Source: an uncultured Elusimicrobia bacterium (GTDB taxonomy: Bacteria > Elusimicrobiota > Elusimicrobia > Elusimicrobiales > UBA9959). From it: a DNA stretch of 36,474 nucleotides. Position 1 is the stretch's first letter, and every line of letters starts with the position of its first letter. The position numbers and the translations under genes are program-made. The stretch covers positions 1 to 36,474 of the forward strand of contig CAIRNJ010000044.1 in NCBI GenBank assembly GCA_903879915.1, read 5' to 3'. Below the pieces are notes generated by a model. It saw only the letters and a program-made list of their open reading frames with translations, searched no databases and was not told the origin of the DNA. Below, piece after piece: positions 1 to 36,474 of this stretch.

Positions 1-90
1 CTCGGCGCAAGCCAGGCGGCGCATACTAAAATCCCAAGCAGCCGCAGGGGTGGTGCTCTCATGCGTCAATTATACACTAGGAGGCTGGAT

Positions 91-113
91 AAAAAAAAGC
101 CGCGCAAGGCTTT
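91..113 (-). terminator. Rho-independent terminator of the M28 peptidase gene
   Basis: Read on the minus strand just after the stop codon at 117, a 6-bp stem AAAGCC/GGCTTT with a 6-base loop runs into a tract of eight T. It would end the leftward peptidase transcript. The remaining bases to the window edge (1-90) show no gene I can support. Confidence 0.75.
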
Positions 114-116
114 CAG

Positions 117-1253
117 CTACTGCCGGGGCAGTATGCCGGCCGCGTGGGCGGCCGCCGCGGCGTAGCTCCTGGTCACCTGCAGATAGAAGGGCCAGGCGAA
201 GGCGGACACTTTGTCGCTGGCGGTGTGCCAATGGGGGTTCCAGTGGTCCTGCTCCTCGGCGCTGAGCATGGCCGCGTGATACCCGTTATTCCAGAAACTG
301 CCGTGGTCGCTCCAGTTATCGCCGATGGCGACGTTGACGGGTGTCAGCCCGGAGATAGAGTAGGTCTTTATTGCGTCCCGCCACAGACTGAAGATTGCCA
401 GGTCGCCGCCGCCGGGGTCGTGCCTGGGCGCGCGGGTGTTCATTTCCACTATGTGCTGGTCCGACTCCGGGGGATCGTAGGCCAGCGCGTCGGCCTGGAT
501 CATGGCCACGATGTTCTCGCCCGAGGCCTTGCTGCGGGCGGCGTAGCCGGCCGAGCCTATGCGGCTGCATTCCCAGGGCGCGTTCTCCTCGTCGCCGAAA
601 AAAGCGAAGCGTATCGTCCGTTCGAACTTCCTGCCGGCGAAAGCCCGGGCCAGGTAGAGCGTGGCGGAAACTCCGGACGCGTTGTCGTCCGCGCCGGGGG
701 CGGCGCCGGTCCACGGGAAGCTGTCGAGGTGCGCGCCGACCACCACGATCTCGCCGGCTTTAGTGGTGCCGTTTATCTGGCCGATGATGTTGCGGCCCGG
801 GGGAGCGCCTTTCTCGCCGGGGAAAGCCTGATAGGCCACCGAGTCCAGCCCGTACGCCAGCAGGTGTTCGTACACGTACTGCTCGGCCATAGCTATAGGC
901 TTGCCGGAGTCGGAGGAGCGCGTCTTGAAGGTGTAGGGGGCGCCGCCTATCAGCGCCGGAGTTTCACCGCTGAGTTCGGCTACCGCGGGTTCCAGTTCGC
1001 GCCGCGTAACTTTTTCAAGCATCGCGTTCACCGCGGGATCGTATGTTACGGCCGCGTTAAGCGCGCTGACCCCGGCGTATCGTCCTTCGAGTTCCGGCGA
1101 AGCGCGCCCCGGCAGGGCTACTTCAGCCCTGTGCTTTAAAGCCGGGCTGTCCGCCTGAAACGGGTCGTCCGTAAGACCGTCCCGCGCGGGACCGGCATAT
1201 GCCGCGCCCGAAAGCGGGAACAGTAAAGCTGCCAGCGCGGCAGTGAGTTTCAT
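117..1253 (-). CDS. Secreted M28-family zinc metallopeptidase
   Basis: A 378-residue exported peptidase of the M28 (aminopeptidase Y/S) family, which removes N-terminal residues using two zinc ions. Residues 1-20 form a signal peptide ending AYA. The M28 metal set can be read in order: H175 in GAHLDS, bridging D190 in GADDNASG, the general base E222 and ligand E223 in GDEEN, D255 in QADALAYD and H343 in HWHTASDK. Residues 25-150 are the usual weakly conserved N-terminal part. The gene stands alone, with its own terminator. There is no Shine-Dalgarno before the ATG; a TATACT box lies 7 bases upstream (1261-1266), so the mRNA may be leaderless. Family and active site are clear; substrate preference cannot be told from sequence. 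Confidence 0.9.
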   Translation of the reverse strand: MKLTAALAALLFPLSGAAYAGPARDGLTDDPFQADSPALKHRAEVALPGRASPELEGRYAGVSALNAAVTYDPAVNAMLEKVTRRELEPAVAELSGETPALIGGAPYTFKTRSSDSGKPIAMAEQYVYEHLLAYGLDSVAYQAFPGEKGAPPGRNIIGQINGTTKAGEIVVVGAHLDSFPWTGAAPGADDNASGVSATLYLARAFAGRKFERTIRFAFFGDEENAPWECSRIGSAGYAARSKASGENIVAMIQADALAYDPPESDQHIVEMNTRAPRHDPGGGDLAIFSLWRDAIKTYSISGLTPVNVAIGDNWSDHGSFWNNGYHAAMLSAEEQDHWNPHWHTASDKVSAFAWPFYLQVTRSYAAAAAHAAGILPRQ

Positions 1254-1260
1254 TACTGTA

Positions 1261-1266
1261 AGTATA
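1261..1266 (-). promoter_or_regulatory. -10 box of the M28 gene, possibly leaderless
   Basis: On the minus strand TATACT ends 7 bases before the ATG at 1253, so transcription would start at or next to the A of the start codon. No convincing -35 hexamer is visible in the GC-rich sequence upstream. No Shine-Dalgarno is present. Confidence 0.45.
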
Positions 1267-1391
1267 ACCTATTGCACCGGCCCGCGGGATGGGACGGAAG
1301 GCCCCATATTCGAAGTCTTTAGCCCCCCTGCGGCCCGGGCCGTTAGCGCCGTTATCCTTTCGGCCGGGCCGGCGCGGCCGATACGGACAAA

Positions 1392-1420
1392 TTGACAACG
1401 GCGGGGGAAACTGGTAAATT
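1392..1420 (+). promoter_or_regulatory. Sigma-70-type promoter for the 1448 gene
   Basis: A perfect TTGACA (1392-1397) is followed after exactly 17 bases by TAAATT (1415-1420). The predicted start is near 1427, giving a leader of about 20 bases with an AGAAAGGGG ribosome-binding site before the ATG at 1448. It is the clearest -35/-10 pair in the accessory region. Confidence 0.75.
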
Positions 1421-1447
1421 TATTTTCAGATTTCAGAAAGGGGCCCT

Positions 1448-2176
1448 ATGAAAAAAACGATGTTCCTCCTGGTTTTCTCTGTTCTCCCTGCCGCGCTGGC
1501 CGCGCAGACGCCGGCGCTGTCCCAGCTGGGCGGCGCGGCGGCGGTAAAGGCCGATGATATCGCCCGGTTAGCGGTTCTGGCGGCGCCTGCGCCTGCGCAG
1601 GACAAAGGCACCATGATATTGCTGGACCCGCGCACCGGCAAGACCTTTACGGCTATCTCCGCCGGCGGCGGGTTCATCGTGGCTTCCACGGGCCAGTTCG
1701 TCCCGGCCGTTTATAACGGTTCCGGCTATATCCTTCCCTCCGGGCAGTACCTGCCCATGGTGGGCGGCAGCCGTTCGGAGCGGGCTAACCCGGGCCTCGG
1801 CGGAAAGTGGATAGGCTGGGGCGATTGGACCTACCAGGGCTCCGGCACCCATTGCGATACCATGAGCCTGGAGTTCGAGGACGGGACCGATTATCTTTTC
1901 CGCAAGAGCGGGTATTTCGACTGCGGAGTGGTGGCGCTTAACGTGGACCCCGCGCGCTACGTTAAAAAAGGCACGCAGCTGCTCGACGAGAACGGCGCGG
2001 TGGCGGGCTCCTATGAAAATAACGTGATAACGCTTTACGAGGCTTACAGCGAAACTATAGACATAACGACCGTCATCAGGGTCAACGGACTGCATTTCGA
2101 CTATTCCGAGATCTGGAACAAGAAAGACGGCTCCGAACTGTATAACATACAGGGGCGCCTGTTCACCGGCGGCTAG
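1448..2176 (+). CDS. Secreted protein of unknown function (242 aa)
   Basis: I do not recognise this family. Residues 1-19 are a clean signal peptide (MKK, hydrophobic core, LAAQ cleavage region), so the product is exported. Residues 55-105 are rich in Gly, Thr, Tyr and Pro with a hydrophobic/turn alternation (FVPAVYNGSGY, LPSGQYLPM), suggesting a small beta-rich module. Residues 118-242 look like a second beta domain with two cysteines, C136 and C159, that could form a disulfide in the periplasm. There is no membrane anchor or lipobox. The gene is a single unit: strong promoter at 1392, good Shine-Dalgarno, and a perfect hairpin terminator at 2202. The ORF is surely real; the function is open. 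Confidence 0.8.
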   Translation: MKKTMFLLVFSVLPAALAAQTPALSQLGGAAAVKADDIARLAVLAAPAPAQDKGTMILLDPRTGKTFTAISAGGGFIVASTGQFVPAVYNGSGYILPSGQYLPMVGGSRSERANPGLGGKWIGWGDWTYQGSGTHCDTMSLEFEDGTDYLFRKSGYFDCGVVALNVDPARYVKKGTQLLDENGAVAGSYENNVITLYEAYSETIDITTVIRVNGLHFDYSEIWNKKDGSELYNIQGRLFTGG

Positions 2177-2201
2177 GCAGAACAGCGTCATGGTCATACG
2201 G

Positions 2202-2230
2202 CCGCCGGGGAAGCCCGGCGGTTTTGTTTT
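2202..2230 (+). terminator. Rho-independent terminator after the 1448 gene
   Basis: A perfect 8-bp stem CCGCCGGG/CCCGGCGG with loop GAAG is followed by TTTTGTTTT. It lies 25 bases after the stop codon at 2176. Confidence 0.9.
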
Positions 2231-2300
2231 AGTGCCGCCGGGGCGGGATATCATACAATACTGAATGCGGAAGAGCTTAACGGCACAGGCTGGAGGAAAG

Positions 2301-2909
2301 ATGCTTAAAATCACGGCTTTTAACGGCAGCGCGCGCAAGGACGGGAATACGGCCATCCTGCTGAAGGCGGCGCTGGCGGAAATGGAGAAGAAGGGGTTCG
2401 AAACGGAGCTGGTGCAGCTGGCCGGCAGGCCGCTGCGCGGCTGCACGGCCTGCAACGGCTGCTTCAAGAGCAAGGACAAGAAATGCGCGCAGCCGGACGA
2501 CGGGCTGAACGGCTACGTGGCGAAAATGGAAGCTTCCGCCGGAATACTTATCGGCTCTCCCACCTATTTCGCGGACGTGAGCAGCGATACCAAGGCGCTG
2601 ATAGAGCGGGCAGGCTACGTGAGCATGGCCAACGGCGGGCTGTTCCGGCGCAAGGCCGGCGCCGCGGTGGTGGCGGTGCGGCGCGGCGGGGCCGTGCACG
2701 CTTTCGACACCATAAACCATTTCTTCACCATAACGCAGATGATAATCCCCGGCTCTAACTACTGGAACGTGGGCGTGGGCCGGGCCATAGGCGAAGTGGA
2801 GAACGATACGGAGGGCATGACCACCATGAAAGTACTGGGCGAGAACATGGCCTGGCTGCTCTCGAAACTGCACGCCGCGCCGGCAGGGAAGGGCGGCGGG
2901 GAAAAATAA
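2301..2909 (+). CDS. NAD(P)H-dependent FMN reductase-like flavoprotein with Isf-type Cys motif
   Basis: A 202-residue flavodoxin-fold protein of the NADPH-dependent FMN reductase / iron-sulfur flavoprotein group. The FMN-phosphate loop is GSARKDGNT (residues 9-17), and GSPTYFADVS (85-94) is the second flavin-contact loop. Residues C48, C51, C54 and C62 form CX2CX2CX7C, matching the compact motif that binds a 4Fe-4S cluster in archaeal Isf proteins; simple FMN reductases lack the full set. The start is set at 2301 because GGAGGAAAG lies directly before it; an in-frame ATG at 2265 has no ribosome-binding site. A TACAAT box at 2254-2259 may be its -10. It ends 20 bases before pepF. It probably moves electrons in the cytoplasm; partner and physiological substrate are unknown. 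Confidence 0.85.
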   Translation: MLKITAFNGSARKDGNTAILLKAALAEMEKKGFETELVQLAGRPLRGCTACNGCFKSKDKKCAQPDDGLNGYVAKMEASAGILIGSPTYFADVSSDTKALIERAGYVSMANGGLFRRKAGAAVVAVRRGGAVHAFDTINHFFTITQMIIPGSNYWNVGVGRAIGEVENDTEGMTTMKVLGENMAWLLSKLHAAPAGKGGGEK

Positions 2910-2929
2910 AGAGCGGCCTTCAGGAAACC

Positions 2930-4807
2930 ATGAAAGAATACAGATCGTTTTTTTGTTTATTGCTGCTGTCCGCCGCCCTGAGCGGCGGCCGGGCGGCCGC
3001 GGTGGAAAGGGCGGAGGTGCCTGAAAAGTACAAGTGGAACACCGCCGACCTTTATCCGGGCGACGCGGCCTGGGAGAAGGATAAAGAAGCGATCTCCGCC
3101 CGCATCCCGCGGCTGGCGTCCTACCAGGGGAAACTGGGGCTTTCCGGCCGGGACCTGTTCGCGGCCATCGACGCCAAGATGTCCCTGATGCAGGACCTCA
3201 ACAGGCTGCAGGTCTACGCGAGCATGTGCAGCGACGGGGATACGCGCGTGAGCAGGACCTGGCAGATGAGCCAGGCCGCTACCGACCTGGGCACGAAAGT
3301 GGCCGCGGCCACGGCCTACCTGGAACCGGAGGTAATAGCCCTCGGCAAAGAAAAGATAGACGCTTTTATTGCGGCAGAACCGCGGCTGGTCCCGTACACT
3401 GCCTGGCTGGCCAGGGTTCTGCGCTACGCGCCGCACACGCTGGGCGCGGCCGAAGAGCAGGTGGCGGCCCAGGCCGGGCTGCTGACCGGGGCCGCGGATA
3501 ACGTGTATTCCGCTTTCACCAACTCCGACATGCCCTATCCCTACGTCAGGCTTTCCGGCGCGAAGGAGGTGCGGCTCGACGCGCAGGCGTACACGCTGTA
3601 CAGGGCTTCTTCGAACCGGAGCGACCGGAAAAAGGTTTTCCGGGCTTTCTGGGCGGAATACAAGAAATTCGAGACCACGCTGGGCACCACGCTCAATTCG
3701 CTGGTCAACGCGCACATCTTCAACAAGAACGTGCACAAGTTCGACAGCTGCCTGGAGGCGGCGCTGTTCCAGGCCAACGTGCCCGCGGCCGTTTACCGCA
3801 GGCTGATAGCGGACGTGAACGAGAACCTGCCCACCCTGCACCGCTACATAAAGCTGCGCGCCCGCATACTCGGCCTTAAGCGGATAGGCTACGAGGACCT
3901 GTATTCGCCGCTGGTGAAAGAGGCCGACCTGGTCTATACCCCGGAGAAAGCCAGGGAGCTGGTATTGAAAGCGGTGGCCCCGCTGGGAGCGCAGTACGCG
4001 GCCGACCTTAAAAAGAGCTACGACGAGCGCTGGGTGGATTTTATGCCCAGCACGGGGAAACAATCCGGGGCCTACAGCACCGCGGTTTACGGCGTGCACC
4101 CGTACCAGCTGCAGAACTTCACCGGCAGCTACGAAGAAGTTTCCACGCTGGCGCACGAATCCGGGCATTCCATGCACTCGCTGCTGTCGAGCCGGAACCA
4201 GCCTTATGTCACCAGCGATTACGAGATCTTCGTGGCGGAGGTGGCCTCCACGCTCAACGAGGAGCTGCTGCTGCGCTACCTGCTGGCGCGGACCAGCGAC
4301 AAGGCCGTGAAGCTTTACCTGCTCGGCACCCGGCTGGACGGCCTGCGCCTGAACCTGTTCCGCCAGACGCTGTTCGCCGAATTCGAGCTGCGCATGCACG
4401 AGCTGGCCGAGCGGGGCGAGCCGCTGACAGGCGACAAGCTGACCGGCCTTTACCGCGGCCTGCTTAGGAAGTATTACGGCGCCGACCAGGGGGTCTGCGC
4501 CGTGGACGACCTGTACGGCATTGAATGGGCCTATATCCCGCATTTTTATTCTAACTTCTACGTTTTCCAGTACGCCACCAGCGCCATGGCGTCCGCGCTG
4601 CTGGCCGACTCCATCATGGCGGAGGCCGCGGCCGGCCGGTCCACGGCCAGGCGGGACGCTTATCTTAAGATGCTTTCGTCCGGCTCCTCGAAGGAGCCGA
4701 TAGAACTGCTCAGGGACGCCGGCGTGGACATGACCACCTCCGCCCCGTTCAAGGCCGCGATGAAAGAAATGAACGAGACCATGGACGAGATGGAGAAGCT
4801 GCTGTAA
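2930..4807 (+). CDS. pepF: Oligoendopeptidase F (M3B family) with signal peptide
   Basis: A 625-residue zinc oligopeptidase of family M3. The catalytic motif HESGH is at residues 409-413 and the third zinc ligand is E437 in VAEVASTLNE. The C-terminal block with HFYSNFYVFQYATS is also typical of PepF. The N-terminal helical domain (about 35-220) starts at the familiar KYKWNTADLYP. Unlike the usual cytoplasmic PepF, residues 1-24 form a signal peptide (hydrophobic CLLLLSAALSGG, then RAAA before the mature start), so this enzyme probably trims peptides in the periplasm. It follows the flavoprotein gene by 20 bases and may be co-transcribed. Family assignment is firm; export is inferred from the leader. 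Confidence 0.93.
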   Translation: MKEYRSFFCLLLLSAALSGGRAAAVERAEVPEKYKWNTADLYPGDAAWEKDKEAISARIPRLASYQGKLGLSGRDLFAAIDAKMSLMQDLNRLQVYASMCSDGDTRVSRTWQMSQAATDLGTKVAAATAYLEPEVIALGKEKIDAFIAAEPRLVPYTAWLARVLRYAPHTLGAAEEQVAAQAGLLTGAADNVYSAFTNSDMPYPYVRLSGAKEVRLDAQAYTLYRASSNRSDRKKVFRAFWAEYKKFETTLGTTLNSLVNAHIFNKNVHKFDSCLEAALFQANVPAAVYRRLIADVNENLPTLHRYIKLRARILGLKRIGYEDLYSPLVKEADLVYTPEKARELVLKAVAPLGAQYAADLKKSYDERWVDFMPSTGKQSGAYSTAVYGVHPYQLQNFTGSYEEVSTLAHESGHSMHSLLSSRNQPYVTSDYEIFVAEVASTLNEELLLRYLLARTSDKAVKLYLLGTRLDGLRLNLFRQTLFAEFELRMHELAERGEPLTGDKLTGLYRGLLRKYYGADQGVCAVDDLYGIEWAYIPHFYSNFYVFQYATSAMASALLADSIMAEAAAGRSTARRDAYLKMLSSGSSKEPIELLRDAGVDMTTSAPFKAAMKEMNETMDEMEKLL

Positions 4808-4850
4808 GGGAATGGGACAGGCTGCTTTTTTTAGTTGGACCGGAGGATGA

Positions 4851-5390
4851 ATGCTGGCATCTGGCGTGCTCTACATAGCGGCGGTACTGCTCCTGCCGGC
4901 GGCCGCGCCGGCGGGCGAAAACCTGGCCGCCGCCGAGGGCGTGCCCCAGAGCTGGTGCTTCTGCCTCCAGTACACCGGCGGCCTGCCGCCGTATTTCCTG
5001 GCCCGGCTGAACCCTCCCGCGCCGGAATGCGCCAAAATGAAATACGTGGATAACGGCAAGGCCCCGCAGGAGAACGGGCTTTTGACCTGCGACGAACTGA
5101 AGAAGTGCGTTATCGATTCGGCGCGCTATCTCGGGAAGAAAAAAGTGCTGGAGGAGAAGACCGCCCAGGCGAAGGCCAGCCTGGCCGCCTGCTGCGCTTC
5201 CGTCGGGAAGAAGAACGCCGCGGAGCCGTGCTCCAACAAGTGCGTCAGCGACTGGGAAGGGATCCTGAAACTGCTGGCGGCCGAAACGGAAAAGCTGGAG
5301 AAGGCCGAGCAGCGGGTCTGGGCGCGCTGTCCGGCCGGGCCGTTCAAGGCCGGGAAAAAAAGCAGGAACAAAAAGCTTTCCGGTAAATAG
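4851..5390 (+). CDS. Exported cysteine-rich protein of unknown function
   Basis: A 179-residue protein I cannot place in a family. Residues 1-21 are a signal peptide (hydrophobic YIAAVLLLPAAAPAG). The mature part has ten cysteines (36, 38, 60, 80, 86, 114, 115, 127, 131, 160), an even number that suits five disulfides in an oxidising compartment. Residues 95-120 and 135-158 are charged helices, and the last 15 residues are strongly basic (KAGKKSRNKKLSGK). The start at 4851 has GGAGG four bases upstream; an ATG at 4847 opens a different frame. It lies 43 bases after pepF with no terminator between, so it may share that transcript. Alternative start GTG at 4866 is possible. Confidence 0.75.
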   Translation: MLASGVLYIAAVLLLPAAAPAGENLAAAEGVPQSWCFCLQYTGGLPPYFLARLNPPAPECAKMKYVDNGKAPQENGLLTCDELKKCVIDSARYLGKKKVLEEKTAQAKASLAACCASVGKKNAAEPCSNKCVSDWEGILKLLAAETEKLEKAEQRVWARCPAGPFKAGKKSRNKKLSGK

Positions 5391-5459
5391 CCGGGTGAAA
5401 GAACGCTTTTGCGCGCCCGCCGGGAAGAACGGCGCCGCTGCGCAGCTGTTCCCGGGCGC

Positions 5460-5489
5460 AAAAAAAAGGCGCGGCCCGCGGGCCACGCC
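5460..5489 (-). terminator. Rho-independent terminator of the chagasin-like gene
   Basis: On the minus strand a 9-bp stem (one G.U pair) GGCGTGGCC/GGCCGCGCC with loop CGCG is followed by eight T. It lies 21 bases after the stop of the leftward gene. A second, bulged 11-bp hairpin (5413-5459) follows it directly and could stop rightward transcripts weakly, although it has no T tract on the plus strand. Confidence 0.85.
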
Positions 5490-5510
5490 TTCCGGTTCCG
5501 GCGCTGCCGG

Positions 5511-5951
5511 TCAGAACATTACCGCTTCCAGCCTGAGCGAGAAGGTCTTCGCGGGGTTTGAATTCTCCCACCAGGGCCTGGTATAGATCAGGCGCACGGT
5601 CTCCGCGCCCATCTTGAGGCACTTCACTTTGAATACGCGCGTGCCGCCGGCGCCCACCATGCCGCCCGGGGAGTGCGTATCCCCGGCGGGAACGAACTCG
5701 TTGGAGAGCAGCTGGAGCTTGTCCGCGTTCAGGTTGTCCACCATCCACATGAACCCGGTGGTCGGATTCTCCGGCAGCCGTATCTCCACCACGCTGCCTA
5801 TCTGTACGGCCACGGTCTGTCTGTTGTAGCTCTCGTCGAAATATTCCGGCAGGTTCGGGGCCATTATTCCCATCCCGCCCGCCGCCGTCTGCGCCCGTAA
5901 AGGCGCCGCAACCGCCATCGCAACCAGCATTAGAGCCGCTATCTTTCTCAT
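5511..5951 (-). CDS. Chagasin-type cysteine protease inhibitor (I42 family), exported
   Basis: A 146-residue protein of the chagasin/ICP family (MEROPS I42), tight inhibitors of papain-like C1 proteases. Its three inhibitory loops are visible: NPTTGF followed by W (62-69), GAGG (100-103) and RPWW (125-128), within the expected beta-sandwich length of about 110 residues. Residues 1-20 are a signal peptide, so it acts outside the cytoplasm. An AGGAG ribosome-binding site lies nine bases before the ATG. The gene converges with the cysteine-rich gene and ends in a strong terminator. No papain-like protease is encoded in this window, so the target may be elsewhere in the genome or in a host or competitor. 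Confidence 0.92.
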   Translation of the reverse strand: MRKIAALMLVAMAVAAPLRAQTAAGGMGIMAPNLPEYFDESYNRQTVAVQIGSVVEIRLPENPTTGFMWMVDNLNADKLQLLSNEFVPAGDTHSPGGMVGAGGTRVFKVKCLKMGAETVRLIYTRPWWENSNPAKTFSLRLEAVMF

Positions 5952-6083
5952 TGTGTTTTTCTCCTGTACCGCTAAATTGTCCCTCGGCTATAAGTGTAAA
6001 TAAATACCCGGCGGTCCCGTAACGGCCATCCGGTCTATCCGGGCGGGGTTTTTAGGCCCGCCTCGCCTGGGCACTAAGTTCTA

Positions 6084-6095
6084 TGACCGCGGTCA
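6084..6095. promoter_or_regulatory. 12-bp perfect palindrome upstream of the methyltransferase gene
   Basis: TGACCGCGGTCA reads the same on both strands and is centred about 50 bases before the predicted transcription start of the gene at 6140. It could be an activator or repressor site. A GC-rich 12-mer palindrome can also arise by chance. Confidence 0.3.
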
Positions 6096-6124
6096 AAGCG
6101 CCGGCGTAAAATGCCGCGCGGGTT

Positions 6125-6133
6125 TGGTAGAAT
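6125..6133 (+). promoter_or_regulatory. Extended -10 promoter, leaderless arrangement
   Basis: TGGTAGAAT is an extended -10 (TGn plus TAGAAT) that ends six bases before the ATG at 6140. Transcription would begin at the start codon itself. No -35 element and no Shine-Dalgarno are evident. The same TTTGGTAGAAT string recurs before the gene at 11327. Confidence 0.5.
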
Positions 6134-6139
6134 AACAAT

Positions 6140-6910
6140 ATGGAGCATAACAGGACCGCGGGGGAGCTCGGGGTAGGCAGGCTGGTGTACGAGGCGGACC
6201 TCTACGACGGGCTTAACGATTTTTCGCACGATGTCCCGTTCTACCTGGAAGCGTGCCGGCGGGCCAAAGGGCCGGTGCTGGAACTGTGCTGCGGGAGCGG
6301 GCGGCTGACGCTGCCCCTGCTGAAGGCGGGGATAAACGTAACGGGGGTGGACTTCACTCCCTCCATGCTGGCCGCCGCCAGAAAGAAAGCTTCCGAGCGC
6401 GGCCTGCCGGACGTTTTTATCAAAGGCGACATGCGCCGGCTGAACCTGAAAAGGAAATTCAGGCTGGTCTTTATTCCGTTCAACTCCCTGCAGAACACTT
6501 ATACGGTCGGGGACGTGGAAAAGGTGTTCGCGGCCGTCCGGGCCCGCCTGGCCCCGGGGGGGCGTTTTATCTTCGACATCTTCAATCCGAGCATCGGCTA
6601 CATGGCCAGGCTGGCGAAGCTGCAGAAAGGAAAATACAAGTTCCGCACCCGGGCGGGGCGCCGCGTAGTAATAGACGAGGTCTGCCGTTACGACTCCGCC
6701 GCCCAGGTCAACAGGGTCACCTGGATCCACCACGTGGACGGCGGCCGGCCGGTAGCCCAGAAACTGGATATGCGCTGCTTCTACCCGCTGGAAATGGACG
6801 CGCTGCTGAAATATAACGGCTTTGAAGTGCTGCGCAAGTACGGCGGCTACGACAAAAAGCCTTTCTCGTCCGCGGCCAGGAAGCAGATATACGTCTGTAG
6901 AAAAGCCTGA
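6140..6910 (+). CDS. Class I SAM-dependent methyltransferase
   Basis: A 256-residue Rossmann-fold methyltransferase of the Methyltransf_25/UbiE-like type. Motif I LELCCGSGRL is at 47-56, the acidic residue ending strand 2 is D71 in GVDFTP, and motif IV is the FIPFNSLQNTY segment (about 111-121), followed by a LAPGGRFIFDIFNP motif. The C-terminal 80 residues form a beta extension seen in many small-molecule methyltransferases of this group. The acceptor cannot be deduced. The gene has no Shine-Dalgarno, and its probable -10 box lies six bases before the ATG. It is followed 35 bases later by the pirin gene on the same strand, so the two may be co-transcribed. Confidence 0.88.
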   Translation: MEHNRTAGELGVGRLVYEADLYDGLNDFSHDVPFYLEACRRAKGPVLELCCGSGRLTLPLLKAGINVTGVDFTPSMLAAARKKASERGLPDVFIKGDMRRLNLKRKFRLVFIPFNSLQNTYTVGDVEKVFAAVRARLAPGGRFIFDIFNPSIGYMARLAKLQKGKYKFRTRAGRRVVIDEVCRYDSAAQVNRVTWIHHVDGGRPVAQKLDMRCFYPLEMDALLKYNGFEVLRKYGGYDKKPFSSAARKQIYVCRKA

Positions 6911-6945
6911 CGGCGGGAGCTGGCCCGGGGACCGGAGTGCACACT

Positions 6946-7794
6946 ATGGAATACAGGAAGCTTAAAGCGGTGCTCGAGGGAAGTTACGTGCTGGAGGGGG
7001 CCGGGGTGAAGCTGAAGCGCATCTTCGGTTTCGGCGATACCGCGCTGACCGATCCTTTCCTGCTGCTGGATAATTTCGGCTCGGGTGACCCCAGAGATTA
7101 TATGGCCGGGTTCCCCTGGCATCCCCACCGCGGCATGGAGACCATCACCTATATGATAGAGGGAGAGGTGGCGCACGGCGATTCGCTGGGCAACTCGGGC
7201 GTGATAGGTTCCGGTCAGGTGCAGTGGATGACCGCCGGCTCGGGCATAGTGCACCAGGAAATGCCCAAGGCTTACGAAGGCACTATGCGCGGTTTCCAGC
7301 TGTGGGCCAACCTGCCCAAAAAAGAAAAAATGACCCGCCCCCGCTACCGCGACATTCCCGCCGGCGCCATGCCCGAGGTAAGCGGGAAGGGTTATAAACT
7401 TAAGATCATCTGCGGCGAGTACGGCGGCGCCGAGGGGCCGGCGCGGGACGTAACTATAAAGCCGTGGCTCTTCGACGTACAGGCCGCGCCCGGAGCGGAA
7501 TTCACCCTGAAGATCAGGCCCGAAGACAACCTGCTGTGCTGCGTTTTCGGGGGCGGCGGTTTTTTCGACCGGGAAAAGACCCGGGCGCTCGCGCCCGGCC
7601 AGCTGGCCGTGCTGGAGGGCGGCAGCCGCCTGGCCTGCTCCGCCTCCGGGGAGGGCCTGCGGTTCATGCTCATCGCCGGCAAGCCGCTCGGGGAACCGGT
7701 GGCCTGGCAGGGGCCGATAGTCATGAATACCGAGGCCGAGCTGCGCAAGGCTTTCGAGGAGTACCGCAAGGGCACTTTTATAAAAAAATACTGA
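6946..7794 (+). CDS. Pirin family protein (cupin)
   Basis: A 282-residue bicupin of the pirin family. Four metal ligands match the family: H59 and H61 in HPHRGMET, H103 and E105 in GIVHQE. The C-terminal half carries the pirin_C domain with GKPLGEPVAWQGPIVMNT, normal for full-length pirins. Some relatives (E. coli YhhW) are quercetin dioxygenases and others modulate pyruvate dehydrogenase or transcription, so a precise role is not given. The ATG at 6946 is preferred over an in-frame GTG at 6937 because CCGGAG sits at the right distance before it. It converges with the pseudouridine synthase gene, with 28 bases between the stop codons. Confidence 0.92.
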   Translation: MEYRKLKAVLEGSYVLEGAGVKLKRIFGFGDTALTDPFLLLDNFGSGDPRDYMAGFPWHPHRGMETITYMIEGEVAHGDSLGNSGVIGSGQVQWMTAGSGIVHQEMPKAYEGTMRGFQLWANLPKKEKMTRPRYRDIPAGAMPEVSGKGYKLKIICGEYGGAEGPARDVTIKPWLFDVQAAPGAEFTLKIRPEDNLLCCVFGGGGFFDREKTRALAPGQLAVLEGGSRLACSASGEGLRFMLIAGKPLGEPVAWQGPIVMNTEAELRKAFEEYRKGTFIKKY

Positions 7795-7822
7795 GCGAAA
7801 GCGGCGCCGGCGGCTGCTGCGG

Positions 7823-8638
7823 CTAGAGCCCTTCGGGGACGGGGATGCCGCGGGCCGCGCAGAAGGCGCGCAGGTCGGGGGGCAGCGGAGCGGAGAAGAC
7901 GCGGTCGACGCCCGCCCTCCTCATATCTATTTCGGCGCAGTGCAGCGCCTGCCGCGGCAGCGGGAGTTTCGCCGCCAGGGCGGGCGTCCAGCCGTGCTCG
8001 ATGAACTCCAGGAAATAGCGCGCGTCCGGGCCGTAGATCTTGTCCCCGGCCAGGCTTTTGCCCAGCCATTGCGCGTGGGCGCGGATCTGGTGCTTGCGGC
8101 CGGTCTCGGTAACTACGCGCGCCAGCGTGAAGCCGCCGCCGCACGACAGCGGGGTGAAATGCGTGACGGCGGCCCGGCCGTCCGGGCGCACGGCCGCTTT
8201 CGCCAGCACCGGGCTTTCCTCGTCGTCGCCCAGCGGCTGGTCCACGGTGACCGGCCCGGATAATTCTCCGGTCATTATCGCGAGATAGACCTTGCCTACC
8301 TGGTGAAGGCACATGGCCCGCTGCAGGCGGCCGGCCGCGGCGGGATCTTTCGCGAAGACCACCACGCCGCTGGTCTCGCGGTCCAGGCGGAACACCAGGT
8401 GCGCCCGGGCGAGGCCCAGGTGCTCGCGCACCGCGCCGGCCAGGCTCGAGCGGGGGCCGGCCTTGGAGGGGTGGCAGACCACGTCGGCGGGTTTGTCTAT
8501 TACCAGCACCTGCTCGTCGCTGCAGAGGACCCAGCTTTTAAGCTCGTCCGCCTCTATCAGGCGCACGCGGGCCGGCAGCCGGCGCGGCCAGGGGCAGGCC
8601 AGCCGCGGGTTCAAACGGGGGATGTCGGGCGCGGCCAT
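7823..8638 (-). CDS. RluA-family RNA pseudouridine synthase
   Basis: A 271-residue enzyme that isomerises uridine to pseudouridine in rRNA or tRNA. The catalytic aspartate is D86 in FRLDRETSG. Other family motifs are LVIDKPADVVCHP (45-57), KVYLAIMTGEL (116-126), TGRKHQIRAH (179-188) and LAGDKIYG (196-203). There is no N-terminal S4 domain, so it is of the short RluA/RluC-core type. The start at 8638 begins where homology would begin; the frame stays open to 9076 but crosses the divergent AlaX gene, so the extension is not used. No Shine-Dalgarno is seen. Minus-strand -10 candidates are TATCAT (8646-8651), seven bases before the ATG, and TATAAT (8676-8681). Target uridine unknown. Confidence 0.9.
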   Translation of the reverse strand: MAAPDIPRLNPRLACPWPRRLPARVRLIEADELKSWVLCSDEQVLVIDKPADVVCHPSKAGPRSSLAGAVREHLGLARAHLVFRLDRETSGVVVFAKDPAAAGRLQRAMCLHQVGKVYLAIMTGELSGPVTVDQPLGDDEESPVLAKAAVRPDGRAAVTHFTPLSCGGGFTLARVVTETGRKHQIRAHAQWLGKSLAGDKIYGPDARYFLEFIEHGWTPALAAKLPLPRQALHCAEIDMRRAGVDRVFSAPLPPDLRAFCAARGIPVPEGL

Positions 8639-8645
8639 TACCGCT

Positions 8646-8654
8646 ATGATAACA
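8646..8654 (-). promoter_or_regulatory. Possible extended -10 for the pseudouridine synthase gene
   Basis: On the minus strand TGTTATCAT (extended -10) ends seven bases before the ATG at 8638. A second box, TATAAT at 8676-8681, would give a leader of about 30 bases that also lacks a Shine-Dalgarno. Which box is used cannot be told from sequence. Confidence 0.35.
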
Positions 8655-8728
8655 AAAAGCGCGGCGGCCGCCGGAATTATACCTGAAACGGCGCGGGCCG
8701 CTTTTAGTACAATTCTACGGGAAGGCCT

Positions 8729-9178
8729 ATGAAAGAATATTCGGATAACAGGATGCATACCGCGGAGCACCTGCTCAACCAGACCATGGTGCGCATGTTC
8801 GGGTCCGGGCGGGCTTTCAGTTCCCACATCGAGAAGAAGAAATCGAAATGCGATTATAAATTCTCCCGGGCCCTGACCGGCGAAGAGACGGCCGAGCTGG
8901 AGCGGCGGGTGAACGAGGCCATACGGGCCGACCTGCCGGTGACCGAGAGCTTCGTGTCCGGGGAAGAGGCCGCGGCCAGGCTGGACCTGTGCCGCCTGCC
9001 CGAGGGGGCCGCGGGGGAAAAACTGCGCGTTATCCTGATAGGCGATTACGACGCCTGCCCGTGCATAGGGCCGCACGTGACTTCCACGGCGGAAATAGGC
9101 GGTTTCAGGATAGTTTCCACCAGCTTCGAGAACGGGATCTTAAGGATAAGGTTCAAACTGGCGGGAACGGATAAATAG
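8729..9178 (+). CDS. AlaX-like tRNA-editing domain protein
   Basis: A 149-residue stand-alone protein resembling the second additional domain of alanyl/threonyl-tRNA synthetases, which hydrolyses mischarged tRNA (for example Ser-tRNA-Ala). Zinc ligands are visible: H10 and H14 in HTAEHLL, then C112 and H116 in CPCIGPHV. The usual motif is CGGTH; here Ile and Pro replace the second Gly and the Thr, and an extra Cys (C110) precedes, so activity or substrate may differ. The short length fits AlaX-S-type trans-editing factors. GGAAGG lies a few bases before the ATG, and a TACAAT box is at 8708-8713. It is divergent from the pseudouridine synthase gene and 36 bases upstream of the flavoprotein gene. 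Confidence 0.82.
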   Translation: MKEYSDNRMHTAEHLLNQTMVRMFGSGRAFSSHIEKKKSKCDYKFSRALTGEETAELERRVNEAIRADLPVTESFVSGEEAAARLDLCRLPEGAAGEKLRVILIGDYDACPCIGPHVTSTAEIGGFRIVSTSFENGILRIRFKLAGTDK

Positions 9179-9214
9179 GAGCGCCTTGTTTTCCTTCGGC
9201 GCGGTCGCTTATAA

Positions 9215-10504
9215 ATGAATACGAATAAACAGCCCGCGGGCCGGGAAGGCCCCGGGATAATAGTTGTAGGCGGCGGTCCGGCCGGCATCATGGCCGCCGG
9301 CCGCGCCGGGGAGCTGGGCGTTAAGGCCACGCTTATCGAAAAGAACCCGCAGCTGGGGCTCAAGCTGCTGCTCACCGGCGGCGGCAGGTGCAATGTTACC
9401 AACAGCGCCGGCCTGAAGGGGTTTATAGGAGCTTTCGGCGCCAACGGGAAATTCCTGTACCGGGCCCTGAGCGTTTTCTCGAGCCGCAGCCTGACGGGCT
9501 TTCTGAACTCCCACGGGGTGCCCACCCGCGCCGATCCCGACGGGAAGATCTTCCCGGCGGACGACAAGGCGCAGAGCGTGCTGGGGGCGCTGAGCTCCTA
9601 TTTAAGGCACGGCAGGGTGAAGGTCGCCTGCGGCCTGCAGGTCTCCTCGCTGCTGCTGCGCGAGGGGGCGGCGCTGGAAGGCGTTGCGCTTTCGGACGGA
9701 AGTATTTTGCGCGGCAAAAAAGTGATAGTGGCCACCGGCGGGATGTCCTACCCTAAAACAGGTTCCACGGGCGGCGGCTACGCCCTGGCGCGGCAATGCG
9801 GCCATACCATAGTCCCGCTCCGGCCCGGGCTGACGGCGCTGGAGTCAGACGAGGTTTTTATCAAGGACCTGCAGGGCCTGACGCTGCAGAACGTGACGCT
9901 GGCCGTGCTGGTGAACGGCGTCAGGACCGCGGCGGGCAAGGGCGACCTGCTGTTCACGCATTTCGGCGTGTCGGGCCCGCGGCTGCTGCTCCTGAGCGGC
10001 GCCGCCGTGGACGGTTTCGGGACCGGCGGCAGGGTGGAGCTTTCCGTGAACCTGAAGCCGGACAGGACGCCGGAAGAATTGAACGCGGAAAGCCGGGCTT
10101 ATTTCGCCGCGAACGGCGGCAAGCAGCTGACGAGCTATTTCAGGACTATCCTGCCTGGCTCGCTGGCCCCGGTGTTCGAGCGCCTTTGCGGCGCGGACCG
10201 CGCCAGGCAGTGCGCTTCCATTACCGCCGCCGAACGCAAAAAGATAGTCGGCCTGCTGGCGGATTTCCGGATACACCTGACCCGGCCGCGCCCGCTGCAG
10301 GAAGCTACCGTAACGCGCGGCGGGGTGAATTTAGCCGAAATAGACCCGCAGACCATGGAGTCGCGTCTGGTGCGCGGGCTTTATTTCTGCGGCGAGGTGG
10401 TGGACCTGGACGGGCTTACCGGGGGCTACAATCTGCAGGAAGCTTTTTCCACCGGCTACCTGGCCGGCCAGTCGGCCGCCGGGACTATGGACGCGGAGCT
10501 TTAG
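9215..10504 (+). CDS. HI0933/BaiN-type FAD-dependent oxidoreductase
   Basis: A 429-residue flavoprotein of the HI0933 family (aminoacetone oxidase / BaiN-like). The dinucleotide-binding loop GGGPAG is at 19-24, with the acidic E42 at the end of the second strand (IEKN). The family hallmark TGGGRCNVTN is at 54-63. The C-terminal FAD block reads FCGEVVDLDGLTGGYNLQEAFSTG, diagnostic for this family. Length is normal. Biochemical roles of this family remain uncertain; BaiN acts in bile-acid dehydroxylation in gut clostridia, but that need not hold here. There is no Shine-Dalgarno at the ATG; it may be coupled to the AlaX-like gene. Its 3' end overlaps the convergent DUF882 gene by 20 bases. Confidence 0.88.
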   Translation: MNTNKQPAGREGPGIIVVGGGPAGIMAAGRAGELGVKATLIEKNPQLGLKLLLTGGGRCNVTNSAGLKGFIGAFGANGKFLYRALSVFSSRSLTGFLNSHGVPTRADPDGKIFPADDKAQSVLGALSSYLRHGRVKVACGLQVSSLLLREGAALEGVALSDGSILRGKKVIVATGGMSYPKTGSTGGGYALARQCGHTIVPLRPGLTALESDEVFIKDLQGLTLQNVTLAVLVNGVRTAAGKGDLLFTHFGVSGPRLLLLSGAAVDGFGTGGRVELSVNLKPDRTPEELNAESRAYFAANGGKQLTSYFRTILPGSLAPVFERLCGADRARQCASITAAERKKIVGLLADFRIHLTRPRPLQEATVTRGGVNLAEIDPQTMESRLVRGLYFCGEVVDLDGLTGGYNLQEAFSTGYLAGQSAAGTMDAEL

Positions 10505-11201
10505 CGGGGCGCCTGACCGTCCAGTGCCTGGAACGGCCGGAGTCGAGGTGGGTGAAAGCGGCGTCGGGATAATAACCTACCCCGCCCGCGCGCAGTTTCC
10601 GGGCGTAGGCCGCCACCTTGTCCGGGCCGTAGCCGGGCACCCTGATATCGGCGGCCCAGCCCAGCATATGCATGCTCCAGCGCGCCGCTCCGGGCAGCTG
10701 CCGGTTCAGCGTGGGAGTGCGGTAGCCGCTCAGGACGAGCAGTCCCCGCCCGCCGAACTTATCCTCTACGGCGTCAAGAATTTCCACCAGCTTTATTGAA
10801 ACTGGGGTTTCCTTGCCGGTAAGCCTGCAGCGCAGCAGCCTGGTTATTTTATTCAGCTCGCCCTGGTCGTAAGTGCCGTCCTTGTTGCGGTAGACGGCGG
10901 CAGCCTGTTCGCCGCTGTCGTTGCGGGTCAGGGCCAGGCGGCCGTCGCCGCCGAAGTTCACGGGCGTCGGCGGATGGGCCTGCGCCCCGCGGATGAAGAT
11001 GTAGGTCTTCGGATCGCCGTCCTCCAGCTCTATCACCTCGGCTTCCGTTACTGCCGGCGGCGGGGGGACGGATTCCAGCATGTCGGAAAGCTTCTCCATG
11101 AATTCCGAATGAGTCATCTGCCTGCCCGGCGCGGCGTACAGCGCGGCGGCCGCGCAGAGCAGCGGAAACAGCGCGGCTGCCGGGGCGGTTGAGCGTCTCA
11201 T
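10485..11201 (-). CDS. Exported DUF882 / YcbK-like M15-type peptidase
   Basis: A 238-residue exported protein whose C-terminal half (about 135-225) matches the DUF882 (YcbK/MepK-like, M15 superfamily) murein endopeptidase domain: LSGYRTPTLNRQLPG (157-171), zinc ligands H178 and D185 in MHMLGWAAD, and H218 in FTHLD. Residues 1-24 are a signal peptide. The domain between, residues 50-130, is not recognised. It probably cleaves peptide cross-links in peptidoglycan. The gene lacks a Shine-Dalgarno; an extended -10 TGATAGAAT lies nine bases before the ATG. Its 3' end overlaps the convergent flavoprotein gene, so both transcripts would be complementary there. Confidence 0.85.
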   Translation of the reverse strand: MRRSTAPAAALFPLLCAAAALYAAPGRQMTHSEFMEKLSDMLESVPPPPAVTEAEVIELEDGDPKTYIFIRGAQAHPPTPVNFGGDGRLALTRNDSGEQAAAVYRNKDGTYDQGELNKITRLLRCRLTGKETPVSIKLVEILDAVEDKFGGRGLLVLSGYRTPTLNRQLPGAARWSMHMLGWAADIRVPGYGPDKVAAYARKLRAGGVGYYPDAAFTHLDSGRSRHWTVRRPAKAPRP

Positions 11202-11210
11202 CTTTACATT

Positions 11211-11236
11211 ATTCTATCAAAGCAGGGAAAAGTCAA
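11211..11236 (-). promoter_or_regulatory. Promoter of the DUF882 gene, near-leaderless
   Basis: On the minus strand TTGACT (11231-11236) is followed after 14 bases by TAGAAT (11211-11216) with a TGA extension. The -10 ends nine bases before the ATG at 11201, so the leader would be about two bases. Confidence 0.5.
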
Positions 11237-11278
11237 CAGCCGGCGCCGCTGCGCGCCGGGCGCGCGGCGGTTCTGTTT

Positions 11279-11287
11279 TGGTAGAAT
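11279..11287 (+). promoter_or_regulatory. Extended -10 of the DUF169 gene
   Basis: TGGTAGAAT lies in the string TTTTGGTAGAAT, nearly identical to the box before the gene at 6140. Here the leader is about 33 bases and contains two GGAGG motifs (11309-11313 and 11317-11321); the second is well placed for the ATG at 11327. Confidence 0.55.
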
Positions 11288-11326
11288 GATTCCCGCGGAA
11301 CTTATAACGGAGGCCCGGAGGCCCAT

Positions 11327-12076
11327 ATGGACATGCTGCTGAAAGAAAAATTCATGGCGGGCTGGGAAAAATATTTCCCCGGGGCCGAGCTGCCGGTAAG
11401 TTTTTATTACACCGACAAGGCCCCGGGCCCGGAATACATGCGGTCGCCGGCCGGGCACCAGTGCATGATAGGCGTGCTGAACAGGGCCCGCAGGGGCGAG
11501 GCCCTCAGCTTCGACGCCGCTTCTATCGGGTGCTTCGGCGGCAAAAGATATGCCGGCTTCCGGGCGGAGCTGGCGCCGAACTTTGAATATTTCCTGTCCT
11601 GCGGCATCCCGGGAAAGCTGGAGGGGGAGCGCTATAAGAAGTCCCCGCAACTGGTGGCGGAAATGATGAAGGCCGCGCGCAAGTTCGCCGCGCCGGGAAA
11701 ATATATAGTCTTTAAACGCTTCGACACGCTCGCGGAGGGCGACGAGCCCGACGCCGCGGTCTTTTTCGCGCCGCCCGACGTGCTGGCCGGGCTGTTCACG
11801 CTGGCGAACTACGACGGCGCGGAACCCAACGGGGTCATCTGTCCCTTCTCCGCTGGCTGCGGTTCCATAATACAGTACCCTTACCAGGAAAAAGGCGCGC
11901 CCCGGCCCCGGGCCGTGCTGGGAATGTTCGACGTGTCGGCGCGGCCGTTCGTGGAGAAAGGGGTGCTGACGTTCGCCGTGCCGATGGAAAAATTAGCGCG
12001 CATGACGGACAGCATGGACGAAAGCTTCCTTATCACCGGCTCGTGGGAGAAAGTGAAAGCCAGGCTGACGGCCTGA
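11327..12076 (+). CDS. DUF169 family protein
   Basis: A 249-residue protein of the DUF169 (COG2043) family, found in many anaerobes and archaea and of unknown biochemical role. It shows the family layout: an early cysteine (C46), a glycine-rich CFGGKRYAGF block at 69-78, a second half with ICPFSAGCGS (171-180) and QYP, then a VP segment near residue 218. Cysteines 46, 69, 92, 172 and 178 could bind a metal or cluster, though none has been shown here. It has a good ribosome-binding site and its own promoter. It converges with the MOSC gene, with only seven bases between the stops and no terminator. Confidence 0.82.
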   Translation: MDMLLKEKFMAGWEKYFPGAELPVSFYYTDKAPGPEYMRSPAGHQCMIGVLNRARRGEALSFDAASIGCFGGKRYAGFRAELAPNFEYFLSCGIPGKLEGERYKKSPQLVAEMMKAARKFAAPGKYIVFKRFDTLAEGDEPDAAVFFAPPDVLAGLFTLANYDGAEPNGVICPFSAGCGSIIQYPYQEKGAPRPRAVLGMFDVSARPFVEKGVLTFAVPMEKLARMTDSMDESFLITGSWEKVKARLTA

Positions 12077-12083
12077 CCGGCCG

Positions 12084-12641
12084 TTAAAGTTTCCGGGCGA
12101 TATCGCCCAGTTTTACGGCTCCGGACTTCACCACCCTGGCGTGCAGGCCGCGCAGGCGCAGCGCTTTCCCCGCCGGGGAATTGATGAACGTAACGGCGGC
12201 CGGCCCGAACCAGTCGGCGAATTTTTTGCAGCCGGTATGCGGGGAGGCGGTGATCTCCAGCACGGCCGCGCCCAGCGCGAGGCGCGTCCCGGGCGGCAGG
12301 TTCACGGCGCTCAGGTCCAGGTCCAGGAAAAGCTGGTCCCCGGAAAGCTGCCAGCGGCTTTTGGCGCCGGCCAGCAGCGCCGCCACGCGGGCGTTCATTA
12401 CGGTCAGCTGCGAATCGGGGTCGGCGGCCCGGTCCGGCGTCCGCGAGCTGCCGCGGGCCTTCCAGCTGTCGCCTACCAGGCCCTCCGCCGCGTCCAGCTC
12501 GCCTTTTTCCAGGACCTCGCGCAGGCCGGCGCCGGCGCGCCGCACTATCAACTCCAGCGGGCCGGCGTCTTTGGGCGCGGCGCAGATCCCTTCCAGCCCG
12601 GCTTCCAGTTCCTGCAGCGATAAGCGGCGGTGTTCTTCCAT
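12084..12641 (-). CDS. MOSC domain protein
   Basis: A 185-residue protein with a MOSC (molybdenum cofactor sulfurase C-terminal) beta-barrel. Visible features are the GDSWKARG segment (57-64), QLTVMNARVAALL (78-90), the GDQLFLDLDLS strand (101-111) and the conserved cysteine C138 in PHTGCKKF, which in relatives carries sulfur or binds molybdenum cofactor. MOSC proteins such as YiiM reduce N-hydroxylated bases or transfer sulfur; the substrate here is not known. The start at 12641 has a strong GGGAGGGAG ribosome-binding site on the minus strand; the ATG at 12677 does not. It is divergent from the uORF/membrane-protein pair, with both promoters inside about 50 bases. Confidence 0.85.
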   Translation of the reverse strand: MEEHRRLSLQELEAGLEGICAAPKDAGPLELIVRRAGAGLREVLEKGELDAAEGLVGDSWKARGSSRTPDRAADPDSQLTVMNARVAALLAGAKSRWQLSGDQLFLDLDLSAVNLPPGTRLALGAAVLEITASPHTGCKKFADWFGPAAVTFINSPAGKALRLRGLHARVVKSGAVKLGDIARKL

Positions 12642-12681
12642 ATAGCTCCCTCCCGGCTTTGTCAGGCCCGTCTTCAAAGGC

Positions 12682-12687
12682 TATAAT
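12682..12687 (+). promoter_or_regulatory. Consensus -10 box seven bases before an upstream ORF
   Basis: A perfect TATAAT (12682-12687) lies seven bases before the ATG at 12695. Transcription should begin at or beside that ATG, leaving no room for a Shine-Dalgarno. Confidence 0.6.
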
Positions 12688-12694
12688 ACATACT

Positions 12695-12739
12695 ATGCCG
12701 GCACAGCCTCAAGGGCGGCGGCGGCGCGGCCATTTATGA
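12695..12739 (+). CDS. Putative 14-residue leader peptide overlapping the next gene
   Basis: The ATG placed where the mRNA should start opens a short frame, MPAQPQGRRRRGHL, whose TGA overlaps the ATG of the downstream gene in an ATGA junction (12736-12739). The downstream gene has no Shine-Dalgarno, so reading this leader could deliver ribosomes to it. Four arginines in a row (CGG CGG CGG CGC) might slow the ribosome. An alternative is that this is untranslated sequence. No homology evidence is possible for so short a peptide. Confidence 0.4.
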   Translation: MPAQPQGRRRRGHL

Positions 12740-13290
12740 TCCCTGTACTGATGCTTTTTCTTATTCCCGTCGGCGGCGGCATCCCCGCCGGGGTGCTGCT
12801 GGCGCGCAGCCACGCCCTGGCCTGGCCGGTGACGGCCGGGCTTTATTTCGTCTCGGACGTGATACTGGCGCTGCTGTTCGAGCCGGTGCTCCGGCTGCTC
12901 ATCCTGGCGGGCCGGAAAATAAACTTTATCGGGCGGGCGGCGGAAGTTATGCGCGCGGCCATGAGCCGGACCACGGCGCATTACGGCGGCGCGGGGCCGT
13001 TCGCGCTGATCATGATAGCTTTCGGAGTGGACCCGATGACGGGCCGCGCGGCGGCGGCGGCGGCCGGGCACGGCTTTATAGCGGGCTGGGCGATAGCTAT
13101 CGCCGGCGATATGCTGTATTTCGGCGTGGTCATGGCGGCCACTCTGCGGCTGAACTCCGCGCTGGGCGACCCGAACCGGACCATGTGGGTGATACTGGCC
13201 GCCATGTTCCTGCTCCCGGTCGCGGTGCGGCGTTTAAAAGCGGCGTACGCGCGCCGCGGGAACCTGTTCTGCCGAAGCAGTATTACGTGA
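12736..13290 (+). CDS. Small integral membrane protein of unknown function
   Basis: A 184-residue polytopic membrane protein I do not assign with confidence. Hydrophobic segments lie at about 2-22, 30-57, 84-98, 106-137 and 148-166, joined by short loops with basic residues (R59-K61, R67-R77, R165-R174). Features such as IPVGGGIPAG (10-19) and the acidic pair ALLFEP (45-50) inside a membrane stretch recall small multidrug-exporter-like families, but the match is too weak to name. The ATG lacks a Shine-Dalgarno and overlaps the stop of the 14-codon upstream frame, suggesting translational coupling. It is followed 27 bases later by the VOC gene, which has its own -10 box. Confidence 0.65.
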   Translation: MIPVLMLFLIPVGGGIPAGVLLARSHALAWPVTAGLYFVSDVILALLFEPVLRLLILAGRKINFIGRAAEVMRAAMSRTTAHYGGAGPFALIMIAFGVDPMTGRAAAAAAGHGFIAGWAIAIAGDMLYFGVVMAATLRLNSALGDPNRTMWVILAAMFLLPVAVRRLKAAYARRGNLFCRSSIT

Positions 13291-13299
13291 CATAAATAG

Positions 13300-13305
13300 T
13301 ATAAT
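13300..13305 (+). promoter_or_regulatory. -10 box of the VOC gene
   Basis: TATAAT ends 12 bases before the ATG at 13318, giving a leader of about five bases with no Shine-Dalgarno. No clear -35 is seen. Confidence 0.45.
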
Positions 13306-13317
13306 ATAGATATCAAT

Positions 13318-13710
13318 ATGGTCTGCAATATAATCCTTTATGTACGGGACCAGGCGCGCAGCAGGGACTTTTACGCCCTGGCGCTGGCTCTGGCCCCGCA
13401 GCTTGACGTCCCCGGCATGACCGAGTTCGGGCTTTCCGCCGCCTGCGTGCTGGGGCTGATGCCGGAAAAAGGCATAAAAAGGCTGCTCCCGGGCCTGCCT
13501 GACCCGGCGGCCGCCGCGGGCATACCGCGCGCCGAGGTATATCTTACGGTCCCCGACCCCGCCGCCTTCCACGCGCGGGCGCTGGCGGCCGGCGCGCTGG
13601 AGCTGAGCCCGCTGGCTCCGCGCGGCTGGGGGCATGAGGCGGCCTACAGCCTGGACCCGGACGGCCATGTGCTGGCCTTCGCGCGGCCGGCAGCGGAACG
13701 AGTAAAATAG
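13318..13710 (+). CDS. VOC (glyoxalase/bleomycin-resistance) superfamily protein
   Basis: A 130-residue protein with the paired beta-alpha-beta-beta-beta layout of the vicinal oxygen chelate superfamily: the opening NIILYVRDQARSRDFYALAL strand-helix and the closing AAYSLDPDGHVLAFARP strand are typical. The usual first metal ligand (His or Gln in the first strand) is not obvious, while H674-type ends are replaced by D-P-D-G-H near the C-terminus, so metal binding is uncertain. Reaction and substrate cannot be predicted. It is the last gene before the ribosomal promoter, which begins four bases after its stop codon. Confidence 0.75.
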   Translation: MVCNIILYVRDQARSRDFYALALALAPQLDVPGMTEFGLSAACVLGLMPEKGIKRLLPGLPDPAAAAGIPRAEVYLTVPDPAAFHARALAAGALELSPLAPRGWGHEAAYSLDPDGHVLAFARPAAERVK

Positions 13711-13713
13711 CGC

Positions 13714-13742
13714 TTTACATAATTTCGGCGTTTTGTTATAAT
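13714..13742 (+). promoter_or_regulatory. Main promoter of the ribosomal protein operon
   Basis: TTTACA (13714-13719), a 17-base spacer and TATAAT (13737-13742) with a TGT extension (13734-13736) make a near-consensus extended -10 promoter, the strongest in the window. The predicted start is near 13749, about 300 bases before rplC. Confidence 0.85.
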
Positions 13743-13748
13743 TAATCC

Positions 13749-14053
13749 GTACTAACTGCGGCAACGCCGCGGTTTCTTTGAAAAGAAGTTTTTATTTTAC
13801 GCTGTCGCGTTCTTCGGAATACGGGCAGCGGCCCTATAGATGAAGCGGCCTTGATTTCCCTTCACCTGCGGGCTTAATCATAGAAACTAAAAATATTGTT
13901 TTGTTTAACCGGAACAGGAAATGTTCCGGAGCGGCCTGTTCGCCGTTTTTTCGGCCGCGCGGTACGCCCGTCGTTAACGACGGGATATCTCCGCCGGTGC
14001 AGACCCGAACGGCGCAGTTTAGCGATCGAGAGGACAGTCAAGGAGCGGATCGT
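13749..14053 (+). promoter_or_regulatory. Structured 5' leader of the ribosomal operon
   Basis: About 300 transcribed bases without a supported gene. Hairpins seen: GCGGC/GCCGC at 13758-13770; A, CCGGAAC/GTTCCGG (13909-13915 with 13923-13929); B, GAACAGG/CCTGTTC (13912-13918 with 13935-13941), four bases before TTTTTT (13946-13951); C, GCGGCC/GGCCGC (13931-13936 with 13953-13958); and a perfect 18-base palindrome CCCGTCGTTAACGACGGG (13967-13984). A and B share bases, as do B and C, so they exclude one another. This resembles a terminator/antiterminator switch. In E. coli the S10 leader is controlled by L4, which is the second gene here; whether L4 or anything else binds this leader is unknown. 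AAGGAG at 14040-14045 serves rplC. Confidence 0.5.
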
Positions 14054-14839
14054 ATGACAGAAGAAAACACAACCCCCGCAGCCGCCGAGGCGAAGCCCGC
14101 GGCGCAGGAAATGCCCAAGAACCATAAATTTCTCGTCGGCCAGAAAATGGGCATGACGCAGATCTTCGGCGCGGACGGCTCGCTTTACGGCGTGACCGTG
14201 GTGAAGGCCGGCCCGTGCCGCGTAGCCTATACCCGCACCAAAGATAAGGACGGCTACCAGGCCGTCTGCCTGGGTTTCGGCCACAAGAAAGAGCAGCGCG
14301 CGAACGCCGCCGAGAAAGGCCTCGCGAAAAAGCTCGCCGCCGCGCCGCTCCAGCACCTTAAAGAATTCCGCGTCAACGATCTCGCCGGGGCCGCTCAGGG
14401 CCAGATAGCCGGCGTGGAGCGTTTCGCCGAGGGCGAATACGTGGACCTGCAGGGCGTCTCCAAGGGCAAGGGTTTCGCCGGCGGCATGAAGCGCCATCAC
14501 TTCGCCGGCGGTCCCGCTTCGCGCGGCGCCTCCGACAGGGAAAGGGCGCCGGGTTCGCTGGGTTCGCGCCGCTCGCTCGGGCGCGTGCTGCCCGGCCAGC
14601 GCATGGCGGGCCACATGGGCGACGTTACCGTGTCCGTCCAGAAGATGAAGGTCATAAAGATAATTGCCGAAGACAATCTGCTGCTGATCAACGGCGGCAT
14701 CCCGGGCGCGGCCGGCAGCATGGTGTACGTCATCAGCACCGTGAAGAAGGTCCCCAAACCCCCCGTGGTCGTCGCGGGCAAGAAAGCCAAGAAAGAAGCC
14801 GCCAAGCCCGCGGCCAAGAAGCCGGCCGCTAAGAAATAA
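14054..14839 (+). CDS. rplC: 50S ribosomal protein L3
   Basis: A 261-residue L3, an early-assembly protein that reaches toward the peptidyl-transferase centre. The core begins at FLVGQKMGMTQIFG (about residue 26) and includes KGKGFAGGMKRHHF and RAPGSLGS...RMAGHMGD. It has an Ala/Glu/Pro-rich N-terminal extension of about 25 residues and a Lys/Ala/Pro-rich C-terminal tail of about 25. The central loop reads GSLGSRRSLGRV, without the glutamine that PrmB methylates in E. coli. The start at 14054 follows AAGGAG by eight bases; the frame is open back to 13901 by chance. It is the first gene of the operon; rpsJ is not upstream. Confidence 0.97.
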   Translation: MTEENTTPAAAEAKPAAQEMPKNHKFLVGQKMGMTQIFGADGSLYGVTVVKAGPCRVAYTRTKDKDGYQAVCLGFGHKKEQRANAAEKGLAKKLAAAPLQHLKEFRVNDLAGAAQGQIAGVERFAEGEYVDLQGVSKGKGFAGGMKRHHFAGGPASRGASDRERAPGSLGSRRSLGRVLPGQRMAGHMGDVTVSVQKMKVIKIIAEDNLLLINGGIPGAAGSMVYVISTVKKVPKPPVVVAGKKAKKEAAKPAAKKPAAKK

Positions 14840-14862
14840 CGCGGATCAGCCTGGAGAGAACA

Positions 14863-15492
14863 ATGGAAACAAAACTTTTGAACATAAAGGGAAAAGAAGT
14901 GGGTACGGCCAGCATGCCCGAGCCTATTTTTTCCGTCAGGCCCGACCAGCATTTCCTGCACGAGATAGTTAAGTATTATCTCGCCAACAAGCACCGCGGC
15001 ACCGCGTGCACCAAGACCCGCGCCGAAGTCTCCGGCGGCGGCAAGAAGCCCTGGAAGCAGAAAGGCACGGGCCGCGCCCGCGCCGGTTCCACCCGCTCGC
15101 CGATCTGGCGCAAGGGCGGCGTGGTGTTCGGCCCCCGGCCCCGCTCGTTCCGCCAGTACCTGCCCATCCAGAAGCTCCGCCAGGGCCTGCTCGAGGCCCT
15201 GTCCGCCCGCTACGCCGACGGCGCCGTGCTGGTGATAGAGAACCTCAATATGGACGTGGTCAAGACCAGCGCCCTGAACGACCTGCGCAAGACGCTGTCG
15301 CCCGGCGGCAAGCGCGTGCTGTTCGTTACCGACAAGACCGAGAAGAATTTCGTGGCCGCTTCGAAGAACGTCGCGGAATTCGGCTGGATCCTGGCGAAGA
15401 ACCTCAACGCCTACGAAGCGCTGCGCAACGACAAGCTCGTTTTCACTACGGCGGCCCTCAAGGCGCTGACCGAAAACGTGAAGGAGAATTGA
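14863..15492 (+). CDS. rplD: 50S ribosomal protein L4
   Basis: A 209-residue L4, normal length. The conserved basic loop that lines the exit tunnel is clear (KKPWKQKGTGRARAGSTRSP, then WRKGGVVFGPRPRS). GGAGAG precedes the ATG by four bases. In Proteobacteria L4 represses its own operon at the S10 leader, which makes it the first candidate regulator of the structured leader seen here. It ends two bases before rplW. Confidence 0.97.
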   Translation: METKLLNIKGKEVGTASMPEPIFSVRPDQHFLHEIVKYYLANKHRGTACTKTRAEVSGGGKKPWKQKGTGRARAGSTRSPIWRKGGVVFGPRPRSFRQYLPIQKLRQGLLEALSARYADGAVLVIENLNMDVVKTSALNDLRKTLSPGGKRVLFVTDKTEKNFVAASKNVAEFGWILAKNLNAYEALRNDKLVFTTAALKALTENVKEN

Positions 15493-15494
15493 CC

Positions 15495-15785
15495 ATGAAT
15501 TTTACGGAAGTTCTTATTTCCCCCATACTCAGCGAAAAAAGCGTGACGATGAAGGACACGCAGAACCGCTACTGCTTCAGGGTCAACCCCAAAGCCAACA
15601 AGACCGAAATAAAAAAAGCCATTGAGACGCTTTTTAAGGTCACGGTGAAAGCCGTCAGGACCGCCAATATGCCCGGCAAGCTGCACAAAGTGGGCCGCCA
15701 CGAGGGCTACCGCTCCGACTGGAAAAAGGCGATGGTAACGGTGAAGGCCGGCCAGAAGATCGACGTTACCGATCTGCCGAAGTAA
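15495..15785 (+). CDS. rplW: 50S ribosomal protein L23
   Basis: A 96-residue L23, located at the tunnel exit where it docks SRP and trigger factor in other bacteria. Recognisable segments are ISPILSEKSVTM at the N-terminus and FRVNPKANKTEIKKAIE. The AAGGAG ribosome-binding site lies inside the last codons of rplD, so the start at 15495 is likely coupled. Confidence 0.97.
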   Translation: MNFTEVLISPILSEKSVTMKDTQNRYCFRVNPKANKTEIKKAIETLFKVTVKAVRTANMPGKLHKVGRHEGYRSDWKKAMVTVKAGQKIDVTDLPK

Positions 15786-15832
15786 GGCGGCGGACAAGAG
15801 TGCTTTAAGGACTATAAAAGGAAGAGAACGAT

Positions 15833-16672
15833 ATGCCAGTTAAATCATTTAACCCCTACACACCCTCGCGGCGCACCATGCAGATCGCGGATTTCTCCGA
15901 GATCACCAAGACCACACCGGAAAAGAACCTCTCCACGGGCCTGCGCAAGCACGGCGGCCGCAACAACACCGGCATGATCATGGTCCGCCATCACGGCGGA
16001 GGCCATCGCCGCCGCTACCGCGACATAGATTTCAAGCGCGAGAAGTACGGCGTGCCGGCGAAGGTGGCCGCTATCGAGTACGATCCCAACAGGAACGCCC
16101 GCATAGCGCTGCTGCATTACGCCGACGGCGACAAGCGCTACATCCCGGCCCCGCTGGGCCTGGGCGTGGGCGCCACCGTGGTCAGCGGCCCCAAGGCCGA
16201 GATACGCCTGGGCAACGCCCTGCCCATCACCAATATCCCCGACGGTACGTTCATCCACGCCATCGAGATGATCCCCGGCAAGGGCGCCCAGTTCGTGCGC
16301 GCCGCCGGCACCCAGGCGCAGCTGATGGCCAAAGAGGGCGATTACGCCCTCGTCAAGATGCCTTCCGGCGAGATCCGCAAGGTCCTTAAGAACTGCATGG
16401 CCACCATCGGGCAGGTGGGCAATATCGAGCACAACACCATTTCCCTCGGCAAAGCCGGCCGGCAGCGCCACATCGGCGTGAAGCCCACGGTCCGCGGCGG
16501 CGCCATGAACGCCACCGACCATCCGCTGGGCGGCGGCCGCGGCAAGTCGAAGGGCAACAACGTTCCGCGCTCGCCGTGGAACCAGCCTTCCAAGGGCTAC
16601 AAGACCAGGACCAAATCCAAGATCTGGGGCTGGATGATAGTGCAGGACAGGCGCAAGTCTACCAACGCCTGA
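15833..16672 (+). CDS. rplB: 50S ribosomal protein L2
   Basis: A 279-residue L2 with both domains. Landmarks are [15 protein letters not shown] near residue 55 and the C-terminal [18 protein letters not shown]. The histidine implicated in peptidyl transfer in E. coli (the H of DHP) is kept, while the commoner DHPHGGGEG reads [16 protein letters not shown] precedes the ATG. The gap after rplW is 47 bases. Confidence 0.97.
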
Positions 16673-16692
16673 TCGTACGGAGGATTATTTAA

Positions 16693-16980
16693 ATGAGCAG
16701 ATCTTCTAAAAAGGGACCTTTCGTAAATCAGGGGCTGCTGGAAAAGATCCAGAAAATGAACCTGGCCGGCGACAAGAAGCAGATAAAGACCTGGGCGCGC
16801 GCCTGCACGATAACCCCTGAGTTCATCGGGCACACGCTGATGGTCCACAACGGGCGCAAATTCCTGCCCGTGTTCGTCAACGAGCGCATGGTCGGCCACA
16901 AGCTCGGCGAATTTTCCTTCACGCGTATCTTCAAGGGCCACGGCTCTTCGCATACGAAGGAAGCGACGTCCCTTACGTAA
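16693..16980 (+). CDS. rpsS: 30S ribosomal protein S19
   Basis: A 95-residue S19 of the small-subunit head. It begins [11 protein letters not shown] and contains [17 protein letters not shown] and [10 protein letters not shown], all typical. GGAGG (16679-16683) precedes the ATG by nine bases. Confidence 0.97.
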
Positions 16981-17022
16981 GGGCGGAGCGAACTGAATAG
17001 AATCGGTCAAACGGAGAAATTT

Positions 17023-17382
17023 ATGGAAGCAAAATGCGTTCTCAGATATCAGCGGTACGGCCGGCGCAAAGTGGCGCAACTGCTCAGCGCGATAAAGGGG
17101 AAATCCCTTTTCGAGGCCGGGTACCTGCTGGCCAACACGCCCCGCGGCGCCACCACCGTGGTGCACAAGGCCATGCAGTCGGCCGGCGCGAACCTCTCGG
17201 TGAAGCTCGGTAAAAAGCTCGACCTCAAGAACATCTGGGTCAGCACCGCGTTCGCCGACCAGGGCCCGATGAAGATGCTCAAGCGCGTGCAGCCCGGGCC
17301 CCAGGGCCGGGCGATGCCGTTCAAGAGAAAGATGTGCCATATCACTATTATGGTTTCCGATACCAAGGAGGCGAAGCGCTAG
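17023..17382 (+). CDS. rplV: 50S ribosomal protein L22
   Basis: A 119-residue L22, whose beta-hairpin lines the exit tunnel near the macrolide site. Landmarks are RYGRRKVAQLLSAIKGKS and the hairpin region GPMKMLKRVQPGPQGRAMPFKRKMCHITI. CGGAG lies before the ATG. The 42-base gap after rpsS has no hairpin. Confidence 0.96.
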   Translation: MEAKCVLRYQRYGRRKVAQLLSAIKGKSLFEAGYLLANTPRGATTVVHKAMQSAGANLSVKLGKKLDLKNIWVSTAFADQGPMKMLKRVQPGPQGRAMPFKRKMCHITIMVSDTKEAKR

Positions 17383-17395
17383 GCGCTGGTCTAAT

Positions 17396-18136
17396 ATGGG
17401 TCAAAAAATTCACCCCAGAGGTTTAAGGCTCGGCTACATCCAGGACTGGCAGTCGCGCTGGTTCTCCCCGAAGAAGATGCCGGAGCTTATCCGCGAAGAT
17501 TTCGAGATAAGGGCCATGGTCACCGAGCGCTTCCACCTGGCTTCGGTCAGCTGGGTCGACATCGAACGGGCCGGCGCCTACCTTAAGGTGAGCATCCACA
17601 CCGCCCGCCCCGGCATAGTGATCGGCCGCAAGGGCACCGACATAGAGAATCTTAAGAAAGACGTCGAGAAGCTTACCGGCAGGAAAGTCTTCATCAACGT
17701 GTCCGAGATCAAGGTCCCCGAAATGGACCCCCGCCTGGTGGGGCAGTCCATAGCCCAGCAGCTCGAGAAGCGCATCTCCTTCAAGCGCGCCATCAAGCGC
17801 GGCATGGAGCGCACGATGGCTTCCGGCGCCCTGGGCATAAAAGTGATGGCCTCCGGCCGCCTCGGCGGCGCGGAAATAGCGCGGCGCGAATGGTTCCGCA
17901 AGGGCCGCGTGCCCCTGCAGACGATCTCCGCCGATATCGATTACGGTTTGACCGAAGCCAACACCACGATGGGCAAGATCGGCATAAAGGTCTGGATCTT
18001 CAAGAAACTGTTCTTCGCGAAGACCCCCCGCGAGCTGCGCGAGCAGCTGATAAAGATGGAAGCCGAGAACCCCACCGAAATAAAGGTGATGGACGAGTCG
18101 GCGCAGGTGCGCCGCGAGGCGCAGCCCGGCGCGTAA
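17396..18136 (+). CDS. rpsC: 30S ribosomal protein S3
   Basis: A 246-residue S3, part of the mRNA entry site and helicase. It starts MGQKIHPRGLRLGYI and has the KH-domain loop VIGRKGTDIENLKKDVEKL and the C-terminal GKIGIKVWIF. No Shine-Dalgarno lies at normal distance (the nearest GGAGG is 24 bases upstream, inside rplV), so translation probably depends on coupling with rplV. Confidence 0.97.
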   Translation: MGQKIHPRGLRLGYIQDWQSRWFSPKKMPELIREDFEIRAMVTERFHLASVSWVDIERAGAYLKVSIHTARPGIVIGRKGTDIENLKKDVEKLTGRKVFINVSEIKVPEMDPRLVGQSIAQQLEKRISFKRAIKRGMERTMASGALGIKVMASGRLGGAEIARREWFRKGRVPLQTISADIDYGLTEANTTMGKIGIKVWIFKKLFFAKTPRELREQLIKMEAENPTEIKVMDESAQVRREAQPGA

Positions 18137-18169
18137 GGCGTTGAATCAGCAGTTCAAGGAGATTTAGCC

Positions 18170-18586
18170 ATGTTGATGCCAAAAAGAGTAAAATACCGCA
18201 AAACGCATTCGGCCCCGCGCATTAAGGGCGTTGCCAAACGCGGAACCACGCTGGCCTTCGGCCAGTTCGGCCTGAAAGCGCTCGAGCCGCGCTGGATAAC
18301 CGCCCGCCAGATAGAAGCCTGCCGCGTATGCATAGTCCGCTACCTGCGCAAGAAAGGCAAGATCTGGATACGCATATTCCCCGACAAGGCCGTGACCAAG
18401 CACCCCGCCGAAACCCGCATGGGTAAAGGTAAGGGCGCCCCGGACCATTGGGTCGCCGTAGTGAAGCCCGGCCGGATGCTTTTCGAGATCGAAGGCCTGG
18501 ACCTGGCGACCGCGAAAGAGGCTTTTACCCGGGCCGGCCACAAGCTGCCCATCAGCACGCGCTTCGTTTCGCGCGACGAAAATTAG
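18170..18586 (+). CDS. rplP: 50S ribosomal protein L16
   Basis: A 138-residue L16 that contacts the A-site tRNA. It begins [20 protein letters not shown] and has the conserved [10 protein letters not shown] and [20 protein letters not shown] segments. The residue hydroxylated by YcfD in E. coli lies in the last segment. AAGGAG precedes the ATG. Confidence 0.97.
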
Positions 18587-18606
18587 GAAGGAGCCTCACC
18601 GCTATT

Positions 18607-18837
18607 ATGAAAAGAAAAGATAAAGAAAATCTTAAAAACATGTCGGATACCGAGCTGAAGGTGCAGGCCGCTGACCTTAAGAAGAACATATTCCAGCTTA
18701 AGTTCAAGCGGATCACGGCGCCCGTGGAAAACCCGGTGCAGATGCGTCTTGCCCGCCGCAAGATAGCCCTGATAAATACCGTGCTCCGGCAGAGAGAACT
18801 GGCCGTGGCAAAGACCGCCGCAGAGGTTAAAAAATGA
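18607..18837 (+). CDS. rpmC: 50S ribosomal protein L29
   Basis: A 76-residue L29, two antiparallel helices near the exit tunnel. The typical LKNMSDTELKVQAADLKKNIFQL and NPVQMRLARRKIALINTVLRQRE segments are present. The ATG at 18607 follows AGGAAGGAG; the frame is open further upstream inside rplP but without support. Its TGA overlaps the rpsQ start by four bases. Confidence 0.95.
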   Translation: MKRKDKENLKNMSDTELKVQAADLKKNIFQLKFKRITAPVENPVQMRLARRKIALINTVLRQRELAVAKTAAEVKK

Positions 18838-19109
18838 CAAACGAGAAAACCGAAGAAAGAGGGAACAGGAAAGTTTTGCGCGGAATAGTGCTTTCGGACA
18901 AGATGGCCAAGACCCGCGTGGTCAGCGTGGAGCACGTGGTCAACCACGCCTTCTACAGCAAGACCCTGAGGCGCCATCACAAGTTTTACGCGCACGACGA
19001 GGCTAACGAGTCGAAGAGCGGCGACCTGGTGGAGATCACCAGCACCCGCCCCCTGTCGGCCCTCAAGCGCTGGCGGATAAGCCGCATAGTAGAGAAAGCC
19101 GCGCGGTAA
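18834..19109 (+). CDS. rpsQ: 30S ribosomal protein S17
   Basis: A 91-residue S17 with the OB-fold core VLRGIVLSDKMAKTRVVSVE and SGDLVEITSTRPLSALKRWRISRIVE. The first eleven residues are an acidic extension. The ATG sits in an ATGA overlap with rpmC, so translation is probably coupled. Confidence 0.96.
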   Translation: MTNEKTEERGNRKVLRGIVLSDKMAKTRVVSVEHVVNHAFYSKTLRRHHKFYAHDEANESKSGDLVEITSTRPLSALKRWRISRIVEKAAR

Positions 19110-19151
19110 ATTCCCGGCCTGCGCCCGCGGGAGCGGGGGCGGAAGGGAATT
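19109..19151 (+). other. Intergenic hairpin between rpsQ and rplN
   Basis: A two-part stem, AATTCCC/GGGAATT (19109-19115 with 19145-19151) outside and CGCCC/GGGCG (19122-19126 with 19137-19141) inside, occupies most of the gap. No T tract follows, so it is more likely an RNA processing or stability element than a terminator. Confidence 0.45.
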
Positions 19152-19177
19152 AGCCTAAGAATAACGGAGAAAGCTTT

Positions 19178-19546
19178 ATGATACAGCTGAGATCAATGTT
19201 GAACGTCGCCGACAATTCCGGAGCGAGGAAGCTGATGTGCTTCCACGTGATGGGCGGCAGCTACCGCCGCTACGCCTTCCTCGGGGACACCATAGTGTGC
19301 TCGGTGAAGGAAGCCACGCCCCACGCCGCCATAAAAAAAGGCGAAGTGGTGAAGGCCGTAGTGGTAAGAGTACGCAAAGAGACCCGCCGCAAGGACGGGT
19401 CTTATATAAGGTTTGACGATAACGCCGTCTGCGTGATAGACGAGAACGGCGAACCCAAGGGCACCCGCGTCTTCGGACCGGTGGCCAGGGAACTGCGCGC
19501 CAAGAACTTCCTCAAGATCATTTCGCTGGCGCCGGAAGTCATTTAA
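19178..19546 (+). CDS. rplN: 50S ribosomal protein L14
   Basis: A 122-residue L14, standard length, at the subunit interface. It starts [19 protein letters not shown] and includes [25 protein letters not shown] at the end. CGGAGAAAG precedes the ATG. Confidence 0.97.
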
Positions 19547-19557
19547 AAGGCGGGAAT

Positions 19558-19866
19558 ATGCTGAAACTAAAGAAAAAAGACATGGTCCTTGTCATAGCCG
19601 GCAAGGATAAGGGCAAGAAAGGCGAAATTAAAGAGATCCGGCCGGGCGACCGCAAGGTCACGGTGATGGGCATTAATATCGTCTCCAAGCACAAGAAGAC
19701 CACCAAGGACAAACCGGGGGGCATTCACAAGATCGAAGCCCCGCTCGATATCTCGAACGTCAAACTGGTCTGCCCCAAGTGCGGCAAGCCCTCAAGGGTC
19801 AAGGTCGTGATACAGGGCGGTGACAAGCTGCGCGCCTGCAAGGAATGCGGCGAAGTTATAGTTTAA
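19558..19866 (+). CDS. rplX: 50S ribosomal protein L24
   Basis: A 102-residue L24 with the KOW motif (VLVIAGKDKGKKGEIKEI, residues 10-27) and KHKKTTKDKPGGIHKIEAP. The C-terminus carries two CxxC pairs, C72/C75 and C94/C97, a potential zinc ribbon found in many but not all L24 proteins. It starts 11 bases after rplN. Confidence 0.96.
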   Translation: MLKLKKKDMVLVIAGKDKGKKGEIKEIRPGDRKVTVMGINIVSKHKKTTKDKPGGIHKIEAPLDISNVKLVCPKCGKPSRVKVVIQGGDKLRACKECGEVIV

Positions 19867-19881
19867 AAGAGGTAATTTTAA

Positions 19882-20601
19882 ATGGCGAAGGAAATAAAGC
19901 AGGACAATAAGCCGGAAAAGAAACTGGAAAAGAAACCGGTCCATCAGCAGGAAAAGAAGAACAAAGAGGCCATCAAGGCCCAGCAGTCTTCCGTAGTGCT
20001 CGTGCACGGGCCCGTGATCCCGATGCCCAAGGACTACAAAGTGCGCCTGAAAGAGGCCTACACGGCCCAGGTGCGCCCGGCGCTGATGAAAGATTTCGAC
20101 CTGAAATCCCCGATGGCCGCCCCGAAGATAACGAAGATCGTCATCAACATCGGCGTTTCCGAGGCCAAGGAGAACATCCAGGCGCTGGACCTGGCCAAGG
20201 AAGACCTTACGCTGATCTCCGGCCAGACGCCGCAGGTGCGCCGCGCCAAGAAGTCGATCTCGAACTTCAAGCTGCGCGAGGGAATGCCCATCGGCGTGCG
20301 CGTCACGCTGCGCGGCGCCCGCATGTTCGAGTTCCTGGACCGCTTCATTTCGCTGTCCGTGCCCAGGATCCGCGACTTCCAGGGGTTCGACCCCAGGCTC
20401 TTCGACGGCCGCGGCAACCTGAACATCGGCCTCAAAGAACACCACATTTTCCCGGAAGTGAACATGGAAAAATCCCCCAAAGCCCGCGGGATGAACATCT
20501 CCTTCGTTACTACCGCCGGGGACAACAAGAAAGGCCAGGCCCTGCTGGAGTATCTCGGCCTGCCGTTCAAGAAACCCAAGGTTGAGCAGCCCCGCGCTTA
20601 A
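19882..20601 (+). CDS. rplE: 50S ribosomal protein L5 with long N-terminal extension
   Basis: A 239-residue L5, which binds 5S rRNA and helps form the central protuberance. The usual protein starts near residue 50 (KDYKVRLKEAYTAQVRPALMKDF) and continues with APKITKIVINIGV, KSISNFKLREGMPIGVRVTLRG and EVNMEKSPKARGMNISFVTTA. Residues 1-49 are an added Lys/Glu/Gln-rich arm. The ATG at 19882 has GAGGT upstream; no internal start near residue 50 has a Shine-Dalgarno, so the arm is probably translated. Confidence 0.96.
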   Translation: MAKEIKQDNKPEKKLEKKPVHQQEKKNKEAIKAQQSSVVLVHGPVIPMPKDYKVRLKEAYTAQVRPALMKDFDLKSPMAAPKITKIVINIGVSEAKENIQALDLAKEDLTLISGQTPQVRRAKKSISNFKLREGMPIGVRVTLRGARMFEFLDRFISLSVPRIRDFQGFDPRLFDGRGNLNIGLKEHHIFPEVNMEKSPKARGMNISFVTTAGDNKKGQALLEYLGLPFKKPKVEQPRA

Positions 20602-20619
20602 GGATAAAGGAGAAAATTT

Positions 20620-20805
20620 ATGGCTACATATGCTTGGATGGCGAAGATGCGCAAACCGCAGAAGTTCTCTACGCGCTTCCGTAACCGCTGCCAGATCTGC
20701 GGACGGCCCCGCGCGTATTACCGCGATTTCGGTCTGTGCAGGATCTGCCTGCGGAAAATGGCCCACGAGGGACTTATTCCCGGCCTGAGGAAGTCGAGCT
20801 GGTAA
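20620..20805 (+). CDS. rpsN: 30S ribosomal protein S14, zinc-binding type
   Basis: A 61-residue type Z S14. Four cysteines, C24, C27, C40 and C43, form the zinc knuckle in [20 protein letters not shown]. It ends with the expected GLRKSSW. AAAGGAG lies before the ATG. The 66-base gap that follows contains a small CGGGC/GCCCG hairpin. Confidence 0.97.
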
Positions 20806-20871
20806 GAGCGGGCCCCAGGGCGGGTGCCCGGGCGAGAGTTAAAGTTTTCAGATCAAGTAAGAGGTGAAAAA

Positions 20872-21279
20872 ATGGATCCGATATCGAACATGTTGATTTC
20901 AATAAAGAACGCCGCCGCCAAGCGGAAAGAGCGGGTCGACGTGCCTTTTTCCGGCATAAAATTCGGGATGATAAAACTTCTCAAGGAAGAGGGTTTCGTC
21001 TCCAATTATAAGGTGCTGGACCCCAAAGTGGACAAGACCATAGACCGGCGCGGCGTGATACGCGTCACTCTCAAGTACACTATGGACAAGCAGCCGGTCA
21101 TCGTCGGCATCCGCCGCGTTTCCAAGCCCGGCCTGCGCGTTTACCGCGCGCACGACGAGATGCCCCGCATCCGCGCGGCCTTCGGCGTGACCATCCTTTC
21201 CACTTCCAAGGGCCTGCTTACGGACGCGGAAGCCAAGAAGCAGAAGGTCGGCGGAGAAGTTCTTTGCCAGGTGTGGTAA
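20872..21279 (+). CDS. rpsH: 30S ribosomal protein S8
   Basis: A 135-residue S8, binding the central domain of 16S rRNA; in E. coli it represses the spc operon. Landmarks are MDPISNMLISIKNA at the start, VPFSGIKFGMIKLLKEEGFV, and the C-terminal GVTILSTSKGLLTDAEAKKQKVGGE. The ATG follows GAGGTGAAAA. An upstream in-frame codon at 20824 lacks support. Confidence 0.97.
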   Translation: MDPISNMLISIKNAAAKRKERVDVPFSGIKFGMIKLLKEEGFVSNYKVLDPKVDKTIDRRGVIRVTLKYTMDKQPVIVGIRRVSKPGLRVYRAHDEMPRIRAAFGVTILSTSKGLLTDAEAKKQKVGGEVLCQVW

Positions 21280-21334
21280 ACCGGTCCCGGGCAGCGGCGA
21301 TCAGGAACTCGGAATTTAGAAAGAGGTAACAAAC

Positions 21335-21922
21335 ATGAGCAGAATTGGAAAAATGCCGGTAGCGCTTCCGGAGAAAGTGAAGGCCAGGGTTGAAGGCAGG
21401 AAAGTGCTGGTGGAAGGACCGCTGGGAAAACTTTCCTTCAATCTGCCCGACGGCATCAACGCCGATGTGAAAGATTCCAACATCGTGATGAGCGTGGCCA
21501 AGGGCGCAGTCGATAAAGGGGCTCTTTTCGGCACTTCCCGGGCGCGCGTCAACAACATGGTCACCGGCGTAGTGAAAGAATTTGAAAAGGTGCTCGAGAT
21601 CAGCGGCGTCGGTTTCAAGGGCGCCGTAGAGGGGTCCAAGGTCACCATGCAGCTGGGCTTCTCCCACCCGGTCATCCTCGACATCCCGCAGGGCATCAAG
21701 ATGTCCTTCGACCCCAAGCAGGTCGTGCTAACGATAAAAGGCATCGACCGGGAAGCGGTGGGCAACCTCGCCGCGCAGATAAAGAGGATCAAACCCCCGG
21801 AGCCCTATAAAGGCACCGGCATAAAGTACCAGGGCGAACACATAATACGCAAGGCCGGCAAGACGGCGGCCGGAGCCAGCGGCGGCGGCGGCGCGGCGGC
21901 GGGCGGCGCGGCCAAGAAGTAA
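21335..21922 (+). CDS. rplF: 50S ribosomal protein L6
   Basis: A 195-residue L6 with two similar domains. It begins MSRIGKMPVALPEKV and has the C-terminal motif KPPEPYKGTGIKYQGEHIIRKAGKTA. A Gly/Ala-rich tail (about 178-195) ending in KK is an addition to the normal end. AGAGGT precedes the ATG. Confidence 0.97.
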   Translation: MSRIGKMPVALPEKVKARVEGRKVLVEGPLGKLSFNLPDGINADVKDSNIVMSVAKGAVDKGALFGTSRARVNNMVTGVVKEFEKVLEISGVGFKGAVEGSKVTMQLGFSHPVILDIPQGIKMSFDPKQVVLTIKGIDREAVGNLAAQIKRIKPPEPYKGTGIKYQGEHIIRKAGKTAAGASGGGGAAAGGAAKK

Positions 21923-21946
21923 TTTTCAGAATAAACAGAGGGAACT

Positions 21947-22309
21947 ATGATAAGCAAACAAGAAAGATATGAATTCCGGAAGGCGCGCTCAAGGAACAGG
22001 CTGTTCGAGAACGGCATAAACCGGATGCGGCTGAGCGTGTACCGGAGCACGAAATACCTTTACGCGCAGGTCGTGGACGACAAGAAGGGCGTCACCCTGG
22101 CCGCGGCCTCGACCCTGGACAAAGAGCTCAAGGGCAAACTGAAATCCGGCAAGAGCGTGGAATCCGCCAAGATCGTAGGCGGCCTGCTGGCCAAGAGGGC
22201 CATCGCCAAAGGCGTCACCGAAGTCTGTTTCGACCGGGGCGGCAGGATATACCACGGCCGCATCAAATCCCTCGCCGAGGGCGCGCGGGAAGCCGGGTTG
22301 AAATTTTAA
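21947..22309 (+). CDS. rplR: 50S ribosomal protein L18
   Basis: A 120-residue L18 that binds 5S rRNA together with L5. Landmarks are [18 protein letters not shown] in the middle and [28 protein letters not shown] at the C-terminus. GAGGGAAC precedes the ATG. Confidence 0.97.
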
Positions 22310-22324
22310 CAGGAGAAGATAAAA

Positions 22325-22885
22325 ATGCTTAGAAACCAGAAACAGCTGAAGACTTCGAAAGAACTCAACGCCCAGGGCGGCCCCCGGCCCGCCGGCGATC
22401 CGATGGAGCTCGACCTGACCAACGCCAAGGAAGAAAAAGCGGTCGTGGTCGTGATCAACCGCGTCACCAAGGTGGTCAAGGGCGGCAAGCGCTTCTCCTT
22501 CAACGCTTTAGTCGTAGTCGGCGACAACAACGGTAAAGTAGGCGTGGGCCTGGGCAAGTCCAACGAGGTCCAGACCGCCATACAGAAAGGCACCGCCGGC
22601 GCCAAGAAAGAAATGATGCAGTTCCCGCTGACCGATTCCACCATCCCCCACGAAGTGGAGGGGAATTTCGGCGCGGGCCACGTCTGGATGAAGCCGGCCA
22701 TGAAAGGCACCGGCCTGATGGCGGGCGGCGGCGTGCGCGCGGTGCTGGAAGCCGCGGGCGTCAAGAACATCCTTACCAAGAACATCGGCACCAGGAACGC
22801 CTTCAACACGGTTTACGCCACCATGGACGCCCTCAAGCGCCTCAAGAGCAGGGAAGAAGTAATGAAGATCAGAGGAGAAAAATAA
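22325..22885 (+). CDS. rpsE: 30S ribosomal protein S5
   Basis: A 186-residue S5, part of the decoding-accuracy region. Conserved segments are [29 protein letters not shown] and [19 protein letters not shown]. The first 35 residues are a hydrophilic lead-in. In most bacteria rpmD (L30) follows; here rplO starts after one base, so L30 is absent from the cluster. AGGAG precedes the ATG. Confidence 0.97.
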
Positions 22886-22886
22886 T

Positions 22887-23411
22887 ATGGTCGGACTTAA
22901 CAATCTCAAGGCTAAACCGGGCTCGTTCCATAAACGCAAGCGCCTCGGCACCGGGCAGGGTTCCGGCCACGGCCAGACCTCCACGCGCGGCCAGAAGGGC
23001 CAGGCCTCCACTTCAGGCGGCACCAAGCGCAACGGCTTCGAAGGCGGCCAGACCCCGCTGCTGCGCCGCATCCCGAAGAGCGGTTTCAGCAACGCCCAGT
23101 TCCGCACCGAGTACGAATGGGTGAACATCTCCTCGCTGGAGAAATATTTCCCCGCCGGTTCCGACGTTACCCCCGCCGACCTGCTCAAGCGCAGGCTGGT
23201 GAAGCACGACACGCTGGTCAAGATCCTCGGCAACGGCGAACTGACGAAGAAGCTCAACGTAACCGCCCATGCCTTCTCCAAAGGCGCGGCCGAGAAGATC
23301 ACCAAGGCCGGCGGCAAGACCACGCAGCTCGTGGGCCGCAAGGAAGCCAAGTTCGCGGAGATCAAGGCCCAGGACGCCGCCAGGAAAAAAGCTAAAACGG
23401 AAAAGAAATAA
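22887..23411 (+). CDS. rplO: 50S ribosomal protein L15
   Basis: A 174-residue L15. The N-terminal glycine- and basic-rich arm (KRLGTGQGSGHGQTSTRGQK) and the PLLRRIPKSGF motif are typical. The last 25 residues (Lys/Ala/Glu-rich) exceed the usual length of about 145. It starts one base after rpsE and its TAA overlaps the secY ATG (TAATG). Confidence 0.96.
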   Translation: MVGLNNLKAKPGSFHKRKRLGTGQGSGHGQTSTRGQKGQASTSGGTKRNGFEGGQTPLLRRIPKSGFSNAQFRTEYEWVNISSLEKYFPAGSDVTPADLLKRRLVKHDTLVKILGNGELTKKLNVTAHAFSKGAAEKITKAGGKTTQLVGRKEAKFAEIKAQDAARKKAKTEKK

Positions 23412-24739
23412 TGCAAAACGTAACCGATATCTTCAAAATAGAGGAACTTAAAAAGAGGATATTATTCGTGCTGGGCGCCCTGGCGGTCTACCGCCTGGGC
23501 GCTGTCATCCCGATACCGGGCATCAACACGGCCGCGCTGCAGGCTATTTTCCAGGCGCAGGCCGGGTCCATCCTGGGCTTCCTCGATATTTTCTCCGGCG
23601 GCGCGCTGGGGCGCTTCTCCATCTTCTCGCTGGGCGTCATGCCTTACATCAACGCCTCCATCATCATGAGCCTGGTACAGGGCGCGCACGTGTTCCCCGT
23701 ACTGGACCGCCTGCAGAAGGAAGGCGAGACCGGCCGGCGCAAGATAGTGCAGTTCACGCGCTATTTCACGCTCGCCCTGGCCACGCTGCAGTCCCTCGGG
23801 CTGACCCTGGCCATGACCAAGATGCAGGCCGGCGGCGGGCCGTCCATCGTGCTGAACCCGTCCTTCAGCTTCTACTTTATAACCGTGCTCACGCTGGTCA
23901 CCGGCACCGTGTTCGTGATGTGGCTGGGCGAGCAGATAACGGAGCGCGGCATCGGCAACGGCATCTCGCTGATCATCTTCGCCGGCATCGTCGACCGCAT
24001 GCCCGCGGCCGTGATGGGCATGATAAAGCTCATACAGATAGAGGAAATCAGCCTGCTCACCGGCCTGCTGATCGTGGCCATGGTGCTGATCATCACGGCT
24101 TTCGTGATCTGGGTGGAGACCGCGCAGCGCAAGATCCCCGTGCAGTACGCGCAGCGCATGGTGGGCCGCAAGATGTACGGCGGCGCCTCCACGTTCCTGC
24201 CGCTCAAGGTGGACCAGTCCGGCGTTATCGCCGTCATCTTCGCGGTGTCGCTCCTGAGCGTGCCCTACACGATAGGATCGTTCAACCCCGGTTCCGCCTG
24301 GGGGCAGAAACTGATGAGCCTGATGAACCACGGCAATATCCTTTACCAGCTGTGCTACGTGGCGCTGATAATTTTCTTCTGCTATTTCTACAACTCGGTC
24401 AGCATCAATCCGAAGGACCTCGCCGAGAACATGAAGAAGTGGGGCGGGTTCATCCCCGGCATCAGGCCCGGCGAACCCACCGCCGCGCACATAGAATGGG
24501 TGCTTAACAGGATAACGCTGGGCGGGGCGCTCTTCGTCTCGATGATCGCCGTGCTGCCGGATTATCTGCGCGTTAAGTTCAACGTGCCGTTCTATTTCGG
24601 CGGCACCTCGCTGCTCATCGTGGTGGGCGTGGCGCTGGACACCGTGGCCCAGACCGAGGCGCATCTGGTGATGCGCAACTACGAGGGCTTCTATAAGAAT
24701 TCCAAGGTGAAGGGCCGCTGGTTTAACGTCGGGAGCTGA
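23411..24739 (+). CDS. secY: Preprotein translocase subunit SecY
   Basis: A 442-residue inner-membrane channel subunit with the ten expected membrane segments. Landmarks are YRLGAVIPIPGIN in the first helix, SLGVMPYINASIIM, the GNGISLIIFAGIVDRMP loop, and the cytoplasmic QRKIPVQYAQRMVGRKMYGG that contacts SecA and ribosomes. It would export the many signal-peptide proteins seen in this window. Translation is probably coupled to rplO through the one-base stop/start overlap. Confidence 0.97.
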   Translation: MQNVTDIFKIEELKKRILFVLGALAVYRLGAVIPIPGINTAALQAIFQAQAGSILGFLDIFSGGALGRFSIFSLGVMPYINASIIMSLVQGAHVFPVLDRLQKEGETGRRKIVQFTRYFTLALATLQSLGLTLAMTKMQAGGGPSIVLNPSFSFYFITVLTLVTGTVFVMWLGEQITERGIGNGISLIIFAGIVDRMPAAVMGMIKLIQIEEISLLTGLLIVAMVLIITAFVIWVETAQRKIPVQYAQRMVGRKMYGGASTFLPLKVDQSGVIAVIFAVSLLSVPYTIGSFNPGSAWGQKLMSLMNHGNILYQLCYVALIIFFCYFYNSVSINPKDLAENMKKWGGFIPGIRPGEPTAAHIEWVLNRITLGGALFVSMIAVLPDYLRVKFNVPFYFGGTSLLIVVGVALDTVAQTEAHLVMRNYEGFYKNSKVKGRWFNVGS

Positions 24740-24746
24740 CCAAGAC

Positions 24747-25388
24747 ATGAACGTAATCCTTTTGGGGTATCCCGGTTCCGGTAAAGGAACGCAGGCCAAG
24801 GTCCTTGCCAAGCAGTTCGGGCTTTTCCATGTTTCCACCGGCGATATTTTCCGGGAGGAGCTGGCGAAAAAGACGCCGCTGGGCCGGGAAGTGGCCGGCT
24901 ACCTGTCCGCCGGCCGGCTGGTGCCGGACAAGCTGGTGCTGGAAGTGCTCAAGAACAGGCTCGGCACCGAAACGCGCGGCTTGCTTTTCGACGGTTTCCC
25001 GCGCACCGTGGAACAGGCCGAAGGGCTCGACGCCTGGTTCGACTCCCGCGGCATGGCCGTGGACGCCGTTATCTTTATCAACGTACCCGAAGCCGAAGTG
25101 GCCAAGCGCCTGGGCGACCGGCGCACCTGTTCCGGCTGCGGCAGGATCTACAACGTGGGCACGCAGCCGCCGGCCAAGGCCGACGTGTGCGACGCCTGCG
25201 GCAAGCCGCTGGTAACCCGAGAGGACGACAAGCCCGGGGTCATAATCCGGCGCCTGCAGGTCTACAGGGACCAGACGGAACCGCTGCTCGCGTACTACAG
25301 GGCTGCGGGTAATTTTTACGAAGCCAACGGCGGGTTGGACCCTGAGAGCGTGGCCGCCAGCATAGCGGGCATGCTTAAAGGGAAATGA
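24747..25388 (+). CDS. adk: Adenylate kinase with zinc-binding lid
   Basis: A 213-residue enzyme that converts ATP and AMP to two ADP. The P-loop is GYPGSGKGT (7-15), with FDGFPRT at 82-88. The long lid domain (about 122-160) carries four cysteines, C128, C131, C148 and C151, a structural zinc site common in Gram-positive and deep-branching enzymes. The start follows secY by seven bases, and its TGA overlaps map in an ATGA junction. Confidence 0.97.
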   Translation: MNVILLGYPGSGKGTQAKVLAKQFGLFHVSTGDIFREELAKKTPLGREVAGYLSAGRLVPDKLVLEVLKNRLGTETRGLLFDGFPRTVEQAEGLDAWFDSRGMAVDAVIFINVPEAEVAKRLGDRRTCSGCGRIYNVGTQPPAKADVCDACGKPLVTREDDKPGVIIRRLQVYRDQTEPLLAYYRAAGNFYEANGGLDPESVAASIAGMLKGK

Positions 25389-26137
25389 TAGACATTAAAA
25401 CCCCGCGGGAACTGGACAGCATGCGCGCGGCTTCGCGCGCGGTGGCGAGCACGCTGGTCCTGCTTAGAAGTCTGGTGAAGCCGGGCGTCAGTACCGCCGA
25501 GCTGGACAGGTTCGCCGGGAAGCATCTGCGCGAACTGGGCGCGGCGCCGGCCTTCCTCGGCTACCGCGGTTATCCGGCCACTCTCTGCGTTTCTATCAAC
25601 GAAGAAATTGTGCACGGGATCCCGAGCGAAAAGCGGATCGTTCGCGAGGGCGATATCGTCAGCCTCGACCTGGGCGCTATCTGCGAAGGCTTTTACGGGG
25701 ACGCCGCCCTGACCGCGGCGGCCGGAAAGATCTCCGGCGCGGCGCGCCGGCTGATGGAGGTCACGGAACTTTCGCTGGCCAGAGCCCTGGAGCAGGTCAA
25801 GCCGGGCGCGCGCCTGGGCGACGTTTCCAACGCCGTCGAACGCTGCGCGGCGGCCAACGGCATGGCGGTGGTCCGGGAGTTCACCGGGCACGGGATAGGG
25901 CGGAGGCTTCACGAGGAACCCTCCATCCCCAATTTCGGAAGGGCCGGAACGGGGCCGGTGCTGAAGGCCGGGATGACGCTGGCGATAGAGCCGATGCTGT
26001 GCCTGGGCCGGCCGGAGATAGTGATAAAGAACGACGGCTGGACCGCGGTGGCCGCGGACGGCAGCCTGGCCGCCCACTACGAGCATACGGTGGCCGTCAC
26101 CGAGAACGGCTTTGAAATTCTGAGCGCTGCGGTATAA
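25385..26137 (+). CDS. map: Methionine aminopeptidase, type I
   Basis: A 250-residue enzyme that removes the initiator methionine from new proteins. The five metal ligands fit the type I pattern: D95, D106, H169, E202 and E233, with the substrate histidines H77 (VHGIPS) and H176 (RRLHEEP). There is no N-terminal extension. The ATG lies in a four-base overlap with adk. A TTGAAA/TATAAA pair near its 3' end (26112-26138, 15-base spacer) could drive infA in addition to the box at 26167. Confidence 0.97.
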   Translation: MIDIKTPRELDSMRAASRAVASTLVLLRSLVKPGVSTAELDRFAGKHLRELGAAPAFLGYRGYPATLCVSINEEIVHGIPSEKRIVREGDIVSLDLGAICEGFYGDAALTAAAGKISGAARRLMEVTELSLARALEQVKPGARLGDVSNAVERCAAANGMAVVREFTGHGIGRRLHEEPSIPNFGRAGTGPVLKAGMTLAIEPMLCLGRPEIVIKNDGWTAVAADGSLAAHYEHTVAVTENGFEILSAAV

Positions 26138-26166
26138 AAGTAACGAGCGGAGAGCGGCTTATTTTG

Positions 26167-26172
26167 TATAAT
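26167..26172 (+). promoter_or_regulatory. Internal -10 box for infA, leaderless arrangement
   Basis: A perfect TATAAT (26167-26172) ends eight bases before the infA ATG at 26181. The intervening ATATAAAT has no Shine-Dalgarno. This would let infA and the genes after it be transcribed apart from the main operon promoter. Confidence 0.55.
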
Positions 26173-26180
26173 ATATAAAT

Positions 26181-26402
26181 ATGTCAGAAAACAGCGAAAA
26201 AATAGAGATCGAAGGCATCGTGAAGGAGTCGCTTCCCAATGCCACTTTCAGGGTGGAAATCTCTCCGGGCAAGACAATTCTGGGGATAATCTCCGGTAAA
26301 ATGCGCATCCATCATATCAAGATCCTCCCCGGAGACAAGGTCCGTCTTGAACTTTCTCCCTACGATTTGAGCAAGGGCCGGATAGTGTACCGCGAAAAAT
26401 GA
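26181..26402 (+). CDS. infA: Translation initiation factor IF-1
   Basis: A 73-residue S1/OB-fold protein that occupies the A site during initiation. Conserved parts are [36 protein letters not shown] and the ending [11 protein letters not shown]. It has no Shine-Dalgarno, unlike nearly all its operon neighbours, and a consensus TATAAT sits just before it, so at least some mRNA may begin at the start codon. This is notable for an initiation factor gene. Confidence 0.96.
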
Positions 26403-26436
26403 TCCGGGCCGGTTTTTTATAAAAGAGGTGCTTTAA

Positions 26437-26550
26437 ATGAAAGTAAGGGCCAGCGTAAAGAAGATCTGCAATAAGTGTACCATCGTCAAGCGCAAGGGCG
26501 TCGTGCGGGTTATCTGCGGAGACCCGCGCCATAAGCAGCGTCAGGGATAA
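26437..26550 (+). CDS. rpmJ: 50S ribosomal protein L36
   Basis: A 37-residue L36, the smallest ribosomal protein. It starts [14 protein letters not shown] and has the zinc site C11, C14, C27 and H32 (CGDPRH), so it is the zinc-containing form. AGAGGTG precedes the ATG. The 123 bases that follow hold no gene; a GGAACT/AGTTCC hairpin and a TGAAGCTTCA palindrome are visible there. Confidence 0.96.
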
Positions 26551-26673
26551 TTTAAGTGTTGAAGAGCCGGGGAACTGAAGCGCCGAAGTTCCGAAAACTC
26601 TTTTCAGCCGCGGTAAAAATTAAATGAAGCTTCAGGTCTCGGGCGCTCAAGAACTGAATTCCAAGGAGAGGTT

Positions 26674-27072
26674 ATGGCACGAATAGCGGGCGTTGATTTG
26701 CCCAAAGAAAAAAAATTACGCGTAGCTCTGGCCAATGTTTTCGGCATAGGCCGGCCGCTGGCGGAAAAAATACTCGAAGGGCTGAAGAACCAGATCTCGA
26801 TAGATATCAGGGTCAAGGACCTCAACGAGGACCAGGTGGGTCTTCTGAACTCGGTGATCGCCAAGGAATACAAAGTTGAAGGCGAGCTCCGCCGGGAAAT
26901 TACCGCCAACATGAAGCGGTACGTGGAAATAAACAGCTATCGCGGCTACAGGCACAGAAGGAACCTTCCCGCCCGCGGCCAGCGCACCCGCACCAACGCC
27001 CGGACCCGCCGCGGCAGAAGGCGCACGGTCGGAGCGGCCGCGAAAGCGGCGCCCGCGGCAGGAGCGAAATAA
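26674..27072 (+). CDS. rpsM: 30S ribosomal protein S13
   Basis: A 132-residue S13 of the head and subunit bridge. It begins [15 protein letters not shown] and has the conserved [26 protein letters not shown] region, here split only for description: positions about 94-119. The C-terminal tail ([13 protein letters not shown]) is Ala/Lys-rich. AAGGAGAGG precedes the ATG. Confidence 0.96.
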
Positions 27073-27087
27073 CCGGAGGGCCGGTTC

Positions 27088-27116
27088 CGGCGGCAGCCGG
27101 TAAAAGGCTGCCGCCG
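27088..27116 (+). other. Strong intergenic hairpin between rpsM and rpsK
   Basis: An 11-bp perfect stem CGGCGGCAGCC/GGCTGCCGCCG with loop GGTAAAA fills the short gap. It lacks a following T tract, so it is unlikely to end transcription; it may be an RNA-processing or protein-binding site. Confidence 0.6.
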
Positions 27117-27145
27117 CGGATTTAGAGCAGAATAAGGAGAAAGTT

Positions 27146-27577
27146 ATGGCAGAAGAGAACAAAGGCCCGCAACCCCAGGACGGGACCAAGAAGATGGAGC
27201 AGAAACCCCAGGCGAAACGCCGCTTCCGCACGGTAGCTTTCGCCCGCGTTTACATAAACTGCTCTTTCAATAACACGCTTATCACCTTTACCGACGAGAA
27301 AGGCAATGTCATCGCCTGGTCTACCTCCGGCGGCAACGGTTTCAGGGGCACCAAGAAAGGCACCCCTTTCGCGGCCCAGATAACGGCTTCGAAGGCTTCC
27401 GCCCGCGCCGCCGAATACGGCGTGAAGCAGGCCATGGTGCTGGTGAGCGGCCCCGGCCCCGGCCGCGAGACCGCGATACGCGGCATCGCCGCCAGCGGCA
27501 TCCACGTGGTTTCGATCAAGGATATCACGCCCATCCCGCACAACGGCTGCAGGCCGCCCAAGGCGCGCAGAGTTTAA
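27146..27577 (+). CDS. rpsK: 30S ribosomal protein S11
   Basis: A 143-residue S11 of the platform. The core includes CSFNNTLITFTDEKGNVIAW, GFRGTKKGTPFAAQ and the C-terminal ITPIPHNGCRPPKARRV. The first 25 residues are a hydrophilic Lys/Gln/Pro-rich extension, about 15 longer than in E. coli. AAGGAG precedes the ATG. Confidence 0.97.
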   Translation: MAEENKGPQPQDGTKKMEQKPQAKRRFRTVAFARVYINCSFNNTLITFTDEKGNVIAWSTSGGNGFRGTKKGTPFAAQITASKASARAAEYGVKQAMVLVSGPGPGRETAIRGIAASGIHVVSIKDITPIPHNGCRPPKARRV

Positions 27578-27582
27578 TAACC

Positions 27583-27637
27583 GCGGACGGTGGACAGTGA
27601 AGCACTGAACACTAACCGCTGACCACTAACCGCTAAG
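27583..27637 (+). repeat. Imperfect inverted array of 7-base units between rpsK and rpsD
   Basis: The right side is five tandem heptamers: CACTGAA, CACTAAC, CGCTGAC, CACTAAC, CGCTAAG (27603-27637). The left side holds two to three units in roughly opposite sense: GCGGACG, GTGGACA, GTG (27583-27599). The arms can pair around AAG as CAGTG/CACTG with further matches in seven-base register. The array ends just before the T7GGAGG that serves rpsD. Its origin is unknown; such units may recur elsewhere in the genome. Confidence 0.6.
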
Positions 27638-27655
27638 TATTTTTTTGGAGGATCA

Positions 27656-28288
27656 ATGTCGAGATATACCGGACCCAGCTGCAAGAAGTGCCAGAAGCTC
27701 AGCCAGAAAATGTTCCTTAAAGGAACGAAGTGCTTTACCAACTGCCTTGTCGACCGCCAGAAAGCCGTTAAAGAAAAACGCTTTACTTCCGGCCCCAGGA
27801 ACAAAATGTCGGACTACGGCAAGCATCTGCGCGAGAAGCAGATAGCCCGCCTTACCGCGCAGATCGGCGAGACCCAGTTCCGCCGCTTCTTCACGAAGGC
27901 CACCAAGGACAAGGGCCAGACCGGCGAAGCGCTGCTGCGCTTCCTCGAGGTCAGGCTCGACAACATCGTCCGCCGCATGGGTTTCGCGGTCTCGCTGAAA
28001 GCCGCGCGCCAGCTCGTGAACCACGGGCACATCAAGGTCAACGGCCGCTGCGTCGACATCGCGTCCTGCCTGCTTAAGCCGGGCGACGAGGTCTCGATAG
28101 ATCCCAAGGCTTTGGATACCGTTCTGGTCAAGCAGGGCCTCGAGCACGCGGAGAAGACCGCGCAGCGCCCCAGCTTCATCTCCTGGAACGCCGCCGCGAA
28201 GTCGGGCAAACTGGTGCGCTGGCCGGACCGCGCGGAGTCAAGCATCTCCGTCGACGAGCAGCTCATCGTAGAATACTATTCCAAGTAA
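27656..28288 (+). CDS. rpsD: 30S ribosomal protein S4
   Basis: A 210-residue S4, an early 16S-binding protein. The S4 RNA-binding domain (about 97-160) includes RLDNIVRRMGFA and ARQLVNHGHIKVNG. The N-terminus has four cysteines, C9, C12, C26 and C30, a zinc-binding (C+) form with CxxC plus CxxxC spacing. GGAGG (27647-27651) precedes the ATG. In E. coli S4 represses the alpha operon. Confidence 0.97.
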   Translation: MSRYTGPSCKKCQKLSQKMFLKGTKCFTNCLVDRQKAVKEKRFTSGPRNKMSDYGKHLREKQIARLTAQIGETQFRRFFTKATKDKGQTGEALLRFLEVRLDNIVRRMGFAVSLKAARQLVNHGHIKVNGRCVDIASCLLKPGDEVSIDPKALDTVLVKQGLEHAEKTAQRPSFISWNAAAKSGKLVRWPDRAESSISVDEQLIVEYYSK

Positions 28289-28303
28289 GCGAGGTTTCAA
28301 CTA

Positions 28304-29281
28304 ATGGCCACTTTCACTAAGCAGCTGGTAATTCCCGAGATACTCAGCGTAGAGGACAAGTCGAAAACGGAGAACTACTCCAAGTTCACCGCCGAGCCTT
28401 ACGAAAAAGGCTACGGGCACACGATCGGCAACTCACTGCGCCGCATCCTGCTGTCCAGCCTCGACGGCGCGGCCGTGGTGGCCGTGCGCATAAAAGGCGC
28501 CCGGCACGAATACGCCGCCATCAACGGCGTGCAGGAGGACGTGGTCAACATCGTCCTGAACCTGAAGAAACTGCGCGTGCGGCTCAAGGGCGAAGGGCCC
28601 GAGACCGTCCTGATCTCCGTTAAAGGGAAAAAAGAAGTGAAAGCCTCCGACATCCGCGAGAACGCCAACGTCGAGATCATCAACAAGGATCTCGTGATAG
28701 CGCACGTGGAGTCCGGCGCCGAGTTCGAAGCCGAACTCGAGATCTCCAGCGGGGCCGGCTACCTGACCTCCGAGGAGATCCGCGGCCGCATGAACCTGCC
28801 GGCCGACTTCATCCCGATGGACGCTATTTTCTCGCCCATACAGAAGGTCCACTATACCGTGGAGAACGCCCGCGTGGGCCAGCGCACCGACTACGACAAG
28901 CTCGTGCTCGAGGTCTGGACCGACGGCACGCTCAGCCCGTCCGACGCGGTGAGCCGCACGGCCGCGCTGCTGCGCCGCTCGATAATGCCGTTCCTGCCGC
29001 CCGAAGAATCGGCCAAGGAACCCGCCAAGGCGAGCGAATCCGCCAAGACCGAAGCCGGCGGGGAACTGACCGGCAAGCTCGACCAGGGCGTGGACATGAT
29101 AGAGCTTTCTTCGCGCGCCTCCAACTGCCTTAAAGTGGCGGGCATCCGCACGATAGGCGAGCTGGTAAGGAAATCGGAAGGCGACCTGCTGGCCGTAAAG
29201 AATTTCGGGCAGAAGTCCCTCGACGAGATCAAGGACAAGCTCAAGGAAATGGGCCTCGACCTCGGGATGAAGATAGATTAA
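28304..29281 (+). CDS. rpoA: RNA polymerase alpha subunit
   Basis: A 325-residue alpha subunit. The N-terminal domain (1-230) that starts core assembly has GYGHTIGNSLRRILLSS (36-52). A Lys/Ala/Glu-rich linker covers about 232-260. The C-terminal domain (261-325) contains ELSSRASNCLKV; R271 and N274 match E. coli R265 and N268, which bind UP elements. The ATG follows rpsD by 15 bases with a GCGAGG ribosome-binding site. Confidence 0.97.
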   Translation: MATFTKQLVIPEILSVEDKSKTENYSKFTAEPYEKGYGHTIGNSLRRILLSSLDGAAVVAVRIKGARHEYAAINGVQEDVVNIVLNLKKLRVRLKGEGPETVLISVKGKKEVKASDIRENANVEIINKDLVIAHVESGAEFEAELEISSGAGYLTSEEIRGRMNLPADFIPMDAIFSPIQKVHYTVENARVGQRTDYDKLVLEVWTDGTLSPSDAVSRTAALLRRSIMPFLPPEESAKEPAKASESAKTEAGGELTGKLDQGVDMIELSSRASNCLKVAGIRTIGELVRKSEGDLLAVKNFGQKSLDEIKDKLKEMGLDLGMKID

Positions 29282-29306
29282 AACGCGGTTTTAAGAAGGA
29301 ACGTTT

Positions 29307-29648
29307 ATGATAAAAAATCTGGGTTCAAGCAAGTTAGGGATGAACGGCTCGCACCGCAAAGCCATGTTCTGCAACATGACCACCAGCCTCCTGATGCACG
29401 AGAAGGTGGAGACCACGCTCCCGAAAGCCAAGGAGCTGGTGCGGTTCGCCGACCGCGTCATCACCGACGCGAAGAACGGGCGCCATATCGAAGTGCGCCG
29501 CGTGATCAAGGACAAGACGGTCTATCATAAAGTGTTCGACGTCCTGGCGCCCCGCTACAAAGAGCGGGCCGGCGGCTTTACCCGCATATTGAAGCTCGGT
29601 CAGCGCAAGGGCGACGCCGCCGAAGTGGCGCTGGTCAAACTGGTGTAG
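29307..29648 (+). CDS. rplQ: 50S ribosomal protein L17
   Basis: A 113-residue L17. It shows [20 protein letters not shown] near the start, [21 protein letters not shown] in the middle and [25 protein letters not shown] at the end. AAGGAA precedes the ATG. mreB begins two bases after its TAG, with no terminator. Confidence 0.97.
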
Positions 29649-29650
29649 GA

Positions 29651-30688
29651 ATGTTCGATTATTTTTTCAGCCTGTTCTCGAACGACATCGGCATAGACCT
29701 GGGCACCGCGAATACCCTGGTCTATGTCAAAGGCAAGGGCATTGTATTGCGCGAGCCTTCGGTGGTCGCCATCGACAAGAACAGGCGCAAAGTGCTGGCG
29801 GTGGGGGCGGAGGCCAAGCTGATGCTGGGCCGGACCCCCTCCAACATCACGGCCGTGCGCCCGCTCAGGAACGGCGTTATCGCGGATTTCGAAGTTACGC
29901 AGGAGATGATAAAGTATTTCATCCGCAAGGTGCACAACCGGCGGAGCCTCCTGCATCCCAGGATAGTGATAGGAATTCCCTCGAGCATTACTGAAGTTGA
30001 GAAGCGCGCCGTGCAGGAGTCGGCGGAGCAGGCCGGCGCGCGCGAAGTGCTGCTTATAGAAGAGCCCATGGCGGCCGCCATAGGTTCGGACCTGCCCGTG
30101 TCGGACCCGCACGGAAGCATGATCTGCGACATAGGCGGCGGTACCACCGAAGTGGCCGTCATTTCGCTGGGCGGCATGGTAGTGACCAATTCCATCGACG
30201 TGGCCGGCGACGAGATGGATGACTGCATAGTCCAGTTTTTCCGGCGCAAGCATAACCTTGTAATAGGCGAAACTACAGCGGAAGAGGTAAAGATACAGAT
30301 AGGTTCCGTTTTCCCGTTGAAAGAAGAAAAGACCATTGAAGTGAAAGGCAGGGACCAGGCCAAGGGCCTGCCCAAGACGATTCTTGTGACTTCGGAAGAA
30401 ATAAGGCAGGCCCTGATGGAGCCTGTCCAGCTTATCGTGGACGTGATCAAGCAGGTGCTGGAAGAGACGCCGCCGGAACTTTCCTCTGACCTCGTGGACA
30501 GGGGCATGGTGCTGGCGGGCGGGGGTTCGCTGCTGCGCGGCTTCCCCGAGCTCATCCGGCAGGAAACAGAGTTGCCCGTCCACAGGGCTGCCGATCCTCT
30601 TAGCTGTGTCGCCTTGGGCTGCGGTAAGTATCTTGAAGAGCTGGATAAGATCCAGCAGAGGCCCGAATTCCTGAAGCCTTACCGCTGA
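29651..30688 (+). CDS. mreB: Rod shape-determining protein MreB
   Basis: A 345-residue bacterial actin that forms membrane-bound filaments guiding lateral wall synthesis. The phosphate-1 loop is [18 protein letters not shown] near the N-terminus, the second loop is [14 protein letters not shown], and the C-terminal adenosine motif is [12 protein letters not shown]. The opening [13 protein letters not shown] is an amphipathic membrane-binding segment. There is almost no room for a Shine-Dalgarno, since it starts two bases after rplQ, so it is probably translated and transcribed with the ribosomal genes. Confidence 0.97.
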
Positions 30689-30729
30689 TACCCGGAGTTC
30701 TCCGCGGTAGGCGTACGGTTCAGGCTGAG

Positions 30730-30744
30730 GTCCTCTCACAGGAC
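30730..30744 (+). promoter_or_regulatory. Small hairpin covering the mreC ribosome-binding region
   Basis: GTCCT/AGGAC (30730-30734 with 30740-30744) forms a 5-bp stem with loop CTCAC. The right arm contains the AGGA most likely to act as Shine-Dalgarno for the ATG at 30750, so folding would lower mreC translation. Confidence 0.3.
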
Positions 30745-30749
30745 AGGCG

Positions 30750-31610
30750 ATGAGCAGAGAAAAAGATGCGGCTAATTATGCGGTGGTGTTCTTTGCCGCC
30801 ATTTCCGTCCTCCTGCTGTTATTCCCCGTCTCAAAGATAGCTCACACGGTCCGCATAGCGGCCAGCTACAGCCTTTATCCCTCGCTCCATTACGGCGCCA
30901 GCTATTCGCATTATATACGCAACGTGCCGGATAATTTCGTCAAGCTGCTCGAGACCGACCAGGAGAACCGCGGCCTGAAGGAAAAAGTGAAGGAACTGGA
31001 GGTCCGCCTGCAGAGCGCCTCCACGCTGGAGGCCGAGAACGCGCGCCTGGCCGCCGAGATGAGCCTTTCCCGCACGCTGCCCTGGACCGGCGCCTGGGCC
31101 CGGGTGATCAACAAGACCCCGGCCGACTGGTACGGCTCGTTCTTCATAGACCGCGGCAGCGAAAGCGGCATCGCGGTCAACGACGCCGTGCTGGGCATCG
31201 AGGGCGGCCGCGCCGGGCTGGCCGGGCGGATCTTCGAGGTCTATCCCAAATTTTCGAAGGTGCTGCTGCTGACCAACAGCGCGGCCTCGGCGGTCTGTGC
31301 GCTGGCCCCCGACGGGCTGGAGGCGCTGGTGGAAGGCAAGGGCACCTGGATGCTCAAGCTCAATTATGTGCCGGAGGAAGCCGCGCTGGCGGAGGGGGCC
31401 GAAGTGCTGACCTCGCCCGGCGGCCTGCTGTTCCCCGCGGGGGTGCTGGTGGGGCGCGTCAGGAAAGTGTACCAGCGCGAGTCCTTCATGAATTTTATCA
31501 CCGCCGATATCGTGCCGGCCGTGAACGTGAACACGCTTAAGGAAGTTTTTGTCGTCAGGCGCAACCTGCCCGAAGAATTGCTGGGCGCGCGCCAGGCGGA
31601 AAAGAAATGA
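30750..31610 (+). CDS. mreC: Rod shape-determining protein MreC
   Basis: A 286-residue periplasmic scaffold of the elongasome with one N-terminal membrane anchor (about 10-28). A coiled coil runs over about 68-112 (LLETDQENRGLKEKVKELEV, then further heptads). The beta domain has WARVINKTPADWYGSFFIDRG and GLAGRIFEVYPKFSKVLLLTN, both typical. It lies 61 bases after mreB and overlaps mreD in an ATGA junction. Confidence 0.94.
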   Translation: MSREKDAANYAVVFFAAISVLLLLFPVSKIAHTVRIAASYSLYPSLHYGASYSHYIRNVPDNFVKLLETDQENRGLKEKVKELEVRLQSASTLEAENARLAAEMSLSRTLPWTGAWARVINKTPADWYGSFFIDRGSESGIAVNDAVLGIEGGRAGLAGRIFEVYPKFSKVLLLTNSAASAVCALAPDGLEALVEGKGTWMLKLNYVPEEAALAEGAEVLTSPGGLLFPAGVLVGRVRKVYQRESFMNFITADIVPAVNVNTLKEVFVVRRNLPEELLGARQAEKK

Positions 31611-32086
31611 GCATAATACTCGAGTTAGCGGTCTATCTGGCCGTGGGCGCCGGATACTGGTGGTGGGCGCAGAACCTGGCTTTTTTCGGGCTCGTCCCGA
31701 ACCTGGTCTTCGCGGCCGCCCTGTGCGCCGCCATCCTGGCCGGCCCGGTAAAGGGCATAGCCTGGGGCTTCTTCCTGGGTCTTTACGCCGATATCCTGGG
31801 CACCAGCATGTTCGGCGCCAACGCGCTCACCTACACTCTGATGGCTTATACGGTCTACGTGGTCAAGCGGCATTTCGACCTGGACAGCCCTTTTTCCCAG
31901 CTGGTGGCGGCGCTTTCCCTTTCCTGGTTCTGCATGCTGTTCTACCGCGGTCTCGGCCTGGTCTTTTCGAACCCGAACCCCATGGACCTCCGGGTTTTCC
32001 TGGCCGAGCCCTTCCTTAACGCGCTGGCCGTGCCGGTAATGTTCCAGATCTTTTACAGGCTAAAGCGAAGGTTCGGCGTGCTATGA
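31607..32086 (+). CDS. mreD: Rod shape-determining protein MreD
   Basis: A 159-residue membrane protein with about five to six hydrophobic helices, normal for MreD. The GLVPNLVFAAALCAAILAGP stretch and the GFFLGLYADILGTSMFGANAL segment, which matches the family's G-x-x-x-D-x-x-x-x-x-x-G-x-N motif, support the call. It starts in a four-base overlap with mreC and ends in one with mrdA. Confidence 0.9.
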   Translation: MSIILELAVYLAVGAGYWWWAQNLAFFGLVPNLVFAAALCAAILAGPVKGIAWGFFLGLYADILGTSMFGANALTYTLMAYTVYVVKRHFDLDSPFSQLVAALSLSWFCMLFYRGLGLVFSNPNPMDLRVFLAEPFLNALAVPVMFQIFYRLKRRFGVL

Positions 32087-33912
32087 TAGACCGCCAGATA
32101 CCACAGGAGCGGATGGACCTAGTCTGGGCGCTGTGCTACGGCGTGACGCTGCTTTTCCTGCTCCGGCTGGTGAACCTGCAGGTGCTCAATACCGCCTATT
32201 ACCGCGACATCGCGGAGAAGAACCGGACGCAGGTCATCGCGCAGTCGGCGCCCAGGGGCCGCATCTTCTCGCACGACGAGGTCGCGGTAGCCACCAGCAA
32301 GCCGTCGTTCAGCCTTATCTATTTTCCCGGGCAGCTCAAGTCCGGCGCCGAGATCGACCACCTGGCCCAGGCGCTGTCCCGCCGGCTGGATATCGATTAT
32401 GAGAACATCCGCAGCGGCATTTACAGGGCCGTCTCGCGCGAAAAACCGGTGCGCCTGGCCGAGAACCTGCCGGCCAAGACCATGCTGGTGCTTTCGGAGC
32501 TGAAGGCGGTCTATCCGGGCATAGATATAATAGTGGAAGCGCGGCGGTTCTACCCTTTCGGGGCGTACCTGAGCCACCTTGTCGGCTACACCAGCAAGAT
32601 GGACGTCAAGGATTGGACGCGCCTTTCCAAGGACACCAACTATTCCATGGATTCCCGCATCGGCAAGGCCGGGCTGGAAAAAATGTACGAGCGGGAGCTT
32701 AAAGGCAAGGACGGCGGGATCTACCTCGAGGTGGATTCCCGGGGCCGCCTCAACCGCGTGCTGGAAAGCCGCAAATGGGTGCCCGGCGCGGATATTTTCC
32801 TGACGATAGATTCCAAGGCCCAGGCCGCGGCCGAGGAAGGGCTTGAGAAATCCATAAGCGGCAAAGGGGCCGTGGTGGCCCTGGACCCGCGCACCGGGGC
32901 GCTGCTGGCTTTCGTCTCCATGCCGGATTACGACCCCAACCAGTTCGTGGTCTCGGGCAGCGAGAAGGACAAGCTCGCTCCCGGAGAGATCCTGCCCGAG
33001 TTCAACGTGGCGCTGCAGGGCAGCTACCCGCCCGGCTCGATTTTTAAGATAATCTCAGGCGTGGCCATCCTGGAGTCGGGCCGGGTGAAGCCGGAAGAGA
33101 CCTTTTTCTGCCCCGGCTATTATGACGCCGGCAGCCGCATTTTTAAATGCTGGGAAAAGAAAGGCCACAATAAAGTGGATTTTATAACCGGGCTGACGAA
33201 ATCCTGCGACGTCTACTTCTATAACGCCGGGCAGCGGGCCGGCGCGCTCAACATAGAAAAATACGCCAGGGCTTTCAGGCTGGGGCAGCTGTCCGGCATA
33301 GACCTGCCCGAGGAAAAAAGCGGGAACGTTTTCGGGCCCGGCCCCCGGGCCGCCAAAAAAAGCTACTGGTTCATCGGCGACACTCTCAACCTGGCCATAG
33401 GCCAGGGCGAGACCCTTATGACGCCGATGCAGGCGGCGGGCATGATAGCGGCCGTGGCCAACGGCGGATTTTTTTACCGCCCTTACTACGTGGACAGGAT
33501 AGTTAAGGGCGACGGCGAGACCGTCCCCAAGGGGAAGCCGGAAATTTTAAGCCGGGTGGAGCTGAAGGACAGCACCTGGCAGCTTATACGGGAAGGCCTG
33601 CGCAACGTTGTGTTCGAAGGCACCGGGCAGATGGCCAAAATAGAAGGCGCGGAAATGTACGGCAAGACCGGCACCGCGCAGAACCCGCAGGGCAAAGACC
33701 ACGCCTGGTTCGTGGCCTACGCCACCGTCAACGGCGAACCCTCCAAAGTGGCCGTGGCGGTGCTGGTGGAGCACGGGCTGCACGGCGCTTCCGCCGCCGC
33801 CCCCATAGCCAAGGCGGTGATCGAGGCGGTGCTGCGCGGCGATCTTGTTAAGAAAAGGGCAGCGCCCGCCGTGCCGGCCGCCACCACCACGGCGCGCGGG
33901 GGGGCCGTATGA
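32083..33912 (+). CDS. mrdA: Penicillin-binding protein 2 (elongasome transpeptidase)
   Basis: A 609-residue class B PBP that cross-links peptidoglycan during elongation, anchored by one N-terminal helix (about 12-32). The PBP dimerisation region spans about 55-225. Catalytic motifs are S319-I-F-K322 in PPGSIFK, S374-C-D376 (the SxD form usual in PBP2) and K528-T-G530 in YGKTGTAQNPQGKDHAWF. The last 25 residues are an Ala/Thr-rich tail. It overlaps mreD and rodA by four bases each, and works with RodA as glycosyltransferase partner. Confidence 0.96.
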   Translation: MIDRQIPQERMDLVWALCYGVTLLFLLRLVNLQVLNTAYYRDIAEKNRTQVIAQSAPRGRIFSHDEVAVATSKPSFSLIYFPGQLKSGAEIDHLAQALSRRLDIDYENIRSGIYRAVSREKPVRLAENLPAKTMLVLSELKAVYPGIDIIVEARRFYPFGAYLSHLVGYTSKMDVKDWTRLSKDTNYSMDSRIGKAGLEKMYERELKGKDGGIYLEVDSRGRLNRVLESRKWVPGADIFLTIDSKAQAAAEEGLEKSISGKGAVVALDPRTGALLAFVSMPDYDPNQFVVSGSEKDKLAPGEILPEFNVALQGSYPPGSIFKIISGVAILESGRVKPEETFFCPGYYDAGSRIFKCWEKKGHNKVDFITGLTKSCDVYFYNAGQRAGALNIEKYARAFRLGQLSGIDLPEEKSGNVFGPGPRAAKKSYWFIGDTLNLAIGQGETLMTPMQAAGMIAAVANGGFFYRPYYVDRIVKGDGETVPKGKPEILSRVELKDSTWQLIREGLRNVVFEGTGQMAKIEGAEMYGKTGTAQNPQGKDHAWFVAYATVNGEPSKVAVAVLVEHGLHGASAAAPIAKAVIEAVLRGDLVKKRAAPAVPAATTTARGGAV

Positions 33913-35249
33913 TCTTCACCCCGCAGGGAGGCCTGAAGAAAAGCCGCATGGACTGGGTGCTGTTCATTTCCGTGCTTATCCTGCTGGCCGTCGGCACCGT
34001 GGCCGTGCTCTCTTCCGTGGCGGCGCTGCCGCAGCAGGCGCGCATCATCCGCGTGCAGTTCATGGCCGTCCCCATCGGCCTGATAGTTTTCAGCGCCGCC
34101 TGGAGCCTGAATTACCAGGTCTACCAGGACCAGTGGAAATTCGTCTACGGCTTCCTGCTGCTCTTTCTCTTCGGGGTGCTGCTGTTCGGCGTGGTGGATA
34201 AAGGCGCGCGGTCCTGGTACCGGTTCTCGTTCTTTTCGCTGCAGCCCTCCGAGTTCGCCCGCGTGGGAATAATCCTGGTGCTCGCCAATTTCCTGGACAA
34301 GCGCATCAACAGGATCCGGGAGCTCAAGACCGTGCTGGGCGCCTTCGCGCTGTGCCTGCCGGTCTTCTTCCTGCTGATCAAGCAGCCCGACTTCTCCGCC
34401 ATCCTGATAACTTTCCCCGTCGTGATCCTGATGCTCTTCGCCTCCGGCGCCAGCTTCTTTCACCTGGCCATCATACTCGGCTACGCTTTTATTTCCGCGC
34501 TGTTCCCGGTGCTGTGGACCATGATCACGCTGAACCCGGAGCTGATGGACAGCGCGCTGATCGGCTACTTTTTCAACCTGTCCACCTCCTTCTGGGGGGC
34601 GGCGTCCTTCGTGGCCGGGGTCAGCGTGCTCGCCTGGCTGCTGTGGCAGCTTTCGGTGCGGCTGTACGCCAACGTGTCCGGGGTCTACTGCGCCGGCGCG
34701 GCGCTGGTGCTTATCTTCGGCTTTTTTTCCGGCGTGCTGGTGAAGGGCCAGATGAAGGAATACCAGCAGAAGCGGCTGGAGGTGTTCTTCTCGCCGGAAT
34801 CCGACCCCCGCGGCGCCGGCTATAACCTGCTGCAGGCCCGCATCGCCATCGGCTCCGGCGGCATCTTCGGCCGCGGCGTTTTTTCCGGCACGCAGTCGCG
34901 CCTGGGCTTCGTGCCCGAGCGGCATACCGATTTCATCCTGGCCGTGGTGGGCGAGGAAATGGGGTTCCTGGGGATGACGCTGGTGGCGGTGCTGTACGCC
35001 GTGATAATGCGGCGGCTGATGCAGTGCGCGCGCCTGGCGCGGGACAGGTTCGGCTACCTGGTCAGCTGCGGCATCTTCGGCATGTTCCTGGTCTATTTCT
35101 GCATCAATTTCGGGATGATACTGGGGCTGGCGCCGGTGGCCGGCGTGCCGCTGCCGCTGCTTTCTTACGGCGGCTCCAACCTGGTGGCCACGCTGATGGC
35201 GCTGGGCATAGCGGAATCTATCTACGCGCGCAGATACGCGCTGGTATAA
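33909..35249 (+). CDS. rodA: Rod-shape SEDS glycosyltransferase RodA with extra membrane segment
   Basis: A 446-residue SEDS-family peptidoglycan polymerase. Conserved SEDS motifs are LQPSEFAR (111-118), the catalytic-region aspartate D161 in KQPDFSA, PESDPRGAGYN (296-306), GTQSRLGFVPERHTDFI (327-343) and GVPLPLLSYGGS (412-423). The usual protein has about 370 residues; here about 70 extra residues (roughly 206-275) with two hydrophobic stretches sit just before the basic KEYQQKRLEVFF loop. The remaining fold looks intact. It starts in a four-base overlap with mrdA. Confidence 0.95.
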   Translation: MIFTPQGGLKKSRMDWVLFISVLILLAVGTVAVLSSVAALPQQARIIRVQFMAVPIGLIVFSAAWSLNYQVYQDQWKFVYGFLLLFLFGVLLFGVVDKGARSWYRFSFFSLQPSEFARVGIILVLANFLDKRINRIRELKTVLGAFALCLPVFFLLIKQPDFSAILITFPVVILMLFASGASFFHLAIILGYAFISALFPVLWTMITLNPELMDSALIGYFFNLSTSFWGAASFVAGVSVLAWLLWQLSVRLYANVSGVYCAGAALVLIFGFFSGVLVKGQMKEYQQKRLEVFFSPESDPRGAGYNLLQARIAIGSGGIFGRGVFSGTQSRLGFVPERHTDFILAVVGEEMGFLGMTLVAVLYAVIMRRLMQCARLARDRFGYLVSCGIFGMFLVYFCINFGMILGLAPVAGVPLPLLSYGGSNLVATLMALGIAESIYARRYALV

Positions 35250-35286
35250 AGAAGAGACCGGGGATCGGGAACGGTAACAGGAATTT

Positions 35287-35964
35287 ATGAATGAAGGACC
35301 GAAATCCAGGATAAGGCTGAAGTTCGCGCGGCTAAAGCCCGCCGAGAATTTTACGCACCTCGAGCAGATCAAGACCTTCAGGGCCAGGGCCGCGGCCTGC
35401 GGCCTTAAGTTCTGGCCCGCCAAGACCGGCGGCCCGTCCGCCCCGAAAATGGCTTTCGGCCCCGCCGTCTCGGTGGGCCACGAGAGCCTGTGCGAGTACG
35501 CCGACCTTTACCTGGAGGAGTTCGTGCGGGAGGAGGCGGCGTTCGAGAAGATACAGCCGCTGGACGACGCTAATTTCCGGCTGCTTTCCGCCCGCCGCAT
35601 CCCGGTGTTCTTCCCGTCCATAGAGGCGGCGGTCAACGCCGCGGAATATTTCCTGGAAGCGGGGTTCCCGGCCGGCTTCTCGCAGGCTTCTCTGGACGCT
35701 TTCATGGCGCTGAAAAGCCTGCCTTACGAAAAAGTGAAAGCTTCGGGCGAGCGCAAGGCCATAGACGCCCGCACGCCGCTCTTGGCTGCGTCCTGGGACC
35801 CGGACTCGAGCCTGCTCAAGCTCACGCTGAGGCTCGAGCCCGGAAAGACGATAAAACCGGAGACGGTAGCGGAGCTTATCGCCGGCGAGCGGCCGGCGTT
35901 CAGGCGGATAGTGAGGAAGGAGCTTTACTGGATGGATTCGCAGGGCAAGCTGGAAGTGTTCTAA
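35287..35964 (+). CDS. DUF2344 (TIGR03936) family protein
   Basis: A 225-residue protein of the DUF2344 family. Supporting features are the opening RIRLKFARLKPAENFTHLEQ, the GPAVSVGHESLCEYADLYLEE segment, SLPYEKVKA and the RIVRKELYWM ending. In many bacteria this protein lies next to, or is fused to, a B12-binding radical SAM protein and sits just before an RNase E/G gene; its role is not established. Here RNase E/G follows but the radical SAM gene is missing, with rodA directly upstream. No clear Shine-Dalgarno is seen; the gap to rodA is 37 bases. Confidence 0.85.
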   Translation: MNEGPKSRIRLKFARLKPAENFTHLEQIKTFRARAAACGLKFWPAKTGGPSAPKMAFGPAVSVGHESLCEYADLYLEEFVREEAAFEKIQPLDDANFRLLSARRIPVFFPSIEAAVNAAEYFLEAGFPAGFSQASLDAFMALKSLPYEKVKASGERKAIDARTPLLAASWDPDSSLLKLTLRLEPGKTIKPETVAELIAGERPAFRRIVRKELYWMDSQGKLEVF

Positions 35965-36030
35965 CCCGCGGCGCCGCGGCGGAAGTTCCGCCGGGGCGCG
36001 TACGGACAGATAGTGAAAGGGAGTTCTTAT

Positions 36031-36474
36031 ATGGGCAACACGCACAAGATCAAGAAAGAAATTTTCGCCAACACCTCGTTCGAGGAGACGCGCATAGGGA
36101 TAGTGGAGGACGGGAAGCTGTCCGAGCTGTTCTGGGAGCGCCGCAGCACCGGCAACATCGTGGGCAACATCTACAAGGCCAAGGTGGAGAACGTGCTGCC
36201 GGGCATCTCCAGCGCCTTCATGGACATCGGCCTGGACAAGAACGCCTACATCTACATCTCCGACGTGCTGGGCAACCAGAAGGACCCCATCGAGCGCCTG
36301 CTCAAGAAGGACCAGGAAGTGATGGTGCAGGTGACCAAGGCCGCCATCAGCACCAAGGGCATGAAGGTCACCATGGACGTGTCCCTGCCCGGCCGGTACC
36401 TGGTGCTGACGCCGTTCCAGGAGTTCGTGGGCGTCTCGAAGAACATCGAGAACGCCGAGGAACGCGCCAGGCTC
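36031..36474 (+). CDS. rng: Ribonuclease E/G family protein, 5' part (runs off the window)
   Basis: The first 148 codons of an endoribonuclease of the RNase G/E family, which matures 16S rRNA and starts mRNA decay. The typical start NTSFEETRIGIVEDGKLSEL is followed by the S1 domain with GNIYKAKVENVLPGISSAF and FMDIGLDKNAYIYISDV, then KKDQEVMVQVTKAAISTKG. The catalytic region lies beyond the edge. AAGGGAG precedes the ATG. A longer first segment (MGNTHKIKKEI) and the missing C-terminus prevent deciding between RNase G and RNase E. Confidence 0.92.
   Translation, partial: MGNTHKIKKEIFANTSFEETRIGIVEDGKLSELFWERRSTGNIVGNIYKAKVENVLPGISSAFMDIGLDKNAYIYISDVLGNQKDPIERLLKKDQEVMVQVTKAAISTKGMKVTMDVSLPGRYLVLTPFQEFVGVSKNIENAEERARL

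What the first reader, a model, noticed from the sequence alone, without database searches (positions are those of the whole stretch)
27583..27637. Seven-base periodic inverted repeat inside the alpha operon
Five tandem CRCTRAN heptamers face two to three units in roughly inverse orientation across a three-base loop, between rpsK and rpsD. Tandem heptamers in inverted arrangement are unusual inside such a conserved operon and may be a copy of a dispersed small element or an array expanded by slippage. In E. coli S4 represses its operon upstream of rpsM, so a regulatory role near rpsD is conceivable but unproven.
Basis: seen in the sequence. Interest (0 to 1): 0.5.

Follow-up and report, generated by a model that had tools for sequence, protein, structure and literature searches.

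The report
Seven-base repeat hairpin before rpsD
A short stretch of seven-base repeats that folds back on itself sits between two ribosomal-protein genes; it belongs to a scattered kind of spacer repeat already known in other bacteria and very common in some relatives of this one, where the same gap often holds a similar repeat spelled with different letters.

Summary
Five 7-mers (27603-27637) face a 17-nt arm (27583-27599) across a 3-nt loop between rpsK and rpsD of an Elusimicrobiota genome. The period-7 signal is modest for the whole window (1 of 100 shuffles reaches it) but strong for the gap (0 of 2000), and the RNA folds better than all 200 shuffles (z -3.5). The array is identical in one sister genome and eroded or absent in the next relatives. 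It is one case of dispersed, often inverted heptad arrays that fill gaps in many, not all, genomes of the family. In ten further relatives the same gap holds a heptad array, clear or degenerate, mostly with another word, which argues against an S4 site. No + strand terminator, Rfam match or excess Shine-Dalgarno occlusion was found. Most likely it is a slippage-born, self-folding, stop-rich spacer tolerated in the mRNA; a passive stability role is untested. Precedents exist in Geobacter, Xanthomonas and Beggiatoaceae, the last also upstream of S4. Apparently new are the variety of words (53 among 108 sampled arrays) and word changes at fixed gaps of ribosomal operons.

The parts
27146..27577 (+). 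rpsK (30S ribosomal protein S11), upstream gene
   Evidence: NCBIfam NF003698.1 and TIGR03632.1 over cut-off
27583..27599 (+). 5' arm GCGGACGGTGGACAGTG, two to three degenerate heptads
   Evidence: sequence; pairs with 27603-27619 in the MFE fold
27600..27602 (+). three-base loop AAG
   Evidence: MFE fold
27603..27637 (+). five tandem CRCTRAN heptads (CACTGAA CACTAAC CGCTGAC CACTAAC CGCTAAG); each holds a TGA or TAA, together in all three frames
   Evidence: sequence; period-7 scan; stop positions
27640..27646 (+). run of seven T between array and Shine-Dalgarno
   Evidence: sequence; no terminator-like site on + strand
27647..27651 (+). Shine-Dalgarno GGAGG of rpsD; predicted to pair with the last heptad, but not more than in shuffles
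27656..28288 (+). rpsD (30S ribosomal protein S4), downstream gene
   Evidence: NCBIfam NF003717.0 and TIGR01017.1 over cut-off

Best explanation
It is one copy of a dispersed class of degenerate, often inverted heptanucleotide arrays that occupy intergenic gaps in many Elusimicrobiota. Shown: the array, the predicted hairpin, the same kind of element with other words at the same gap in relatives, a preference for co-directional gaps, and enrichment of stop codons in the words. Inferred: a 7-nt word expands by replication slippage in a gap; fold-back copying or matching expansion gives the opposite arm; such arrays survive because each unit brings a stop codon in shifting frames and because the arms tend to pair with each other and leave the downstream Shine-Dalgarno free. 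In the alpha-operon mRNA it is a self-closed hairpin spacer. It may passively shield or separate cistrons as REP hairpins can; a specific regulator is unlikely.
For: Array and fold. Sister genome G002 with an identical run of array plus upper stem, at 6.4% third-position divergence. Gap in 58 family genomes: inverted heptad arrays with other words in G041, G063, G032, G031, G043, G033, G035 (clear) and G042, G011, G064 (degenerate, judged by eye); of 54 gaps folded, 27 are at least 36 nt long and 9 of these have a period-7 score of 17 or more, G000 and G002 included. Class: in the first 200 kb of G043:C10 45 period-7 arrays against 0-11 for other periods 4-14 and 0 in a Markov control. Over seven array-rich genomes 72 of 206 co-directional gaps against 13 of 74 other gaps hold arrays (p=0.005), and 97 of 108 array words hold a stop codon on one strand or the other, against a shuffled mean of 75, maximum 89. 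Array gaps fold more strongly: median z -2.66, 38 of 66 at or below -2, against -1.58 and 45 of 119 without arrays. SD pairing is below most of its shuffles in G041, G043, G032, G063 (57, 60, 58 and 56 of 60 shuffles as high or higher). Prior descriptions of intergenic heptad arrays: PMC2700814, PMC4692102, PMC4679880.
Against: In the own genome strict arrays of this word occur only here, so 'dispersed' rests mainly on relatives. The window is array-poor (1 in 36 kb). G002 keeps the array but its lower stem is changed and its fold is not exceptional (z -1.08). Arms of the class are not unit-by-unit mirror images: best in-phase complementarity 0.72 against 0.68 for the next in-phase shift, 26 pairs, which does not favour simple inverted duplication. 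Slippage itself was not observed: the only close pair has equal copy number. In the window itself the SD is not freed (0.82 paired). The contigs sampled were chosen because they carry ribosomal operons, so densities may not be genome averages.
Confidence: 0.62

Rival explanations
1. A specific translational control site of rpsD or the alpha operon, for example bound by S4 or by an unknown RNA-binding protein.
For: It lies 19-73 nt upstream of rpsD; the SD GGAGG is predicted to pair with the last heptad with probability 0.76-0.99 at four of its five bases; Beggiatoaceae also have heptad repeats upstream of S4, read by their author as possible regulator sites (PMC4679880).
Against: The word changes between relatives at the same gap; most of the genus has a short gap without any array; SD pairing is as high in 19 of 60 shuffles; no Rfam match; the fold is weaker in G002.
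Confidence: 0.12
2. An intrinsic terminator or attenuator: hairpin followed by seven T.
For: Hairpin and T-run are both present, and T-runs before the SD recur in several relatives' gaps.
Against: The hairpin ends at 27619, 20 nt before the T-run; the scan finds no terminator-like site on the + strand; rpoA and rplQ follow in the same direction; across seven array-rich genomes arrays prefer co-directional gaps.
Confidence: 0.08
3. A mobile palindromic element of REP/REPIN type moved by a Y1 transposase.
For: Y1_Tnp gene counts correlate with heptad-pattern counts over 59 genomes (Spearman 0.45, p=0.0004) and all 15 array-rich genomes have Y1 genes. Relatives share words, and some elements at the same gap across genera.
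Against: 34 of 44 array-poor genomes also have Y1 genes. Only 1 of 20 Y1 loci has a heptad array beside it, and I saw no clear one at the 2 read before; several Y1 genes are flanked by other inverted repeats. The correlation ignores shared ancestry. No target-site duplication or clean empty site was seen.
Confidence: 0.12
4. Ordinary chance repetition in one gap.
For: At window level the period-7 score is matched in 1 of 100 shuffles, and in 23 of 100 for any period 4-14.
Against: 0 of 2000 gap shuffles and fold z -3.5; same architecture at the same gap in several other genera.
Confidence: 0.05

Closest known systems
Paired tandem heptad and octad sites of Geobacter metallireducens ('predicted global regulator binding sites', classes 1-3; PMC2700814, passages and supplement legends read)
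   Same: Pairs of short tandem arrays on opposite strands, in intergenic places; class 3 is five tandem heptads of consensus MTYCTGA, which fits the CTRANNN pattern; the proBA gap holds such a pair in one species and a different repeated sequence in the sister species.
   Different: One consensus per class and 8-24 pairs per class there. Here each gap may have its own word and the arms are more degenerate. No regulator is known in either.
GGGAATC / GGGGAYT heptad repeats of Xanthomonas and Nostoc (PMC4692102, passages read)
   Same: Intergenic degenerate heptad arrays; in Xanthomonas 70-75 close convergent pairs per genome that could form stem-loops.
   Different: G-rich, quadruplex-forming word; tandem GGGAATC is absent from the window.
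TAACTGA direct repeats of marine Beggiatoaceae (PMC4679880; abstract, sections 3, 9, 16 and passages read)
   Same: Intergenic heptads with stop codons in every frame, many just upstream of start codons, including upstream of S4 and other ribosomal genes; rotated, the word is CTGATAA, of the CTRANNN kind.
   Different: Nearly always direct, not inverted; a single fixed word, which is absent from the window; SDs are rare there, present here.
Cyanobacterial STRR heptads (recalled, not read)
   Same: Several tandem heptad words in intergenic DNA.
   Different: Words differ; not compared here beyond one motif search.
REP/REPIN palindromes (recalled)
   Same: Intergenic hairpins in mRNA.
   Different: Not built on a 7-base period, and tied to a Y1 transposase; see membership test.

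Membership tests
Intergenic heptanucleotide tandem repeats (the general kind) | Several head-to-tail 7-nt units in an intergenic region | tested here: met
   Five units at 27603-27637 in the 78-nt rpsK-rpsD gap
Intergenic heptanucleotide tandem repeats (the general kind) | Dispersed in the genome | tested here: inconclusive
   One strict array in the own genome plus a one-mismatch array at tuf-rpmG; abundant in relatives
Paired opposite-strand heptad sites (Geobacter class 3 type) | Two arrays on opposite strands, consensus MTYCTGA | tested here: inconclusive
   Opposed arms present, but only roughly inverse; the consensus was compared by eye only
TAACTGA repeats | Direct repeats of TAACTGA | tested here: not met
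   No TAACTGA on either strand of the window
GGGAATC repeats | Tandem GGGAATC | tested here: not met
   No tandem pair on either strand of the window
REP/REPIN with Y1 transposase | Element adjacent to its Y1 transposase gene | tested here: not met
   1 of 20 Y1 loci has a heptad array nearby
Intrinsic terminator | G+C-rich hairpin directly followed by a U run | tested here: not met
   None on the + strand in 26000-29800
Known ribosomal leader RNA of Rfam | Match at gathering score | tested here: not met
   0 matches in the window; only 4 sub-threshold, unrelated matches in 27000-28300

The most novel reading that the evidence does not exclude
Gaps inside ribosomal and other operons of these Elusimicrobiota act as fixed slots for inverted heptad arrays whose word can be replaced wholesale between close relatives while slot, 7-nt period and hairpin form persist. 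Either an unknown generator writes heptad palindromes, or a word-independent structural role of the hairpin is under selection.
Probability: 0.25. Interest if true: 0.75.

Novelty: new variant of a known kind. Interest (0 to 1): 0.42.

Why it matters
By itself the array is a modest spacer repeat. As an entry point it shows genomes with up to about one heptad array per 1.7 kb of sampled sequence, even between essential ribosomal genes, with words that change between relatives. That makes the old question of why 7-nt repeats are favoured in bacteria testable by comparison of close strains.

Tried and rejected
Own-genome dispersal of the exact word: strict patterns find only this array; with two mismatches there are 8 own-genome matches, 3 of them this array and at least two others (L191, L192) apparently within coding sequence. 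The reversed-pattern control of the genome searches is not neutral, because arrays such as AGTGAAA fit it too.

S4-specific regulation, terminator, Rfam leader: not supported. SD occlusion looked attractive in the fold but failed the shuffle control. Y1 transposase as driver: a positive correlation, but its loci lack heptad arrays. Reverse transcriptase as driver: 8 of 15 array-rich genomes have no RVT_1 match. Central motif AAGGARYTCCTT: strict form in 7 of 72 array gaps against 3 of 134 others, so not general, and absent here. Arms as exact inverted duplicates: not supported. The first gap extraction skipped reversed loci and was replaced. In one search the gene calls for the G+C-rich window and G002 misassign neighbours; one search used only seven array-rich genomes of lower G+C and left out G025, G033, G011, G058, the window and G002. 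One search left out 4 of 58 gaps (G031, G036, G026, G025) whose rpsD start was not placed by the script. The tree used 29 of the 30 loci.

Full report
WHAT IS THERE. The window is one contig of an Elusimicrobiota genome (G000:C44); the closest named relative is the Lake Pavin MAG with contig JAPLKJ010000274.1, S4 99% identical. Between rpsK (27146-27577) and rpsD (27656-28288) lies a 78-nt gap. It holds a 17-nt arm, a 3-nt loop, five CRCTRAN heptads, seven T and the Shine-Dalgarno GGAGG. The MFE fold has 13 pairs in three short helices parted by two 2x2 internal loops, which gives the hairpin a roughly 7-nt rhythm. A second small hairpin pairs the last heptad with the SD.

CHANCE. Period 7 reaches 20 of 28 matches; 1 of 100 dinucleotide shuffles of the window does so at period 7, 23 of 100 at some period from 4 to 14, and 0 of 2000 shuffles of the gap. 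The gap folds at z -3.50, 0 of 200 shuffles as good. The tandem signal alone is therefore not remarkable for 36 kb; the combination with the hairpin and the relatives is.

RELATIVES. Pattern CNSTRAN x3 hits 7 of 21 genomes and the same array in G002. Against G002, third codon positions differ by 6.4% and the listed intergenic gaps by 32 of 744 positions; an uninterrupted run through the arm and all but the end of the last heptad is identical. At that background a run of about 45 unchanged bases is expected by chance about one time in seven (my arithmetic), so constraint is not shown. S4 was found in 58 of 59 family genomes, and the gap was read in all 58. In the window's genus most gaps are 25-50 nt and without an array. 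G049, sister to G000 and G002 in a tree of S11, S4 and RpoA, has a hairpin (z -2.36) with an eroded period (score 15); G004 and G008, next in the tree, have no array. In other genera the gap holds inverted heptad arrays with other words: GGTAACC-like in G041, G063, G032, G031; CCCTAAC-like in G043; CTCTACC-like in G033 and G035; degenerate in G042, G064 and, in the window's genus, G011.

THE CLASS. STRANNN x4 hits 25 of 59 family genomes, from 1 to 506 matches; CTRANNN x4 hits 58 of 294 phylum genomes and 36 of 90 genera. A word-free scan finds period 7 in great excess: 45 arrays in 200 kb of G043 against 11 or fewer at any other period from 4 to 14, of which 14 is a harmonic. Sampled densities per 100 kb: G031 58, G032 58, G041 48, G042 30, G043 21, G033 20, G063 17, G058 10, G025 9, G066 5, G002 3, window 3, G011 0; these contigs were picked because they carry ribosomal operons. 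Over seven array-rich genomes, 72 of 206 co-directional gaps of 60-400 nt hold arrays, against 10 of 34 convergent and 3 of 40 divergent ones (co-directional against the rest p=0.005). So the shortage is mainly in divergent gaps. 108 intergenic arrays use 53 words; 97 words hold a stop codon on one strand or the other, shuffled mean 75, maximum 89.

RIBOSOMAL OPERON SLOTS. With a period-7 score of at least 17, arrays fill 8 of 23 examined operon gaps in G043, 9 of 24 in G041, 6 of 25 in G042, 9 of 25 in G031, 7 of 17 in G032, 3 of 10 in G063, 3 of 21 in G066, 0 of 25 in G011, and 1 of 25 in each of G058, the window and G002. Within genera, 19 same-gap word comparisons gave 10 with at most one difference and 9 with more; between genera 11 of 59 had at most one; random word pairs 15%. 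So words are partly inherited and partly replaced. The consensus words are short and some are poor (for example low-complexity ones), so these numbers are rough.

HOW IT MOST LIKELY WORKS. Slippage at 7-nt steps is the most economical source; a preference for 7 nt is discussed in the literature as a polymerase property (PMC4692102 and PMC4679880, citing earlier work; passages read). Each unit in the window carries TGA or TAA, and because 7 is not a multiple of 3 they fall in all frames; arrays of this kind can end a reading frame but hardly lengthen one, as argued for TAACTGA in PMC4679880. In strongly arrayed gaps the arms pair with each other and the SD is less paired than with shuffled upstream sequence (G041, G043, G032, G063). 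In the window itself SD pairing is 0.82 against a shuffled mean of 0.72, with 19 of 60 as high. I therefore favour a tolerated, self-closed spacer hairpin; a passive stabilising role is possible and untested.

ALTERNATIVES. A terminator is not supported. No Rfam family matches. Y1 transposase counts correlate with heptad-pattern counts, but the genes often carry other inverted repeats and have a heptad array beside them in only 1 of 20 cases. Reverse transcriptases are missing from 8 of 15 array-rich genomes.

PRIOR WORK. Geobacter metallireducens has paired opposite-strand tandem heptad and octad sites, one class of consensus MTYCTGA (PMC2700814, passages). Xanthomonas has 70-75 convergent heptad pairs per genome (PMC4692102, passages). 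Beggiatoaceae have TAACTGA heptads upstream of S4 and other ribosomal genes (PMC4679880, abstract, sections 3, 9 and 16 and passages). Searches for Elusimicrobia with tandem repeats and intergenic (three papers listed, none on this by title and abstract) and for heptamers in metagenome-assembled genomes (none) gave no description of these arrays; this covers only the held open-access library. Mazel's STRR and Elhai's small dispersed repeats are recalled, not read (not held).

Noticed in passing
window 27089-27115: A strong G+C-rich hairpin (10-nt arms GGCGGCAGCC / GGCTGCCGCC) lies in the rpsM-rpsK gap, just upstream of the gap in question (seen).
   Followed up: no
window, rpmJ-rpsM gap (about 26551-26673): A possible eroded repeat of CTGAAGCG / CTTCAG units; relatives G043 and G042 have clear period-8 CTTCAGCG-like arrays in the same gap.
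   Followed up: partly
L186 (G000:C23), tuf-rpmG gap: A second heptad hairpin candidate in the own genome, CGCTGAA CGCTGAA CACTGGA, directly before what reads as rpmG after what reads as tuf (genes named by eye); also in G002.
   Followed up: partly
G041, G043, G042 Y1 transposase loci (L212, L242, L243, L245): Y1 transposase genes are flanked by palindromes such as AAAAAGGTAGC..GGTACCTTTTT, a separate REP-like family.
   Followed up: partly
G043 and G032 sampled contigs: Besides period 7, period 8 arrays are also in excess (9 in 200 kb of G043, 8 in 40 kb of G032).
   Followed up: no
L145 (G025): A heptad array together with a GTGGAGGTTTTT stretch that holds the Shine-Dalgarno appears duplicated before one gene.
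   Followed up: no
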